A program made the translations under genes and the position numbers. Under the pieces are notes generated by a model, which searched no databases, was not told where the DNA came from, and saw nothing but the letters and a program-made list of their open reading frames with translations. A stretch of DNA of 64,000 nucleotides. Source: a sulfur-oxidizing endosymbiont of Gigantopelta aegis. Its GTDB lineage: Bacteria; Pseudomonadota; Gammaproteobacteria; GRL18. Positions within the stretch are counted from its first letter, which is position 1. Each line of letters begins with the position of its first letter. Location of the stretch: positions 2,219,157 to 2,283,156 of the forward strand of contig NZ_JAEHGE010000001.1 in the NCBI RefSeq assembly GCF_016097415.1, given 5' to 3'. This document shows, piece by piece, positions 1-64,000 of the stretch.

Positions 1-974
1 TTTGATGAGTTTGATCTGGTGAGGTAAACCATCAATTAAAATAACCCATTCCCTCTTTTGTTTTGGATCTCTTTGTAGTGCTTCCTGAAATGCTTCTTCA
101 ATAACAGTTTCTGCCTCTCGCTCAACACTCGCCCAAACCCGCTTATTTCTAATGGGGTTCGAAAAGGAACGACATTATCATCTTCTGCTACTTTCATAAT
201 AGATTCAGCAGCACGAATATGAGATTGTACGGTATAAACGGCAGCCACTTGTGCCATACGTTTTCGGTCTTTTTCTCTCCCTGACTCAGACGACTTTTGA
301 GCTTCTTATTCTTCTGGGCATTTTTCTTTGTGCATTCTCTTAAACCTTCAGGTCGCATAACTATCCCTTTTCCATCAAAGGTTAAGACCAGAAAATCTGA
401 TGTTTTTCGGGTTCAATAAATCGTTTTTCTTATAAAAACCTTCAAAATCCTGAGCAACATCTCTCACTATATTGAGGCACTGTCTTTTGGGCACATGACC
501 AGCAGTTGTACTATCAATACTTTCAACGACATCATCGAATGAACCTCGAATGGCTTCTTTAGACACTCTGAAATAAATACCATCACTGTAACTGTTAGTT
601 GATAAATTCAGTTCAGCATCAATAGGAAATAAACTGTCTTTATTTCTTTGACTATAACCATTTCTGGTGGCAGTGACCTGACCAAACAAACTATTCAGCG
701 AACGATGGGTGTTTGTACGGACATAATTCAGCTTGTCTCCTGAAACGGTGTTAACACAGCTTCTTTTTTCCTCGTTGGCGGCTTTTAAATCTAGCCAGCC
801 CTGCAGTAGTCGTCTTAAAATTTCCTGACCTTCCTTGTTAATAAAATCTTCTATGTCACCATGTTCACAATTTTTATGTTTATCTGTTTGTAATTGTTTA
901 ATCAACTGTTCAAGTTGATCCTGAGCACCAAAAAAGAATGAATAATCGTTTGAATTTAGGTATGCTATGTTCAT
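1..974 (-). pseudogene. ISKra4-family transposase, frameshifted and cut by the window edge
   Basis: Read on the minus strand, this is one transposase-like protein spread over three frames. The N-terminal part (974 down to about 400) has the family-like segment RGSFDDVVESIDSTTAGHVP followed by RQCLNIVRDVAQDFEGFY. Near 400 the frame shifts to a part containing LTFDGKGIVMRPEGL. Near 275 it shifts again to RKRMAQVAAVYTVQ, and near 150 once more to KRVWASVEREAETVIEEAF and WVILIDGLPHQIKLIK, which runs off the window at base 1. These blocks in this order match what I know of ISKra4-type transposases. At least three frame changes mean it cannot make an intact protein unless the assembly is wrong. It abuts the broken HD-GYP gene at about 1090, so it probably caused that truncation. 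No clear terminal inverted repeat was found. Confidence 0.75.
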
Positions 975-1063
975 GAGAGAGGTCTTTTTATTGGGTTATG
1001 AAACTAAGAAGCTTATAAAACAATATTTTGATCTTTCTCTTTTCATTTTTCAAGCATTAACTA

Positions 1064-1462
1064 TTGAATTTATTGTTTATTTTCATCGTTTTAGAAGATC
1101 TGCACCCAATTGGTTATGATATTTTGCATCGTTGTGAAGCCCCTGTTTTTTCAATGGCTGCAGAAATTGCCCTATCTCACCATGAAAAATGGGATGGCAG
1201 TGGTTATCCCAATCACTTACAGGCAAATGCTATTCCCGAATCGGCTCGTATCGTTGCTTTGGTCGATGTGTTTGATGCTCTGACTATGAAACGCCCTTAC
1301 AAAGAAGATTGGACTATAGAGGAATCGATGGCTGAAATTCGCCGCTGCTCAGGTAGTCATTTTGACCCAAATCTAGTTGATTTATTTGAAATGATGTTGC
1401 CGGATATTTGTAAAATAAAAAATGAATGGGAACATAAAGAAAGTATGAACGATATGGACTAA
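1064..1462 (+). pseudogene. 3' fragment of an HD-GYP domain (RpfG-like) phosphodiesterase
   Basis: From about residue 11 the translation is the C-terminal half of an HD-GYP domain: HPIGYDIL, then AEIALSHHEKWDGSGYP (the HHExxDGxGYP signature) and IVALVDVFDALT with both acidic ligands. The family hydrolyses cyclic di-GMP. The N-terminal half, with the first HD pair and any receiver domain, is missing. The first ten residues are a hydrophobic run unlike the family, so the ATG at 1064 is probably fortuitous and the join with foreign sequence lies near 1090. The neighbouring ISKra4 remnant reads away on the other strand. The fragment lacks the HD ligands and should be inactive even if translated. 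Confidence 0.8.
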
Positions 1463-1494
1463 TGGTTTTTTAAAGAGCTTAATGGGTATATCTC

Positions 1495-2157
1495 TTACTG
1501 TAGGTTACTGTCAGTTTTGTTTCCTGAATGCTTCCATAATAACAATAAACTACCCAAGGCGATTGAAAACCAGACAGCAACCCAGATAATTTCTGGTATC
1601 CAACTCAGACTTGCCAATGTTGCGCCATCACCTAGGTCACGACCATCAAGTAAGTAGAGTGGACTGCGAATCGCATCTAAAATGACAAACACTGCAATTA
1701 GTTGAATAAAATAAGTAATCACACCCCGTAAAGACGTGTAAAGCGGTAGTAGCCAAGTAACTAATAAGATACCTAGAATCACTATAGTAGAGAGATTTCT
1801 TGCCCATAATAAGAGCGTAAGGACTGTCATCGCTATCATGGCGATAGCGACAAATTTAGCTTTGGTGGGTGAGAGTGCGCTACTAATGCGATAGAGCAAC
1901 ACGCCCCATAAAGCACTGCCAGCATAACCGGAAAAAGTGACGATAAAACGCACGCCACCACGAGTAGTACACAAACCGGAACCATCATAATTTAGCGTGA
2001 TATTGACGATTTGTCCGCCAGTGATAATCGCTGCCAGACCATGACTCATTTCATGAAAAAAAGTTTCACTCCATAATAATGGGAGATTAATAAAGGGCAC
2101 ATAATCAACAATAAATGCCACAATGATTAATAATATTAAACGGAGTCTAGGTGTCAT
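1495..2157 (-). CDS. M50B-like membrane metallopeptidase
   Basis: A 220-residue polytopic membrane protein. Near residue 36 it carries HEMSH, the HExxH zinc/catalytic motif, right after a first membrane helix, and it has about five or six further hydrophobic segments. This arrangement matches the M50B-like site-2-protease relatives (for example PF13398). It is not the RseP type, because no PDZ domain is visible. The second metal ligand is less obvious; the Asp in LLDGRDLGDG near residue 170 is a candidate. It is the last gene of the minus-strand island, 33 bp downstream of the DUF350 gene, so a role in membrane-protein turnover during envelope stress is plausible but inferred. The substrate is unknown. 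Confidence 0.7.
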   Translation of the reverse strand: MTPRLRLILLIIVAFIVDYVPFINLPLLWSETFFHEMSHGLAAIITGGQIVNITLNYDGSGLCTTRGGVRFIVTFSGYAGSALWGVLLYRISSALSPTKAKFVAIAMIAMTVLTLLLWARNLSTIVILGILLVTWLLPLYTSLRGVITYFIQLIAVFVILDAIRSPLYLLDGRDLGDGATLASLSWIPEIIWVAVWFSIALGSLLLLWKHSGNKTDSNLQ

Positions 2158-2190
2158 TTGTATTGTTTGTTTTATGTCATTTTGTATCGT

Positions 2191-3090
2191 TTATGAACCA
2201 ATCAAGCCCGCGATGATTAAGCCCACGACAATATAAATACTGCCTTCAATCGCCCCTACAGCAATATTGCCCTGCTGTCCCACTTCTTCACCAATGTTAA
2301 TGCCATGTAAGACAGCATGACGAATAATGATCGCAACGACAGTCAGCAAAACTAATAAAAACAGCGCAATAGCAAACCATAAGATAAAGACTGTACTTAA
2401 GGCGGAGGCATCAAAATCAACCGCAGTGAAGGCGGCACTGACAGCAATAGCAATACCAATACGATAGGCACTGAAGCGTAAGGCCAGGGCAATATTCTCA
2501 CCCTCAATTGCCGTATGCAATTGTTGATTATCATGTCGCTTAGCATAGACTTTCACGCGATACAGAGTGGCCAGTGCCATAATGATTTGTGAGGCAACAA
2601 AGCTGGCGATCACAGCAATCATTGCCATCGTAGTATCACCATCAACCCAGGACATTGCACCTTTAATAATAATGGCAGTGGCAATCATATTGCAGGCATC
2701 AATAATACTGGCGGCAATATTCCCCTGCATGATTTGATCATGAATCGAGAGGTGTGGAAATGACAGGCGATCAAAGATAATACGGGTAAGCCACATGAGT
2801 AGAATGCCGACGACACCAAATGACAGCATCATAATGGCTTCATTGGCCAGGTTATAACCGGCATCACCGGATATCACGCCCATCAACATAATACTGACGG
2901 CAATCATTGCCCCGGCTAAGGAGACGCCAAAGGCCTTATTATTTTTTTGGGAAATTTCATCCACGGCGGACACATTACTGACAATACCGGCCAAATAGCG
3001 CATGCCACTCATTAAGGCGATGGCAATAGTGAAATCCAGTAGATAATAGAGCGCCAGATCCAGCTCAACATTAACAAATTCGGTAAACAT
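2191..3090 (-). CDS. DUF350 (UPF0719, YjfL-like) membrane protein
   Basis: A 299-residue protein with about eight hydrophobic helices. It looks like a duplication of the roughly 130-residue DUF350 unit: the segments AFGVSLAGAMIAVSIMLMG and GNIAVGAIEGSIYIVVGLII are typical of each unit's gene-proximal and distal ends, and GNIAASIIDACNMIATAIII is a second copy of the latter. DUF350 proteins (E. coli YjfL) are inner-membrane proteins of unknown biochemical function. They commonly sit beside PspA-like, DUF2491, DUF2170 and polyamine genes, as here. It lies 11 bp downstream of the Ser-rich lipoprotein gene and is probably co-transcribed with it. A channel or membrane-sensing role is only a guess. 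Confidence 0.8.
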   Translation of the reverse strand: MFTEFVNVELDLALYYLLDFTIAIALMSGMRYLAGIVSNVSAVDEISQKNNKAFGVSLAGAMIAVSIMLMGVISGDAGYNLANEAIMMLSFGVVGILLMWLTRIIFDRLSFPHLSIHDQIMQGNIAASIIDACNMIATAIIIKGAMSWVDGDTTMAMIAVIASFVASQIIMALATLYRVKVYAKRHDNQQLHTAIEGENIALALRFSAYRIGIAIAVSAAFTAVDFDASALSTVFILWFAIALFLLVLLTVVAIIIRHAVLHGINIGEEVGQQGNIAVGAIEGSIYIVVGLIIAGLIGS

Positions 3091-3101
3091 AATTGATCTC
3101 C

Positions 3102-4067
3102 TTATTTCCCTGAGCGTGAGCTACGGGAACTTGAATATGATGAACTGCGACTGCTTGAGCCATAAGAACTGGAACGGTTACCACTGGAGGCGCTTTTATA
3201 ACCGGTAGAAGTGCTTTTAGTGCCAAAACTGCTAGAGCCCGCTTTAGAGGCAGCATAGCTTGAGCTACGACTAGAAGTTGTGGCGTAGCGTTGCTTAGTG
3301 CTGCTGCTAGGGCGATTATATTTGCTGGGATAGCGTTTACTCAGATTATAATTGCGGCTGATGTCGCTATTACTTCCCCAGCGGCTACGGCCATAATTAT
3401 TATAGTAACTATAGCTTGGACGTGAGGACCAGGAGTCATAATAACTGCGGCCACCAAAGACATTACTGAACATGGAATACATGCCATACCATTCCCAGAA
3501 TGAGCGGCCGCTGCTGTCTTGTTTCCAGTTACCATAAGAAGGGTTGCCAACTAGGGCGTTACTTTTTTGTGCCGTATCTATTTTGGATGCGGGCACATTG
3601 ATGACTGCTAATTCTCCATCGGAGAGTGAGGCAAGGGTGTTGACCACATCCGCCAGACTGCTATTAAACTCATAAGCATCTGCACCGGCTTGAATCAGGC
3701 TTAATTCATTGAGTGATGTATTAGCGGATTGTTCTGAAGTGGGCTCTAAATTAACCGCAGCCAGACGTTTAGTGAGTCCGGTATAAGCCTTGCCCTGAGA
3801 GGTGGCTTCTTTACGCAATAGCGTCGCAATGTCAGCATATTCGGGTTTTGATTGGCTGAGTTGGGTTGCGTATTTATCAATCAACAGTGCATTGACGAGT
3901 TGTTTATCATCTAATTGCTGTTTTAAATACTCCACATTACTGACAGCACGCTGATGTGGGCCGGTTAATTGCTCCACAAAGCGGTTGCCACAGCCGGATA
4001 ATAATAACACCGTGATCAATAATAGCCAGATCCGATAATGAAAGACTATCGACCTTTTTTGATACAT
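3102..4067 (-). CDS. lipoprotein with Ser/Tyr/Arg-rich C-terminal half, function unknown
   Basis: The ATG at 4067 is preferred over the upstream in-frame ATG at 4082 because GGAG lies about 9 bases before it. The protein starts YQKRS and has a hydrophobic stretch ending in LLLSGCGN, a clear lipobox, so it should be lipid-anchored. About 170 residues of helical, charged sequence follow. The last 110 or so residues are low complexity, made of Ser, Tyr, Arg and Gly with repeated SRSSSY-like motifs, and are probably disordered. I do not recognise the family. Its place between the K+ channel and DUF350 genes suggests it is the periplasmic component of the same island. The Ser codons are mostly AGT/AGC/TCA mixtures, so this is not a simple nucleotide repeat. 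Confidence 0.7.
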   Translation of the reverse strand: MYQKRSIVFHYRIWLLLITVLLLSGCGNRFVEQLTGPHQRAVSNVEYLKQQLDDKQLVNALLIDKYATQLSQSKPEYADIATLLRKEATSQGKAYTGLTKRLAAVNLEPTSEQSANTSLNELSLIQAGADAYEFNSSLADVVNTLASLSDGELAVINVPASKIDTAQKSNALVGNPSYGNWKQDSSGRSFWEWYGMYSMFSNVFGGRSYYDSWSSRPSYSYYNNYGRSRWGSNSDISRNYNLSKRYPSKYNRPSSSTKQRYATTSSRSSSYAASKAGSSSFGTKSTSTGYKSASSGNRSSSYGSSSRSSSYSSSRSSRSGK

Positions 4068-4150
4068 GATTGCTTGCTCCATCGAAATTATTCCCTTGAA
4101 ATCTACTCTTTTAAAACGACTTAAGCCTAAATAACTTTATTTGGGAAAAG

Positions 4151-5248
4151 TCAGTTCAAGATAAATGCCTGAATATCATTATTGCTATAACTGGCGGTAT
4201 CTTTGCAGATAGTAATTAATGCTTTAATATCCGGCTTTGTCTGTGCAGGAGGATTATAAATCATTTTATCGCTCTGTTCATCAATATAAGCCACCGCGAT
4301 GCCGGCATTATTATTGATAAGACGTGAGACTATCTCGCTCCAAGCTAAGTTTTTGATACTAATGTCATAACGCTGATAGCCATCGTCTTCACTGGTAAAC
4401 ATATTTTCTATGATTTGTTCAGAACCGGGGGCATCAAAGGCGCGGACAATCATTTCAGGATAGGCACGAATCGGGCGTAAGACAATATTGGCTCTAGCAC
4501 TTTGCAGGCGCTGACGGTTTTTATCTTCAACGCATTCGGCCAATACTTTAGCTTGCACATTTAACTCTTTGAGGCGATGCAGAATATCAAAGGTACGGGC
4601 ATCAGAACTATCATCATTATCGTCCTTGGTCAGCACGATAATGTCCTGAGCCTGAGCCACACAGACTTCATTCAAATCATCAATATTACCTGAGTCACCA
4701 TGATAATGAACCACATTGCCCAAACGCACAATATAATCGGGCAAACCATCAGGAAAATGTCGGGTTAATAAATAAATGGGCGTTTCCTCGGAATAACTCG
4801 ATGCGCGAAACTGTTTGATCAAACGTTGTAGATAGCGACCGCCTGAATGACTAGGGGTATTGAGAATAACAATGTGTTTATCCATTTTCCAGCTCCAATG
4901 ACCTCTTTTTTTCTTATCACGAACTTCAAGACGGTAGTCAAAATAATCGCCAGCCACTTTAGCCAGAATAAAAATGCCACCCAAGTAAAGTAGTATAACC
5001 GTTGCCATCCGACCGGGTAAAGTGGCGGCAGAAATATCGCCATAGCCGACCGTGGTGGCGGTGGTCAGTGTTAGCCAAAGTGAGTCACCAAAACTAAACT
5101 GCTCAAAGACCATCATAAAGACAATATGCAGGGAAAAAAGAATCAATAAAATCGCGCAGGAACGAATAATGCCTTGCACTAAATTGTGCCGTGCATTGAG
5201 GTCAATCCGGCCTTTTCGCCGTGCAAATAAATGAAGTATTGAATACAT
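4151..5248 (-). CDS. two-helix potassium channel with cytoplasmic RCK-like domain
   Basis: Residues 30-50 and 80-100 are membrane helices flanking a pore loop with the selectivity filter TTATTVGYGD near residue 65. The cytoplasmic part from about residue 125 (KHIVILNTPSHSGG) has the Rossmann-like layout of a TrkA-N/RCK domain. Its glycine motif is atypical (NTPSHSGG instead of GxGxxG), so NAD binding is uncertain. The acidic DDNDDSSDARTFDIL stretch is typical of RCK channel subunits. This should be an inner-membrane ion channel. K+ selectivity is a family inference from TVGYGD. It sits between a secreted beta-helix gene and the lipoprotein/DUF350 pair, on the same strand as pspA and speDE. 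Confidence 0.85.
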   Translation of the reverse strand: MYSILHLFARRKGRIDLNARHNLVQGIIRSCAILLILFSLHIVFMMVFEQFSFGDSLWLTLTTATTVGYGDISAATLPGRMATVILLYLGGIFILAKVAGDYFDYRLEVRDKKKRGHWSWKMDKHIVILNTPSHSGGRYLQRLIKQFRASSYSEETPIYLLTRHFPDGLPDYIVRLGNVVHYHGDSGNIDDLNEVCVAQAQDIIVLTKDDNDDSSDARTFDILHRLKELNVQAKVLAECVEDKNRQRLQSARANIVLRPIRAYPEMIVRAFDAPGSEQIIENMFTSEDDGYQRYDISIKNLAWSEIVSRLINNNAGIAVAYIDEQSDKMIYNPPAQTKPDIKALITICKDTASYSNNDIQAFILN

Positions 5249-5440
5249 ATTTGGCTATAAGTTTGCTGTCTGATTACAGAGTCTCAGACTAACAGATAGT
5301 GAGGAAATACTCTATTGTTAATGTAAAAATGTAGGCTAGTATTATCCCGATTAGCGTTTTGAATAATGACTGCTGAAAGACAATACCCCCTGCCATGCCA
5401 TTCGTTTGAAATAATGGCTGGTAAAGCGCTTTTTGGTATT

Positions 5441-7546
5441 TTATTTAGGCTTGGCTTTGCCACAGATATCAACGGGACACGGATTGCCTAATTGTTCCCA
5501 GATATAAGAGGTTAGCGTAATCGGGCCACCATATAGTGCCGTGCCTTCCGCCGCAAATCCCCGTGCCCCAGAGAGAGTAGCATTAGGGCCTACCGTTTCC
5601 AGCACACCACTGCGAGTGGGACCGGTATAACTATAATCAGCAAACTTTCGTTTGAGCAAATCCTCATGTGGAAATGGCCATAATGGAATATTGGTTTCAA
5701 CGTTCCAACCACTTTCCCCATTAAAACTGCCGGACTTTCCTAATTGCATCAGGATGCTAGCACCGACACGCTGTTGATTTTTGCCTGCGCTTTGTAGGCT
5801 TGCGCCAGACTCAATGCGAGGTAAATACTTAAGGCCGTTTTGAGTGGGATCAGAGTCGATTGCATTGTTAAAATTAATGCTCCCGCCATAACTGCCTGAG
5901 CTGACTAAAGGGCTGCTGAGGCTGCCAAATAAATTGCTATAGTCAAAGGTCAGTTCGCTGGATGCCCAAGCAAAGCGGCCTCTATTTTGCACCTGACGAC
6001 CATCCCAGCCCATTTGATAAACAATCGAATTACTGATATCTAAAGGGTTTTTGCGATGATAGAAGAAAGCACGGCCACTACCACCTTCAATACTTTCATA
6101 GCCGGGTGTAACATCGACACGGCCTAGGGTCAGTTGATCGGTGATGATATAACCATCACCCATCATAAAGCTGGCAATGCTGCCATTGCCATAAAGGAAA
6201 CGGGTCATATTGCCACCCCAGCCAATACTATTGCGAATATATTGGCGACCATCGGGATTGCTGAGATTCATACCAGTAAAAGGTAAATCATTATTGATAG
6301 CGATACTGGATAAATATTGGTTATTATCAGGATAAGAGCAACCTGTTGCAGCAAAGCCAAGGGAGTAGCCTAGATTTTTATGCCGTACCCAAAAACGTTT
6401 TGAATCACTATCAATGGCAATCACATTTTGCCAGACAATATTATTGCTACAATAGGTTTGGAAAACACCGACAGGTTCCCGGCCAATATAGGCATCGATT
6501 CGGGACACCGCACGGCGCACTACAGCATCTCTATTTTTCTGAAAAATAATCTGATAACGTGCATGCCCCCAGGTATATACGCCTTCGAGTAAGGCATGAT
6601 GTGTGCGGGTAATATAAATGTTTGTAGTGCCACAACTGCTACCGGTAAAACCACAATTGGCATTACGTCCTGAATCGGATGAACCCATATCAATTAATTT
6701 TATATGATGTAACGCTGACATTCTGATGCCAGAACTCAGTGCATTGCGAATATGCATCCCCTTGAGGGCGATATAATTGCGTGGTGTTGACTTTAGTGTT
6801 GTGTTACCCCAAAGTTCAGGCTCATTAAAATTACCATAAATATGCATTAACTCTTCATAAAGGCCTTCACCATCTAATATCACCTGGCCTGGATCTTCGG
6901 CAATAACTGTAGTGTAGGCACTGCTCGTACCTGAAGGCGGTTGCGCACCACCTGAGTTGGCATTGATGAAATTTTTCTCATCACCGAGATAAACACCATT
7001 ACGTACAATCAGCGTGTCCCCCGATTGCATTGCTCTGACGCCATCAGCAATGGTTTTGTAAACTTCCTGTGGACCGGCATAAAATACTCGCTGAGAACCG
7101 ATGCTGAGCACCCAAACCTGTGTTGACTTATTGCCCTGAGCATCAATGGCTTCTACTCCAAAATGAAAGCTTTCGGTGGGCAAATCGGCGGCAATTGTCC
7201 AACTGACATTGCCCGTGTCAGGATCGACAAGCATCGCATCGGGACCATAGGTTTTTTTCCACGATGCCTTAGTCTTGCCTACTAGGCTGGGTTGAAATTG
7301 ATAAAGCACACCGGCTTGCGTTATCTGGTCGGCGATAGTTTTTATTTTGACGGGACTAGCAGGCGGTGGTGTTTCAGGTGGCAGTACAGCTTGTTTCAAT
7401 AGGGTTAGCTTTAATCCTGTTGTCATACCGGAATTGGCATAAGCCACAACCGCTGGAATTGCAGTCAAAGTAGTGATTATTAAAGCGCTTAATAATCCTT
7501 GGTAAGAGGAGTGCCTGAGATTTTTAAAAAAAATAAAAAAACGCAT
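5441..7546 (-). CDS. large secreted right-handed beta-helix protein
   Basis: A 701-residue protein with an N-terminal signal/anchor helix (LLSALIITTLTAIPAVVAYA). Residues 60-145 form a putative Ig-like fold with the phrase DPDTGNVSWTI. From about residue 150 (VYKTIADGVRAMQSGDTLIV) it has the repeating turns of a parallel beta-helix, as in pectate-lyase-like and NosD-like carbohydrate-binding or -degrading proteins. Several cysteines (NCGFTGSSCG, CSYPD, NPCPVDICG) may form disulfides, which fits an extracytoplasmic location. No catalytic motif is recognisable, so its substrate is unknown. It lies inside the PspA/polyamine island but has no obvious functional link to it. The bases just upstream hold a repeat element, so it may be a later insertion. 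Confidence 0.7.
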   Translation of the reverse strand: MRFFIFFKNLRHSSYQGLLSALIITTLTAIPAVVAYANSGMTTGLKLTLLKQAVLPPETPPPASPVKIKTIADQITQAGVLYQFQPSLVGKTKASWKKTYGPDAMLVDPDTGNVSWTIAADLPTESFHFGVEAIDAQGNKSTQVWVLSIGSQRVFYAGPQEVYKTIADGVRAMQSGDTLIVRNGVYLGDEKNFINANSGGAQPPSGTSSAYTTVIAEDPGQVILDGEGLYEELMHIYGNFNEPELWGNTTLKSTPRNYIALKGMHIRNALSSGIRMSALHHIKLIDMGSSDSGRNANCGFTGSSCGTTNIYITRTHHALLEGVYTWGHARYQIIFQKNRDAVVRRAVSRIDAYIGREPVGVFQTYCSNNIVWQNVIAIDSDSKRFWVRHKNLGYSLGFAATGCSYPDNNQYLSSIAINNDLPFTGMNLSNPDGRQYIRNSIGWGGNMTRFLYGNGSIASFMMGDGYIITDQLTLGRVDVTPGYESIEGGSGRAFFYHRKNPLDISNSIVYQMGWDGRQVQNRGRFAWASSELTFDYSNLFGSLSSPLVSSGSYGGSINFNNAIDSDPTQNGLKYLPRIESGASLQSAGKNQQRVGASILMQLGKSGSFNGESGWNVETNIPLWPFPHEDLLKRKFADYSYTGPTRSGVLETVGPNATLSGARGFAAEGTALYGGPITLTSYIWEQLGNPCPVDICGKAKPK

Positions 7547-7680
7547 GAGTTCACCTGAAATGTAGAATGCTTTATCTTAGGCTTATTGTTTTAGAATATC
7601 TTTAATGGGGGTCACAATATAGGCAATTTATATAGCTAGTGTCCATCCGTTTATTCTAGAATTATTTGATAATTTTGACC

Positions 7681-7843
7681 GTAGGGTGGGCACGCTTTTT
7701 GTGCCCACGCTGAAAGTGTACATAATCCTAGAAACCTCAGTTGAATATTCAGTACACTGGACGCTCGCAGTAGGTTCAACTGAGGTTTCTAGGATAATAA
7801 GCGCTTGAGTCAGCGTGGGCAGATAAAGCCATGCCCACCCTAC
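7681..7843. repeat. nested palindromic repeat element (MITE/REP-like)
   Basis: The 418-base gap between the beta-helix gene and the small unknown gene holds this structure and no gene. Outer arms are GTAGGGTGGGCA at 7681-7692 and its exact complement at 7832-7843. A second pair, GCCCACGCTG at 7703-7712 and CAGCGTGGGC at 7811-7820, lies inside. The innermost perfect 21-bp arms are at 7725-7745 and 7775-7795. The inner part shares the 19-mer TCGCAGTAGGTTCAACTGA (7765-7783) with the element at 61606-61781. The nesting suggests one palindromic element inserted into another. A transcript in either direction would form a long hairpin that could attenuate the downstream gene. Confidence 0.8.
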
Positions 7844-7964
7844 GGTTCTGCCAACGCGGTATTTGTTAACACGCAATTTGTGGCGGTGACACCCTCGTAT
7901 GATGAAACTAAGAAGTACTTAGAAACAAGGTTAAAGTTAAATTTGAGTTAGGTTTGATTTAAGC

Positions 7965-8297
7965 TTACTGGTCTTCGTTTTTAGACGCCAGCAATAATTC
8001 TTCTTTGATTTTTTCACGAATTGCCGTTTGCTCATCGGGTTGCAAATCATAGCGCTCCGCTAAAAGCACATAATCATCAGCAGAGAGGCTAATGCTCAGG
8101 CGGGGACGAATGGGTTTTTTACGGGGCAGGCCAATAATATCGCGAATATAATCCGAAGGACTGAGATCCAGCTTAATGGCATTGATGCGCAGGTTGCGCG
8201 AATGGCTTTGCTCTAATTCAAAAATCACCTGCACGGCACGGATGCTTTTATCCGATTTTTTCCAGGCATTGGGGCGTTTTTTATCCGTAGGCATCAT
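7965..8297 (-). CDS. small conserved-looking protein of the yjf-type island, function unknown
   Basis: A 110-residue soluble, highly charged protein. Its ATG overlaps the stop codon of the DUF2491 gene (TAATG), so it is very likely translationally coupled to it. The segment NLRINAIKLDLSPSDYIRDIIG followed by PRLSISLSADDYVLLAERY has the look of a ribbon-helix-helix or CopG-like pair of motifs, but I cannot assign it firmly. It is the last gene of the tight speD-speE-DUF2170-pspA-DUF2491 run before the repeat-containing gap. It could be a regulator of the operon; that is inference from position and composition only. Confidence 0.6.
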   Translation of the reverse strand: MMPTDKKRPNAWKKSDKSIRAVQVIFELEQSHSRNLRINAIKLDLSPSDYIRDIIGLPRKKPIRPRLSISLSADDYVLLAERYDLQPDEQTAIREKIKEELLLASKNEDQ

Positions 8298-8944
8298 TAA
8301 GCAGGCCAGTATTCAGCAACTTGGTGCAGGGGTAAATAGGCGATTAAATACACATCAGTACGACCACCATCAAAGACTTCAATACGCACTGCATGTTGTC
8401 GGTCATCAGAGACTAACAGCTTATAGTCAAAGCCCGTCCATTGCGAATCCAATAAAGTTTGATTGCGACAATCTTTATCACTGCGATAAGCTTCGTTAGT
8501 GCGTTCCTGAAAATAAGACTTGGCAATAAAGCCTTCCAGTCCGGGAATTTCCTGGGCACTATTTTTACTGCTGAGACGATGATCAGTATCTTCTGGCTCA
8601 TCAAAAATAGCGGCAAATTTCTTTTGCTTGAAAATATCAAACACCGTGTCAGGCAATACCAGTAGTGCCACTTCAAGCGGGCGTTCCGCATTTACTGAAC
8701 TTTTTGAGAGCAAAATAGGCTTATCAGCACCTTCCATAGTCGAAACGGTCTTACAGTTTTCCACACTGCTAATATCGTAAAATGACTGAGCAGTGACTTT
8801 TAAGGTTTGTCCGGAAATCAGACTTTGAGCAGAAAATTCCATTTTAAGCATATCGCCTACAGTAAGATCCGTAGGCGATGCTATTTGCCGTGGTGACTCA
8901 TCGTCACCATCCTTACCACGGAAGATTGACTTAAATAAACCCAT
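8297..8944 (-). CDS. yjfK: DUF2491 protein (YjfK-like)
   Basis: 215 residues starting GLFKSIFRGKDGDDE. The E. coli YjfK family (DUF2491) has no established activity but is almost always coded beside a PspA homologue and a DUF2170 protein, as here. The start overlaps the pspA stop (TAATG) and its own stop overlaps the next gene, so all three are probably translated as a coupled set. No membrane helix is seen; the sequence looks like a mixed alpha/beta cytosolic protein. The name rests on context and sequence resemblance, not on a motif I can point to. Confidence 0.7.
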   Translation of the reverse strand: MGLFKSIFRGKDGDDESPRQIASPTDLTVGDMLKMEFSAQSLISGQTLKVTAQSFYDISSVENCKTVSTMEGADKPILLSKSSVNAERPLEVALLVLPDTVFDIFKQKKFAAIFDEPEDTDHRLSSKNSAQEIPGLEGFIAKSYFQERTNEAYRSDKDCRNQTLLDSQWTGFDYKLLVSDDRQHAVRIEVFDGGRTDVYLIAYLPLHQVAEYWPA

Positions 8945-9642
8945 TAGCCATTATTCTCTTTTTGCTTCTTAAGACGATCAAGAATGGATGAACCCGAACT
9001 CGCTGAGTCAACAATGCCGGCACTTTTCAAACGTGCCTGCAAGTCATCACCATTCTCTTCACTTTGCAATTCCATGGCTGCGGAGGCTTGATCTTCACGT
9101 TTTTGCTGACGTGCTTTGATGCGTTCAAGTGAATCCGTAGCACTGCTTAAAGCAGACGTCGAGCCAGAGAATTTTGCCGCCGCCATGGCATTGGCTTTTT
9201 GCACTTTCTCCGTGGTTTTAACGACGGACACTTCACGATCCATGGCCTGAATATTACGCTCAGTCTGAGAGATCATCTTCTTTAAGGTTGAGACCTTGGT
9301 TTCATAACCATCTAAGATGCCTTGCTGAATATTGAGCTCATGTTCAAATTCAGCAATCTTATTGGCGACTTCTAAGGCCAGGGCTTCATCACCCTTGTCC
9401 ATGGCTTGAATGGCATAAGTTTCATGCTCTTTCACCTTGGCAGTCAGTTCTTTAACCTTACGGGCAATGCCCATTTTTTCAGCCATAATGGCGGTTAAAT
9501 TGGTCTTGGCTTCACCAAGCGCTTTTTTAGAATCACGCAATTCCTGCTCCAGTATTCGTATCGATTGAGTGTCAACAATGGCTTCACCCACTTCCGTTGC
9601 ACCACCGCGTATGGCGGTAAATAATTTATTAAATATACCCAT
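8944..9642 (-). CDS. PspA/IM30 (YjfJ-like) ESCRT-III-family membrane protein
   Basis: 232 residues starting GIFNKLFTAIRGGATEVGEA, then long heptad-like helices (about residues 25-160) rich in Lys, Glu and Ala. This is the PspA/IM30 fold, which polymerises on stressed inner membranes to limit proton leakage. The N-terminal amphipathic helix a0 that binds membranes is present in short form. The C-terminal 50 residues (DDLQARLKSAGIVDSASSGS) are Ser-rich and match the YjfJ branch more than classical PspA. It lies 1 bp from the DUF2170 gene and overlaps DUF2491. No pspF or pspBC is visible nearby, so control differs from the E. coli psp operon. Confidence 0.85.
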   Translation of the reverse strand: MGIFNKLFTAIRGGATEVGEAIVDTQSIRILEQELRDSKKALGEAKTNLTAIMAEKMGIARKVKELTAKVKEHETYAIQAMDKGDEALALEVANKIAEFEHELNIQQGILDGYETKVSTLKKMISQTERNIQAMDREVSVVKTTEKVQKANAMAAAKFSGSTSALSSATDSLERIKARQQKREDQASAAMELQSEENGDDLQARLKSAGIVDSASSGSSILDRLKKQKENNG

Positions 9643-9643
9643 G

Positions 9644-10069
9644 TTATGCTGCCTCTGTTAAATAGTCTGATACAGCGTCAACGGCTTCAAGCACATTGTC
9701 GCTCAATAGTTCAATTTCATGTATTAATTCATCAATACTGGAGCGGGGCGATAAAGCGCCAAACATAATGTATTGATTACCAATTTTAGAAAATGCGGAT
9801 AATGGAATCGAGACATTCATCATCAACATGGCTTCGGCCATTTCACCGCGTTTGCTTTGGTCAACTTGTTCATCACCAAATAAATAGGTGATGCATAAGA
9901 TTTGCCCTTCATCGACGGTCATATAAATGGGGAATTCTTCGCGGTCTTCTACCTTGATACACGCGACAGCATTCTCACCATCAAACATTTCAACCGAAAG
10001 GCTGGCTCCATCCGATAATTGATGCTCAGTTAAACCCGTCATCAATTCTTCTAGTTTTACATTGCTCAT
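9644..10069 (-). CDS. yjfI: DUF2170 protein (YjfI-like)
   Basis: The start at 10069 (SNVKLEELMTGL) is chosen because a strong GGAGG lies six bases before it; an ATG-like codon 12 bases further upstream would bury that site. The 141-residue acidic protein matches the YjfI/DUF2170 family in length and in the segments SVEMFDGENAV and YLFGDEQVDQSKRGEMAEAML. The family is of unknown function and its gene is the usual partner of pspA-yjfK. The gene stop lies next to the pspA start. Upstream is a perfect hairpin that overlaps the speE stop codon, so its expression may be set separately from speDE. Confidence 0.75.
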   Translation of the reverse strand: MSNVKLEELMTGLTEHQLSDGASLSVEMFDGENAVACIKVEDREEFPIYMTVDEGQILCITYLFGDEQVDQSKRGEMAEAMLMMNVSIPLSAFSKIGNQYIMFGALSPRSSIDELIHEIELLSDNVLEAVDAVSDYLTEAA

Positions 10070-10094
10070 TGTTTCCTCCAATATTCAATATGTA

Positions 10095-10125
10095 GACATA
10101 ATATGTCGCTGAGACATATTATGTC
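10095..10125. promoter_or_regulatory. perfect inverted repeat between speE and the yjfI-like gene
   Basis: GACATAATATGTC (10095-10107) and GACATATTATGTC (10113-10125) are exact complements separated by five bases. In RNA of the minus-strand operon this is a 13-bp stem with a GCTGA loop that covers the speE stop codon. There is no U-run after it, so it is not a standard terminator. It could stabilise or process the mRNA between speDE and the yjfIJK part, or be a dimeric operator; each half is itself nearly palindromic, as expected for protein binding. Confidence 0.6.
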
Positions 10126-11854
10126 AAGGCTTTTCGATTAAATAAATTCCCTGCTGCTTTTCCCAGTCCATTTGATGGTATTGGTAAGCCGCCTGGTTGT
10201 TGATTCTATTCACTTTTATGTTCTCTAATGAGGCAAAAAAATGTTTGTTAAACTCAAAGGCTGCGAGTATGACGCCCAGCGTTGACCAGCCATCATCCAC
10301 TTCAATTTGAGTTTTATTACTGATACGCGCCTTGGCTGATAGGCCATTTTTTGTGGCGATGGTCCAGCCCCATTCACCAAAGCTCGGCACGTTATGGTGA
10401 TATTGCTCCACGTGCTTAAAGCCCGCAAAATGCACGGTTTTACCAATGGATAAAAACGTATTCTTCGCATGATAGGGCGAGGTAGACTGCACCACCATAG
10501 CACCATCACCCGCTAATAAGCTATGCAACTTGGCATAAAAACGTGCGGAATATAATTTATTGAGATCCGGATGGCTGGGATCGGGCAAATCAACAATAAT
10601 GACATCGTACAAGCGGGCTTGTTCAATTAATTCATCCACTTTAATAAACGCATCACCAAAGTGCGTTTGCACCCGGGGATCACTAAAGGCATGCTCGTTC
10701 AATTCCAATAAGGGCTGATTAATGATCTTGCCATTTTTACGTTGCGGATGGGTGAAAAAATCAATAATGCTGGCATCAATGTCCACTAAATCCACTGATT
10801 TGGGTTGCCAGCGCAAGACATCACGTAGCGCCAGACCATCACCCCCACCAATAATGAGCACCTTATCGTGCTTGGCAGCGGCATGCATGACTGGTGCGAC
10901 CAACATAGCGTGATAAATTTGCTCATCATTACTGGCAAATTGTGAACGACCATTAATAAACAGCGACAGGATTTTAGGCTTGGCCGGATCCATAATGCGT
11001 TCGGTAATCGTCACATGCTGGTGCTGGGTGTTATAACTGAAAATCACCTTGTCCTTGTACAGCAAATCCTCCATAGCATTGTCCCAATCCGTACCATTGA
11101 AGGCAATCAAGGCAATGACCGCACCGACCAACAAATGCACTGAGACCACCAAAAATCCAAAACGAATCCGCTGGCGATAGACGACATAAAAAATTAGCCC
11201 GACAATCAAATTGACACTGGCGGTGATCACGGCGGCATCGGTGGGGGCAATACTGAGTAAAAACATCACCCATAGTGCCGCACCAATACCAGCACCGATA
11301 TAGTCAGCGCCATACACTGAGCCCGTATTGTGTTCTACATGCTCACCATAGATGGTTTCGCGAATACTGGCAATCAGGGGGATCTCCATACCAATAAGAA
11401 AACCCAGAATCGCCCCCATCACATAAGGCATGGCGGCAGCAATTTTATGTGCCCAGCTCACCATGCCACCACGGGGAATCAAGTCAGGGGGCAGGGCAAA
11501 GGTTTCCATCAGAATTTGTGGCAATAAATTCGCCAATGCAGTGGTGCCAGCCAGAAACAACACCGAACTTGCCCCTAAAAAGGCAATCGACACTTCCAGC
11601 CAGACAAAGGCATTAAAATAGGACTTAAAAATACGCGCAGCAAATGCGCCCAGCCCCATCGACACAATCATGACACCGATCATAGCAAAAATAACTTGCT
11701 CGACAGCGCCTAAAATACGTCCGGCATAATGCGAGAGCAGGTATTCATAAATGAGACCACAACCCGCTAGGATGCCCATAATGGCAAATAACACAAAGTC
11801 ATGACGGCGCAATAACTGGGCGCGGGCTTGCTTATCCTTATCCTTAACTGCCAT
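10124..11854 (-). CDS. speE: membrane-anchored polyamine aminopropyltransferase (long SpeE)
   Basis: About 576 residues. The first 235 form six or seven membrane helices with GCGLIYEYLLSHYAGR and GFLIGMEIPLI, typical of the membrane domain fused to some spermidine synthases. The C-terminal part has the aminopropyltransferase core: LIIGGGDGLALRDVLRW, then VDLVDIDASI and VIIVDLPDPSHP, which bind decarboxylated S-adenosylmethionine and the amine. It makes spermidine-type polyamines at the inner membrane. I start at the ATG at 11854 (AVKDKDKQ), which overlaps the speD stop by 11 bases; a GTG 12 bases upstream is possible. It pairs with speD, which supplies its substrate. The membrane fusion beside pspA and a K+ channel suggests a membrane-localised polyamine function. 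Confidence 0.9.
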   Translation of the reverse strand: MAVKDKDKQARAQLLRRHDFVLFAIMGILAGCGLIYEYLLSHYAGRILGAVEQVIFAMIGVMIVSMGLGAFAARIFKSYFNAFVWLEVSIAFLGASSVLFLAGTTALANLLPQILMETFALPPDLIPRGGMVSWAHKIAAAMPYVMGAILGFLIGMEIPLIASIRETIYGEHVEHNTGSVYGADYIGAGIGAALWVMFLLSIAPTDAAVITASVNLIVGLIFYVVYRQRIRFGFLVVSVHLLVGAVIALIAFNGTDWDNAMEDLLYKDKVIFSYNTQHQHVTITERIMDPAKPKILSLFINGRSQFASNDEQIYHAMLVAPVMHAAAKHDKVLIIGGGDGLALRDVLRWQPKSVDLVDIDASIIDFFTHPQRKNGKIINQPLLELNEHAFSDPRVQTHFGDAFIKVDELIEQARLYDVIIVDLPDPSHPDLNKLYSARFYAKLHSLLAGDGAMVVQSTSPYHAKNTFLSIGKTVHFAGFKHVEQYHHNVPSFGEWGWTIATKNGLSAKARISNKTQIEVDDGWSTLGVILAAFEFNKHFFASLENIKVNRINNQAAYQYHQMDWEKQQGIYLIEKP

Positions 11855-12209
11855 CGTTATGACCACGCAATAACTCTTTGATAGTGACTTTTTCGGGTGA
11901 AAATGCGTGTTTTAGCACTTCGATACCGTTTTCCGGCTGGGCATCACCACACATGAAAATATCAAATGCCGCATAAGCACGTTCTGGCCAAGTATGCACA
12001 CTGATATGTGATTCCGCTAAAATTGCCACCCCGGAAATCCCTCCGGTATCAGAAAACTGATGACAATGGATGTGTAATAAACTGGCATTACAAGCAACAA
12101 CACAGGCCTCAAGGGTATTCTTGATATGTTGCACATCATCAAGCTGAGTCGCCCCCCAGAGATCGATCAGTAGATGCGTCCCTGAATACTCAACACCGTC
12201 TTTGATCAC
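11844..12209 (-). CDS. speD: S-adenosylmethionine decarboxylase proenzyme (short type)
   Basis: 121 residues with GTHLLIDLWGA at the start and ILAESHISVHTWPE in the middle. The Ser of ESHIS is the autocleavage site that becomes the pyruvoyl group, and HTWPE and DIFMCGD complete the active site. It decarboxylates S-adenosylmethionine for the aminopropyltransferase coded directly downstream. The annotated start is a GTG at 12209 with no convincing ribosome-binding site. The frame stays open upstream, where translation gives TKDHFVIKDGVEY as in homologues. The next in-frame candidate is a rare ATT at 12257, preceded by AAGGGCGAGG, so the true N-terminus may be longer. Confidence 0.9.
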   Translation of the reverse strand: MIKDGVEYSGTHLLIDLWGATQLDDVQHIKNTLEACVVACNASLLHIHCHQFSDTGGISGVAILAESHISVHTWPERAYAAFDIFMCGDAQPENGIEVLKHAFSPEKVTIKELLRGHNDGS

Positions 12210-12277
12210 AAAGTGGTCTTTGGTTGATCTTGGAGTATTTTGCTTGCTGATAGTAATATGCCTCGCCCTTATATAGT

Positions 12278-12307
12278 TGCCCCAACTTTAATAGTAAAGT
12301 TGAGGCA
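12278..12307. promoter_or_regulatory. inverted repeat between divergent speD and aas
   Basis: TGCCCCAACTTTA and TAAAGTTGAGGCA form a near-perfect stem around ATAG. It lies in the intergenic region from which speD (minus) and the aas-like gene (plus) are transcribed away from each other. It has no following T-run in either direction, so an operator or 5' leader hairpin is more likely than a terminator. Nothing else recognisable is in this stretch. Confidence 0.4.
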
Positions 12308-12424
12308 TAGAATCATAAAATTCAATGGCATAAATGTCCACAATAATATTATCTCGGTATTAGGAGTGTGTTGGCGTTCATAGCATTATTAGTTTATTCT
12401 ATTCGTTCACTAATGGAGGGATAC

Positions 12425-13755
12425 ATGGTACTGATCAAGCAAATTGTGCGTTTTATTTTAGTCATCCTATTTCGCGTAGAAGTAGAAGGCATCGAAAATT
12501 ATTATCTGGCTGGCAAACGAGTGATGATCATTGCCAATCACACCTCATTCTTAGATGCCGTCCTGTTATCCATTTTCCTCCCCGACCGAATCACCTTCGC
12601 AATTAACACCGAAATAGCAAAAAAATGGTGGGTCAGCCCCTTTGGCAAAATAGTACGCCTATTCCCTATGGATCCCGTTAATCCATTATCCATCAAAGCC
12701 TTCATTAAAGATCTCGAACAAGACAAACGCGCCGTTATTTTTCCTGAAGGTCGTATCACGGTCACTGGCACCTTGATGAAAATCTATGATGGCCCAGGTC
12801 TCATCGCGCTAAAATCAGGTGCTATGATCTTACCCATCCGCATTGATGGCGCACAATATTCAATTTTTTCACGCCTAAAAGGCATCGAACGTCGGCAATT
12901 ATTTCCAAAAATAAAACTCACGCTCTTAGCACCACAAAAAATTGAACTGGATGATGAGATTGCCGGACGCGATCGCCGTGCCGCAGCAGGCAAGATCCTG
13001 AAAAAAATCATGACCGATATGATTTACTCTACCAGTAATAATCACCTGACCATTATGGACAAGCTATTACAAGCCAGAGCTATTCATGGTGCGGGTCAGG
13101 TAGTGTTAGAAGATGTAGAGCGTCAGCCACTGAATTATCGCAAACTACTACTCAAGAGCAGTGTACTATCACGCCTAATGGCCAGACAAACCCAAGAAAA
13201 AGACGTGGTGGGTTTATTGCTACCCAATACCAATGCCACGGTGCTGAGTTTCTTTGCCTTGCAAAGCATAGGCCGAGTGCCCGCCATGCTAAATTATACC
13301 GCAGGCTATAAAGGCTTATTATCTGCCTTAGAAACCGCGCAAATAAAAACCGTTTATACCTCAAAACGCTTTATTGAACTAGCAAAAATGGATGATCTTA
13401 TTGCACTGCTTAACGAGCAAGTGAACATCATCTATCTGGAAGATCTCAAACAAATGATCACGGGACAAGATAAAGCCTATGGCATTGCCTGTAGTCTCTT
13501 GCCAAAAATCATCTATGCCCAACAATGGCATTCTGTGCAACCGGATGATCCAGCCGTGGTATTATTTACTTCAGGCTCAGAAGGTGTACCCAAAGGTGTG
13601 GTGTTATCCCACAAGAACATTCTCAGCAATATGATCCAACTGGGCACAAAAATCGACTTCAATAAAAATGATGTGATTTTAAATGCCTTACCCTTATTTC
13701 ATTCTTTTGGCCTGAGCACAGCGACTTTAGTTTCCGTGTTAAATGGCATGAAAGT
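12425..13755 (+). pseudogene. aas: aas-like acyltransferase/acyl-ACP synthetase, 5' part, split by an IS
   Basis: The ATG at 12425 is chosen because GGAGGG lies just before it; an in-frame GTG at 12368 would add 19 residues. Residues about 30-215 are a PlsC-type lysophospholipid acyltransferase (NHTSFLD, the HX4D motif, and FPEGR). After that comes an AMP-binding adenylation domain with the P-loop-like LFTSGSEGVPKGVVLSHKN. The pair re-acylates 2-acylglycerophosphoethanolamine and activates fatty acids. The reading frame runs to NGMKV and is then interrupted by IS DNA at 13756. The remaining part resumes at 15004 in the same frame: joining ATGAAAGT to CTTTTTATATCC gives MKVFLYP. The gene is broken but its sequence is otherwise intact, which suggests a recent insertion. 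Confidence 0.9.
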
Positions 13756-13763
13756 TAATGTGG

Positions 13764-13874
13764 GTAAAACGTCTGAAAAAAGAATTGGCAAAAGTGATTC
13801 AGGAGCGTGATTTATTAAAAAGGCCACAGCGTACTTTGCAAGGGAAACTTTGTGAAGTACGCATGGATAACTGA
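13764..13874 (+). pseudogene. truncated IS3 OrfA (last 36 codons)
   Basis: The frame starting at GTAAAACG reads [20 protein letters not shown] and ends at the TGA at 13872-13874. It is the leucine-rich C-terminal helix of OrfA, identical in sequence to the end of the intact orfA of the second copy. Its start and helix-turn-helix are removed by the deletion, so no OrfA protein and no OrfAB fusion can be made from this copy. Confidence 0.85.
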
Positions 13875-14715
13875 TCAGGCTAAAGATTACCCGGTAACGA
13901 TTCTGTGCCGTTTTATGGATGTTTCCCGTAGTTGCTATTATGATTGGGTTAGCTCTCCTAAAACGGATAGAGAGAAAGAAAATGAAGCGCTTACTGAGCA
14001 GCTAAAAAACTGTTTGAAGACAGTCGCAAGACTTATGGAACCCGTCGTCTTAAAAAGAAAACTGGCTGAAAAAGGCGTTCATATAAGCCGCCGGAGAATT
14101 GGTCGATTAATGAAAAAAGCCGGTTTGTTTTGTAAAACGAAGAGACGCTTTAAAGCGACGACTAATTCCAAGCATAATAAGCGTATATCTCCAAATTTAC
14201 TGGAAAGAGAGTTTACTGTCTCTCAACCTGATCGCTACTATGTGGGTGATATTACCTATATTGCCACCAAGGAAGGCTGGTTATATTTAGCGGTTGTCAT
14301 TGACTTATTCTCTAGGCAAATTGTTGGCTGGTCGATGGATGAGCGAATGAAAGCCAAGCTAGTCAATGATGCTTTACTGATGGCCATATGGAAGCGTAAA
14401 CCAATGGATGGATTGCTTTGGCATACTGACCGAGGTAGCCAATATGCCTCTGATAGTCATAGAAAAATATTGTCGGATCATAACATAATTCAGTCTATGA
14501 GCCGCAAAGGAAATTGCTGGGACAATGCTGTATCAGAGAGCTTCTTTCATAGTTTGAAAACTGAATTGACGCACCATTGTCGATTCAAAACCAGAGTAGA
14601 AGCAAAGCAGGCAATATTTGAATATATTGAGGTATTTTATAATCGGGAGCGACTTCATTCGGCTAATGATTATTTGTCACCAGTCGATTATGAAATACAG
14701 CAGGAAATAGCTTAA
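13852..14715 (+). CDS. IS3-family transposase OrfB, copy 1 (full-length frame)
   Basis: 287 residues from a GTG. The N-terminal part matches the HTH_21-type segment, and the integrase core holds the DDE triad: D in VGDITYI, D in [10 protein letters not shown] and E in DNAVSESFF. It would carry out cut-and-join chemistry only as part of an OrfAB fusion, which this copy cannot make. Residues around 50-70 ([14 protein letters not shown]) look wrong for the family. The usual segment, [17 protein letters not shown], is present in another frame between the A-runs at 14004-14009 and 14058-14061. Both copies share this, so their common ancestor already had the compensated double shift and may already have been impaired. 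Confidence 0.85.
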
Positions 14716-15003
14716 ATCGATTGATTGAAGAGGGGTAAAAGGCGACATAAATGCCGCCCATTACCGACGGCCATCGGCTCCTCAGCCTGTGCCGTGAAGA
14801 TATTGTAACAGGATCATTACCGTTGTGAAAATACCTTGGGTGAATGGAACGGCTCTATCGTTCCAGAGGGCAAAGCCCTTTCTCTTCATCTGTTTAAAGT
14901 TAACATGAGAAACTAAAATGATAGGAAATACAAAATGACAAAAATCACTTGAAACAGCCAAAAAAATATTTAGAAAACTGTCCGGAAAAGTGTTGACACA
15001 TCA

Positions 15004-15832
15004 AGTCTTTTTATATCCCTCACCACTGCATTATCGCATCATTCCCGAAGTAGCTTATGACATTAATGCTACTATGTTATTTGGTACTAATACCTTCCTC
15101 AAAGGTTATGCAAAATTTGCCCATAGCTATGATTTTTTCAGTATCCGTTATGTCTGTGCCGGAGCAGAAGCGGTGCAAAAAGAAACTCGTGAACTTTATG
15201 CAGAGAAGTTTGGCTTACGAATTTTAGAAGGCTATGGTGCCACTGAAACCAGCCCGGTGATTTCTATTAATACTCCGATGGATTATAAAACCGGCACCGT
15301 AGGTACGATGCTACCGGGTATGGACTATCATTTAAAAGCAGTGCCGGGTATTGAAGAAGGCGGACAACTTTTTGTCAGTGGCCCTAATATTATGCGTGGC
15401 TATTTTCGCAGTGACAATCCCGGTGTGCTGGAACCGGCAGAATCAGAATTCGGCCCAGGTTGGTATGACACGGGTGATATTGTTGATATTGATGATGATG
15501 GCTTTGTGACGATCAAGGGGCGGGTCAAGCGCTTTGCCAAAATTGGTGGTGAGATGGTGTCGCTGTCGATGGTGGAAGAAATGGTGGCGCAGTGCTGGCC
15601 GGATGAAATGCATGGTGCGGTGAGTTTGCCGGATAGTGCAAAAGGAGAGAAGATTATCTTGTTGACGACGCGTGAGGGTGCGCTGAGGAAGGAGCTTTCT
15701 GCTTGGGCTAAGAAGAGTAAGATTGGGGAGTTGAATGTGCCTAAGACGATTATTGTGGTTAAGAAGTTGCCGTTGTTGGGGACGGGGAAGATTGATTATC
15801 AGGGCTTGAAGGAAGTGGCGGAGTTGGGGTAA
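15004..15832 (+). pseudogene. aas: aas-like gene, 3' part of the IS-split gene
   Basis: This continues the adenylation domain: FLYPSPLHYRIIPE, then LEGYGATETSPV (A5 motif), WYDTGDIVDIDDDGF (A7/A8) and the catalytic lysine region GTGKIDYQGLKE near the C-terminus. It is in frame with the upstream part once the IS and one AGT are removed. The apparent start at 14990 is only the IS end read through. The last 200 bases use strikingly many G-ending codons compared with the rest, a local compositional oddity. A 12-bp AT-only hairpin follows the stop. Confidence 0.9.
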
Positions 15833-15865
15833 TATAATTTTTTAGTTTTAGAGTAAAAAATTATA
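15833..15865. terminator. possible AT-rich hairpin after aas
   Basis: TATAATTTTTTA (15833-15844) and TAAAAAATTATA (15854-15865) are perfect complements around a 9-base loop, starting at the aas stop. The stem has no G or C, so it would be a weak terminator; runs of T and A flank both arms. It may equally be incidental AT-rich sequence. Confidence 0.3.
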
Positions 15866-15914
15866 GTTATGAAATTCTTAAACAAAATCTAGTCAATAAC
15901 TTGTTAGGCTAGCA

Positions 15915-16184
15915 ATGTTCACCATTAAAATTATGAATGAAACTCAGGTAAGTTATACCATTAAATATCAAGGTAAATTTTATATTATTGAAAATGTTCC
16001 TGCTCGTATATGTCAAGAGACAGGTGAGGAGTATTTTTCTCCAGAAACAGTAGAGCATATTCAAAAATTTATTAAAGGCCATAAAACACCTGATAGAACA
16101 ATCACTAATGATCCAGGCCACCCATCGATTGAAATTTCAAACTATGGCTGTCCGAATTTCAAACTATGGCTGTCCGCAAATTAG
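15915..16184 (+). CDS. YgiT/MqsA-like antitoxin fragment without zinc cysteines
   Basis: The central segment KFYIIENVPARICQETGEEYFSPETVEHI is the characteristic core of YgiT-type (MqsA N-terminal domain) antitoxins, normally paired with small RNase toxins. Here the first CxxC is absent and the second site reads CQETG, so zinc binding is probably lost, as in one subgroup of these proteins. The C-terminus has been altered by a 22-bp tandem duplication (16133-16176). Without it the frame would end GCPQISKK. No helix-turn-helix DNA-binding domain follows. There is no toxin gene immediately upstream, so this is probably an orphan or decaying pair member. Confidence 0.55.
   Translation: MFTIKIMNETQVSYTIKYQGKFYIIENVPARICQETGEEYFSPETVEHIQKFIKGHKTPDRTITNDPGHPSIEISNYGCPNFKLWLSAN
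16133..16176. repeat. 22-bp exact tandem duplication
   Basis: The 22-base unit starting AATTTCAAACTATGGC occupies 16133-16154 and is repeated without change at 16155-16176. It contains the ATG of the next small gene, so that gene has two identical candidate starts, and it changes the reading frame at the end of the antitoxin-like gene. Exact identity suggests a recent duplication. Confidence 0.95.
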
Positions 16185-16351
16185 TAAAAAATGAGGCCAA
16201 TGATGATGTCCTTGTGTACCTCAAAGATGGTCGCTTTGCCTGTGTGCATTTAGTCTGGCATGGTCATATTGATCAACAACCCAGTTTATACCCTTCATGT
16301 GAAATACTTTTAGGGCTTGAAGCCTTGCAAAAATTCATAAATGCCACTTAG
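16166..16351 (+). CDS. small protein of unknown function following the antitoxin-like gene
   Basis: 61 residues, AVRKLVKNEANDDVLVYLKDG then RFACVHLVWHGHID. The pattern of a short strand-rich domain with VYLKDGRFACVHLVW recalls small conserved hypothetical proteins found near toxin-antitoxin and accessory genes, but I cannot name the family. It overlaps the preceding gene by 19 bases, and its ATG lies in the second copy of the 22-bp duplication. Could be the partner of the upstream antitoxin-like protein; this is positional inference. Confidence 0.5.
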   Translation: MAVRKLVKNEANDDVLVYLKDGRFACVHLVWHGHIDQQPSLYPSCEILLGLEALQKFINAT

Positions 16352-16460
16352 CTGAGTGGTGTTTGTGGGAAATTCATTTTCAATTCAGTTTGGTTTAAGT
16401 TTGAATTCATCCTTATCTGTTATGCTTTATAAACAAAATAATTAAACAGAGAGTAAAACA

Positions 16461-17078
16461 ATGGTTACGGGAACAGATAATACGATAAAAGTATGGGATA
16501 TTCTTATCAGGGGATTTCATTGGATTCTGGTCATCAGTTTTTTTACTGCTTATTTAAGTGAAGATGATTTTTTGGATATTCATATCTATGCGGGCTACCT
16601 GATTGCAGGTTTACTTGTTTTTAGGTTGATTTGGGGCTTTATCGGTTCACATTATGCTCGCTTTAGTGATTTTATCTACTCGCCGCGTGTTGTTATTGAT
16701 TATACAAAATCATTATTAAGCACTGAAAAGCCTAAGCGATATATTGGGCATAATCCTGCGGGGGGATTAATGATTGTATTGTTATTGCTCAGTCTGTTTA
16801 TTACGACGGTATCGGGTCTGGTAATGGATGATGAGATAGAGTCTGTTAATAGCAACGAAACCAATTCAAGTATGGTTTATTTTGATGCTGATGATGAAGA
16901 TAAATATGAAAGTGATTTATATGAGGTAATGGAAGAGGTGCATGAATTCTTTGCCAATCTCACTTTGTTACTGGTGTTCTTACATGTTGCAGGCGTTATC
17001 GTCAGTGGTAAATTGCATGATGAAAATTTAGTACGGGCAATGATTACCGGTAAAAAAACCTTAGAAAAAGATGAGTAG
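16461..17078 (+). CDS. cytochrome b561-type diheme membrane protein
   Basis: 205 residues with four membrane helices. Heme-ligand histidines are visible at H20 (IRGFHW), H41 (DIHIYAGY), in EEVHEFFANL and in FLHVAGV, the pattern of the bacterial cytochrome b561 / Ni-Fe-hydrogenase b-type family. It ends LVRAMITGKK, typical of the group. The loop before the third His (residues about 125-155) is very acidic (DADDEDKYESD). Such proteins pass electrons between the quinone pool and periplasmic cytochromes; the partner is not coded here. A ribosome site (GAGAG) precedes the ATG. Confidence 0.8.
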   Translation: MVTGTDNTIKVWDILIRGFHWILVISFFTAYLSEDDFLDIHIYAGYLIAGLLVFRLIWGFIGSHYARFSDFIYSPRVVIDYTKSLLSTEKPKRYIGHNPAGGLMIVLLLLSLFITTVSGLVMDDEIESVNSNETNSSMVYFDADDEDKYESDLYEVMEEVHEFFANLTLLLVFLHVAGVIVSGKLHDENLVRAMITGKKTLEKDE

Positions 17079-17202
17079 TCTTATTCAACTAATTTATTCT
17101 TATGCAAGCTATTCGTGGTAAAATCAACCTTTATTGACACTGTTGATTGTATGACTCAGTCGCTTTTATGTTACTGAGTCAATACTTGTTTAAGGTTTAT
17201 GA

Positions 17203-18927
17203 GTGAATAATCCTGTAATGAATAAAACATCCCCATGGTCTTGGTTAATGCAATATTTTCCTATCTTGCGTTGGTTGCCTGAGTACCAATTGTCCTGGTT
17301 ACGTGCTGATATTGTTGCTGGAATTACCGTATGGGCTGTTATGGTGCCAGAAGCGATGGCTTATTCGGGTATTGCCGGAGTGCCGCCTTTGGTGGGCTTG
17401 TATACAGTGCCTATCCCCCTCATTATTTATGCTTTATTAGGCACTTCCAAAACAATGGTTATTGGCCCGGACTCTGCCACTGCGTTGATTTCAGCCGGTA
17501 CAGTCGGTGCGGTTGTCGCTAGCCATAGTGGTGCGACACAGGTTGCGGAATATGTTGCTATTACTTCTGCGTTGGCCTTCATTGTTGGCATTATATTTCT
17601 GATACTGGGACTCGCTCGGATGGGCTGGGTGGCTAAATTTATCCCTACTCCGGTGATGAAAGGATTTATTCAAGGACTGATTTGGGTGACCATTGTTGGT
17701 CAGCTCCCCAAATTATTTGGCATAGAAGGACAATCAGGTAATTTTTTTGAAAAATTATGGTTAATGATTCCTGAGTTGGCAAATACCCATACCACCACGA
17801 TGATCTTCGGCCTTGGCAGTTTGTGTCTACTGATTTTTATTAAACATTTTGTGCCCAAACTTCCCTCAGCATTAATGGCCGTTGTAGTCAGTATTATTAT
17901 CATATCCATTTTTGATTTGGGCGCACAAGGCGTTGATCTGGTAGGAGACGTTCAGGCGGGATTGCCCTCACTGGCTATGCCTCAATTTACATTAGCACAA
18001 TTTGAATTACTCTTGCCCGGTGCTTTGGCTATTGTTTTGCTTGGCTATGCAGAAACACTGGGCTCAGCTAAAGCGGCTGCAACAAAAGATCAGAGTAAAA
18101 TTGACCCTAATCAGGAACTGCTGAGCCATGGCCCTGCTAACATTGGTTCAGCTTTTAGCGGTGGCTTTGTCGTGGTGGGTAGTTTGTCTAAAACGTCAGT
18201 ATCCATGGGAGCCGGGGGCAGAACCCAAGTTGCCTCGTTAATCCATGCCTTGCTCATTGTCCTTACTCTGATGTTTTTATTACCCTTGTTTGCCAATCTG
18301 CCGCATGCGGTATTGGCAGCTATCGTTATCGAGGCCATGTTGGGACTGCTGGACTTCAATTATCTAAAACGTTTATGGAAGCAATCACCCTGGGAATTGC
18401 TTATCGCTATGGTGGCTTATTTGGGGGTAATGATTATCGGTGTCCTCCCGGGTATGGGGCTGGGTGTCACACTGTCTCTATTACTGTTGATTTATAGAGC
18501 TTCTTCGCCATCAATTGCTATTCTTGGATGTGAAAAAAAGGGTAATTCATTTCATGATATTAAGCGCAGGTCTCATTTGGAAACCTTGCCGGGATTATTG
18601 ATTTTTCGTTTTAATGCTAGCCTTTTCTTTGCTAATGCCAATCATTTTAAAGATGCTCTGATAGTAGAAGTTGATGCTGCTAAAGAACCTATTACACAAG
18701 TTATTTTGGATGGTGAAACGATCAATCTCATCGATTCAACTGCAGCCGATATGTTGCTTGAAGTGCATTCTGAACTGAGCCGTAGAGGGATTAAGATGAC
18801 CTTTGCCAGAGTGCATGATTCCATTAAGGATAAGATGCAACCCGTTGGCATTATCGACGTGGTCGGTAAGGATAATTTTTATGATACTATCCCGGAAGCT
18901 TACGAAATATATAAAAAAGGGCAGTAA
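17203..18927 (+). CDS. SulP/SLC26-family anion permease with STAS domain
   Basis: 574 residues. The membrane part begins with AGITVWAVMVPEAMAYSGIAGVPP, the family signature, and has about 12-14 helices to residue 430. A C-terminal STAS domain (VILDGETINLIDSTAADML) follows. The family carries sulfate, bicarbonate or related anions. Sulfate uptake or export would suit a sulfur oxidiser, but the substrate cannot be read from the sequence. The start is the GTG at 17203, with AAGG seven bases before it; the ATG 15 bases later lacks such a site. It stands alone, followed by a convergent SDR gene. Confidence 0.85.
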   Translation: MNNPVMNKTSPWSWLMQYFPILRWLPEYQLSWLRADIVAGITVWAVMVPEAMAYSGIAGVPPLVGLYTVPIPLIIYALLGTSKTMVIGPDSATALISAGTVGAVVASHSGATQVAEYVAITSALAFIVGIIFLILGLARMGWVAKFIPTPVMKGFIQGLIWVTIVGQLPKLFGIEGQSGNFFEKLWLMIPELANTHTTTMIFGLGSLCLLIFIKHFVPKLPSALMAVVVSIIIISIFDLGAQGVDLVGDVQAGLPSLAMPQFTLAQFELLLPGALAIVLLGYAETLGSAKAAATKDQSKIDPNQELLSHGPANIGSAFSGGFVVVGSLSKTSVSMGAGGRTQVASLIHALLIVLTLMFLLPLFANLPHAVLAAIVIEAMLGLLDFNYLKRLWKQSPWELLIAMVAYLGVMIIGVLPGMGLGVTLSLLLLIYRASSPSIAILGCEKKGNSFHDIKRRSHLETLPGLLIFRFNASLFFANANHFKDALIVEVDAAKEPITQVILDGETINLIDSTAADMLLEVHSELSRRGIKMTFARVHDSIKDKMQPVGIIDVVGKDNFYDTIPEAYEIYKKGQ

Positions 18928-18963
18928 TAAATGTGCTACTCATGCATGCTAAAGCAAAATGAT

Positions 18964-19809
18964 TTAATTTTCTTCTTTAGAAACCTTGCGCAGCACCCAA
19001 TCCAAACCTTTGGCTGGCAAAATTCGTTTGAGTGTGCCAAACAAATAGGTTGGAAAGGTCACATAATAATGTGCTTTGGGCTGTGCGCTTTCGAGGGCAT
19101 GCTTTAACTTTTTATAGACAGCCTCTGGGGGTAAAGTAAAGGGGGCGGCGGGCCCTTGCTTTTTTAAGCGTGCTTCCATGCCTTCATAGTTGGCTTTAAA
19201 AAAACTATTTTCCTTATTGATGTTTGCCTGATATTGGGCATAAGCATTTTTTCTAAAATCACTGCTGATAGGGCCAGGTTCAATGATTGAAACGCCGATG
19301 TCACTACCATGCAGTTCTAATCTCAGAGTGTCAGCCAAACCTTCTAAAGCGTATTTTGAGGCATTATAAGCGCCACGAAAAGGTAGTGAGATAATGCCTA
19401 AGACTGAACCATTATAAATAATACGTCCGTGACCTTGCTGGCGCATGATGGGAATGATGCGATTGGTTAATTCCTGCGTACCAAAGACATTGACAGAAAA
19501 TTGCTTTTCTAATACCTGACGTTGTAAGTCTTCAACCGCTCCGGGTTGGCCATAAGCACCATTGTTAAAGAGTGCATCCAATCTCCCTCCGGTCAAAGCT
19601 AATATTTTATCCACGGCATTGTGAATGGAGTCACTATCACTTAAATCCAGTTGAAATGATTCAAAACCCTGTTGTGCCAGTAGAGTAACATCCTCTGTTT
19701 TACGTGCTGTAGCAAAGACTCGATAGCCTCTTTTTTTTAGTTCAAGCGCACAACATAATCCTATTCCAGAAGAACAGCCGGTAATTAGTATTGTTTTTTG
19801 TTTTGACAT
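18964..19809 (-). CDS. short-chain dehydrogenase/reductase
   Basis: 281 residues. TGCSSGIGLCCALEL is the NAD(P)-binding TGxxxGxG motif, NNGAYG the family's NNAG-like strand, and Y-N-A-S-K (YNASKYALEG) the catalytic YxxxK with an upstream Ser in GSVLG. The C-terminal extension, with FPTYLFGTLKRILPAKGLDW, resembles SDRs that act on hydrophobic substrates and may bring the enzyme to the membrane. The substrate is unknown. It is transcribed convergently with sulP and divergently from motA. Confidence 0.85.
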   Translation of the reverse strand: MSKQKTILITGCSSGIGLCCALELKKRGYRVFATARKTEDVTLLAQQGFESFQLDLSDSDSIHNAVDKILALTGGRLDALFNNGAYGQPGAVEDLQRQVLEKQFSVNVFGTQELTNRIIPIMRQQGHGRIIYNGSVLGIISLPFRGAYNASKYALEGLADTLRLELHGSDIGVSIIEPGPISSDFRKNAYAQYQANINKENSFFKANYEGMEARLKKQGPAAPFTLPPEAVYKKLKHALESAQPKAHYYVTFPTYLFGTLKRILPAKGLDWVLRKVSKEEN

Positions 19810-20006
19810 ATAATCTTTTTCAATGATATTTTAGGAAAAATTTGCCCAAGAAATACGATTTAATGTTGTTATTTCTCAAATTTTAGCTATGGTTTTATAG
19901 AGTCGATAAGATAACTTAGGGCTATTAGTTAAGGTATCGCAAGCACTGTTCATTATATACTGTATATGATGAGGCAAAAAATTTATTTTAGAAAGGTAAT
20001 AGTTGA

Positions 20007-20768
20007 GTGGATATAGCAACGGTCATTGGTATTATTGGTGCACTTGCCATTATTGCAGTAGCAATGGTGCTCAGTGGAGGCATTGTTCTGTTTATCAATG
20101 TACCTTCCATGCTAGTGGTATTTGGTGGCGCTTCATTTGCAGTCATTGCTATGTTTCCTTTGGGAGTTACTCTTGGGTCGATTAAAGTCGTATTAAAAGC
20201 CATTTTAAATAAATCAATTGATCCTAATGAACTGATTGAAAAAGGCGTGGAACTAGCAACAATTGCGCGTAAAGAAGGCATTTTAGGACTTGAAGGGCAA
20301 GATATTCCCAATGAGTTTTTACAAAAGGGCATCAGCCTTTGTGTCGATGGCCATGAGCCGGACTTTGTGCAACGTATGCTTTCCAAAGACATTAACCTCG
20401 CTGTCGAACGTCATGAATTAGGGCAAAAATTTCTTATGAAACTGGCTGATATGGGGCCAGCTATGGGTATGATTGGTACTCTGATTGGTTTGGTGGGTAT
20501 GTTGGCAAATATGGATGACCCGAAAACCATTGGCCCTTCAATGGCAGTTGCTCTTTTAACCACTCTTTATGGTGCTGTTTTGGCCAATGCTCTGTGTATT
20601 CCTTTAGCTGATAAATTAACCTATCTGGCGGATCAACAACGTTTGAGCCGTACACTTATTTTAGAAGTTATTGGTGCTATTCAAGAAGGCATTAATCCCA
20701 AAGTGATGGGTGAAATGTTGCAGACTTACCTACCCGAAGGTAAGCGCGCTGTTGCTGCAGAAGAATAA
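20007..20768 (+). CDS. motA: flagellar stator protein MotA/PomA
   Basis: 253 residues from a GTG with GAAAGG nine bases upstream. It starts DIATVIGIIGALAIIAVAMV and has four membrane helices, including ADMGPAMGMIGTLIGLVGML and GAVLANALCIPLADKL, the conserved MotA/PomA ion-channel helices. The cytoplasmic loop has the charged ERHELGQK region that contacts FliG. With MotB it forms the ion-driven stator. The sequence resembles the PomA (Na+) branch in length and start, but ion choice is not certain. motB follows after 115 bp. Confidence 0.9.
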   Translation: MDIATVIGIIGALAIIAVAMVLSGGIVLFINVPSMLVVFGGASFAVIAMFPLGVTLGSIKVVLKAILNKSIDPNELIEKGVELATIARKEGILGLEGQDIPNEFLQKGISLCVDGHEPDFVQRMLSKDINLAVERHELGQKFLMKLADMGPAMGMIGTLIGLVGMLANMDDPKTIGPSMAVALLTTLYGAVLANALCIPLADKLTYLADQQRLSRTLILEVIGAIQEGINPKVMGEMLQTYLPEGKRAVAAEE

Positions 20769-20883
20769 TAGTTTATTTATGAGAAATAATAGTCTGATCA
20801 ATTCACTACCATGTTTTTTTATCGACTTCTCTGGCAAATCCTGCTCCCCTATAAAGGTGTTTTTATTAGGGGGGATTCGCTAG

Positions 20884-22080
20884 ATGGATGATGAACAACC
20901 CTGTAAATGCCCAGCGGGTATTCCTGCTTGGGTACTGACCTTCGCCGATCTCATGTCTTTGCTGATGTGTTTCTTTGTGCTTTTATTGTCATTTGCAGAA
21001 ATGGATGTGCAAAAGTTCAAGCAAATTGCCGGTTCTCTGAAAGTCGCTTTTGGTGTGCAACGTGATATTAAAGCGGTAGAAATCCCCAAAGGTGTCAATA
21101 TTGTTGCCAGAGAATTCAGTCCTGCACCACCACAACCCACCGTCATTAATGAAGTGCGACAAGTCACCAGTGATGATACACAGCAGGAGCTTAAACTGAT
21201 CAATAAGCTGGATCGTTTGCAGTCGGAAGAAAATGTGCTGAAAGACAAAATGGAAAATATGTCTGAAGCCGAAGCGGAATCCGAAGGCTTGAAAAAACAA
21301 CTGCAACAGGTACAGGCTGAAATTGCTCAAGTTGAAGAAAAACTCAATGAACTGCAGCAAAAAATGGATCAGGTTCAGGAGAAAAAGATTAAAGAACAAG
21401 CGGAAGCACTCAGTGCGGCTTTAGAAAAAGAAATTGAAGCTGAAATGATCGATGTGGAAGCCAATGATGAGAGTATTACTATTCGTATTCGAGATAAGGG
21501 CTCATTTGGTTCGGGCACAGCTACCTTGACAGACGATTTTATCGAAATTCTGGAAATTATTGCTGATGAATTAAGCCATACTCAGGGAAATATTGTAGTC
21601 GCAGGTCATACCGATGATATTCCCATCAAGACCGCTAAATTTCCTTCTAATTGGGCCTTATCGGCTGCCCGTTCAGTGGCTGTTGCACATGAATTACTCT
21701 TGGATGATAGATTAAAAAAATCACGCTTTAGTATTCAGGCCTTTGCTGACGCTAAACCGCTGGTGGAAAATGACTCTATTGAGAGCAGAGCACAAAACCG
21801 CCGGGTTGAAATTGTTATTTCTCAGGATAAAACAGACTTAGGCATTTCAGCCAAGGAAGTAGATGAAGCGTCGCCGGATAAAGAGAAGGCGCGGGGGTCA
21901 AAAACTGCGGGAGAAAAGACTATTGAAAATAAGAACGTGTTAAAGCAGGATAAGCAGTTTGAAAATGTTTCACAGGAGAAGACCAATACTGAAACCAAAC
22001 CGGCTGATTCGAGAAATAATGACATAAATAACGATACGAACAACAATAACGAAGAAACACCCAGTTTTATTCAATTTTGA
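20884..22080 (+). CDS. motB: flagellar stator protein MotB/PomB with long coiled coil and tail
   Basis: 398 residues, longer than the usual 300-330. PAWVLTFADLMSLLMCFFVLL carries the single membrane helix with the ion-binding Asp. A long Gln/Glu/Lys coiled coil spans about 95-190, then an OmpA-like peptidoglycan-binding domain (VAGHTDDIPI, NWALSAARSVAVAHEL, NRRVEI). After it is a 70-residue Lys/Asn/Thr-rich, probably disordered tail (NNDINNDTNNNNEE). The extended coiled coil could lengthen the reach from membrane to wall. The gene is followed after 7 bp by a PilZ gene, so all three are likely one operon. Confidence 0.88.
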   Translation: MDDEQPCKCPAGIPAWVLTFADLMSLLMCFFVLLLSFAEMDVQKFKQIAGSLKVAFGVQRDIKAVEIPKGVNIVAREFSPAPPQPTVINEVRQVTSDDTQQELKLINKLDRLQSEENVLKDKMENMSEAEAESEGLKKQLQQVQAEIAQVEEKLNELQQKMDQVQEKKIKEQAEALSAALEKEIEAEMIDVEANDESITIRIRDKGSFGSGTATLTDDFIEILEIIADELSHTQGNIVVAGHTDDIPIKTAKFPSNWALSAARSVAVAHELLLDDRLKKSRFSIQAFADAKPLVENDSIESRAQNRRVEIVISQDKTDLGISAKEVDEASPDKEKARGSKTAGEKTIENKNVLKQDKQFENVSQEKTNTETKPADSRNNDINNDTNNNNEETPSFIQF

Positions 22081-22087
22081 GGATGAT

Positions 22088-22684
22088 ATGAATACCAGTT
22101 TTCAGGCCAGTGAGCGCCGACAGTATTATCGAATCAATGATAGTGCCATCTTTTCCTACCGTTTGTTGAAAGACGAAGTGTTGAACGGTGAGCAGGGCAA
22201 AGAGTACGTGGGTGGTGAAAAACTTTCGACTGCCTTTGAAATGATTGAATTGTTCGGCCAGATGAACCAACAGATGGGTGTTGCCCTAGGTCGAATCAGT
22301 GAGCATTCTGCTGATATTGCCACCTACCTCAAAGGTTTGGATAATAAAATTGAATTATTAGCGCAAATGCACCTGTTTCAGGACAAGCAGTCAGAACTTG
22401 AACCGCAACGACAAATTAACTTAGGGGCCGGTGGTCTGGCCTTCGGATCAGACGAAAAGCTCAAGCAAGGCACCTTACTTGCGATGGATATGATTTTATC
22501 CACGGATTTACTCTGTTTGCATTTGACTGGGCGGGTAATTCAGGTCTCTCAAGAAAAAAATGGTGATTTCCCCTATCGAATTTCAGTGGGCTTTGTCGAA
22601 ATTTCTGAAACTGAGGTGGATCAAATCATTAAACACATTATGCGTCTACAGTCGGAGCACTTACGCTCTAAAAGAGATTCATAA
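22088..22684 (+). CDS. PilZ-domain cyclic di-GMP receptor beside motAB
   Basis: 198 residues. ERRQYYRI near the N-terminus supplies the RxxxR-type arginines. After a helical segment (residues 45-115) the second motif is NLGAGGLAF, where family members have (D/N)xSxxG; here the Ser is replaced by Gly. Then comes a beta-barrel (LTGRVIQV, PYRISVGFVEI). The long helical insertion between the two motifs is unusual and might contact the stator. Its place seven bases after motB suggests it links cyclic di-GMP to motor function, by analogy with YcgR; this is inference. Confidence 0.78.
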   Translation: MNTSFQASERRQYYRINDSAIFSYRLLKDEVLNGEQGKEYVGGEKLSTAFEMIELFGQMNQQMGVALGRISEHSADIATYLKGLDNKIELLAQMHLFQDKQSELEPQRQINLGAGGLAFGSDEKLKQGTLLAMDMILSTDLLCLHLTGRVIQVSQEKNGDFPYRISVGFVEISETEVDQIIKHIMRLQSEHLRSKRDS

Positions 22685-22783
22685 TAGAATCTTTATCTCA
22701 AGTTGTCTCATACCTTGGAATTTTCTCTATTCATCCCCAACTTCAGTGAGGATAAAGACTAATCGCAAAACTTAGGAAAACTT

Positions 22784-22999
22784 ATGCCAATTTATGAATA
22801 CCGTTGTGGTAGTTGTGGTCATGAAATGGAACTGATTCAAAAAATGTCAGACGACCCCATGAAAGACTGCCCTGTTTGTAAAGAATCAAAACTGAAAAAA
22901 CTCATTTCTGCTGCGGGCTTTCGCCTTAAAGGTAGCGGTTGGTACGAAACCGATTTTAAAAACAGTGAAAAAGCTAAAAAAGACAGTAAATCAAGCTAA
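22784..22999 (+). CDS. FmdB-type zinc-ribbon protein
   Basis: 71 residues: PIYEYRCGSCGHEMELIQKM then CPVCKESKLKKLISAAGFRL. Two CxxC pairs form a zinc ribbon, the FmdB/CxxC_CxxC_SSSS family (PF09723). The function is not established; in gammaproteobacteria the gene very often sits directly upstream of aspS, as here. The tail is Lys/Ser-rich. Confidence 0.85.
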   Translation: MPIYEYRCGSCGHEMELIQKMSDDPMKDCPVCKESKLKKLISAAGFRLKGSGWYETDFKNSEKAKKDSKSS

Positions 23000-23043
23000 A
23001 CTGCTTTTTGAAAGCCTTCTTCTTGAAAGCCTCGTTAGCTGTC

Positions 23044-23096
23044 CAGTTTACAAATTTAGTCATCCAGTTTACAAATAAGTTGTTCAGTTTACAAAT
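23044..23096. repeat. three direct repeats upstream of aspS
   Basis: CAGTTTACAAAT occurs at 23044-23055, 23065-23076 and 23085-23096, at spacings of 21 and 20 bases, which is about two helical turns. A related ATGTAAACAGG lies at 23114. They fill the 208-base gap between fmdB and aspS, so they may be binding sites for a regulator acting on aspS, or a short iteron-like repeat. Confidence 0.7.
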
Positions 23097-23207
23097 ACTT
23101 CGATTTCAAATCATGTAAACAGGCTACAGCCCTTGTAGTCTGTCCTCACAAGGCTTAAAATTAGCCATTTTTCAATCACTAAATCAATACAAAATCAGGA
23201 ATAGGGT

Positions 23208-24998
23208 ATGCGAAGCCATTATTGCGGGCATTTAACACAAGAAAACATTGATCAAGAAGTTATTTTAAGCGGTTGGGTGCATCGTCGCCGTGATCATGGT
23301 GGTGTGATCTTCGTTGATCTCAGAGATCGTGAAGGTATTTCACAAATTGTGTTTGATCCGGATATTCCTGAAATGTTTATGCTCGCAGAAAAGCTGCGTA
23401 ATGAATTTGTTATTCAGGTTAAAGGCAAAGTGCGTCAGCGTCCGGAAGGTACTGAAAATCCTGAGATGCCAACAGGGCAAGTTGAAGTCCTTGGTTTGGA
23501 ATTGACGGTTTTAAACGCTTCAGAAACCCCACCATTTCAATTGGATGATGACGATGTGTCCGAAGAGCATCGCCTACGCTATCGTTATATTGATCTGCGT
23601 CGCCCAGAAATGCAAAATCGTTTGAGATTGCGTTCACAAATCATCCGTATGTTACGGAATTATCTGGATGATAATGGCTTTTTGGATATTGAAACACCTA
23701 TTTTAACCAAGGCAACACCAGAAGGTGCGCGTGATTATTTGGTCCCGAGCCGTACCCATCAGGGCGAATTTTTTGCCTTGCCTCAGTCACCACAGTTATT
23801 CAAACAACTCTTAATGATGTCCGGAATGGATCGTTATTATCAGGTGGTACGTTGTTTCCGTGATGAAGATTTACGCGCGGATCGCCAGCCAGAGTTTACT
23901 CAATTGGATATTGAGACTTCCTTTATGGAAGAAGAACAATTAATGATGATGATGGAAGACATGATGCGCTCTGTCTTTGCCAAGGTGTTGGAGCAACAAC
24001 TGCCTAATCCTTTCCCGCGCATGACCTATGCTGAAGCCATGAATCGTTATGGTAGTGATAAGCCTGATTTACGGATTGATTTAGAACTCGTTGAAGTAGC
24101 CGATGTCCTAACGGATGTTGATTTCAAAGTTTTCTCCGGTCCGGCAAAAGATCCCAATAGTCGTGTCACTGCTTTGCGCATACCCAATGGCTCTTCTCTG
24201 ACCCGTAAGCAAATCGATGGCTATACTAAATATGTGTCAATTTATGGTGCGCGTGGTTTAGCTTATATCAAAGTGAATGATAAAGCCGCAGGTCGTGAAG
24301 GCTTGCAATCACCGATTGTGAAGTTCATTCCTGATGATGCTTTGGCGACTATTTTAGAAAGAACCAGTGCAGAAGATGGTGACTTAATCTTCTTTGGTGC
24401 TGATAAAACGAAAGTGGTTAATGAAGCGCTGGGCGCATTACGCGTTAAAGTAGCACAAGATTTAGACCTAGTTAAACATGGTTGGCAACCACTTTGGGTC
24501 GTTGACTTCCCCATGTTTGAATATGATGAAGGCGCAAAACGTTGGACGGCATTACACCATCCGTTTACTGCACCAAGTAGCGATAATCCTCAGGATTTAT
24601 TGGATAATCCAGGTTCTAGCCTGTCTCGCGCCTATGATATGGTGCTCAATGGTACAGAATTGGGTGGTGGTTCGGCACGTATTCATAAGCAGGATATGCA
24701 GACCAGTGTGTTTAAGTTATTAGGCATTGATGATGAAGAAGCTCAGGATAAATTTGGGTTCTTACTTGATGCGCTGAAATATGGTTGTCCTCCTCATGCC
24801 GGTATTGCCTTTGGTATGGATCGTTTAGTGATGTTAATGACGGGTTCAAGTTCGATACGTGAAGTGATGGCATTCCCTAAAACACAATCAGCCGCTTGTT
24901 TACTGACTTCTGCGCCATCGAGTGTGAGTCAGGCGCAACTGAAAGAATTGGGCATTAAAAAGCGTGAAGTACTGGCGGAAAAATTAGCTGATAGCTAA
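23208..24998 (+). CDS. aspS: aspartyl-tRNA synthetase
   Basis: 596 residues, the usual bacterial length. It begins with the OB-fold anticodon-binding domain ([20 protein letters not shown]). The class II core has motif 1 around [20 protein letters not shown], motif 2 ([18 protein letters not shown]) and motif 3 ([13 protein letters not shown]), with a bacterial GAD insert between motifs 2 and 3. It charges tRNA-Asp. yebC follows after 69 bp and then ruvCAB, an order common in gammaproteobacteria. Confidence 0.97.
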
Positions 24999-25067
24999 AG
25001 AATCGCTTAACATATTGTATTATCAGCAAAAAGATTGCTATAAAAGGTTTAAATAGACGAGGTTTTC

Positions 25068-25820
25068 ATGGCAGGTCATAGTAAATGGGCAAATATCCAG
25101 CACCGTAAAAAAGGTCAGGATGCTAAACGTGGTAAATTATTCACTAAATTGATTCGTGAAATCACCGTTGCCGCCCGTCTGGGTGGTGGTGATGTCGATG
25201 CCAATCCACGTTTACGTGCGATTGTGGATAAATCATTACGCGCCAATATGACCCGCGATACCGTTGAACGTGCCATTAAACGTGGTGCGGGCGATACAGA
25301 TGGTGATAACTTTGATGAAATTCGCTATGAAGGCTATGGCCCTGCTGGTGTTGCTGTCATGGTGGATTGTCTGACTGATAATCGTAATCGTACCGTCGCT
25401 GAAGTGCGCCATGCCTTCACTAAATCCGGTGGCAACTTGGGCACCGATGGTTCGGTCTCTTACTTGTTTAGTAAAATAGGTGTGCTTAGCTATCCCAGTG
25501 GTAGTGATGAAGATGCTATTATGGAAGCGGCTTTAGAAGCCGGTGCCGATGATGTAGAAACTCATGATGATGGTTCGATTGATGTCACGACTTCTGATGA
25601 CGATTTCATGGATGTAAAAGATGCCATGGTCGCTGCGGGTTTTGATCCAGAAATGGCTGAAGTGACGATGAAAGCATCGACCAGTGTTGATTTAAGTTTT
25701 GATGATGCGCAAAAAGTCATGCGTCTGGTGGATATGTTAGAAGATTTGGATGATGTACAAAACGTTTATTCGAACTCTGAATTCTCCGATGAAGTGATGG
25801 CACAATTAGCTGATGCATAG
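25068..25820 (+). CDS. yebC: YebC/PmpR-family protein
   Basis: 250 residues starting [21 protein letters not shown], the family's near-invariant N-terminus, with the three-domain layout and an acidic C-terminal half. Members act as DNA-binding regulators (PmpR) or, more recently shown, as ribosome-associated factors that relieve stalling at proline-rich stretches. Notably, the EF-P pathway for the same problem is also coded in this window. It is placed between aspS and ruvC as in related genomes. Confidence 0.93.
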
Positions 25821-25909
25821 TATGCTTTTTAAGATTTATTTATAAGCTTATACTATTGATTTAAAAAGACTGATCCAGCCCAACATAAGGAAGATCAATT
25901 AGCTTAACT

Positions 25910-26488
25910 ATGCCTAAAACGCCTACAACGACGATAATACTGGGCATTGATCCCGGTTCTTTGAAAACAGGCTATGGTCTCATAGAATCCTCAGGGAATC
26001 GTCTTCGTTTTTTAGAATGTGGCACTATCAAAACCGGTGGTGGCCCTTTACCTCCTCGCTTAAAAATAATCTTTAATGATGTCCGTCAGGTGATTCAACA
26101 ATGGTCACCTGATGAAATGGCTATTGAGAATGTTTTTCTGGCACGCAACCCCGATTCAGCGTTAAAATTAGGTCAGGCCAGAGGTGCAGCAATCTGTGCG
26201 GTCATGTCAGATGATATTCCGGTGGCAGAATACACGGCCAATCAAGTAAAACAGGCCATTGTGGGCAAGGGACATGCCGCAAAAAGCCAGGTGCAGCACA
26301 TGGTGAAAATTTTATTAAATCTCAGTGAAACACCACAATCCGATGCCGCAGACGCACTGGCAATTGCACTTTGTCATGCGAATACTCGAAAAACCATGTT
26401 AGAACTCAAAGGTCAGGCAAATGAGCGTTACCCTGTCGAGGTATTAAAGTCGATTCGTGGCAGGCGGAAAAAGCGCTTCACCTTGTAG
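25910..26488 (+). CDS. ruvC: Holliday-junction resolvase RuvC
   Basis: 192 residues. ILGIDPGSLKTGYGLIE gives the first catalytic Asp, DEMAIENVFLARNPDSALKLGQARG the Glu, and SDAADALAIALCHA the final two Asp. It cuts Holliday junctions bound by RuvAB. It is about 15-20 residues longer at the C-terminus than E. coli RuvC, ending in a basic RGRRKKRF. ruvA follows after a short tandem repeat. Confidence 0.95.
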   Translation: MPKTPTTTIILGIDPGSLKTGYGLIESSGNRLRFLECGTIKTGGGPLPPRLKIIFNDVRQVIQQWSPDEMAIENVFLARNPDSALKLGQARGAAICAVMSDDIPVAEYTANQVKQAIVGKGHAAKSQVQHMVKILLNLSETPQSDAADALAIALCHANTRKTMLELKGQANERYPVEVLKSIRGRRKKRFTL

Positions 26489-26533
26489 GGTATGTCATTA
26501 TTAGATTTTGTAAATTGTCGATTGAATGGTTTC

Positions 26534-26567
26534 TAAACATTAAACATTAAACATTAAACATTAAACC
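26534..26567. repeat. 7-bp tandem repeat between ruvC and ruvA
   Basis: The unit AAACATT is repeated four times starting at 26534 and ends in TAAACCC. It lies 15-45 bases upstream of the ruvA start, so copy number would alter the ruvC-ruvA spacing but not any protein. Confidence 0.85.
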
Positions 26568-26580
26568 CATTTAGGTTCTT

Positions 26581-27195
26581 ATGATTGGTCGATTATCAGG
26601 TATTTTAATACAAAAACAAGCTCCCTTCTTAATGGTCGATGTGCAGGGTGTGGGCTATGAAGTTCAGGCACCGATGAGCACCTTTTATAACCTGCCTGAA
26701 TTGGATAAACCGGTTGTTTTATTGATCCACATGGTAGTGCGTGAGGATGCGCAATTACTCTATGGTTTTTATAGTGAATCGGAGCGACGCCTATTTAAAA
26801 GTTTGATTCGGGTCAATGGTGTCGGGCCGAAACTGGGGCTGACGATTTTATCGGGTATCAGTGCCAATGAATTTGTGCAGGTGGTGAAGAACAATGATGA
26901 AAGTGGTTTGGTGCGTTTGCCGGGTATCGGCAAGAAAACGGCGCAACGCTTGATTATTGAGATGCGTGATCGTTTGGATGATTGGCAGGATGAATCTCAG
27001 GGAGAGTTGGGTGAAACCTCGACTAGTTCAGACAATTCAATGAGCGGACAGGATATTATAAAAGAAGCCACCAGTGCCTTGATTGCTTTGGGCTATAAAC
27101 CGATAGAAGCCAGTAAAATGATCAGTAAATTGGACAAGCAGGATCAGAGCAGTGAATCTTTAATTAAACAAGCACTACAAAATACGGTTCGATAA
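26581..27195 (+). CDS. ruvA: Holliday-junction branch-migration protein RuvA
   Basis: 204 residues. The N-terminal OB domain ([20 protein letters not shown]), two HhH motifs ([16 protein letters not shown] and [19 protein letters not shown]) and a C-terminal RuvB-contacting three-helix domain ([20 protein letters not shown]) are all present. It binds the four-way junction and loads RuvB. Its stop codon overlaps the ruvB start (TAATG). Confidence 0.96.
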
Positions 27196-28298
27196 TGATA
27201 GAAAATGAGCGCATTATTTCCGGGGGAGAGGTACAGAACGAAGATGTGCTGGATCGGGCTATTCGTCCTAAAACACTCAAGGATTATGTTGGTCAGCCTT
27301 CGGTTTGTGAGCAGATGGAGATTTTTATTCCCGCAGCCAGAAATCGTCAAGAGGCTTTGGATCATGTTTTGATTTTTGGCCCCCCAGGCTTGGGCAAGAC
27401 AACTTTATCGCATATTATTGCTAACGAGATGGGGGTTAATTTACGTCAAACTTCGGGGCCGGTATTAGAGCGTCCGGGTGATTTGGCAGCCTTATTGACC
27501 AATCTTGAAGAAGGCGATGTGTTATTTATTGATGAAATTCATCGTTTGAGTGCCGTGGTCGAAGAGGTGCTGTATCCGGCGATGGAAGATAATCAGTTGG
27601 ATATTATGATTGGTGAAGGGCCTGCAGCACGTTCGATTAAGTTGGATTTGCCACCCTTTACCTTGATTGGTGCGACCACACGAGCTGGTTTATTGACTTC
27701 GCCTTTGCGGGATCGATTCGGCATTGTGCAACGTCTGGAATTTTATTCGATTGCTGATTTAACTCATATTGTTGGTCGTTCGGCGAGTATCATGGGTATT
27801 GAAGTTGAGCCTCATGGTGCGAGTGAAATTGCTAAACGTTCACGGGGGACACCGCGAATTGCTAATCGCTTGCTCAGACGAGTACGTGATTATGCGGAAG
27901 TTAAAGCTGACGGTCGGGTTGATGTTTCGGTGGCGGATCGGGCTTTGAATATGCTGGAAGTTGATCCCATGGGCTTTGATATGATGGATCGCAAGTTGAT
28001 GCTGAGTATCATTGAAAAATTTGACGGGGGGCCAGTTGGCGTGGAGAATCTTGCCGCCGCTATCAGTGAAGAAAAAGGTACGATTGAAGATGTCTTGGAA
28101 CCGTTCTTAATTCAGCAGGGCTATATTATGCGTACGCCCCGGGGACGAGTTGCAACGGATAAGGCTTATTTGCACTTTGGTTTAGAAAAGAATGGTTTAG
28201 AAAAGAATGGTTTAGAAAAGAATGGTTTAGAAAAGAATGGTTTAGAAAAGAATGGTTTAGAAAAGAATGGTCTGGAAAAGACGGGTTTAGAAAAATAG
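27195..28298 (+). CDS. ruvB: Holliday-junction helicase RuvB with repeated C-terminal tail
   Basis: 367 residues. Walker A is [10 protein letters not shown], Walker B DEIH, sensor 1 GATTRAG, and the C-terminal winged helix ends [23 protein letters not shown], where RuvB normally stops within a few residues. Here the frame continues with six GLEKN units, one GLEKT and a final GLEK, coded by a 15-bp tandem repeat that includes the stop codon. The AAA+ motor core is complete, so it should be functional. The tail is lysine- and glutamate-rich and probably helical. Confidence 0.95.
28179..28298. repeat. 15-bp coding minisatellite at the end of ruvB
   Basis: Unit GGTTTAGAAAAGAAT. Six identical units run from 28179 to 28268, a seventh (28269-28283) has diverged (GGTCTGGAAAAGACG), and the eighth (28284-28298) ends in the TAG stop. 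Because the unit is a multiple of three, copy-number change keeps the frame and only alters tail length. Confidence 0.98.
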
Positions 28299-28314
28299 GT
28301 CTCAGAGTCTTTTG

Positions 28315-28395
28315 GTAGGATGTGGTGAGGCACGAACCGCATCAAATCTGTTTGTTTAAAGCCATTGATGCGGTTCGTGCCTCACCACATCCTAC
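28315..28395. repeat. perfect 31-bp inverted repeat between ruvB and ybgC
   Basis: Arms at 28315-28345 and 28365-28395 are exact complements with a 19-base loop. The arms begin GTAGGATGTGGTGAGGCACG. Arms of this length with GTAGG/CCTAC ends recall mobile palindromic repeats; the element at 7681-7843 also has GTAGG/CCTAC ends. It would fold strongly in RNA from either strand and probably reduces transcription from ruvB into the tol operon, although no T-run follows. Confidence 0.9.
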
Positions 28396-28448
28396 ATTTG
28401 AAGTGTAAAACTGGTTGAGCTATTCAAATTTTGAGATAGGAAAGTAAG

Positions 28449-28862
28449 TTGAGTGAATTTATTTGGCCAATCAGGGTCTACTATGAAGACACCGATAGCG
28501 GTGGTGTGGTGTATCATTCTAATTATCTGAATTTTATGGAACGTGCCAGGACGGAATGGTTGCGTGCCATGCATTTGGAACAGGATGATGTTGTCAAAAA
28601 TTATGGTATTCTGTTTGTGGTACATTCCTTGTCGATAAATTATTTAAAACCCGCACTTTTTAATGAAGCTTTGTTGGTAAAAACAAGTATTGAACGACTT
28701 TCTCGGGCGAGCATCGTCTTTGCACAAAGTATTGTGCGCATGGATGCTGAAAATAATGAGCAAGTACTGACTAAGGGCACGATTAAGATTGTCAGCTTGG
28801 GAGTTGAACAAAAGCGTCCTGTGCCATTGCCTGAAGCAATTTATGAACAGTTTTTAAAGTAG
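28449..28862 (+). CDS. ybgC: Tol-Pal-associated acyl-CoA thioesterase YbgC
   Basis: 137 residues from a TTG start preceded by AGGAAAG. IRVYYEDTDSGGVVYHSNYLNFMER has the hot-dog-fold catalytic Asp and the tyrosine/histidine pair of YbgC thioesterases. It hydrolyses acyl-CoA thioesters and is thought to work with phospholipid metabolism at the envelope. It is the usual first gene of the tol-pal operon; tolQ follows after 72 bp. Confidence 0.92.
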   Translation: MSEFIWPIRVYYEDTDSGGVVYHSNYLNFMERARTEWLRAMHLEQDDVVKNYGILFVVHSLSINYLKPALFNEALLVKTSIERLSRASIVFAQSIVRMDAENNEQVLTKGTIKIVSLGVEQKRPVPLPEAIYEQFLK

Positions 28863-28934
28863 CGATAACAATAATATACAACATTAATAAACAATAATAA
28901 TAAATAAACTATTACTGTAGCAAATGGAATAATA

Positions 28935-29606
28935 ATGGATACAGATATGTCAATTCTTTCTCTCGTCACTGGAGCCAGCGTTATGGTTCAGATGGTGATG
29001 CTGAGTCTTCTATTAGTGTCAGTCATTGCCTGGACGATGATTTTTCAGAAATGGCGGGTGCTAAAAAAAGCGAAGGATGAGGCTAACTTATTTGAGCGAC
29101 GTTTTTGGTCGGGTGCTGATCTGGTGGATCTTTATAAAGCTTTAGCACACCGTAAAGATGCACAGGGCATGGCCAGTATTTTTGAGGCGGGTTTTCGAGA
29201 ATATGCCAAGCTACATAAACAGCCCGGCATTGAAACCGAGGCCGTTTTAGAAGGCGCACAACGTGCCATGCGCGTGACCTTGTATCGTGAGGTTGATCGA
29301 GTTGAGTCTGGACTACCATTTTTAGCCACGGTGGGTTCAACCAGTCCTTATGTTGGTTTGTTTGGTACTGTTTGGGGAATTATGAATTCATTTCGTGCCT
29401 TGGGTCAGGTTGAGCAAGCGACGATGGCGATGGTTGCACCGGGAATTGCGGAGGCTTTGATTGCTACGGCGATGGGCTTATTTGCCGCCATTCCAGCGGT
29501 TATAGCCTATAACCGCTTTTCCTATAGCGTGGAGCGTCTGGAAGGGCGTTATGATGGTTTTATGGAGGAATTTTCTAATTTATTGAACCGTCAGGTGCGT
29601 CACTAA
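28935..29606 (+). CDS. tolQ: Tol-Pal proton-channel subunit TolQ
   Basis: 223 residues with three membrane helices: near 15-40, then VGSTSPYVGLFGTVWGIMNSF (about 135-155) and ATAMGLFAAIPAVIAYNRFS (about 170-190). These form, with TolR, the ion-driven motor that energises TolA. The stop overlaps tolR (TAATG). Confidence 0.95.
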   Translation: MDTDMSILSLVTGASVMVQMVMLSLLLVSVIAWTMIFQKWRVLKKAKDEANLFERRFWSGADLVDLYKALAHRKDAQGMASIFEAGFREYAKLHKQPGIETEAVLEGAQRAMRVTLYREVDRVESGLPFLATVGSTSPYVGLFGTVWGIMNSFRALGQVEQATMAMVAPGIAEALIATAMGLFAAIPAVIAYNRFSYSVERLEGRYDGFMEEFSNLLNRQVRH

Positions 29607-30040
29607 TGGCGAGAAAGCGCCGCAAGCCAATGGCTGACATTAATGTTGTGCCTTACATTGATGTGATGATGGTGTTATTGGTGATTTTTATGATTTCCAC
29701 GCCCTTGCTGACACAAGGGGTGAAGGTTGAATTGCCTCAGACTGAGGAGAGTGATGCGCTAAAAGCCAAGCCTACGGAAACGGTGATCGTTAAGGTTGAT
29801 ATTGAAGGAAACTATTATCTAACCATTGGCACGGGCAAAGAAAAACCCATTCAGCGTGATGCTTTGGTCGATCAAATAAAAAATAAATTATTAGATAAGC
29901 CCCACCTGTCTGTTTTGGTTGCGGGTGATAAGGAAGTACAGTATCTCTATATTATGGATGTATTGGCCTTGCTTGGAAGGGCGGGAATTCCCAATGTGGG
30001 GCTGATGACTAAAACCATTGATGAGCAACAGCCACAGTGA
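29606..30040 (+). CDS. tolR: Tol-Pal motor subunit TolR
   Basis: 144 residues. After a basic cytoplasmic start (ARKRRKPMADINVVPYIDVMM) a single membrane helix carries the essential Asp (VVPYIDVMMVLLVIF). The periplasmic domain has the ExbD/TolR fold (TVIVKVDIEGNYYL). It is ExbD/TolR family and, from its place between tolQ and tolA, is TolR. tolA begins 13 bp later. Confidence 0.95.
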   Translation: MARKRRKPMADINVVPYIDVMMVLLVIFMISTPLLTQGVKVELPQTEESDALKAKPTETVIVKVDIEGNYYLTIGTGKEKPIQRDALVDQIKNKLLDKPHLSVLVAGDKEVQYLYIMDVLALLGRAGIPNVGLMTKTIDEQQPQ

Positions 30041-30052
30041 TGATGAACCTCT

Positions 30053-30949
30053 ATGTTTGATTGGATCAAAGAAAATAGTATTGCATTTGTTGTGGCAGTT
30101 GTATTGCATATTGTATTCCTTGGCGCATTATTTTTTAATTGGCACATGGATCAGCCGGAAACAATTGTGCTTAAGCAGGGTGATATTATTCAAGTCACCT
30201 CAGTTGATGCCAACTCCTATGATGCTGAAATCAAGAAAATAGCAGACACAAAAAAAGCAGAACGCCGTAAGAAACAACAGCAAATAGAAAAAAAACGTAA
30301 GTTAGATGAGCAACGTAAAAAAGCCAAGGCATTAGAAAAAAAGAAAAAACAAGAAAAAGTTCGGCGTAAAAAAGAAGCCAAAAAGAAAGCTGAACGAGAA
30401 AAGAAAGCGCTCGTTAAGAAAAAGACTGAACAAGAGAAAAAGCGTAAGGCAGCCAAGAAAAAAGCGGCCGATGAAAAACGTAAAAAAGAGGCGGCTAAAC
30501 GCAAAGAAGAATTAAAAAAAGCAGAGCAGGAAAAACAGCGTTTAGCAGAAAAAAAGAAGCAACAAGCGGCAGAGCGTAAGCGCAAAGCCGAGCAAGATAA
30601 AAAGCGCCAAGCTGAGCTTAAACATAAAGAAGCCCGTGAACGAGAAGAATGGGAACGTCGTAGCAAGGGGATTATCAATCGCCATGTGTCTATGATTGCA
30701 CAAAAAATAGAACGTAATTGGCGGCAACCTCTCAATGCACCCGGCGGGCTGGAGTGTCGGGTTGATATTGTATTATTACCCAGTGGTAATGTGAACTCTG
30801 TTAAAATGGCTGAGAGTAGTGGTAATCTGGAGTTTGATAGCTCTTGTGAAACCGCCGTGAGACGAGCCTCACCATTGCCAGTGCCTACTGATAGTGTTAT
30901 TTTTAAAAAATTTGAAGTGATGAGATTAAGATTTGAGCCGGGAAGATAA
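30053..30949 (+). CDS. tolA: Tol-Pal energy transducer TolA
   Basis: 298 residues. An N-terminal membrane helix (SIAFVVAVVLHIVFLGALFF) with the S-H face that contacts TolQR is followed by a long Lys/Glu/Ala/Arg helix (about 60-210, repeats such as KKKAEREKKA) spanning the periplasm. The C-terminal domain (IERNWRQPLNAPGGLECRVD, then FDSSCETAVRRASPLPVP) binds TolB/Pal. The lysine-rich middle uses many AAA/AAG codons, giving an A-rich strand and an artificial open frame on the opposite strand. Confidence 0.94.
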   Translation: MFDWIKENSIAFVVAVVLHIVFLGALFFNWHMDQPETIVLKQGDIIQVTSVDANSYDAEIKKIADTKKAERRKKQQQIEKKRKLDEQRKKAKALEKKKKQEKVRRKKEAKKKAEREKKALVKKKTEQEKKRKAAKKKAADEKRKKEAAKRKEELKKAEQEKQRLAEKKKQQAAERKRKAEQDKKRQAELKHKEAREREEWERRSKGIINRHVSMIAQKIERNWRQPLNAPGGLECRVDIVLLPSGNVNSVKMAESSGNLEFDSSCETAVRRASPLPVPTDSVIFKKFEVMRLRFEPGR

Positions 30950-30952
30950 TTA

Positions 30953-32299
30953 ATGCCAGAAAATAAATACCCTGAACAACGTGCTTTATCGAGAGTAATC
31001 ACGTTAGCCTTTTTTGCTTTATTTTTATTCGCTCAGCAAGCTTTTGCTGTGCTTGAAGTGGAAATTAAAGGTGGCTTTCAAAGTGCCACTCCCATTGCTA
31101 TCGTGCCATTTGCATGGTCTCAATCAGGACAAGCACCAGTCAATATTGCACAAATAATCAGTGCTGATCTGAGTCGTAGTGGGGTGTTTTCACCGCTGAG
31201 TTTTAATCAATTGCCAGAACGTCCAGCCTTTACGGGGAAGATTAATTTCCCCCGCTGGAAAAATACCGATGCTGAAAATCTAGTGGTTGGTCAAATTATT
31301 GCTGTTGGACAGGGGCGATATGATGTCAGCTTTAAAATGCTGGATGTTTATTCAGAACGTAAGAACATTGAATATCAATATAATGTAAAGGGCAAAAATT
31401 TACGTCGTTTAGCCCATCAAATCAGTGATAAAATTTTTCAGGAATTGACTCATACCCGTGGCGCTTTTGATACTCTAATTGCTTATGTTGTGGTTAATAA
31501 TGATAAAAAAAATAAGCAACGTGTTTTTACTTTAGCCGTGGCCGATTCGGACGGCTATAATGAACAAATTATTTTAAAATCCAGAAAGCCCATCATGTCA
31601 CCGGCTTGGTCACCTAATGGTAAACGCCTAGCCTATGTCTCATTTGAAAAAAATCGTTCGGTGGTTTATGTGCAAGAACTGCAATCGGGCCAACGTAAAA
31701 GTATGGCTCAGTTTAAAGGCATTAATAGTGCGCCAGTCTGGTCACCGGATGGCAAACGGCTGGCGATGACACTCTCAAAAGATGGTAACTCTGAAATTTA
31801 TGTTATGTATACGGCGAGTGGTGTGTTGCAACGGATCACCAATCACTATGGTATTGATACCGAAGCCTCATGGTCGCCGGATGGGCGTTCATTGATTTTT
31901 ACTTCCGATCGTGCGGGAAAGCCACAAATCTATCAGGTGAATATCACTCAAAAAGGTCGTTCAGGAAGCCCCAAACGTCTGACCTATGAAGGCAATTATA
32001 ATGCCGGCGCCAGTTTTTCACCCGATGGTAAATCCATTGTTTTTATTAGTCGTGATCGCGGTAAGTTTCGGGTGGCAATTATGGCGTTAGCAACACGAAA
32101 TGTACAAGTTTTGACTCATTCTCGACTTGATGAATCCCCCTCATTTTCTCCTAATGGAAAAATGGTGTTATATGCCACTGAATTGCGTGGCCAGGGTATT
32201 CTTGAAGCTATAGCGGTAGACGGTAGCAATTCTCCTCAGCGTCTGCGTGTTTTAAGTGGTGATGTTCGAGAGCCAGCCTGGTCTCCTTATCGTCATTAA
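30953..32299 (+). CDS. tolB: Tol-Pal periplasmic beta-propeller TolB
   Basis: 448 residues: a signal peptide (VITLAFFALFLFAQQAFA), an N-terminal alpha/beta domain (APVNIAQIISADLSRSGVFSPL), then a six-bladed propeller with repeated SPAWSPNGKRLAYVSF-like blades (SWSPDGRSLIFTSDRAGKPQ, SFSPDGKSIVFISRDRGK). It links TolA to Pal at the outer membrane. Four bases separate it from tolA. The presumed signal cleavage leaves the TolA-box near VLEVEIKGG. Confidence 0.95.
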   Translation: MPENKYPEQRALSRVITLAFFALFLFAQQAFAVLEVEIKGGFQSATPIAIVPFAWSQSGQAPVNIAQIISADLSRSGVFSPLSFNQLPERPAFTGKINFPRWKNTDAENLVVGQIIAVGQGRYDVSFKMLDVYSERKNIEYQYNVKGKNLRRLAHQISDKIFQELTHTRGAFDTLIAYVVVNNDKKNKQRVFTLAVADSDGYNEQIILKSRKPIMSPAWSPNGKRLAYVSFEKNRSVVYVQELQSGQRKSMAQFKGINSAPVWSPDGKRLAMTLSKDGNSEIYVMYTASGVLQRITNHYGIDTEASWSPDGRSLIFTSDRAGKPQIYQVNITQKGRSGSPKRLTYEGNYNAGASFSPDGKSIVFISRDRGKFRVAIMALATRNVQVLTHSRLDESPSFSPNGKMVLYATELRGQGILEAIAVDGSNSPQRLRVLSGDVREPAWSPYRH

Positions 32300-32342
32300 T
32301 GATAATAATAGAATCGTAATCAAAGAATAGGAATTACATATT

Positions 32343-32939
32343 ATGAATGCTTGTCTAAAAAAAATCGCGTTAAAGAAATTATCCATCCTGTTAATGATTG
32401 TGCCCTTAACAGTACTAACAGCCTGTACCTCCATTAGTGAAAATGGTGAGGGGGATGCGACAGTTGAAGATAGAACCGGTGGTGAGAATGGCGCAGGTGG
32501 TGAAGGCTATGAAGGTCAAACCGGAGGCTATAGTGATTCGGGCATGAATGATGGCACTGCTGTGAATGGTCAGTCCTATAGTGGCGACCCGTTGTCTGAT
32601 CCCAATAGCGCTTTATCCATTCGTACCATTTATTTTGAATATGATAGTGTCACCATTAATTCAGAGGGTCAGGCAGCGCTCAATGCCCATGCTGAATACT
32701 TATCTCTGAACCCAACGAAAACAATCATTGTTGAAGGTCATACCGATGAACGCGGTACGCGTGAATACAATCTGTCATTAGGTGAGCGCAGGAGTCAGGC
32801 TATTGCTGATTTTCTAACGGCATCAGGTGTTCAGGAGAGTCAACTTGATGTGAGAAGCTATGGTGAAGAAAATCCTGTGGCCTTGGATCATAATGAATCC
32901 GCATGGCAGCTTAATCGTCGTGTGGAATTACTCTATTAA
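32343..32939 (+). CDS. pal: peptidoglycan-associated lipoprotein Pal
   Basis: 198 residues. The signal ends in LTVLTACTS, a lipobox with Cys near residue 28. A Gly/Glu-rich linker (GENGAGGEGYEGQTGG, to about residue 80) leads to the OmpA-like domain (TIYFEYDSVTINSEGQAAL, EGHTDERGTREYNLSLGERR), which binds diaminopimelate in peptidoglycan. The glycine-rich linker is longer than in E. coli Pal. It is the outer-membrane anchor of the Tol-Pal complex. Confidence 0.95.
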   Translation: MNACLKKIALKKLSILLMIVPLTVLTACTSISENGEGDATVEDRTGGENGAGGEGYEGQTGGYSDSGMNDGTAVNGQSYSGDPLSDPNSALSIRTIYFEYDSVTINSEGQAALNAHAEYLSLNPTKTIIVEGHTDERGTREYNLSLGERRSQAIADFLTASGVQESQLDVRSYGEENPVALDHNESAWQLNRRVELLY

Positions 32940-32982
32940 TTGCTTATCAAGCATAAAGTAAAGGTTTGTTTATGAGGTGTTT

Positions 32983-33927
32983 ATGAAATTGTTGTTGAGT
33001 CTTTCTGTATTATTGATTTTATCCACCGTGCTGATGCCCGTGTGGGCTGAATCCGATCAATACTATAAAAAACGTCCTTTGGATGTCCGTGTCGATCGTC
33101 TGGAACGCTTAATGGGTTCTCAGAAGCAGTTGGAATTGCTTTATCGTATGAAGCAATTGCAGGAGGAAAATCAGCAATTACGTAGTTTGCTGGAAGAGCA
33201 GGCCAATGAACTTCGGTTGATGAAGCAGCAGCAAAGACAGTTATACACTGATCTGGAACATCGTTTAAGTCGTATGGAAGGGGGGGGGCGTTCCGAGCTA
33301 TCTATGCCCGTGAGTCAGACATCTGCTGCTAAAGCATCCATTCCTAAAGCATTGCCCCCAGCATCACCCTCACTATCAACAAAGAACGAAGTGGTTATGG
33401 AGGTGGATAAATCGAGCACTGCTCAAGCGCAATACGGTGTGACGGAAAGAGAAGAAATTATTGTCTCGGGTGCAGAACAAGCCCCCGCGATGGCAAAACG
33501 CCCTCCTATAGTGAAAGAAACCTACAAAAAACAATCTATGAGCAAAAAACAGCGCATGGATGAGCAAAAAATGTATCAGGCGGCGTATGATGAATTGCGA
33601 GCGCGTCGATATAATACCGCCAGAGAGTCATTTATGGGGGTGATCAAGAAGTATCCCGGTGGTCGCTATGCACACATTGCCCAATATTGGGTAGCAGAAT
33701 CCAGCTATGCGCAACGTAATTACGAACAGGCCATTCAAGATTATCAATTATTGCTCGACTATTATCCCAATAGCCCCAAAAAAGCCGAAGCAGAACTGAA
33801 AAAGGCCTATAGTTTATATGAGTCGGGCAAGAAAGATCTGGCTCGTAAGACTCTGAATCACCTCCTGGCAAACTATCCGGATACCACGGAAGCAGGACAA
33901 GCGAAGCGACTATTAAAGCAATTGTAA
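32983..33927 (+). CDS. cpoB: cell-division coordinator CpoB (YbgF)
   Basis: The ATG at 32983 (KLLLSLSVLLIL) has GAGG just upstream; a GTG six bases earlier is possible. After a signal peptide, a coiled coil at about 50-105 (MKQLQEENQQLRSLLEEQ) gives trimerisation, a Pro/Ala/Lys linker follows, and three TPR repeats close the protein (YQAAYDELRARRYNTARESF, YWVAESSYAQRNYEQAIQDY, KKAYSLYESGKKDLARKTLN). It ties Tol-Pal to septal peptidoglycan synthesis. Confidence 0.93.
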   Translation: MKLLLSLSVLLILSTVLMPVWAESDQYYKKRPLDVRVDRLERLMGSQKQLELLYRMKQLQEENQQLRSLLEEQANELRLMKQQQRQLYTDLEHRLSRMEGGGRSELSMPVSQTSAAKASIPKALPPASPSLSTKNEVVMEVDKSSTAQAQYGVTEREEIIVSGAEQAPAMAKRPPIVKETYKKQSMSKKQRMDEQKMYQAAYDELRARRYNTARESFMGVIKKYPGGRYAHIAQYWVAESSYAQRNYEQAIQDYQLLLDYYPNSPKKAEAELKKAYSLYESGKKDLARKTLNHLLANYPDTTEAGQAKRLLKQL

Positions 33928-33954
33928 AAAGTTGGAAATAAATTGTAAAAAAGC

Positions 33955-33982
33955 TTGCCATAAATAATAAAAACGGTAGAAT
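33955..33982 (+). promoter_or_regulatory. probable sigma-70 promoter of the tRNA-Lys gene
   Basis: TTGCCA at 33955-33960 and TAGAAT at 33977-33982 are separated by 16 bases, with a GCGC-containing stretch just after the -10, resembling the discriminator of stable-RNA promoters. The tRNA begins 48 bases after the -10 box. Confidence 0.55.
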
Positions 33983-34029
33983 ATGCGCAACTTGAAGAGA
34001 CGGCGATAATTCATTAATCGTTCTTCAGG

Positions 34030-34105
34030 GGGCCGTTAGCTCAGTTGGTAGAGCAGTGGACTTTTAATCCATTGGTCGTGAGTTCGAGTCTCACACGGCC
34101 CACCA
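34030..34105 (+). tRNA. tRNA-Lys (anticodon TTT)
   Basis: The acceptor stem GGGCCGT pairs with ACGGCCC. The D-loop is AGCTCAGTTGGTAGAGC, the anticodon arm has loop CTTTTAA with anticodon TTT, and the T-arm holds GTTCGAGTC. The CCA end is encoded (34103-34105). The sequence follows the gammaproteobacterial tRNA-Lys closely. It stands alone between cpoB and an unknown gene, as in many relatives. Confidence 0.97.
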
Positions 34106-34115
34106 TTATTATTAA

Positions 34116-34153
34116 GAAAGCCCTGTAATTTAATTATTATGGGGCTTTTTTTA
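34116..34153 (+). terminator. terminator after tRNA-Lys
   Basis: AAAGCCCTGTAAT and ATTATGGGGCTTTTTTT form a G/C-topped stem followed by seven T residues, 11 bases past the tRNA 3' end. The opposite strand also has an A-run before the stem, so it may work in both directions. Confidence 0.85.
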
Positions 34154-34373
34154 TGCCTGTTTTATGATGGTTGATTGATTTTTGTCCGAATTGTTTAAAA
34201 ATATCGAGAAATAGTTCGTAAATATAATTACTTAGCTGACATTTGTATGAAATAGACTACACTTATTACTTATATCTTGTGATAGGCTATTTGCAAGCTT
34301 GGGAGTTTCCCATATTAATTGTTTATTATTTTTGTCGTTTAAGGCTGTGACATACAACATTTAAGGAAAAAAC

Positions 34374-34748
34374 ATGTCTAATCAATTTGGCTTATTTATC
34401 CATCTGGATTATGCTCATAAACCTCAGGATGACTGCGCGATGGTATGGCAAAATATCATGGATACCATGCAGGGATATGGTTTTGACTTTAATAAGCGGG
34501 CTTTTTTTATTGATACAGATAAAAGTCGTGATGATATTTCTCAGGATATCAGACACCTATTTGATGAGATACAATTAGTGCAGGCTGATTTTTACAGCTA
34601 TATTATGGATTGCTATATTTTGAACTATGAAACCTGTAGTGATCTCACCTTGCCCGACACCAGTGAAACAATTGAAGTCGAGGATATTAGTTTACAGGAT
34701 TTAAACACTATTGGTGTTGACTACGATCTACTCTTTACTAAGAAGTAG
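34374..34748 (+). CDS. unknown 124-residue acidic protein
   Basis: The ATG follows AAGGAAAA, a good ribosome site. The protein is acidic and tryptophan-poor with phrases FGLFIHLDYAHKPQDDC and GYGFDFNKRAFFIDT, which look like a compact alpha/beta domain; LNYETCSDLTLPDTSETIE near the end is more hydrophilic. There is no signal or membrane helix. I do not recognise the family. Codon use and the good start suggest a real gene with its own promoter. The 268 bases before it (34106-34373) hold only the terminator and AT-rich sequence. Confidence 0.65.
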   Translation: MSNQFGLFIHLDYAHKPQDDCAMVWQNIMDTMQGYGFDFNKRAFFIDTDKSRDDISQDIRHLFDEIQLVQADFYSYIMDCYILNYETCSDLTLPDTSETIEVEDISLQDLNTIGVDYDLLFTKK

Positions 34749-34925
34749 TACAAAAAAAGCGCTGATAAAAAATTATTAAAATGGTCGTCTTTATATTAGC
34801 AAAAACTTATATAAATGCTTGCTAATATTTTTTTATTCGATATAATTAAAGTCATACATAGAAAATTGAAGAGCAATCAGGCTTAGGGAAGATTTTTTAT
34901 TTTATCCTCCGGCTGGCTTTATCAA

Positions 34926-34954
34926 TTCAACAATATCGGGATTTGTATTATAAT
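34926..34954 (+). promoter_or_regulatory. candidate promoter of the sulfur-globule-like gene
   Basis: A perfect TATAAT at 34949-34954 lies 17 bases after TTCAAC (34926-34931), giving an 85-90 base leader. The -10 overlaps an imperfect inverted repeat, AATATCGG ... CCGATATC (about 34932-34970), that could be an operator. The -35 is weak, which would fit an activated promoter. Confidence 0.4.
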
Positions 34955-35044
34955 CAATACCGATATCATTTTATTTATTTTTAGCTATTATTTTATAGCA
35001 CACATTATAAACACATATTTATCTATAAATTTTGGAGAGTCAAA

Positions 35045-35629
35045 ATGAAAACATTATTAATTGCTGCAGTAATTACTACAATCGCTGCTACTGCGTCTAT
35101 GACAGTTTCTGCTTCTTCTTGGAGCCCTATGGGTGACGGAAACAGCAATTCTAACTTCAATGGCAATGGCTATAACAACATGAATAACAATGCTTATGGC
35201 AATGGTTATGGTAATGGTTGGGGCGACGGTTCTGGTGATGCAGATATGGACGGTGATGTTGAAATCACTATCAAAGCACGTGGTCGTGGCCGTGGTAAGG
35301 GTAATTCTCGTGGTTCTGCTTATGGAAGTGGCAATAGCAACTACAATGGCAACAACAACATGAACAGTCGCTTTGATGGTCGTAACAACTATGCTAACAC
35401 ACCTTATGGTTATGGTTATGCACCTCAGCCTATGATGAGAGCGCCTCAAATGGCTCCACAAATGGCAGCGCCAAACCCACAAGCTAAAGCGCAATATGAA
35501 GCACAACAGAAGCGTATGCAGGCAATGCAACAGCAGCAACAAGCTCAAATGCAAGCTGCTCGTAAAGCTTATGAAGAAAGAATGAAGCAATGGGCTGCTC
35601 AAGCACCAGCTGCTCCAGCTGCTAAATAA
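35045..35629 (+). CDS. secreted Gly/Asn/Met-rich protein, sulfur-globule-protein-like
   Basis: 194 residues with a strong GGAGAG ribosome site. A signal peptide (KTLLIAAVITTIAATASMTV, cleaved after SASS or nearby) is followed by repeats of Asn, Gly and Tyr (NGNGYNNMNNNAYGNGYGNG), an acidic patch (DADMDGDVEI), a basic patch (RGRGRGKG), a PYGYGYAPQP segment and a Gln/Ala/Met helical tail. This composition resembles the envelope proteins of periplasmic sulfur globules in sulfur oxidisers. That assignment is by composition, not a motif, so other structural or biofilm proteins are possible. A strong terminator follows, so it is a single-gene unit, probably highly expressed. Confidence 0.55.
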   Translation: MKTLLIAAVITTIAATASMTVSASSWSPMGDGNSNSNFNGNGYNNMNNNAYGNGYGNGWGDGSGDADMDGDVEITIKARGRGRGKGNSRGSAYGSGNSNYNGNNNMNSRFDGRNNYANTPYGYGYAPQPMMRAPQMAPQMAAPNPQAKAQYEAQQKRMQAMQQQQQAQMQAARKAYEERMKQWAAQAPAAPAAK

Positions 35630-35687
35630 TATTGAGTGAATTAACTTAGACTGCTTGCTTTAAGCGGTTTAAGTTTCAAACAATATA

Positions 35688-35727
35688 AAAAGCCCGCAAT
35701 AGCGTCTGCTATTACGGGCTTTTTTTT
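35688..35727. terminator. strong terminator, probably shared by two convergent genes
   Basis: AAAAAGCCCGCAATAGC and GCTATTACGGGCTTTTTTTT pair around GTCT, with eight T residues after the stem on the plus strand and five A before it. It follows the Gly/Asn-rich gene and precedes the end of the minus-strand HD-GYP gene, so it probably stops both. Confidence 0.92.
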
Positions 35728-35750
35728 GAAATATTAGATGATGGGCAAGA

Positions 35751-37106
35751 TTATGTAAATAACTTTTTCATCAGCCAGCTTTTATCTGCTTTTTGTAAAC
35801 TATTGATAATTTCATCAGAGTCAATGCCAAAAGAACCCAGTGGGATGCTATTAATAATTTTGGGCTTGGCATCATGGGTTGCGTGAATGCTTGCAAGATC
35901 GAGGATTTTTAATGTGCTAACAGGATTTTTTTCTTTGTCACGAAGGATCATGACCTTAGGAAGCAATTTATAGTGGGTGTTTTGTTCGATAATAACGGCA
36001 ATCTCTCTGGAGTTTAACTCGATTAATGAGCCAGCAGGATAAATTCCAATGGATTGAATGAATTCTTCAACCAGATCGGACTGGAACTTGCTGTTGCGAA
36101 GCGCATACAAGTGTTCCATTGCCCTTGTTGCGTCCAATGATTTGTAGCTATCGCGCTGATTGGTTATTTTTTCATAATAACAAACGAGTCCTGCAATCTG
36201 TGCCGGAAAGATAATTTGATCCTGAGATAATTTTCTCGGGTAGCCCGTGCCATCATAGCGTTCACAATGGGCAGCAATGGTTTCAAGAATTTTTTCTGAG
36301 AATCCGCCCATTCTTTTTAATAGGTTTACGGATAAATTGATATGCTTGCGATAGACAGATAGTTTAGCGCCTTCTATTTCGTCAGATTCTTCTAAAAGTT
36401 GCCTAGGCAGACGTGCCTTACCAATATTGGCAAGTAGTACCGCGATGGACAATTCAGTGAGTTCTTTTTTCGGTAAGGATAAGTGTCTGCCAAAGGCGAT
36501 AGCCCAAATAGTGGCTCGGATAGAGCGGTTATGAGTATGGGTGTCTTTGGCTTTAAGGCGAGACAACCATAAAAAAGCATCAGGATTGCGAATGATGCTG
36601 TCAACCATATTGCCCGCTGTTTGCTTTATTTGCTCGATATCAAAAAACTTGCCCCTAGAAGCCTGATTCATGATTTCGGTTGCAGTGAGAGTAATATTTT
36701 CATAGAGCTTGTGAACGGTTTTAAATTCTTTTTCGAAGGCTACTTTTTCGATATAAAGACTATTGTTACGTTTAAGCTGCTGTTTTTTTGGTTGTAGTGC
36801 TTGTGCTTCAATTGAAGGGGCGTTATTAAAGTAACTATCCTGCTTAGCAAAGACTGTCCGTGCTGTTAATTTACTCGTGTTAGCGCCTATTTGTTCTAAT
36901 TGGCTAATATCAACACGTAATTTAGTGAGGTCTACATCAATGTAAACATGCTGACAAAGTGCAGAAAGTTGTTGAATGTCGTTGTTATCACGAACATAAA
37001 AGCCTTCGATAGGATAGGATGTGTAAATCCATGGACGATCCAGTTTTGAGATATACATACCCTGAGTCAGAGATTTGATATCAATTTTTTTACTATTTAC
37101 CGCCAT
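35751..37106 (-). CDS. degenerate HD-GYP-domain protein with DUF3391 N-terminus
   Basis: 451 residues. Residues 1-130 match the DUF3391 region that precedes many HD-GYP domains (LTQGMYISKLDRPWIYTSYP). The C-terminal HD-GYP domain keeps the overall fold and part of the signature (AAHCERYDGTGYP at about 278-290). The first HD pair is replaced, though: LLANIGK at 224-230 has Ala-Asn where active enzymes have His-Asp, the second His of HHE is Cys281, and the later VDxxDA is VCYYEK. Several metal ligands are lost, so it probably does not hydrolyse cyclic di-GMP and may be a receptor or scaffold. It is transcribed alone. Confidence 0.88.
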   Translation of the reverse strand: MAVNSKKIDIKSLTQGMYISKLDRPWIYTSYPIEGFYVRDNNDIQQLSALCQHVYIDVDLTKLRVDISQLEQIGANTSKLTARTVFAKQDSYFNNAPSIEAQALQPKKQQLKRNNSLYIEKVAFEKEFKTVHKLYENITLTATEIMNQASRGKFFDIEQIKQTAGNMVDSIIRNPDAFLWLSRLKAKDTHTHNRSIRATIWAIAFGRHLSLPKKELTELSIAVLLANIGKARLPRQLLEESDEIEGAKLSVYRKHINLSVNLLKRMGGFSEKILETIAAHCERYDGTGYPRKLSQDQIIFPAQIAGLVCYYEKITNQRDSYKSLDATRAMEHLYALRNSKFQSDLVEEFIQSIGIYPAGSLIELNSREIAVIIEQNTHYKLLPKVMILRDKEKNPVSTLKILDLASIHATHDAKPKIINSIPLGSFGIDSDEIINSLQKADKSWLMKKLFT

Positions 37107-37645
37107 GATTGAATTCTCTAGCTATACGCACTTGGATTATTATTTTATTTGGGAATATGGTTACTCCCAATAGTATTAGGGTAAATTATAGTAAGAAAAT
37201 GATTTAAAAGAAGTTGAGTCAATCACAAATACGATAAAAATCTTAAAATTAGCTCACATTTTGATAAAGCAATTGAATTTCTTAGGGAAATTGTCTATAT
37301 TGATCAATGAATATCTATTTAAAAGTGACTTTAAATAGGTTTTTTGTAAAGAAGTTACAATAATGGATAATAAATAGAACAATAAACCGTTTAACGGTAT
37401 AACTGCTTGTGATGGAATACGCAGTAAAGTAAAAGGATATTTTAAATTTTTTGAGCACTTTTGAGCACTTTTGAGTAATTTTGAGCAATGTGAGGTTCGT
37501 TTATACTGAGTAAGAAGCCTATTTTTAAGCTTTTTATCGATAACTTTTTTATAATAGTGTAAGCAAGGTGACCTAAATAGAATTCGTTGTACCGCACTTT
37601 TTGCGGAGAAATTCTGCTAGCATTTGAGCTTATTTAGCTATTGCT
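37107..37645. other. 539-base intergenic region with a 10-bp tandem repeat
   Basis: No gene is seen here. At 37451-37490 four 10-base units occur (TTGAGCACTT twice, TTGAGTAATT, TTGAGCAATG), one per helical turn. At 37591-37605 CCGCACTTTTTGCGG forms a small hairpin inside a wider inverted repeat with GAATTC/GAAATTC at its ends. The region serves as the divergent promoter area for the HD-GYP and cyclase genes; a small RNA is possible but not supported by a terminator. Confidence 0.6.
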
Positions 37646-39543
37646 GTGTCGAAATTGAGGGTACATGAATTTTTCATGGATAATCACACCATAAACGCTG
37701 TATTATTAACCGATTCATCAACCATTGATGGTTTAATTACCTCCTTGCTAGATGGTCATCGATTTAAAATTAAAGCCATTAATTCTGTCGAAGCAGACTA
37801 TTTTCAACAGATCGTGGATGCTAAGCCTGAATTGATCTTTATTCGCGCCATGCTGGCTAATTTAGATGGGCTTTCTGTTTGCGATCGCATTCGTTCTCAC
37901 CCAAAATTATGTCAGGCTCGACTGATTTTTATTTCCTCTGACACCTTGAATCGTGAACACGCAATTGATCATCGTGCCAATAAATTTCTCCAATTACCCT
38001 TTTCTCGTCAGGATTTAAGTCAGGCGATAACGCCCTTATTTGAGCAAAAAACCAAATTATTATTGGTCGATGACAGTAAAACCTGTCGTCGCCTGATTAA
38101 GCCCTCTTTAGAGCAGGAAGGCTATGAAGTCATCGAAGCCGGTAATGGTGAACAGGCTTTAAAAATTATCCGTTCAACGAATATTGATATTATTGTCAGT
38201 GATGTTGAAATGCCTGTGCTAGATGGTATTACCTTATGTCGTATTATCCGCCAACAAGAAAAACTCTCGACACCGGTTTTATTATTGTCCTCTCAGCAAA
38301 CCGATAAGGCAATTATCAGTGGTTTTAATGCCGGTGCGGATGATTACATTATCAAGTCTGATCATTCTGCAACCCGCAAAATAGTCGTGCCCGAATTGTT
38401 GTCTCGTATTGAACGCTTATTGAATGCGCAAAAGTCACAGGGGCGCCCAGAACGAATTTTAGTGGTGGAAGATTCTGCCACCATGTTACACCAATTAAAG
38501 AATTCTTTGAAAATTCAGGGTTTTCAAATTGATGTAGCTAGAGATGGCTTATCGGCATGGGAAAAGCTGAATGCCAATCAATATGATATGGTGTCACCGA
38601 CTATGATATGCCTTATGTGGATGGCTTAGAGCTATGTACGCGTATTCGTCAATCAAACAAATTTAATAATCTACCCATTATTATTGAAACCAGCAAGGAC
38701 TCCAAAGCCGATCAAGTAAAAATTCGCTCTATTGGTATTCAGGCATTCATTACTAAACCCTTTTCACCGGATAGATTAATCGCCGAGGTGGAACGAGTTT
38801 TAGCTGAAACCCGCTTAAAGCATAATCAAAATGCCATGAGTCGCTACTTGCCTGATTCAACGATAACACGCATTTCTGCCACTGAAAACAGCCAACATGG
38901 CACTATCGCAGAAGATAAATTTCGTACCTTATTATTTTCTGATATTGTGCAGTTTACTCATATTACGGGTCAGCTGACTTCTATGAAGGTGGTTGATTTT
39001 CTTAATACCTACTTTGATCGCATGGTGGCAGAACTGATGCATTTTGATGCCACGATTGATAAATTCATTGGCGACGGTATTTTTGCCTCATTTGGCTTAC
39101 AGGAAGAGGGGGCTTTTCGTGCTGTTTGCGCCGCCGCCGCTATGCTCAAAGCCTTGCCGGAATTAAGAAAATCCACGGGCTTAGATGTGCATATGCGCAT
39201 TGGTATCCATTCTGGTCACGTGATTATGGGGGATATCGGTAGTCGTTTATCCAGACGGGATTTCACCCTGATTGGTGAAAACGTTAATATCGCGGCACGT
39301 TTGGAACATTTGGCCAAGCATGATGGCATTTTGATTTCACATGCAACCTATAAAATGATCAAAAATCGCATTACAGTCATCCCCATTCCGGCTTTAAAAT
39401 TAAAAGGCATTAAAGAGCCTATGAAGGCTTATTTAGTTAAATCCATTAAATCATATCACTCTTTTTCCAAGTCAATGGATTTGGTTTCTAGTTCAAATAA
39501 TGCTAGAAAAAATTCAATTGAGAAGGTTTTTAACTCACACTGA
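37646..39543 (+). pseudogene. three-receiver class III nucleotide cyclase, broken by a one-base frameshift
   Basis: The first frame (to 38629) has two full receiver domains and the start of a third. REC1 (LIFIRAMLANLDGL) has Arg where the phospho-Asp should be. REC2 (LLLVDDSKTC, IIVSDVEMPVLDG) is intact. REC3 starts ILVVEDSATM. At about 38590 the frame breaks. The sequence GGTGTCACCGAC would read V-I-T-D-Y-D-M-P if one base were added (GTGATCACC), and the second frame continues YDMPYVDGLELC from 38608. After REC3 is a class III cyclase (LLFSDIVQFTHI, DKFIGDGIFASF, TLIGENVNIAARLE), which makes cAMP or cGMP. I start at GTG 37646; ATG 37676 is an alternative. The gene is either recently broken or reflects a sequencing error. 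The SUMF1 gene overlaps its stop. Confidence 0.85.
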
Positions 39544-40823
39544 TGAAGAATCCTGAGGCTAAAATACGCCTGCGTATCATTAGCAAAAGCTTGATTTTAT
39601 CTGGGCTGTGTTTTTTGCTGTTATTCTCATTACCCTCTCTGGCCAAAGAAGATGCTAGCTTCTATCTAAAGCAAGCTTCTCAGGCCTATAACCAAGGAAA
39701 CTACCGCAAGGCTGAGGAAGCGTTTCGTCACTTAGTGAAAATGAAAGTGAATTTACATGAAGATTTTTATTATTTTTATGGCAAGACACTTTATCATAAT
39801 GGACAATACCAAAAGGCCGCTGATAACTTAAACACCTATACTGAAACAGTAGGCAGTAAAAATAAATACTATCGCGATGCAAAGCGTTTACTCTTGCGCT
39901 CAGAAAAAAAACTGGCGAAAAAAAATCACCCAGAATCCCAAAAATCATCTGCGTCACAGCAGCGTACTTCTACCAAAGAGTCTCGGTCTGTAAAAAATAA
40001 AGAGTCCTTAACTAAGAATGAGTCCTTAACTAAGAATGAGTCCTCAACTAAGAAAGAGCCCTTAACGGATAGAAAATCCTCAACTAAGAAAAAGCCCTCA
40101 ACCGTTAAAAAATCAACTGCTTCTAAGCCACCCATTCCAAAAATGAAAAAACTCCCCTCTGGTCGGTTCACCATGGGGACAAATCATGGTGCAGATGATC
40201 AGCGTCCCCCTCATAAAGTGTCACTCAAAAAAGCCTTTGCCATTGGCCAGTATGAAGTCACTTTTGCACAATATGATGCCTATACCAATGCCACAGGAAA
40301 AAAGCAGGCCGATGATCTGGGCTGGGGGAGAGGTAATCGTCCGGTAATCAATGTCACCCTGAAGAACGCTCAGGATTATGCCCGATGGTTAAGCAAAAAA
40401 ACCGGGCGCACTTTTCGTTTACCGACAGAAGCAGAGTGGGAATATGTGGCACGTACCGGCGTTAAAGCCCAACTCGGTTTTAAGGACTTACTTGGCTTGG
40501 GGGATGCAAATTGTGATGATTGCCGATATTTTTGGCAGAGTGATAGCACGGTAGAAGTGGGTGAATATGAGGCGAATAAATACGGTGTTTATGATTTATT
40601 CGGTAATGTTTGGGAGTGGACCTGTTCTATTTACACCAAAAAATATTATGGTCAGGAAAAAGTGTGTGCTGACAATCGTCGTTTGTTGGGAAAAACTATA
40701 GCAGTACGAGGCGGTGGTTGGGACTCGTTCAGCGCCACTTTGAAATCCTATGTTCGTTATAATAACTTCCCGAATTACTCAAGCCATGACTTAGGTTTTC
40801 GTTTAGTTGAAGAATTGAAGTGA
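39543..40823 (+). CDS. TPR plus SUMF1 (formylglycine-generating-enzyme-like) protein
   Basis: 426 residues whose ATG overlaps the cyclase stop (TGATG). A signal peptide (LILSGLCFLLLFSLPSLA) leads to TPR-like repeats (YLKQASQAYNQGNYRKAEEA, YYFYGKTLYHNGQYQKAADN). A Lys/Ser/Thr/Pro linker (about 150-200) is coded by an 18-bp tandem repeat. The C-terminal SUMF1/FGE-sulfatase domain has MGTNHGADDQRPPHKV, the LPTEAEWEYVAR motif, DLFGNVWEWTC and RGGGWDSF. In bacteria this domain is common in signalling and surface proteins and need not make formylglycine. The FGE copper-site cysteines are not clearly conserved, so catalysis is doubtful. Confidence 0.85.
   Translation: MKNPEAKIRLRIISKSLILSGLCFLLLFSLPSLAKEDASFYLKQASQAYNQGNYRKAEEAFRHLVKMKVNLHEDFYYFYGKTLYHNGQYQKAADNLNTYTETVGSKNKYYRDAKRLLLRSEKKLAKKNHPESQKSSASQQRTSTKESRSVKNKESLTKNESLTKNESSTKKEPLTDRKSSTKKKPSTVKKSTASKPPIPKMKKLPSGRFTMGTNHGADDQRPPHKVSLKKAFAIGQYEVTFAQYDAYTNATGKKQADDLGWGRGNRPVINVTLKNAQDYARWLSKKTGRTFRLPTEAEWEYVARTGVKAQLGFKDLLGLGDANCDDCRYFWQSDSTVEVGEYEANKYGVYDLFGNVWEWTCSIYTKKYYGQEKVCADNRRLLGKTIAVRGGGWDSFSATLKSYVRYNNFPNYSSHDLGFRLVEELK
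40002..40109. repeat. 18-bp coding tandem repeat in the SUMF1 gene
   Basis: Unit GAGTCCTTAACTAAGAAT: two exact copies (40002-40037) and four degenerate copies up to 40109, each coding six residues of the type ESLTKN/ESSTKK. It forms the extended linker between the TPR and SUMF1 domains, so length changes would keep the frame. Confidence 0.9.
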
Positions 40824-41097
40824 AGTGAAGTGAACAACTACTTTAACACAGCGCTTAATATTTATTGATTCTTGTACAATTGTATTCCATACTATTCAAA
40901 GTTTATACCGAGCTGATTTTTTTAGGTTAAAGGTGAGAGTTTGCCAATCAGAGGCGTATGACATAGAATTTCTGCAGATATTTCAAAGCGTAGACATATT
41001 ACATCTGAATTGTGGTGAAATAACATCCATTAATGCATTGGGCTAAAATGCGTTTAATTTACTCAAGACCAAATATAAGAATAAGGTTAAATAATAC

Positions 41098-43002
41098 ATG
41101 GTAGCAAGTTCCTATGATGCTCAGGATATCGAGGTTTTAAATGGCCTTGACCCCGTAAAACGCCGTCCGGGTATGTATACCCAAATTGAACGTCCTAACC
41201 ACTTGGCACAGGAAGTCATTGATAATAGTGTTGATGAGGCTATGGCTGGATTTGCGCATCGCATTGATGTGGTCTTATATAAAGATGGCTCCTTGTCGGT
41301 TAAAGATGATGGCCGTGGTATGCCAGTTGACCTGCATCCGGAAGAAAAAATTCCCGGTATTGAACTTGTACTGACCCGCTTGCATGCGGGGGGTAAATTC
41401 TCCAATGACAATTATCAATTTTCCGGTGGTTTACATGGGGTTGGAGTCTCAGTGGTTAACGCCCTATCGGTGAAGTTAGAAATATGGGTACGCCGTAAGG
41501 GTGAAGAGTATCACATGGCTTTTGCCAGTGGTGATAAAACTCAGGATTTGGAAGTTGTTGGTGAAGTGGGTAAACGCAATACCGGTACGACAGTGCGTTT
41601 TTGGCCGGACAAGCAATACTTTGATACCATTAAATTTTCTGTACGCCGTCTAAAACATGGTTTGAAAGCTAAAGCCGTTTTATGCCCAGGGCTGGAGATT
41701 AATTTTAAAGATGAAAATACTGGCGAAACTGAACGCTGGTATTATGAAAAGGGTCTGTCAGATTATCTCATTGATGAAATAGATGGCCGCGACTGTTTGC
41801 CCGCTATTCCCTTTACCGGCCATCTTGAAGGCAACAATGAACAAGCAGAGTGGGCGGTACTTTGGTTAGACAGGGAGACTGAAAACTGGGATGGCACACC
41901 GATTATGGAAAGCTATGCCAACCTGATCCCAACACCGCAGGGTGGTACGCATGTGAATGGTTTTCGCACAGGCTTAACAGAAGCCATTCGAGAATTTTGT
42001 GAATTTCGTAATTTACTCCCACGGGGAGTTAAGCTAACACCAGACGATGTTTGGGATAGTTGTTGTTATATTTTATCGGTAAAACTACAAGATCCCTTAT
42101 TCTCTGGACAGACGAAAGAGCGCTTATCCTCTCGTGAATGTGCTTCCTTTGTTTCCGGAGTAGTCAAAGATGCATTTAGCTTATGGTTGAATGAAAACAC
42201 GGAAGATGGAGAGCGTCTTGCTGAGCAAGTAATCAACCGCGCGAATCAGCGTATTCGTGCGGGCAAAAAAGTCATCCGCAAAAAAGTCACTCAAGGCCCG
42301 GCACTGCCGGGTAAGCTGGCAGATTGTACCTCTTCTGATTTTAATGAAACTGAGTTGTTTTTGGTGGAAGGCGATTCAGCCGGCGGTTCGGCCAAACAAG
42401 CACGGGATCGCTATTTTCAGGCAATTATGCCCTTACGGGGTAAAATCCTCAACACTTGGGAGGTGGACTCATCTCAGGTGCTCGCTTCTAATGAAGTACA
42501 TGATATTTCTGTGGCGGTCGGTGTCGAGCCGGGCTCAAGTGACATAAAAGGTTTGCGTTATGGCAAAATCTGTATTTTAGCGGATGCTGATTCCGATGGT
42601 TTACATATTGCTACGCTATTGTGTGCATTATTTATTCGTCACTTTATGCCCCTAGTGAGTGCGGGTCACATTTATGTGGCTATGCCGCCCTTATTTCGTA
42701 TTGATATAGGCAAGCAGGTTTTCTATGCCCTGGATGAATCAGAAAAGAAAGGCATATTAGATCGCATTGAAGCGGAAAAAATTCGTGGTAAAGTCAGTGT
42801 GCAACGCTTCAAAGGACTGGGTGAAATGAACCCTTTGCAGTTAAGAGAAACCACCATCGCCCCCGACACCCGACGATTGGTGAGACTTACCGTTGAGGAA
42901 GGTGATGAGACACATTTGATGATGGATATGCTCTTAGGTAAAAAAAGAGCCGCTGATCGTCGATCTTGGCTTGAAAAAAATGGCGATCTAGCCGATATTT
43001 AA
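41098..43002 (+). CDS. parE: DNA topoisomerase IV subunit B
   Basis: 634 residues, the ParE length. GHKL ATPase motifs: EVIDNSVDEAMAG, KDDGRGMPVDLHPE and GGLHGVGVSVVNAL. The TOPRIM domain has LVEGDSAGGSAKQARDRYFQ and ILADADSDGLHIATLL, and QRFKGLGEMNPLQL lies near the C-terminus. It lacks the 170-residue insertion typical of proteobacterial GyrB, supporting ParE. With ParC it decatenates chromosomes. A diguanylate-cyclase gene lies between it and parC. Confidence 0.95.
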   Translation: MVASSYDAQDIEVLNGLDPVKRRPGMYTQIERPNHLAQEVIDNSVDEAMAGFAHRIDVVLYKDGSLSVKDDGRGMPVDLHPEEKIPGIELVLTRLHAGGKFSNDNYQFSGGLHGVGVSVVNALSVKLEIWVRRKGEEYHMAFASGDKTQDLEVVGEVGKRNTGTTVRFWPDKQYFDTIKFSVRRLKHGLKAKAVLCPGLEINFKDENTGETERWYYEKGLSDYLIDEIDGRDCLPAIPFTGHLEGNNEQAEWAVLWLDRETENWDGTPIMESYANLIPTPQGGTHVNGFRTGLTEAIREFCEFRNLLPRGVKLTPDDVWDSCCYILSVKLQDPLFSGQTKERLSSRECASFVSGVVKDAFSLWLNENTEDGERLAEQVINRANQRIRAGKKVIRKKVTQGPALPGKLADCTSSDFNETELFLVEGDSAGGSAKQARDRYFQAIMPLRGKILNTWEVDSSQVLASNEVHDISVAVGVEPGSSDIKGLRYGKICILADADSDGLHIATLLCALFIRHFMPLVSAGHIYVAMPPLFRIDIGKQVFYALDESEKKGILDRIEAEKIRGKVSVQRFKGLGEMNPLQLRETTIAPDTRRLVRLTVEEGDETHLMMDMLLGKKRAADRRSWLEKNGDLADI

Positions 43003-43046
43003 TAGACGATGCTATTTCGTCTGTTTTTTATCGATTTGGGGACTCT

Positions 43047-43973
43047 ATGAATGTTTTGGTGGCGGAAGACAGTGATGTGATCCGCGCAATTATTATGCAA
43101 ATTATATCGGAACTGGGTCATACAGTTTGTGCGGCAGAAAATGGGCTTGAAGCAGTCGAATTATTTAAAGATCAAAATGCCGAAAAAATCGATCTCATTG
43201 TCATGGATGCAGAAATGCCTATCATGGATGGTATGACTTCAACATCACAAATCCGCACTCTTGCCGGTGATGATTGGCTACCCATTATTTTTCTCAGTGC
43301 TCACTCAGAAGATAGCTATCTACAAAAAGCGCTGGATTCGGGTGCTGATGTTTATTTGCGAAAACCCATCAATAAAGTTGAATTGGCGGCACAAATTAAG
43401 GCCATGGGTCGTATTGCTGAAATGAAGAACAAGTTGGATGAAGTAAATGTTCAATTGCATGATCTGGCTAATCAGGATGGTTTGACTAAGATCGCAAATC
43501 GTCGTGCTTTTAATGAACGTATTAATTATGAGCTAAAACAAAGTCATCGTAACAAAATTCCCTTTAGCTTAGTGCTCTGTGATATTGATTATTTCAAATT
43601 ATATAATGATACTTATGGACACCTAGCCGGTGATAATTGCTTAAAGAAGGTGGCCAAAACCATTGAGCGTTCGTTTCGGCGTGAGACGGATATGGTGGCA
43701 CGCTACGGCGGTGAGGAGTTTGCCGTCTTATTACCCGGCACTAACTCAGATGAAGCTCGGCCATTGGTGGAAAATATGTTGAAAAATATTAATGCTTTGG
43801 ATATTCCACATAGTTCATCCGAAGTGGCCAAGCACATCACTATCAGTGCCGGTGTTGTGACACATAATGATGAAGAAAATGAAAAAACTTCCAGCACTTT
43901 TATTCATTTAGCTGATAAAAATCTCTATAAAGCTAAAGAAGGAGGTCGTAATCAAATTATTGTCTCTGCTTAG
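43047..43973 (+). CDS. REC-GGDEF response regulator diguanylate cyclase
   Basis: 308 residues. The receiver domain (VLVAEDSDVIRAIIMQII, phospho-Asp in LIVMDAEMPIMDG, Lys in YLRKPINK) is followed by a short coiled linker (AEMKNKLDEVNVQLHDLANQ) and a GGDEF domain with LTKIANRRAFNE and RYGGEEFAVLLPG. GGEEF is an active variant, so it should make cyclic di-GMP. An inhibitory RxxD site is not obvious. It is 45 bp after parE and 89 bp before parC, all on one strand, an uncommon insertion in the par pair. Confidence 0.93.
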   Translation: MNVLVAEDSDVIRAIIMQIISELGHTVCAAENGLEAVELFKDQNAEKIDLIVMDAEMPIMDGMTSTSQIRTLAGDDWLPIIFLSAHSEDSYLQKALDSGADVYLRKPINKVELAAQIKAMGRIAEMKNKLDEVNVQLHDLANQDGLTKIANRRAFNERINYELKQSHRNKIPFSLVLCDIDYFKLYNDTYGHLAGDNCLKKVAKTIERSFRRETDMVARYGGEEFAVLLPGTNSDEARPLVENMLKNINALDIPHSSSEVAKHITISAGVVTHNDEENEKTSSTFIHLADKNLYKAKEGGRNQIIVSA

Positions 43974-44061
43974 TACCCTATTCCTGCTTGTATTTGTCGG
44001 ATTTATTCATTAGTATCACTGCTATATAACTCAATAATTTCAATGAAAAAAATAATAATTT

Positions 44062-46320
44062 ATGTCTGAAACAATCTTCCAGAACGATGGGGCTGAGTCA
44101 CAGCCCATTAAAAATTTTTCCGAGCAGGCTTACTTGGATTATTCCATGTATGTCATTTTGGATCGTGCCTTACCGCATATTGCCGATGGCTTAAAACCCG
44201 TTCAAAGGCGCATTATCTATGCGATGTCTGAACTGGGCCTTAAGGCTGGTGCGAAACATAAAAAATCGGCTAGAACAGTCGGTGATGTGCTCGGTAAATA
44301 TCACCCTCATGGTGATACTGCTTGTTATGAAGCAATGGTGCTGATGGCACAGCCTTTCACTTATCGTTATCCTCTGGTGGATGGACAGGGCAATTGGGGG
44401 TCATTGGATGATCCGAAATCATTTGCCGCGATGCGTTATACCGAATCAAAACTATCCGTTTTTTCCGAAGTCTTATTGGATGAACTGGGACAGGGCACCG
44501 TTGATTGGGAACCCAACTTTGATGGTACGCTAGATGAGCCACGATTATTACCCGCACAAGTGCCCCATATTCTGCTTAATGGTACGACGGGTATTGCCGT
44601 GGGCATGGCAACGGATATTCCTGCACATAATCTCAATGAAATAGTCAATGCCTGTATTTTATTATTAGAGACCCCTACGGCCACTTTAGACCAAATTTGT
44701 GAAGAGGTTAAAGGCCCTGACTATCCTAGCGATGCAGAAATTATCACCGCCCGCGAAGATATTTTAAAAATGTATCGTACCGGCAATGGTTCAATTCGCA
44801 TGCGTGGCTGCTATGAAAAAGAAGGCAGTGATATCATTGTTACAGCGCTGCCACACCAGACCTCAGGCAGCAAGGTCTTAGAGCAAATTGCCGCGCAAAT
44901 GCAGGCAAAAAAATTACCCATGGTATCGGATCTCAGAGATGAGTCGGATCATGAAAACCCCATTCGTTTAGTCATTACGCCACGTTCTAATCGGGTTGAT
45001 ATTGAACCCTTGATGCAACACTTATTTGCCACTACCGATCTGGAAAAGACCTATCGGGTCAATATGAATATGATTGGTCTGGATGGTCGTCCGCAAGTCA
45101 AAAATCTGAAAATGATTCTTGAAGAATGGTTGATGTACCGCTTTGAGACCGTGCGCAGACGTTTGCAATACCGTCTTGATAAAGTGAATGAAAGATTGCA
45201 CTTGCTTGATGGCTTCATGATTGCGTTTTTGAATATTGATGAAGTGATTCATATTATTCGTACGGAAGAAAAACCCAAAGCGGTCTTAATGGCACGTTTT
45301 TCTTTGAGTGATATTCAGGCTGAAGCAGTACTCAACCTGAAGTTACGTCATCTTGCTAAGTTAGAAGAGATGCGTATTCGTGAAGAGCAGGATGAATTAC
45401 GTGTTGAAAAAGATTGGCTGACCAAAACCCTGGGTTCTCGTCAGCGGATGAAAACAGTGATCAAAAAAGAACTACTAGCCGCTGTAAAAAAACATGGTGA
45501 CAAACGACGTTCGCCCTTAGTGTCTCGTGATGCAGCCAAAGCGATGGAAGAAACTGATTTGGTCGGTGCTGATCCGATCACGGTGATATTGTCTGAGAAA
45601 GGTTGGATACGTGCTGCCAAAGGTCATGACACCGATGTCGTTGCATTGAACTATAAGGCCGGGGATGAATATAAGTCCAGTGCCTTGGGTAAAAGTAATC
45701 AGCAAGTGGCTATTTTAAGTAGTGATGGACGCAGTTATTCTTTGCCGGGGCATACCCTGCCATCAGCAAGAGGGCAGGGGGAGCCGTTGACGGGACGTTT
45801 AGCACCAGCCAATAATGTGAACTTTGTTTCGGTGTTAATGAATAGCAATGAAGAACAAATGTATTTGTTTTGTACCGATGCGGGCTATGGCTTTGTTGCC
45901 AAGCTCAAAGATATGTTCAGTAAAAATAAAAAAGGTAAGGCATTGATCAAAGTGTCTAATGGTGCGCGAGTCATGGCACCTATTCCGGTGAATAATTTTG
46001 ATACAGACAGAGTTGTCGCAGTCAGCAATGAAGGGCGTTTAATTATTCATTCATTGTCAGAGCTGCCTGTTTTGGCTAAGGGCAAGGGGGTGAAGATCAT
46101 TTCAATTCCTTCATCCCGTGTCGCAGAACGTGAAGAATTTGTTGAAGCGATTATTATTTTACCTGAGGGTGAGAAGCTGACAATTATTTCTGGCAAACGT
46201 CATCTGACCTTAAAAATGGCTGATCTGGAACATTATATTCATGAGCGCGGACGTCGAGGGAATAAATTACCCAGAGGCTTGCAAAAAGTGGATGCTATCT
46301 ATGCAGGTGAAAAGGAATAG
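44062..46320 (+). CDS. parC: DNA topoisomerase IV subunit A
   Basis: 752 residues. The winged-helix domain has [20 protein letters not shown] and the catalytic tyrosine in [11 protein letters not shown]. The tower, coiled coil and C-terminal beta-pinwheel follow, with degenerate blades ([32 protein letters not shown]). The residue at the quinolone-contact position (Ser80 in E. coli ParC) is Thr here (HGDTACYE), probably natural variation. The length agrees with ParC rather than GyrA (about 870). The stop at 46320 faces the end of the split FimX-like gene. Confidence 0.95.
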
Positions 46321-46382
46321 TGGCTAAAAAGGAATAGCAAAGTACTTGAATGAATAATCTAACCTATGAATAATTGGCTTAT

Positions 46383-46454
46383 TTAAAAAAATCTTGAGAA
46401 ATCAAATTCTAGCGATTCGCTGGCTTCATGTAAGAAGGTACCCTGAATAAAGTG
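46383..46454 (-). pseudogene. detached 3' end of the FimX-like gene
   Basis: Read on the minus strand from 46454, the bases give HFIQGTFLHEASESLEFDFS then RFF and a TAA at 46383-46385. The HFIQGxxL motif is the end of an EAL-type domain, and it continues exactly from the last residues of the main part (WQSGAH) once the IS and one copy of the 3-bp duplication are removed. It lies in the 135-base gap between parC and the IS. Confidence 0.92.
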
Positions 46455-46745
46455 TGATGTGTCAACACTTTTCCGGACAGTTTTCTAAATATTTTTTTGG
46501 CTGTTTCAAGTGATTTTTGTCATTTTGTATTTCCTATCATTTTAGTTTCTCATGTTAACTTTAAACAGATGAAGAGAAAGGGCTTTGCCCTCTGGAACGA
46601 TAGAGCCGTTCCATTCACCCAAGGTATTTTCACAACGGTAATGATCCTGTTACAATATCTTCACGGCACAGGCTGAGGAGCCGATGGCCGTCAACGGTAA
46701 TGGGCGGCATTTATGTCGCCTTTTACCCCTCTTCAATCAATCGAT

Positions 46746-47585
<840 letters not shown>

Positions 47586-47608
<23 letters not shown>

Positions 47609-47906
47609 AAAGTTTCCCTTGCAAAGTACGCTGTGGCCTTTTTAATAAATCACGCTCCTGAATCACTTTTGCCAATTCTTTTTTCAGACGTTTTACTTCA
47701 TCATAAATGTGTTCATCACTTCTATTGGCTACCGTCTTCACCGGTTTGGAATATTTACTGATCCAGGTATGTAGAGTATTTACATTAACACCTAGCTCCC
47801 TGGCAGTCTGAGAAACGGGTTGATCCGTCTCATTAGCTAATTTGACAGCTGATTCTTTAAATTCTGATGTATAGCTTTTATTCGGTTTTTTTGTTTGATC
47901 ATTCAT
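47586..47906 (-). CDS. IS3-family transposase OrfA, copy 2
   Basis: 106 residues: KKPNKSYTSEFKESAVKLAN, then PVSQTARELGVNVNTLHTWI (helix-turn-helix) and a leucine-rich helix [20 protein letters not shown] for oligomerisation. It recognises the IS ends and normally fuses to OrfB by a -1 frameshift in the overlap at 47586-47608. The overlap has no obvious A6G-type slippery site, which may add to the low activity of this copy. Confidence 0.9.
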
Positions 47907-47969
47907 TTTAGGTCACACTTTTTATCTTTTAGTTGTTTTAAGTTGTGTGTCCGGTTAAGTATAGCCACA

Positions 47970-50027
47970 TTAGTGCGCGCCAGACTGCCAAATCACAGAT
48001 AAAGCTCCAGCCTCTTCGACGAAGGGCACTAGGGTTTTTATGTCCATATTATTAGCCTGGGAACAAACCTGATTAAGGGCTTCAAGTTTTTCGGGCTTGT
48101 TGGAAATATCTTGTACCAATTCAAGGTCGAGCTTTAAAAAATCAACCTTTATATGTTTTAAAAGGGTAAATGCATTGGTCTCATTACCAAAATGTTCTAA
48201 AGAAAACAGGCAGCCTAAATGATGTAGTTGTTTGATCAGCAATTGCGTATGACGCATGTTTTCAGCGGCCTGCTGAGCCTGAACCTGAAAGATAACGGAT
48301 TCAGGTGTGATTTTATAGCGTTCTAAATTGTGCTTAACCCAGACAATAAATTTATCATCTGAAAGTGAAGCACGGCTTAATTTAATAATAAACCGGTTGT
48401 TATAACCCGCTTTCACTCGCTCAGATAAGGTACGCATTGCTTCGGCAATAATCCAACGGTCGATATGGATAGAATGGTTGGACATTTCGGTGAGAGGCAA
48501 AAACTCTCGGGGGAAAATGGTATCGCCCTGTTCATTGCGCAAGCGAATATAAAGCTCATAATTTTCGCTATTGTCACCTAATAAATTCACAAAGGGTTGA
48601 AAGACCAAAAACATTCTGCGCTGTTTAATGGCATTATCAATTTCATTTTCCCAATATTTGACGCGTTCTTGATCGTCCATTTCATTGGTGTCGGGCACAT
48701 GTTGATGGACTCGATTACCACCTTCATCAATTGCCTGTAAACACGCTTTTCTGACATAGGTTAAGCTACTTTGAGCGCCATTGCTGGATGAATCGATGAG
48801 TAATATACCAATGCTACAAGTTGTGGCTACACTCCTATCATTTACATCGGCGATATGATCATCTACGGCTTTACGAATTTTTTCTGCCATGGTTAAAATG
48901 ACTTCTTCATTGTCAGTTTTCATGATTGCAGTAAATCGAGATGTCTCATAGCGGGCTAAAAAGGTATTATCAGTACATGTTTTTTTGATTAAATGGGCAA
49001 TCTCAACAATGACTTGATCGCTATTGATCTCACCCATTTTTTCTTTAATATCGGTGAAGTTATCCAGAGCAATAAAAAATAAATAGGCCTTGGTTTTATT
49101 GTCAATGGCATCTTCGACTGTTTTTTCTAAGTTTTCCAGAAAATAGCGGCGGTTATAGAGGCCTGTTTCCTGACACTGAGCATTCAGTGTGGCTAATTTT
49201 TCCTGTAATTTTTCCTGTGCTTTTTTGCTGAAACCATCGTTGCGTATAATGAGTTGAATACAGGTTTCACCGGACATACTGGCAGGTTGAAATTCCATTT
49301 TCATTTTAAATTCACTACCGTCATCTTTGATGCCAGTGACTTGTAAGGGATGTTCAAAACGTTCGTTTGCATCAGGTTTGACTGGGGCATTATTGGAGAC
49401 TTCTGAATAGTGACGTAAATATTCTTTTAATTGACTACTGTCATTTGAAGAAACCAGATCCATAATGGGCATGGCTTCAATGTCATCACGGTCTTGATAG
49501 CCAAACATTTTGTAATAAGGATCATTGGAAAGAATGTGCATGCCTTCGTGTATATAAGCAATGGCATCACGAGAACTATCAATTAATTGTTGGCAACGTG
49601 ATTCTGAATCTTCCAGTTGTTTGCTTAATTGTTGTTCACAACGTAAACCTTTTAAGGCATTGAACTCTTTTTTAATGATGAGTCCTACGAGCTCTTCAGG
49701 CTCCTCTGGAATGACGCAAGTGATGCCCATGAGCATATAATCCAGAGTTTCTTGTGCGTTGTAGTTACCACTTAATATAAAGGCTGCACCGATTTGTGTT
49801 GATTTGACCTGCTCCATAGCTGTATTCAGATCAAGGACATCAATGTTGGCAGTAAATAAAATAATATCAAAATTCTTTTTATTAATTTGCTTATTGAATT
49901 GTTCTGCATTAGAAACGATTCTTGGGCTTAATGTTAAGCCGCTATTACGCAAAGTATTTGTTATTTCTACCGCATCATTTTCAGACTTGTTAACCAATAG
50001 TAGTTGAATGATATTATCCTGTTTCAC
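47970..50027 (-). CDS. FimX-like REC-PAS-GGDEF-EAL protein, C-terminus cut by an IS
   Basis: 685 residues remain of about 707. Residues 1-125 are receiver-like but lack the phospho-Asp (IILFTANIDVLDL). 150-275 is a PAS domain (SSRDAIAYIHEGMHILSNDP). The GGDEF domain has RYETSRFTAI where GGDEF should be, so it is inactive. The EAL domain has YELYIRLRN instead of EAL and lacks other metal ligands (IFQVQ, LEHFGN), keeping VDFLKLD. This is the FimX pattern: a high-affinity cyclic di-GMP receptor that localises type IV pilus assembly. The last codon before the IS is His, and the IS itself supplies the TAA stop, so a slightly shortened protein can be made. Confidence 0.88.
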   Translation of the reverse strand: MKQDNIIQLLLVNKSENDAVEITNTLRNSGLTLSPRIVSNAEQFNKQINKKNFDIILFTANIDVLDLNTAMEQVKSTQIGAAFILSGNYNAQETLDYMLMGITCVIPEEPEELVGLIIKKEFNALKGLRCEQQLSKQLEDSESRCQQLIDSSRDAIAYIHEGMHILSNDPYYKMFGYQDRDDIEAMPIMDLVSSNDSSQLKEYLRHYSEVSNNAPVKPDANERFEHPLQVTGIKDDGSEFKMKMEFQPASMSGETCIQLIIRNDGFSKKAQEKLQEKLATLNAQCQETGLYNRRYFLENLEKTVEDAIDNKTKAYLFFIALDNFTDIKEKMGEINSDQVIVEIAHLIKKTCTDNTFLARYETSRFTAIMKTDNEEVILTMAEKIRKAVDDHIADVNDRSVATTCSIGILLIDSSSNGAQSSLTYVRKACLQAIDEGGNRVHQHVPDTNEMDDQERVKYWENEIDNAIKQRRMFLVFQPFVNLLGDNSENYELYIRLRNEQGDTIFPREFLPLTEMSNHSIHIDRWIIAEAMRTLSERVKAGYNNRFIIKLSRASLSDDKFIVWVKHNLERYKITPESVIFQVQAQQAAENMRHTQLLIKQLHHLGCLFSLEHFGNETNAFTLLKHIKVDFLKLDLELVQDISNKPEKLEALNQVCSQANNMDIKTLVPFVEEAGALSVIWQSGAH

Positions 50028-50119
50028 TTATTGTCCTGTCAGTTTGTATTGGTTTGCTCATAAAATATGAGTAAATTTATGAGTTAAATAATTTACTTAA
50101 CTTATAAAAAAATAAGGTA

Positions 50120-51985
50120 TTATAAGTCGTCCCATATTGAGTCAAATTCAGTGTCACTATCAAGGGATAAAGTTTCCTTGTCATTGTGGTCAGATGATTG
50201 CTTTTGATTGGTACCGTAATAATCTTCAGCCAGACAATATTTAAAACGTGAGAAATGTGAGCTGATTTCTAAAGTATCTAATAAGACCACTTTGGTTTCT
50301 ACACTGGTGATATTAGCGTTGACCAAACGGTATTCATCGAGAATAACCTGGTCTCTTGCCTCATAACCGAGTGCGGTGGTAATAATGGTTTTGGGTTGTT
50401 TTAAAATAGGAATTGCGGGGAGCATGATGGCTCGGGATTTCATGCCTTCTTGCATGCTGACATATTTGGCCGTGCCAATGGCAATGGCATTCGGTGCAAT
50501 AATCTGTACACCGATTTGAATTCTATTTGTTTTGATGCAACGGACCCAACGAATGGTGCCAACAAACCAATAGCCTTCTTTTTGTCCCGAGCCATAACTG
50601 ATGGCAATGATTTCACCGACTTTAGCATTGATAGAACTATTATGATCCCATAATAGGCAATAGCCTCCAATACTTTCATTAACCATTGACCAATCTTTAG
50701 GCGCTTTTTTAGTATTGCTATGGGCTTCATTAAGATCCAAGTCGTTATTGCCGATGTTGTTGGATGCGGCTTTGCTTTGAAAAACCTCACCCCAGATATC
50801 ACTGACTTTTATTGTTGATTCTATGGTGCGGGAACTAAAATTGTGAGCGGGTAAATTTTCACTGAGAATTAAATCCTCGCCTTTATAGGGGGCTTCATCT
50901 TGTAACCAATGTGGTGTCGTATAGCCATTAAGGACATAGTGAACATTGTTGAGCCCAATGGCTACTTTAAGCTGGGATTTTGCCGGACGACGACTGTGTT
51001 GACGGGTAGGTGCAATGCCCCAGGATAATGATAATTGTTTTAGAAACTCAATATTGATTTCAGTTGTTTGTATTTCCTGACCGTGAAATTGCTCAATCAG
51101 GTGCGCATAATCTAATTTGGATGTATCAATGGTCCAGAGATCTTTGGTTTCTTTAATGTCTTGGGGTGCTATAAAAGCAGGTAATGAATCGTTGGATAGA
51201 TCGATCACCAGAGCATTCTTATCACTGTCTCTTTTATAGGGACTGATGTCAGCCAATAAGGCCCACTCTTCCAATTGTCTAAAAATTGAGTAGATATGGT
51301 GCTGAGCCATACGAAAGGGGTCGGCAATGGAAACCAGAAGTATTTGTAGATAGGCATTCTTAATCGTTATCTCATCACTGCTTTGTAAGGATGGGTCGCC
51401 TATTTTTTTATTGAGTAGCTTGGCTTTATAAGCAATGAGGAATAAATGATGTATTTCTTTCCAATGATTTTTTTGCGGTGTATTGTAGAGCTGATACTCT
51501 GCAATAAGTGCCAGACTATGGTGTCGCATCATGCGCTCAATCACTAATGCCTTGGTCTTGCGACGATTTGGACAGAGAAAAAAGAGGCGGCAATTAATTA
51601 AATCTTTTAAAACGTAAAGGTAACCAAGAATGATTTGCTTGTGCAATTTTTGTACAAGTGTGGCGATACGAGCATGCTTTTCATCTAAGGGGAGTTCTCT
51701 ATTGAGATTCAGTTTTCTTAAATTAGCAGAGAGCTCAACAATCGTTTCATGAATTTTTTCTAAGAAATAGAGGCGTTTTTTGTAGGGAATCTGCTGTAAG
51801 TTACTATCCTTAAGGGTTTTGTAAATCGTTTTTGTGGACACACGAATGTTTGCAAGTGGTAGGGTGTCGAACCATTTATCTATCGCATTGGCTTGAAACT
51901 TCAAACCATTTTGAGCTGGTTTGCTTTGTTTCGGCAGGTTTTTAATTAAGGCTTGCTCAGTCGTTTGCAAGTCAGTTCTCCACAA
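50120..51985 (-). CDS. large unknown protein upstream of the FimX-like gene, possible C-terminal PilZ-like domain
   Basis: 621 residues, no signal or membrane helix. Residues 1-260 are helical and basic (KTLKDSNLQQIPYKKRLYFL, LVQKLHKQIILGYLYVLKDL). The part from about 400 has IGGYCLLWDHNSSINAKVGE and EGYWFVGTIRWVRCIKTNRI, which looks like a PilZ-related beta-barrel. Conserved neighbours of fimX in pseudomonads include a protein of this general type, so I think it belongs to the same signalling unit, transcribed 92 bp upstream on the same strand. The two characteristic PilZ arginines are not clear. Function is otherwise unknown. Confidence 0.6.
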   Translation of the reverse strand: MWRTDLQTTEQALIKNLPKQSKPAQNGLKFQANAIDKWFDTLPLANIRVSTKTIYKTLKDSNLQQIPYKKRLYFLEKIHETIVELSANLRKLNLNRELPLDEKHARIATLVQKLHKQIILGYLYVLKDLINCRLFFLCPNRRKTKALVIERMMRHHSLALIAEYQLYNTPQKNHWKEIHHLFLIAYKAKLLNKKIGDPSLQSSDEITIKNAYLQILLVSIADPFRMAQHHIYSIFRQLEEWALLADISPYKRDSDKNALVIDLSNDSLPAFIAPQDIKETKDLWTIDTSKLDYAHLIEQFHGQEIQTTEINIEFLKQLSLSWGIAPTRQHSRRPAKSQLKVAIGLNNVHYVLNGYTTPHWLQDEAPYKGEDLILSENLPAHNFSSRTIESTIKVSDIWGEVFQSKAASNNIGNNDLDLNEAHSNTKKAPKDWSMVNESIGGYCLLWDHNSSINAKVGEIIAISYGSGQKEGYWFVGTIRWVRCIKTNRIQIGVQIIAPNAIAIGTAKYVSMQEGMKSRAIMLPAIPILKQPKTIITTALGYEARDQVILDEYRLVNANITSVETKVVLLDTLEISSHFSRFKYCLAEDYYGTNQKQSSDHNDKETLSLDSDTEFDSIWDDL

Positions 51986-52168
51986 AAGCTATTCTATTGA
52001 TTTTTATGCCAAAATATAAGAAATCCTTCTCATACATTCTAAGCAAAGACTTAGGAAATGACTATTATTGGTAAAAGTATAGCAGTTTTGTTGTTTTTTT
52101 AAAGCTAGAATGACTTAATATCTGAATTAAATCAAAAGGATAAATAATTGATTTAAAAACATTCATTG

Positions 52169-53185
52169 CTATACGGGCTTTGTTTGTTGTATTGATTCAG
52201 TAAAAATATCTAATTTACTCTTTTCTCCGGCAACTTCTCTGACTAAGCGTGGCAACATGTAGCCAGGCAAAATCTCTCTCAATTGTTGGTGTAGTCTAAT
52301 GGCCACGGCATCACTGATTTCAAAATGCGCACTGCCCTGAACATGATCTAACATATGTAGATAATAGGGGACAATATGGTGTTTAATCAATGTTTCACTG
52401 AGTGTTTTTAAAACCTGGACATCATCATTAACGCCTTTTAATAACACCGACTGATTGAATAAGATGATTTGCTGCTCCTGGAGTTTTTTTAGCGCTGCTG
52501 CAGTATCAGTGGCAATTTCCTGAGCATGATTGATATGCAATACCATAATGACGCTTAGGCGTGTACTGCTTAATAATTGCAGTAGTTTAGCCGTGACTCG
52601 TTGTGGTTCAACCACAGGAAAGCGAGTATGTATTCTTAAACGCTGTAAATGTGGAATGGTCTCTAATTGTGCAATGAGTTCCGCTAGACGTGCATCAGAA
52701 AGAGATAATGGGTCGCCACCACTGAGTATCACTTCGCTAATGGAATCATCTTGTTGAATTAACTGAATGTTTTTGTGCATCTGTTTAGCTAAATAGCCTT
52801 TATCTTCATAAGGATAGTGACGGCGGAAGCAATAACGACAATTAATGGCGCAACTCGGTGTAACCAAAAGTAATGCTCTGCCATGATATTTTTGTAACAA
52901 ACCGGGTTGAAATAAACTATTGGCTTCGGCCAATGGGTCTCGGACATAATCAGGGTGAGAGTTTAGCTCTGCCTGAACGGGTAATATTTGTAGTAATAAT
53001 GGATCTGTGGGATCGCCAGACTGAATTTTATTGACATAGGCTAGCGGTACTTTAAAGTGAAAGTCTTGTGCAGCGGCTTCTGAAAACTGTAGTGCCTCGG
53101 GGCTTAAATTGAGGTGCTCCAGTAATTCCAAAGGCTTGGTAAAATACTTTCTCGTCTGGTTTCCAATTGACTTTCGGGGTATCAT
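52169..53185 (-). CDS. epmB: EF-P beta-lysylation radical-SAM aminomutase EpmB
   Basis: 338 residues, the length of EpmB (YjeK) rather than the longer lysine 2,3-aminomutases. SCAINCRYCFRRHYPY is the CxxxCxxC radical-SAM cluster. VILSGGDPLSLSD and FNQSVLLKGVNDD are family motifs that bind SAM and PLP, and the PLP Lys is near the C-terminus (HFEIS region). It converts alpha- to beta-lysine for EpmA to attach to EF-P. It is divergent from efp, 84 bp away, and epmA follows efp. Confidence 0.93.
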   Translation of the reverse strand: MIPRKSIGNQTRKYFTKPLELLEHLNLSPEALQFSEAAAQDFHFKVPLAYVNKIQSGDPTDPLLLQILPVQAELNSHPDYVRDPLAEANSLFQPGLLQKYHGRALLLVTPSCAINCRYCFRRHYPYEDKGYLAKQMHKNIQLIQQDDSISEVILSGGDPLSLSDARLAELIAQLETIPHLQRLRIHTRFPVVEPQRVTAKLLQLLSSTRLSVIMVLHINHAQEIATDTAAALKKLQEQQIILFNQSVLLKGVNDDVQVLKTLSETLIKHHIVPYYLHMLDHVQGSAHFEISDAVAIRLHQQLREILPGYMLPRLVREVAGEKSKLDIFTESIQQTKPV

Positions 53186-53269
53186 AGCGTATTAATTTTA
53201 TCGTGTAATTTTACAAAGAGCATTATCATAGCGATTTTCTTCTTAAGAATATATTTTAAAGAGTAATTT

Positions 53270-53839
53270 ATGGCAAGCTACAGCACAAACGAGTTTCGTT
53301 CGGGGTTAAAATTAATGATCGACGGCGACCCCTGTTCGATTGTTGATAATGAAGTGGTTAAACCCGGCAAAGGTCAGGCTTTTAATCGTATCAAAATCCG
53401 TAATTTAAGGTCAGGCCGGGTTGTAGAGAGAACCTATAAGTCGGGTGAGTCTGTCGAAGCCGCAGATGTGATGGATACCGATCTACAATACTTGTATAAC
53501 GATGGCGAGCAATGGCACTTTATGCACCCTGAAACCTTTGAGCAAATGGCGGCGGATAAGACTGCGGTAGGTGAAGCGCATTTATGGCTAAAAGAACAAG
53601 ATATGTGTACGGTCACATTATGGAATGGTAATCCACTGGCTGTAACACCACCTAATTTTGTGGTGCTATCAGTTACCGATACCGATCCAGGCCTAAAAGG
53701 TGATACTTCGGGTGGTGGTGGTAAGCCCGCAACACTAGAAACCGGTGCTGTAGTCCAAGTGCCTTTATTTATTGCCATTGGTGAAGACCTGAAAATTGAT
53801 ACCCGCACGGCCAAGTATGTTTCTCGTGCTAAGGACTAA
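53270..53839 (+). CDS. efp: elongation factor P
   Basis: 189 residues in three beta-domains. The modified lysine is Lys34 in [10 protein letters not shown], the E. coli-type loop, which fits modification by EpmA/EpmB rather than rhamnosylation of an Arg. The end ([25 protein letters not shown]-like [17 protein letters not shown]) is typical. It rescues ribosomes stalled at polyproline. Confidence 0.97.
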
Positions 53840-53881
53840 ATAACTCGTTAAATTGATTTATTACTATAACGTTATGACACT

Positions 53882-54877
53882 ATGATAAAGTGGCAAGCCT
53901 CAGCATCGTTGCCGCAGATACAACTCCGAGCAGCGGTGCTGAAACAAATCCGTACTTTTTTTGCGCAGCAAGGCGTATTGGAAGTCGATACTCCTTGCTT
54001 GTCAGTCTCCACCACCCCAGACCCCTTTATTGAAAGTTTTCACAGCCGCTATACCCCTCTGACGCAAGTCACAGCCAATGAAAACTACTATCTGCATACC
54101 TCGCCTGAATTTCCTATGAAGCGTCTTTTGGCTTCGGGTAGCGGTTCTATTTATCAAGTCTGCAAAGTATTTCGTCAAGGCGAAATAGGGCGCAAGCATA
54201 ATCCAGAATTTACCTTGTTGGAGTGGTATCGTGAAGGCTGGGATCACCATCAGCTAATGCAAGAAGTCGGGCAATTGCTAGCAGACTTAATTGCCCCGTA
54301 TCGACACTTGTCAGGGGTGTCCTTACTCACCTATAAGGCCGCTTTTCAGCAGAAATTGGGCATTAATCCTCACACCGCAAGTCAGGCAGAATTAATTGCT
54401 TGCACGCAGAAAGTGGGTTTGGATAAGGTTTTGGATGCAGATGAACATCGCGACCGTTATTTGGAATTGTTATTTAGCCATGTTATTGAACCGGAATTGG
54501 GCATTGACAACGGTATGACATCAATCTGTCTGCTCTATGATTATCCTGCCAGCCAAGCCTCATTAGCACGAATTAAGCGTCACGATGGTGATTTAATCGC
54601 AGAGCGCTTTGAAGTCTTTATTGAGGGCATGGAATTGGGCAACGGTTTTCATGAACTGAATGATGCCAAGGAGCAAAGAAGGCGCTTTATTACTGATAAT
54701 CAAATGCGTCAAGCAAGGGGAATGGATGAAGTGCCTCTGGATGAAAATTTTCTTGCAGCGGTAGGGCATTTACCCGATTGCGCTGGTGTTGCCATTGGTT
54801 TAGAACGTTTATTAATGGTCATTAGTCAGGCGCAACATATTAACAATGTCATCAACTTTCCTTTTCAGCGAGCATAA
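53882..54877 (+). CDS. epmA: EF-P lysine ligase EpmA (PoxA/GenX)
   Basis: 331 residues: a class II lysyl-tRNA synthetase core without the anticodon-binding domain. Motif 2 is CKVFRQGEIGRKHNPEFTLLEWYR and motif 3 is GVAIGLERLLMVI. It attaches (beta)-lysine to Lys34 of EF-P. It follows efp by 43 bp. The hydroxylase EpmC is not coded nearby, and its absence would be normal in many genomes. Confidence 0.94.
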   Translation: MIKWQASASLPQIQLRAAVLKQIRTFFAQQGVLEVDTPCLSVSTTPDPFIESFHSRYTPLTQVTANENYYLHTSPEFPMKRLLASGSGSIYQVCKVFRQGEIGRKHNPEFTLLEWYREGWDHHQLMQEVGQLLADLIAPYRHLSGVSLLTYKAAFQQKLGINPHTASQAELIACTQKVGLDKVLDADEHRDRYLELLFSHVIEPELGIDNGMTSICLLYDYPASQASLARIKRHDGDLIAERFEVFIEGMELGNGFHELNDAKEQRRRFITDNQMRQARGMDEVPLDENFLAAVGHLPDCAGVAIGLERLLMVISQAQHINNVINFPFQRA

Positions 54878-54879
54878 AG

Positions 54880-55500
54880 ATGCACAGTCAGTATGCAATG
54901 GTGTTTTATCCCCAGCCAATAGGCTTGAACAACCTTTCGCAGGCAGCGGTTGAACAGATTTTGACGGCATTAAGTGATGCCGGTTTTCTGGGTGATTTTT
55001 TTACTAAGGAATATGCGAACGAAACGAATGAAGTGCAGAGTGGTTATTTAATTGGTAGCGATTTTTTACAACTCATTACTTTTTTGGGATGTGCGCCACA
55101 CATTGAAATTGTCATACCGGAAGAGGCATCAGCCTGGAAGCAATTTTGTCACATTGAAATTCAGCAATATCAGCAGTCAATCTATTATAAGGGACTCAAT
55201 AACCCCAAATGTAGTTGCCCGCATTGTACCGCTCGTGTGGCAAAAAACTTACCGGATTCATTTAAACATGATAGTCAATGGCAAGCCAATAAGCTCTATA
55301 TTGAATGCCCGAAGTGTCATGAGAAAAGTTTGGTGGAAAATTTAAACTGGCGTCATAGTGGCGGCTTTGGAGCGTTTTTTATTGTGGTCAATAGTATTTA
55401 TCCAAATGAAGCAGTACCGACAGAAAAATTGCTTCAAATTTTACAGCAGGCGTCTAAAGGTGTTTTTGCTTCCTGGGATTATTTTTATAGTGAAAATTAA
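54880..55500 (+). CDS. unknown protein with a zinc-ribbon-like cysteine pattern
   Basis: 206 residues starting HSQYAMVFYPQPIGLNNLSQ; the ATG is 3 bp after epmA, so it is probably in the epmA operon. Cysteines at CSCPHC and CPKCHEK in the middle would bind one zinc. The remaining sequence is mixed alpha/beta. I recall similar uncharacterised proteins in gammaproteobacteria but cannot name the family. No enzyme motif is visible. Confidence 0.65.
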   Translation: MHSQYAMVFYPQPIGLNNLSQAAVEQILTALSDAGFLGDFFTKEYANETNEVQSGYLIGSDFLQLITFLGCAPHIEIVIPEEASAWKQFCHIEIQQYQQSIYYKGLNNPKCSCPHCTARVAKNLPDSFKHDSQWQANKLYIECPKCHEKSLVENLNWRHSGGFGAFFIVVNSIYPNEAVPTEKLLQILQQASKGVFASWDYFYSEN

Positions 55501-55622
55501 TTTTGAATAGAACCTAGGGTGTGCCCTAGACTTGCTCCTTGTTCATTAATGTTATGATGGTCAGAGATAAAAGCTTAGCTACAAAAATATAAATAATTAT
55601 AACAATCAATGAGAAACCGTTT

Positions 55623-56717
55623 ATGCCATTAAAATTCTATTTTTTATCGACCACTACTTTGTTGATGCTATCATCATTTTTGATGACTGCCAATGCTGCT
55701 GTTGTAGTTCCTTGTAGTGGTCTTAATTATGCGAATAATAAACCAACTGAAGCAGATGGCACAAGTTGTCTTGAAATGAATTCATCCGGTGATGCTTATA
55801 GTGCTTTATTAAGAGAAGGCAATGGAGCATCGGATCTTGCCGTGCTTTTTTTGCATGGTCGTAACAAGAAACTAGCGGGTCAGGCAATGAAAAATCACCC
55901 TAATGGTGATGTTGTAAGGCAATTAAGAACTTATCTTAATACTTCGCTTGGCCTGACAACACTATCAATTGAAACCCCCAATATTTCCAATGATCTTAAT
56001 AGTAATAATCGTGCTGATTTTTTTGAATATGACGCTGCTGAAGCGATTGTTTTTGATCAGATGCAAGCACGTTTTAATACGGCACTAGATGGATTAAAAA
56101 CGCAGGGTATTAAACGTGTCGTGGTAATGGGGTTCAGTATGGGTTCGCGTTATGCAACGGCTTTGACGGCAGCTGCTGATCAGGGTGTGCTGGGTAATGG
56201 TTTAGATCTGGTTGGTCTTATTGGCACGGGTATGTATATTAATTCTGCAAATTCGACCACTGGGCCAAATGATATTCGTGGTTTTGATACCCTAGGTAAC
56301 CTAGCTCTAATTGACTCTATTCCTGTACTGGATGTGTTTGGGGATTTGGATGCGCCTGCTGCCAATTCAGCTACTGCCCGTAAAACTGCCTATGCTGGGG
56401 CGACAGGATTATATTCACAAGTCTCATTAGCCTGCCCTGATTATGTTAATAATGCCTATTATACCGGTGGTGGTTCCAAAACTTATACCAAGGGAAATTG
56501 CCATCAACTCCGTGATGCTCAAGATGCAAATGGCAATACGCTAGTGGATGTGCGGGGTACGGCTAACTCTCCTTTAACGACAACAGTTATCAGTTGGTTT
56601 AATAATACTGATTTTGATGCAGTGAAAAGTAATGTTATCAGTGTGCCAGAGCCTTCAACTCTGGTATTGTTATTATTGGGTGTTGGTTTTCTAGGGCGCA
56701 AATCGCTGCAAAAATAA
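55623..56717 (+). CDS. secreted alpha/beta-hydrolase-like protein with PEP-CTERM anchor
   Basis: 364 residues. A signal peptide (LLMLSSFLMTANAA) is followed by a domain with FLHGRNKKLAGQAM and VVMGFSMGSRYAT, where GFSMG is a GxSxG nucleophile elbow. DVFGDLDAPA and NCHQLRD could carry the catalytic Asp and His. The C-terminus is VPEPSTLVLLLLGVGFLGRK, a PEP-CTERM sorting signal (PEP, hydrophobic helix, basic end) that is cut by exosortase. It implies an exosortase/exopolysaccharide locus elsewhere. Substrate unknown. Confidence 0.85.
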   Translation: MPLKFYFLSTTTLLMLSSFLMTANAAVVVPCSGLNYANNKPTEADGTSCLEMNSSGDAYSALLREGNGASDLAVLFLHGRNKKLAGQAMKNHPNGDVVRQLRTYLNTSLGLTTLSIETPNISNDLNSNNRADFFEYDAAEAIVFDQMQARFNTALDGLKTQGIKRVVVMGFSMGSRYATALTAAADQGVLGNGLDLVGLIGTGMYINSANSTTGPNDIRGFDTLGNLALIDSIPVLDVFGDLDAPAANSATARKTAYAGATGLYSQVSLACPDYVNNAYYTGGGSKTYTKGNCHQLRDAQDANGNTLVDVRGTANSPLTTTVISWFNNTDFDAVKSNVISVPEPSTLVLLLLGVGFLGRKSLQK

Positions 56718-56742
56718 TTTTGGCAGCGGCTTATCTTCCGGT

Positions 56743-57681
56743 TTAAACGTTTAAATTTTCATGCTGTATTTTCCCTAGCAATTGCCCAAGCTGCACAGGT
56801 AAGTTAGGTTGTAAAGTTGTCTGCCATTTAATTGCATCCTTAGCAAACAATAACACCACTGTTGAGCCCATATTAAAACGACCCATTTCTTGGGCTTTAC
56901 TGAGTTTATCTTGATCCTGATACTGCCAACGCTGCACCTGTTGACGACGTGGTGGCGTGACCACACCTTGCCAGATGGTTTCAATGCTGGCAACAAAAAT
57001 CGCCCCTACTTGGATTAAAGCCATAGGTCCAGCTGGAGTATCAAAGATAGAAATAACCCGTTCATTGCGAGCAAATAACCGTGGAATGGTTTTCACTGAG
57101 GCATTATTGACCCCGAATAATTGTCCGGGTACATGTAACATTGCTTGCAAGGTACCGTCGATAGGCATGTGAATTCGGTGATAGTCTTTGGGTGAAAGAT
57201 AAATGGTGGCAAATTTACCATTACGAAAAGTGGTCGTTAATTTGTCATCACCACCGAGTAATTCATTTAATTCAAAATAATGCCCCTTGGCCTGAATTAA
57301 ACGTTCCTCTTCAATATCACCTAGCTCACTAATAGCCCCGTCAACGGGACAGCAAAGTTCATTTCTTTGGGTCTTATCAAGCCGTGCATCGGCTTTTAAT
57401 TCCCGGGTAAAAAAATGATTAAAATCTGCAAAATCGCTCGCATTTTCATACACAGATTCACTCATATTGACCTGAAATAATTTGATGAATTGGCTGATTT
57501 GAAAATTCTTAAATTCCGTATGCTTAATGCGCATAAAACGATGCATTAATGCCGATAAAAGGTGTTGGGGCAGTAAAAATAATGGCCAGGTTTTAAAGTA
57601 ATCCAATAAAGACGCTTTAGCGATGTTGGTTTGACTGTCTGATTGTGATGCATTCATGGGTGATTCAATACTCCAAGGCAT
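56743..57681 (-). CDS. psd: phosphatidylserine decarboxylase proenzyme
   Basis: 312 residues. The self-cleavage motif is FNMGSTVVLLF near the C-terminus, where the Ser becomes the pyruvoyl group (LGST in E. coli). HFFTRELKADAR, CPVDGAISELGDIEE and LSPKDYHRIHMPIDG are family blocks. It makes phosphatidylethanolamine. The N-terminus has an amphipathic rather than a clear membrane helix, as is common. The ATG at 57681 is preferred without a strong ribosome site; a later ATG at 57657 would remove 8 residues. Confidence 0.93.
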   Translation of the reverse strand: MPWSIESPMNASQSDSQTNIAKASLLDYFKTWPLFLLPQHLLSALMHRFMRIKHTEFKNFQISQFIKLFQVNMSESVYENASDFADFNHFFTRELKADARLDKTQRNELCCPVDGAISELGDIEEERLIQAKGHYFELNELLGGDDKLTTTFRNGKFATIYLSPKDYHRIHMPIDGTLQAMLHVPGQLFGVNNASVKTIPRLFARNERVISIFDTPAGPMALIQVGAIFVASIETIWQGVVTPPRRQQVQRWQYQDQDKLSKAQEMGRFNMGSTVVLLFAKDAIKWQTTLQPNLPVQLGQLLGKIQHENLNV

Positions 57682-57736
57682 GAATTTTTAGTAAAATTAA
57701 GGTATGATCCCGAAACTTGGCGTTTGGCAGTATCAT

Positions 57737-57864
57737 TATACCCATGATACTTGAAAATGTAGACTTCGTTATTTTAACTAAAAGCCTCAATCATGTAGTG
57801 CTTATACACTCAATCGGCTCTTAGTCAAAATGCCTTGCTACATTTCCAAATATCACGGGTATAT
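57737..57864. repeat. large imperfect palindrome upstream of glyA
   Basis: The left half starts TACCCATGATACTTGAAAAT and the right half ends with the matching CAAATATCACGGGTA. Pairs such as AATGTAG/CTACATT and GTTATTTTAACTAA/TTAGTCAAAATG keep the stem going for about 50 bases with mismatches. It fills most of the 290-base gap between psd and glyA. It looks like a mobile palindromic repeat rather than an operator. Confidence 0.75.
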
Positions 57865-57971
57865 CTACTTTTTTGTTTGTAAATGATGCTTGCCGAAGCA
57901 CATAATTTCAGTTTTCTGCTTAATGCAAAAAATTTACGCGCTATTTTAACCTAATTTTATAAGGAATCCTC

Positions 57972-59264
57972 ATGTTTACGAAAGATATGACAATTGCTGG
58001 CTATGATGACGAGCTTTGGAATGCAATGCAACGTGAAGAAGTTCGGCAGGAAGAGCATATCGAATTGATTGCGTCAGAAAACTATACTAGCCCTCGAGTC
58101 ATGCAGGCTCAGGGTTCTGTACTCACAAATAAATATGCCGAAGGCTATCCTTCCAAACGTTATTATGGTGGTTGTGAAAATGTCGATGTGGCTGAACAGT
58201 TAGCCATCGACCGGGCAAAAGAATTATTTGGCGCTGATTATGCCAATGTTCAGCCTCATTCTGGTTCTCAGGCCAATGCTGCAGTCTATTTTGCCCTATT
58301 AAATGCCGGTGATACGATTTTAGGCATGAGCCTGGCGCATGGTGGTCACTTAACTCATGGTTCTAAAGTGAGTTTTTCCGGTAAATTATTCAATGCCGTT
58401 CAATACGGTTTAAATGAAGCAACCGGCGAAGTGGATTATGACGAAGTCGAGCGTTTAGCCAAAGAACATAAGCCAAAAATGATAATTGCCGGCTTCAGTG
58501 CTTATTCCCGTGTGATGGATTGGCAGCGTTTTCGTGATATTGCCGATTCAGTCGGTGCCTACTTACTGGTTGATATGGCGCATGTTGCTGGTTTAGTCGC
58601 CGCAGGTGTTTATCCAAGTCCCGTACAAATTGCTGATGTCACCACATCAACAACCCATAAAACCTTGCGTGGTCCTCGTGGTGGTATTATTTTAGCCAAG
58701 TCAAATCCTGATTTGGAAAAGAAATTAAGCTCTATGATTTTCCCCGGTATTCAGGGCGGTCCTTTGATGCACGTGATTGCCGGTAAGGCGGTTGCCTTCA
58801 AAGAAGCGATGGAAGATGACTATAAGGTTTATCAAAAGCAAGTGATAGAAAATGCCCGTGCGATGGCTGCTGTAGTACTTGAGCGTGGTTATGACGTGGT
58901 TTCCGGTGGTACCGATAATCACTTATTTTTAGTGAGCTTGATCAGTCGTGAACTGACGGGTAAGGCCGCCGATGCTGCTTTAGGTTTTGCCAATATTACG
59001 GTAAACAAAAACTCTGTACCCAATGACCCACAATCACCCTTTGTGACCAGTGGCCTGCGTATCGGATCACCTGCTATTACGACCCGTGGTTTTAAAGAAC
59101 AAGAGAGTTCAGATTTAGCCGGTTGGATTTGTGATGTTCTGGACGAATTGTGTTCAATGGACGAAGCGGATCGTGTGCCTGAAAAAATCGCAGAAATGAA
59201 GACAGTTAAAGAAGTGAAGCAAAAAGTACTGGATTTATGCAAGCGCTTTCCTGTTTACGCCTAA
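57972..59264 (+). CDS. glyA: serine hydroxymethyltransferase
   Basis: 430 residues, slightly longer than E. coli Gly[21 protein letters not shown] is the substrate-binding start, [18 protein letters not shown] holds the PLP lysine, and [13 protein letters not shown] is near the end. It makes glycine and one-carbon units from serine. A good ribosome site (AAGGA) lies upstream. nrdR follows after 22 bp, giving one operon with the riboflavin genes. Confidence 0.97.
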
Positions 59265-59286
59265 TTTAATCCACAGGAAAGTTATT

Positions 59287-59754
59287 ATGCGCTGTCCGTT
59301 TTGTAATGCACCAGAAACCAAGGTAATAGACTCTCGTCTGGCCAATGAAGGTGATTCAGTGCGTCGCAGACGGGAATGTTTGACCTGCTCGGAACGTTTT
59401 ACGACCTTTGAAATGGCCGAATTAGTCATGCCACGCATTATTAAAAGTGATGGCTCTAGAGTACCTTTTGATGAGCAAAAACTTTTACAAGGCATGTCCA
59501 AAGCCCTAGAAAAGCGCCCCGTGTCAATGGAAACCATTGAACAGGCAGTAAACCATATCAAATATAACCTGCGTGCGACGGGTGATAGAGAAGTGCCTGC
59601 AGAACGTTTGGGTGAATGGGTGATGGACGAATTAAAGATGCTGGATCAAGTGGCCTACGTGCGCTTTGCTTCGGTCTACCGTAGTTTTCAAGATCTGGAT
59701 GAATTTCGCCAGGAAATTGAACGTCTGGAATCGCCCCAAGGCGTTAACGAATAA
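59287..59754 (+). CDS. nrdR: ribonucleotide-reductase transcriptional repressor NrdR
   Basis: 155 residues. A zinc ribbon ([20 protein letters not shown], then [13 protein letters not shown]) is followed by an ATP-cone ([20 protein letters not shown]). It senses dATP/ATP and binds NrdR boxes at nrd promoters; no such box is visible here. The final codons GVNE and the stop are inside a 15-bp tandem repeat shared with the ribD start. Confidence 0.95.
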
Positions 59755-59800
59755 GGTGTTAACGACTAATGTGTTAACTGCTAAGCGCTTAACTGACGAA
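59741..59800. repeat. 15-bp imperfect tandem repeat at the nrdR-ribD junction
   Basis: Four units: GCGTTAACGAATAAG, GTGTTAACGACTAAT, GTGTTAACTGCTAAG and CGCTTAACTGACGAA. The first carries the nrdR stop and the second the likely ribD GTG start. Read in the ribD frame they give LTTNV, LTAKR and LTDEY, so the repeat has lengthened the ribD N-terminus. Confidence 0.85.
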
Positions 59801-60916
59801 TACTACATGGCACGGGCGATTAGCCTAGCCAAAAAAGGCTGGTATAGCACCCATCCTAATCCTCGAGTAGGCTGCGTTATTGTGCGTGAGCAGTCTATTC
59901 TTGCCGAAGGCTGGCATCAATATGCAGGCCAGGGGCATGCTGAAGTGAATGCTTTAGCACAATTGAATGATCAGGCTGAGGCTGCGACGGCCTATGTGAC
60001 TTTAGAACCCTGTAGCCATTTTGGTAAAACGCCACCCTGTAGTGATGCCCTGATTAAGGCAGGCATTAAACGTGTCGTCATTGGCATGGTTGATCCCAAT
60101 CCCTTGGTGTCGGGCAAAGGCGTGCAACGTTTGCAGGAAAATGGTCTGGAAGTGCTCAGTGGTGTACTGGAAAGTGAAGCAAGGGCACTTAATCTTGGCT
60201 TTATCCAACGCATGAGCAAACAGCGTCCGCGAATACGCTGTAAAATGGCGATGAGTTTGGACGGGCGCACAGCAATGGCCAGTGGTGAAAGCCAATGGAT
60301 AACCGGTGCCGAAGCCCGTGAAGATGTGCAGCGTTTACGGGCAGAGAGCTCGGTAGTTTTGACCGGGATCGGTACTGTATTAGCCGATGATCCCGCAATG
60401 AATGTCCGCTCAGCGCAGTATATTGAGAATAAGCGACAGCCTGATAGGTTGGTATTAGACTCTCACTTGAGAATGTCGCCACAGGCAAAAATGCTAGCAT
60501 TAGCGGGCAATACCCATATTGTGATGGCAGATTTACATAAAACTGAGAAGCAAGGTGAAATTCAGGCCTTGCAGGCTAAGGGTGCAACAATACACTTTTT
60601 GCAACAAGCCTTGGAGAAAAAGGCGAGTGGGCCTGCACTGCCTTTAAGTGCTGTGATGCAACTTATGAATACCTTGCAATACAATGAAGTATTGTTAGAA
60701 GCCGGTGCGACCTTAACGGGTGCGATGTTGCAAGCAGGCTTTGTTGATGAATTGATTATTTATATGGCACCGAATTTAATGGGTAGTGAGGCACGGGGTT
60801 TGTTCAATCTACCCGGCTTAGACACCATGAAACAACGTATTGATTTACAAATTGAGGATATTCGTTCTGTTGGTAGGGACTTTCGTATTACGGCGCGTAT
60901 TACAGCGAATGCTTAA
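59756..60916 (+). CDS. ribD: bifunctional riboflavin deaminase/reductase RibD
   Basis: Start at GTG 59756 (or the GTG at 59771), because homologues have a short segment before the conserved YYMARAISLA; the first ATG is 59807. The deaminase half has GHAEVNAL and PCSHFGKTPPC with the zinc ligands. The reductase half has KMAMSLDGRTAMASGESQWI and binds NADPH. It converts the pyrimidine product of GTP cyclohydrolase II in two steps. The overlap with the nrdR end is nearly zero, so it is probably coupled. Confidence 0.94.
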   Translation: MLTTNVLTAKRLTDEYYMARAISLAKKGWYSTHPNPRVGCVIVREQSILAEGWHQYAGQGHAEVNALAQLNDQAEAATAYVTLEPCSHFGKTPPCSDALIKAGIKRVVIGMVDPNPLVSGKGVQRLQENGLEVLSGVLESEARALNLGFIQRMSKQRPRIRCKMAMSLDGRTAMASGESQWITGAEAREDVQRLRAESSVVLTGIGTVLADDPAMNVRSAQYIENKRQPDRLVLDSHLRMSPQAKMLALAGNTHIVMADLHKTEKQGEIQALQAKGATIHFLQQALEKKASGPALPLSAVMQLMNTLQYNEVLLEAGATLTGAMLQAGFVDELIIYMAPNLMGSEARGLFNLPGLDTMKQRIDLQIEDIRSVGRDFRITARITANA

Positions 60917-60947
60917 CAAAGCAAAATCAACAGGGCTATAAGAAAAA

Positions 60948-61610
60948 ATGTTTACCGGTATTATACAAGCGATTGGCCAGGTGGCGACGATTGAAGCCAA
61001 AGGTCTGGATAGCCGTTTTTATATTAAAACAGGCGCTTTGGATCTCAGTGATGTCGCCATTGGTGATAGTATTGCCACCAATGGTATTTGTCTGACTGCG
61101 GTTAGTCTGCCTGGTGATGGGTTCTGGGCTGATGTGTCGGGTGAAACCTTGAAAAAAACCAGCTTTAAACAAATTAAAGTGGGTAGTCGGGTTAACTTGG
61201 AAAAGGCAGTATTGCCGACAACGCATCTCGGCGGACATCTGGTCAGCGGCCATGTGGATGGTCTGGGAAAAATAATTGAACGTAGTCATGCGGGACGCTC
61301 GATTCATTTTAAGATTAAAGCACCGGATACATTAGCAAAATACATTGCTGCCAAAGGCTCTATTTGTGTCAATGGCATTAGTCTGACAGTTAATGAAGTG
61401 AATGGCGCAATGTTTGAGCTGAATATTGTACCGCATACTTTAGACGAAACGACTTTATCCAGCGCTCAGTCCGGTGATGAAGTTAATCTTGAAGTCGATA
61501 TTATTGCCCGTTATCTGGAGCGTTTATTACTCGGTGATAAAGCCGCAGAGACAACGGGACAACAGGGTGTCACTATGGCTCTATTGGCTGAAAATGGCTT
61601 TTTAACCTAA
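60948..61610 (+). CDS. ribE: riboflavin synthase alpha chain RibE (RibC)
   Basis: 220 residues starting FTGIIQAIGQVATIEA, the lumazine-binding repeat, with the second copy from about residue 97 (THLGGHLVSGHVDGLGKI). Each repeat has the GIxLT/GISLTV motif (NGICLTAV, NGISLTVN). It dismutates two lumazines to riboflavin. The stop overlaps the start of the palindromic element at 61606. Confidence 0.95.
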   Translation: MFTGIIQAIGQVATIEAKGLDSRFYIKTGALDLSDVAIGDSIATNGICLTAVSLPGDGFWADVSGETLKKTSFKQIKVGSRVNLEKAVLPTTHLGGHLVSGHVDGLGKIIERSHAGRSIHFKIKAPDTLAKYIAAKGSICVNGISLTVNEVNGAMFELNIVPHTLDETTLSSAQSGDEVNLEVDIIARYLERLLLGDKAAETTGQQGVTMALLAENGFLT

Positions 61611-61781
61611 AATAATCAGTTGAATCGTAGCGAGAGCGACTTAGGTGCTGAAGATTAAGGGTTTTACAGGTTATTTTGGCTTTATTCGTAGTCACCCTAC
61701 GGGTGAAGTCAAAATGTTCTGGAAAATCCTTAAGATTCAGTGCATAAGGCGGTCGCAGTAGGTTCAACTGATTATTTTAGG
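61606..61781. repeat. 176-bp palindromic element between ribE and ribB
   Basis: The perfect arms CCTAAAATAATCAGTTGAA (61606-61624) and its complement (61763-61781) bracket an imperfect inner stem, TGCTGAAGATTAAGGGTTTT (61637 on) against AAAATCCTTAAGATTCAGTG. The 19-mer TCGCAGTAGGTTCAACTGA (61753-61771) is shared with the element at 7725-7795. The left arm overlaps the ribE stop. The rest of the 248-base gap shows no FMN-riboswitch consensus that I can find. Confidence 0.85.
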
Positions 61782-61858
61782 TTTAAGCCGCTAAAAATTC
61801 TGAAGCTGGGCTGTGTCCAGCCTATACATTACATTGTAAAAAAAGATGATAAAACACT

Positions 61859-62977
61859 ATGGCAAATTTTAATTCGATTGAAGAAATACTGGAAGATATC
61901 CGACAGGGAAATATGGTTATCATCGTAGATGATGAAGACCGTGAAAATGAAGGCGATCTTTTGATGGCGGCAAGTAAAGTCACCCCGGAAGATGTAAACT
62001 TTATGGCCACCAATGGCCGTGGTTTGATTTGTCTGACCTTGACACAACAACGTTGTAAGCAATTACAAATACCGTTGATGGTTGATAGCAATACCGCAGA
62101 ATACGGTACTAACTTCACCGTATCCATTGAGGCAGCGGCAGGTGTAACGACAGGTATTTCTGCCGGTGATAGGGCTGTGACGGTGCAGGCTGCCGTTGCC
62201 CCCGGTGCAAAACCTTCAGATATCGTGCAACCGGGACATATTTTTCCCTTAGAAGCGCAACCTGGCGGTGTTTTGACCCGTGCGGGTCATACTGAAGCGG
62301 GCTGTGATTTAGCACGTATAGCTGGCTTGGAACCATCAGCGATGATTGTTGAAATCCTCAATGAAGATGGCAGCATGGCCAGAAGACCAGATTTAGAAGC
62401 CTTTGCTGACAAGTTTGATTTAAAGATTGGTACCATTGCCGATTTGATTGAATATCGTCTGAAAAATGAACATTCAGTGGAAAAAGTCAGTGATTGTATT
62501 CTGCCGACAGATGCCGGTGATTTCCGTTTAGAAGCCTATCATGATGCTATTTCAGGTCAGGTACACCTTGCCATGATTAAGGGTGAGATTAATCCCGATG
62601 AGCCGGTTTTAGTCCGGGTACACATGGAGAATTCCTTCTGTGATATGTTGGGCGCAAAAATGGATGACTGTGGATGGCCTCTCAGTGATGTAATGCAACG
62701 CATGGACAAAGAAGGCAGCGGTGTCATTGTTATTTTACGCAGCAATGAAACCAGTTCAGAACTCACTCATCGCATGGATCATTATCAGAAATTACAACAG
62801 GGAAAACTGTCTTCTCACCCTGGCAAAACCAAAGATTTACGTACCTATGGCTTAGGTGCACAAATATTGAAATCTATCGGGGTTAAGCACATGAAAGTCA
62901 TGTCAGCACCGAAAAAAATACATGGTCTATCCGGTTTTGGATTGGAAGTAGTGGAATACTACAACTCAAAAGTTTAG
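61859..62977 (+). CDS. ribB: 3,4-dihydroxybutanone-4-phosphate synthase fused to degenerate GTP cyclohydrolase II (RibBX-type)
   Basis: 372 residues. The RibB half (1-200) is complete: DDEDRENEGDLLMAA, and TRAGHTEAGCDLARIAG. It makes the four-carbon unit of lumazine. The RibA-like half has RVHMENSFCDMLGAK and MDDCGWPLSDVM, where active GTP cyclohydrolase II has HSEC and CDCG. Two of the three zinc cysteines and the usual surrounding residues are changed, so the second half is probably inactive. A separate ribA is expected elsewhere. Confidence 0.9.
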   Translation: MANFNSIEEILEDIRQGNMVIIVDDEDRENEGDLLMAASKVTPEDVNFMATNGRGLICLTLTQQRCKQLQIPLMVDSNTAEYGTNFTVSIEAAAGVTTGISAGDRAVTVQAAVAPGAKPSDIVQPGHIFPLEAQPGGVLTRAGHTEAGCDLARIAGLEPSAMIVEILNEDGSMARRPDLEAFADKFDLKIGTIADLIEYRLKNEHSVEKVSDCILPTDAGDFRLEAYHDAISGQVHLAMIKGEINPDEPVLVRVHMENSFCDMLGAKMDDCGWPLSDVMQRMDKEGSGVIVILRSNETSSELTHRMDHYQKLQQGKLSSHPGKTKDLRTYGLGAQILKSIGVKHMKVMSAPKKIHGLSGFGLEVVEYYNSKV

Positions 62978-63016
62978 AATTTAAAGACTAGAAAAGAATT
63001 AAATCAGGATTGAAGA

Positions 63017-63487
63017 ATGAATATAAAAACATACGAAGGTGAAATGGTTGTAGAGGGTGCTAAATTTGGTATCGTCATCAGTCGTTTTAATAGTTTTCTC
63101 GTGGAGTCTTTACTTGATGGTGCATTGGATACTATCCTAAGACATGGTGGTAAAGAAGATGATATCGAAATTGTTCGTGTCCCCGGTGCGGTAGAAATAC
63201 CGCTGGCGGCCAAACGTATGGCGGCTAGTAAGAAATACGATGCAATCATTGCACTGGGTGCTGTTATTCGTGGTGGCACACCGCATTTTGAATTTGTTGC
63301 CAGTGAAAACTCAAAAGGTTTAGCGCAGGTTTGTATGGACTATGACTTACCCGTGGCCTTTGGTGTATTAACCGTTGATACCATTGAACAAGCCATTGAA
63401 CGCTCTGGTACTAAAGCGGGTAACAAGGGCACCGAAGCTGCCTTATCAGCCATTGAGATGGTTAACCTTCTGAAAAACTTTGCTTAA
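63017..63487 (+). CDS. ribH: lumazine synthase (6,7-dimethyl-8-ribityllumazine synthase)
   Basis: 156 residues. [34 protein letters not shown] and [20 protein letters not shown] are family blocks with the catalytic His. It joins the pyrimidine and butanone units and assembles as a 60-mer or pentamer. 39 bp after ribB, 21 bp before nusB. Confidence 0.96.
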
Positions 63488-63508
63488 ATTTTAACTAGGA
63501 AAGTCATA

Positions 63509-63955
63509 GTGAAAAATCGAACCAAATCACGTCAATTTGCCGTTCAGGCACTTTATTCGTGGCTACTGACGGAACAGAATGTCTCTGATGTTGAAGTTCA
63601 TTTTATTAATGATCACGATATGGAAGATGCTGATGTGGCCTATTTTCAGGAAATTTTGCATTTTGTGACGACACATAAAATGGCTTTGATTGACCATATG
63701 GAAAGTTTTTTGAGTCGTGCCTTTGCCAGTGTTGATCCGGTTGAACAGGCTATTTTATTGGTCGGTGTTTTTGAATTGGAACAGCGCTTGGACATTCCTT
63801 ATCGCGTGTCCATTAATGAATCGGTTGAATGTGCAAAAGTTTTTGGTGCAGAAGATGGCCATAAATTCATCAATGGTATTATGGATAAGGTTGCCGGAAA
63901 ATTACGTGCAGCAGAAATGAATGCACCGCGTAAAAAGAAAGCAAGAAAGAAATAA
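63509..63955 (+). CDS. nusB: transcription antitermination factor NusB
   Basis: 148 residues from a GTG preceded by AGGAAAG. RTKSRQFAVQALYSWLLT and QAILLVGVFELEQRLDIPYRV then INESVECAKVFGAEDGHKFI are NusB signatures. It binds boxA RNA with S10 in rRNA antitermination. The basic tail (RKKKARKK) may aid RNA binding. It is the usual partner of ribH. Confidence 0.94.
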   Translation: MKNRTKSRQFAVQALYSWLLTEQNVSDVEVHFINDHDMEDADVAYFQEILHFVTTHKMALIDHMESFLSRAFASVDPVEQAILLVGVFELEQRLDIPYRVSINESVECAKVFGAEDGHKFINGIMDKVAGKLRAAEMNAPRKKKARKK

Positions 63956-63974
63956 ATAATACGCTAAGGGTCAA

Positions 63975-64000
63975 ATGTCGAAATCAGAATTTCAACTTAT
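63975..64000 (+). CDS. thiL: start of a gene, probably thiL (thiamine-monophosphate kinase)
   Basis: Only SKSEFQL can be read before the window ends. ThiL proteins often begin with an S/G-x-F-x-L-I start, and thiL usually follows nusB in this operon, so the call rests mostly on position. Confidence 0.4.

Follow-up and report, generated by a model that had tools for sequence, protein, structure and literature searches.

A hairpin-forming MITE family with IS1380-type ends and a core that may be constrained as a folded strand

The two palindromic elements found in the window, by which we mean the whole stretch of 64,000 nucleotides analyzed here, belong with near certainty to a MITE family. Comparison of its copies makes it likely that this family is moved by IS1380 transposases, comprises two subfamilies with matched ends, and keeps its arms complementary both by template switching and by a constraint acting on the core as a folded strand. 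A sequence-only reading of the window had noticed a shared 19-mer, arm letters that differ between the elements (GAAACCT and AAATAAT) and yet pair perfectly within each, and CCTA/TAGG ends. All of this was confirmed: the 19-mer TCGCAGTAGGTTCAACTGA occurs exactly at both 7765-7783 and 61753-61771, with a chance expectation of 0.01 matches at ≤3 mismatches, the 19-base arms are complementary throughout, and both elements are bounded by CCTA...TAGG. Of the bounds proposed, 61606-61781 for the second element (copy B) was right, while the first element (copy A), placed at 7725-7795, exactly covers 7727-7793. The 5-bp direct repeats outside both copies (ATAAT and TTTAA) had been absent from that reading. 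The features are compiled in Table 1.

Table 1. Features of the two window copies and of related loci. Bare numbers are window positions; where a locus is named, numbers belong to that locus.
Feature	Location	Strand	Remarks
Copy A, 67-bp short form of the MITE, minor (GAAACCT) subfamily	7727..7793	+	perfect terminal repeats, flanking ATAAT
Copy A target site duplication ATAAT	left 7722..7726, right 7794-7798	.	direct repeat on both sides
Copy A left terminal inverted repeat	7727..7745	+	CCTAGAAACCTCAGTTGAA, 19/19 complementary to 7775-7793
Copy A right terminal inverted repeat	7775..7793	+	TTCAACTGAGGTTTCTAGG
Copy B, full-length 176-bp MITE, major subfamily	61606..61781	+	both terminal repeats, flanking TTTAA; between ribE-like and ribBA-like ORFs
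Copy B target site duplication TTTAA	left 61601..61605, right 61782-61786	.	direct repeat; single copy at empty site in L214 and L217
Copy B left terminal inverted repeat	61606..61624	+	CCTAAAATAATCAGTTGAA; contains stop codon of upstream ORF
Copy B right terminal inverted repeat	61763..61781	+	TTCAACTGATTATTTTAGG; T-to-A change pairing with left arm
Copy B core, 138 nt	61625..61762	+	long imperfect hairpin, G-U-tolerant on + strand (RNAalifold, strand comparison, sister-pair tests)
Riboflavin-synthase-like (ribE-like) ORF, upstream of copy B	60948-61610
ribBA-like ORF, downstream of copy B	61859-62977
IS1380-type element	L096: 2680-4363		flanks ATAAA
IS1380-type element	L097: 3362-5041		flanks TTAAA
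IS1380-type element	L139: 2127-3813		flanks ATGAT
Further IS1380-type elements	L143, L144, L145, L146, L192		WTNAW flanks
Y1_Tnp locus of source genome (G000)	L223, C1:213200-217200
Y1_Tnp locus of source genome (G000)	L224, C1:3680800-3685200
Y1_Tnp locus of source genome (G000)	L225, C3:244800-248800

Folded as single-stranded DNA, each copy forms one long hairpin (z = -14.6 for copy A and -11.9 for copy B vs. shuffles), the value for copy A taking in an outer palindrome at 7678-7846. This other palindrome, CCGTAGGGTGGGCA...TGCCCACCCTACGG, in which copy A is nested, looks like a member of a GTAG-tagged REP family; its end gave 144 genome matches at ≤1 mismatch (control 1). The right arm of copy B reads ATTATTTT where its subfamily usually has ATTTTTTT.

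Further copies, which the sequence-only reading had proposed to search for, are abundant in the source genome (4.91 Mb, 11 contigs). The 16-base core matched 89 times at ≤1 mismatch (reversed control 0) and the degenerate terminal repeat 195 times at ≤2 mismatches, compared to 2 for its control. Among 92 examined loci, 8 were dropped and both ends could be paired in 84. Exact 5-bp flanking repeats of the form WTNAW surround 68 of these 84 copies, T at position 2 and A at position 4 being found in 68/68, and exact 5-bp duplications were likewise seen in 40 of 54 copies from relatives (≤8 candidates scored per genome; 14 of 70 loci dropped as they did not show both ends). Copies usually measure 174-177 bp, and since this is too short to encode a transposase, the family is a small, multicopy MITE that does not bring its own. 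Other lengths are 37, 52, 55, 66, 67, 104, 164, 181, and 385 bp, of which the 37- and 55-bp forms read, by eye, as deletions between CAGT repeats. Crude ORF calling puts 83 copies outside long ORFs and one, copy A (L020), inside a TTG-started 82-aa frame that is taken to be spurious. The same crude calls gave no clear preference in orientation toward neighboring genes for the 84 copies (27 sense, 21 antisense, 20 convergent, 15 divergent, 1 undetermined). Two copies counted among the 84, L068 and L069, come from small contigs and seem to be near-duplicates of L052 and L039. Beyond the source genome, the consensus is present in 22 of 96 genomes searched (source genome included), 21 of the same bacterial family and one, G044, of another. 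A plasmid collection gave no match to the element, and viral contigs gave 0 matches to one exact pattern of one end type only.

The arms of the window copies differ because these copies stem from two subfamilies, each with its own matched ends. AAATAAT ends represent the majority, while GAAACCT ends go with a diverged core, at full length in L017, L036, and L105 and shortened in L016, L020, L054, and L085. One copy, L012, comprises one arm of each type. Among relatives, other end types such as CCTAAATAAAT, CCTAGAAAAAT, CCTAGAAAACG, and CCTAAAAACCT occur, and the arms of one copy are mostly alike. Within the young part of the family, the idea that arm changes keep pairing did not hold. We counted 91 substitutions in 51 near-identical young copies (those that are not 176 bp or have shifted or altered ends were omitted); of these, 63 affect paired positions, always without a matching change in the other arm. 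Thus, arms mutate independently here, which the sequence-only reading had listed among the outcomes that would speak against it. In the major line a T:T mismatch is usual at positions 8 and 169. It is kept by 46 of the 51 copies, while four (copy B included) carry T169A and one T8A, and all five changes restore pairing.

The terminal repeats CCTA..CAGTTGA in combination with 5-bp WTNAW duplications are an IS1380-type pattern. In 8 of 24 loci searched for paired ends, we found an IS1380-type element of 1.63-1.71 kb whose ends resemble CCTARAAANNNCAGTTGA and which has the same 5 bp, of the form WTNAW, on both sides. It is in these ends and AT-rich flanks that the MITE resembles the IS1380 family (ISEcp1 kind), although it is nearly always ≤176 bp long, lacks a transposase, and has a core that is one long hairpin. 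An IS1380-family match was obtained in 11 of 22 MITE-bearing genomes. The source genome has two clear IS1380-type copies, both broken into short frames, whose proteins match transpos_IS1380 below the curated cut-off; an intact IS1380 transposase was not seen there. Open stretches of 524 and 526 residues are present in L139 and L191, and L190 is the sole relative's transposase above the curated cut-off (flanks ATAAA, with more distant ends, CCCAGATAATCCATTAGA). Over its last 24-29 bp, the MITE agrees with the IS 3' ends of L139 and L193. Its apex, TCACCCTACGGGTGAAG, aligns to ≤2 bp with a hairpin close to the start of the IS gene in 6 of the 11 IS loci, although the E-values are weak (0.003 to 0.12), and the remainder of the core gave no match to IS1380 elements. 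Judged by these matches, the MITE may be an internal deletion of an IS1380 element. From its ends and target duplications, we infer that an IS1380 transposase would move its copies in trans. One candidate for an autonomous parent, L098 (8383-10464, 2.08 kb, perfect MITE ends), was rejected, because here an IS66-type insertion (PF03050 match, transpos_IS66 below cut-off), which has ends of its own and a duplication of 8 bp, GTCGCAGT, interrupts a MITE copy. In L097, at 2831-5571, a source-genome IS1380 copy seems, by eye, to be inserted in a Y1-transposase-like gene, the halves of which lie on both sides.

REP/REPIN elements are not known to duplicate their target site when moved. In favor of an origin of the present family from a RAYT (REP-associated tyrosine transposase), all three Y1_Tnp genes of the source genome have a MITE copy 0.6-1.0 kb away and the core contains GTAG motifs, the tag of one REP class in excerpts of PMC3733652. 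The proximity to such genes, which the sequence-only reading had proposed to check, did appear in the source genome, but not in the relatives, where of 43 Y1 matches in 14 genomes 30 were fetched and only one has a copy within the fetched flanks. In the source genome this proximity may be due to chance or to tolerant sites. With its 5-bp duplications and IS1380-type terminal repeats, the MITE does not combine absence of a target duplication with a position flanking RAYT genes, and a RAYT origin is unsupported; we regard it as very improbable that the MITE is of the REP/REPIN type and mobilized by a RAYT (Y1) transposase. GTAG REPs are palindromic intergenic repeats as well, but they measure 20-40 bp and have an unpaired GTAG end, in contrast to a MITE of 176 bp with terminal repeats and target duplication. 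In PMC3733652, an RNA function was suspected from the G-T pairs of REP stems.

That copy B is an insertion is evident from the gap between the riboflavin genes, whose names riboflavin-synthase-like (ribE-like) and ribBA-like were assigned by eye. Of 13 other genomes with a match, 11 were fetched, and in all 11 the orthologous gap is free of the element (among the loci, L220 stops ~140 bases downstream); L214 and L217 have TTTTTAAGCCG where the source genome reads TTTAA, element, TTTAA. The upstream ORF's stop codon, 61608-61610, now lies within the left end of copy B. Inside the ribBA-like ORF, a sub-threshold Rfam match to the Vibrio antisense RNA V_AS9 was obtained (39.6 bits vs. a gathering score of 50; L021 1726-1808, minus strand, equivalent to window 61980-62062), which may reflect coding conservation only.

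How, then, do arms stay complementary when single mutations in young copies are unpaired? One route is visible in the copies themselves. The sequence-only reading had suggested repair-based arm conversion, and multi-base opposite-strand tracts do exist, in 4 of 138 elements (L054, L085, L167, and L170). As conversion we counted 14-mers that are unlike any same-strand copy within 2 mismatches and exactly match the opposite strand of another copy; 53 such words were found, while the reversed and complemented controls of length 14 gave 0 each. In L167 the left arm is now the complement of the right arm, L170 shows an inverted apex with matched arms, and the middle of L054 is inverted relative to L020. 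From these patterns we infer that the tracts were left by template switching. Two other candidates were discarded: L087 turned out to be a reversed copy that contains a large insert and was reoriented for the final count, and L166 gave one word at lengths 11 and 12 and none at 14, length 11 also giving one match in the complemented control. Arms rewritten from the other arm and inverted loops are likewise known from quasipalindrome template-switch mutation (PMC8794818, PMC8604942, both in part), although those papers concern RNA genes and yeast coding genes and the present case a bacterial MITE family.

Between lineages, in contrast to the young copies, paired changes are present, as the test for paired substitutions proposed earlier revealed. 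The diverse set consisted of 54 elements, 5 from the source genome and 49 from relatives, after removal of L130, L170, L177, L012, and then 2 duplicates, and the fold for pair counting was taken from the major consensus. In 27 disjoint nearest-neighbor pairs we found 39 double changes, of which 34 lead from Watson-Crick to Watson-Crick, whereas random partners gave a mean of 1.9 such changes (largest 9 in 1000 partnerings) and slid partners ≤6. For the core alone the count is 26 vs. a mean of 1.8 (largest 9). The sister pairs are disjoint rather than fully independent: L110-L113 and L111-L133 have two identical double changes in common, and one distant pair, L162-L166, contributes 11 of the 39. 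Arms could in principle co-vary if both ends are bound by a single transposase and if end preferences differ between transposase lineages, and the variable positions of the MITE ends do vary in IS1380-type ends too. However, the two ends of one IS1380-type element differ at those positions in L096, L097, and L143, and 26 of the 34 pair-preserving double changes fall in the core, inside the terminal repeats. Such a preference may explain the ends, not the core, and as an account of the co-variation we consider it improbable. The element L130 (G044 C66, around 15259), from the other bacterial family, aligns poorly with the rest; its ends and lower stem are recognizable, and its apical stem is quite different yet complementary.

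The core furthermore differs between its two strands. What is G:T on one strand is A:C on the other, so that a requirement for DNA pairing alone would yield both at the same frequency. Instead, the + strand of the 54 elements has 12 columns with a G:T majority and 0 with an A:C majority. RNA folding is better on the + than on the - strand in 54/54 (mean -91.5 vs. -59.6 kcal/mol), and RNAalifold predicts 70 pairs for the + strand, with 97.5% standard cells and 35 pairs showing ≥2 Watson-Crick types, compared to 35 pairs for the - strand. Aligning arm to arm without allowing wobble still gave G:T 539 vs. A:C 103 in 52 elements of relatives. Among single sister differences in Watson-Crick-majority columns, the core shows 52 G:T, 11 A:C, and 30 other mismatches, whereas the terminal repeats, counted in the same way, show 9, 10, and 23. 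Eighteen of the 27 sister pairs favor G:T in the core, 1 shows the reverse, and 8 tie. With all paired columns included, G:T:A:C is 94:10 in the core vs. 8:10 in the terminal repeats (Fisher p = 3e-5). A weaker count, that of distinct pair types in Watson-Crick-majority columns, points in the same direction (G:T 37 vs. A:C 19).

Strand-biased mutation, for example in transcribed DNA, might produce a G:T excess as well, and G is indeed more frequent than C on the + strand of the major subfamily (0.247 vs. 0.153), while mismatches with G outnumber those with C. Against this, young mutations are unbiased (11 distinct changes from Watson-Crick to G:T and 12 to A:C in the 51 copies), as are the terminal repeats of the same elements (9:10), so we give this explanation little credit. 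A somewhat better, though still unlikely, alternative is that arms match by DNA processes only, through shared terminal-repeat ancestry and template switching, the G:T excess being a founder accident with no selection at the RNA level. Opposite-strand tracts do exist, standing G:T columns are shared by descent, the excess in distinct pair types is just 37 vs. 19, and template switching has been linked to how hairpins of RNA genes arise and are maintained (PMC8794818, in part). However, template switching, whichever strand it uses, does not account for a preference of G:T to A:C or for the confinement of the excess to the core, which is seen in sister differences and in all paired columns alike.

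Paired changes above controls together with strand-specific wobble tolerance are what a structured RNA presents. We therefore favor selection of the core as a folded + strand, most simply as RNA, from which the terminal repeats would be excluded. For the RNA reading as such the odds appear to us nearly even, with a slight leaning in its favor. Selection on structure, one of the two causes named by the sequence-only reading, is accordingly backed by the between-lineage changes and the G:T excess of the core, but not by the young copies, in which substitutions are unpaired and the T:T mismatch mostly persists, nor by the mixed arms of L012. No Rfam 15 family reaches its gathering score on the element, and across the window only a tRNA at 34030-34102 does. 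In 9 loci searched at E up to 1, eukaryotic microRNA models appeared in L124, L160, and L115, far below gathering scores. Within the copy B hairpin there is a tandem G-A/A-G internal loop at window 61653-61654 and 61734-61735 (element positions 48-49 and 129-130), which resembles sheared G:A motifs of RNA. Its two sides are retained in 45 and 51 of the 54 diverse elements, while adjoining pairs vary.

Taken together, the process that we envision would run as follows. While IS1380-family transposases would supply movement, template switching during replication of an imperfect palindrome would sometimes rewrite one arm from the other. The constraint on the core would act on a single folded strand, always of the same polarity and most likely + strand RNA, whereas the terminal repeats would evolve as DNA. 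One might guess that, owing to the RNA hairpin, read-through transcripts become compact or open to processing and intergenic insertions thereby less costly, and that G:U and G:A pairs keep the DNA from turning into a perfect, unstable palindrome. A wider and more tentative idea, to which we give slightly less than an even chance, is that the element is mobile as DNA via its terminal repeats while its core is a fixed-polarity structured RNA absent from Rfam; G:U and G:A pairs would then allow an RNA hairpin of ~70 pairs and yet an imperfect DNA palindrome tolerable to replication, a balance that template switching would both repair and threaten.

MITE transcripts are often said to fold, and whether this folding is selected is hard to test. 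The many diverged copies of the present family offer such a test with a built-in control, as the terminal repeats are free of wobble bias and the core is strongly biased. The same family provides natural bacterial examples of a palindrome arm rewritten from the other arm. With conversion and wobble bias in one family, DNA-level homogenization and RNA-level constraint thus become separable in one system.

ERIC, Correia/NEMIS, and QMITE elements have ends and target duplications that differ from those of the present MITE. They too are short and mostly intergenic, their transcripts are said to form stable stem-loops, and those of Correia and ERIC are cut by RNase III or RNase E (PMC10969869, in part); in contrast, the present MITE has a measured strand-specific pairing constraint limited to the core. 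The main text of that MITE review does not mention IS1380. The MITEs described for Thiomargarita are distinct from the present one, since one of them has a direct repeat of 10 bp and another ends in TATAG (PMC4853749, in part). In the open literature searched on MITEs with IS1380, template switching, and structured RNA, we found no earlier description of the present element.

The window contains further repeats. Insertion sequences that are almost the same and lie inverted to each other (by eye, with an IS3-type transposase) occupy 13764-15003 and 46455-47696, the former splitting an acyl-ACP-synthetase-like gene within 12368-15832. At 28148-28395, tandem 15-bp repeats are followed by a hairpin with perfectly complementary arms of 31 nt starting GTAGGATGTGG.
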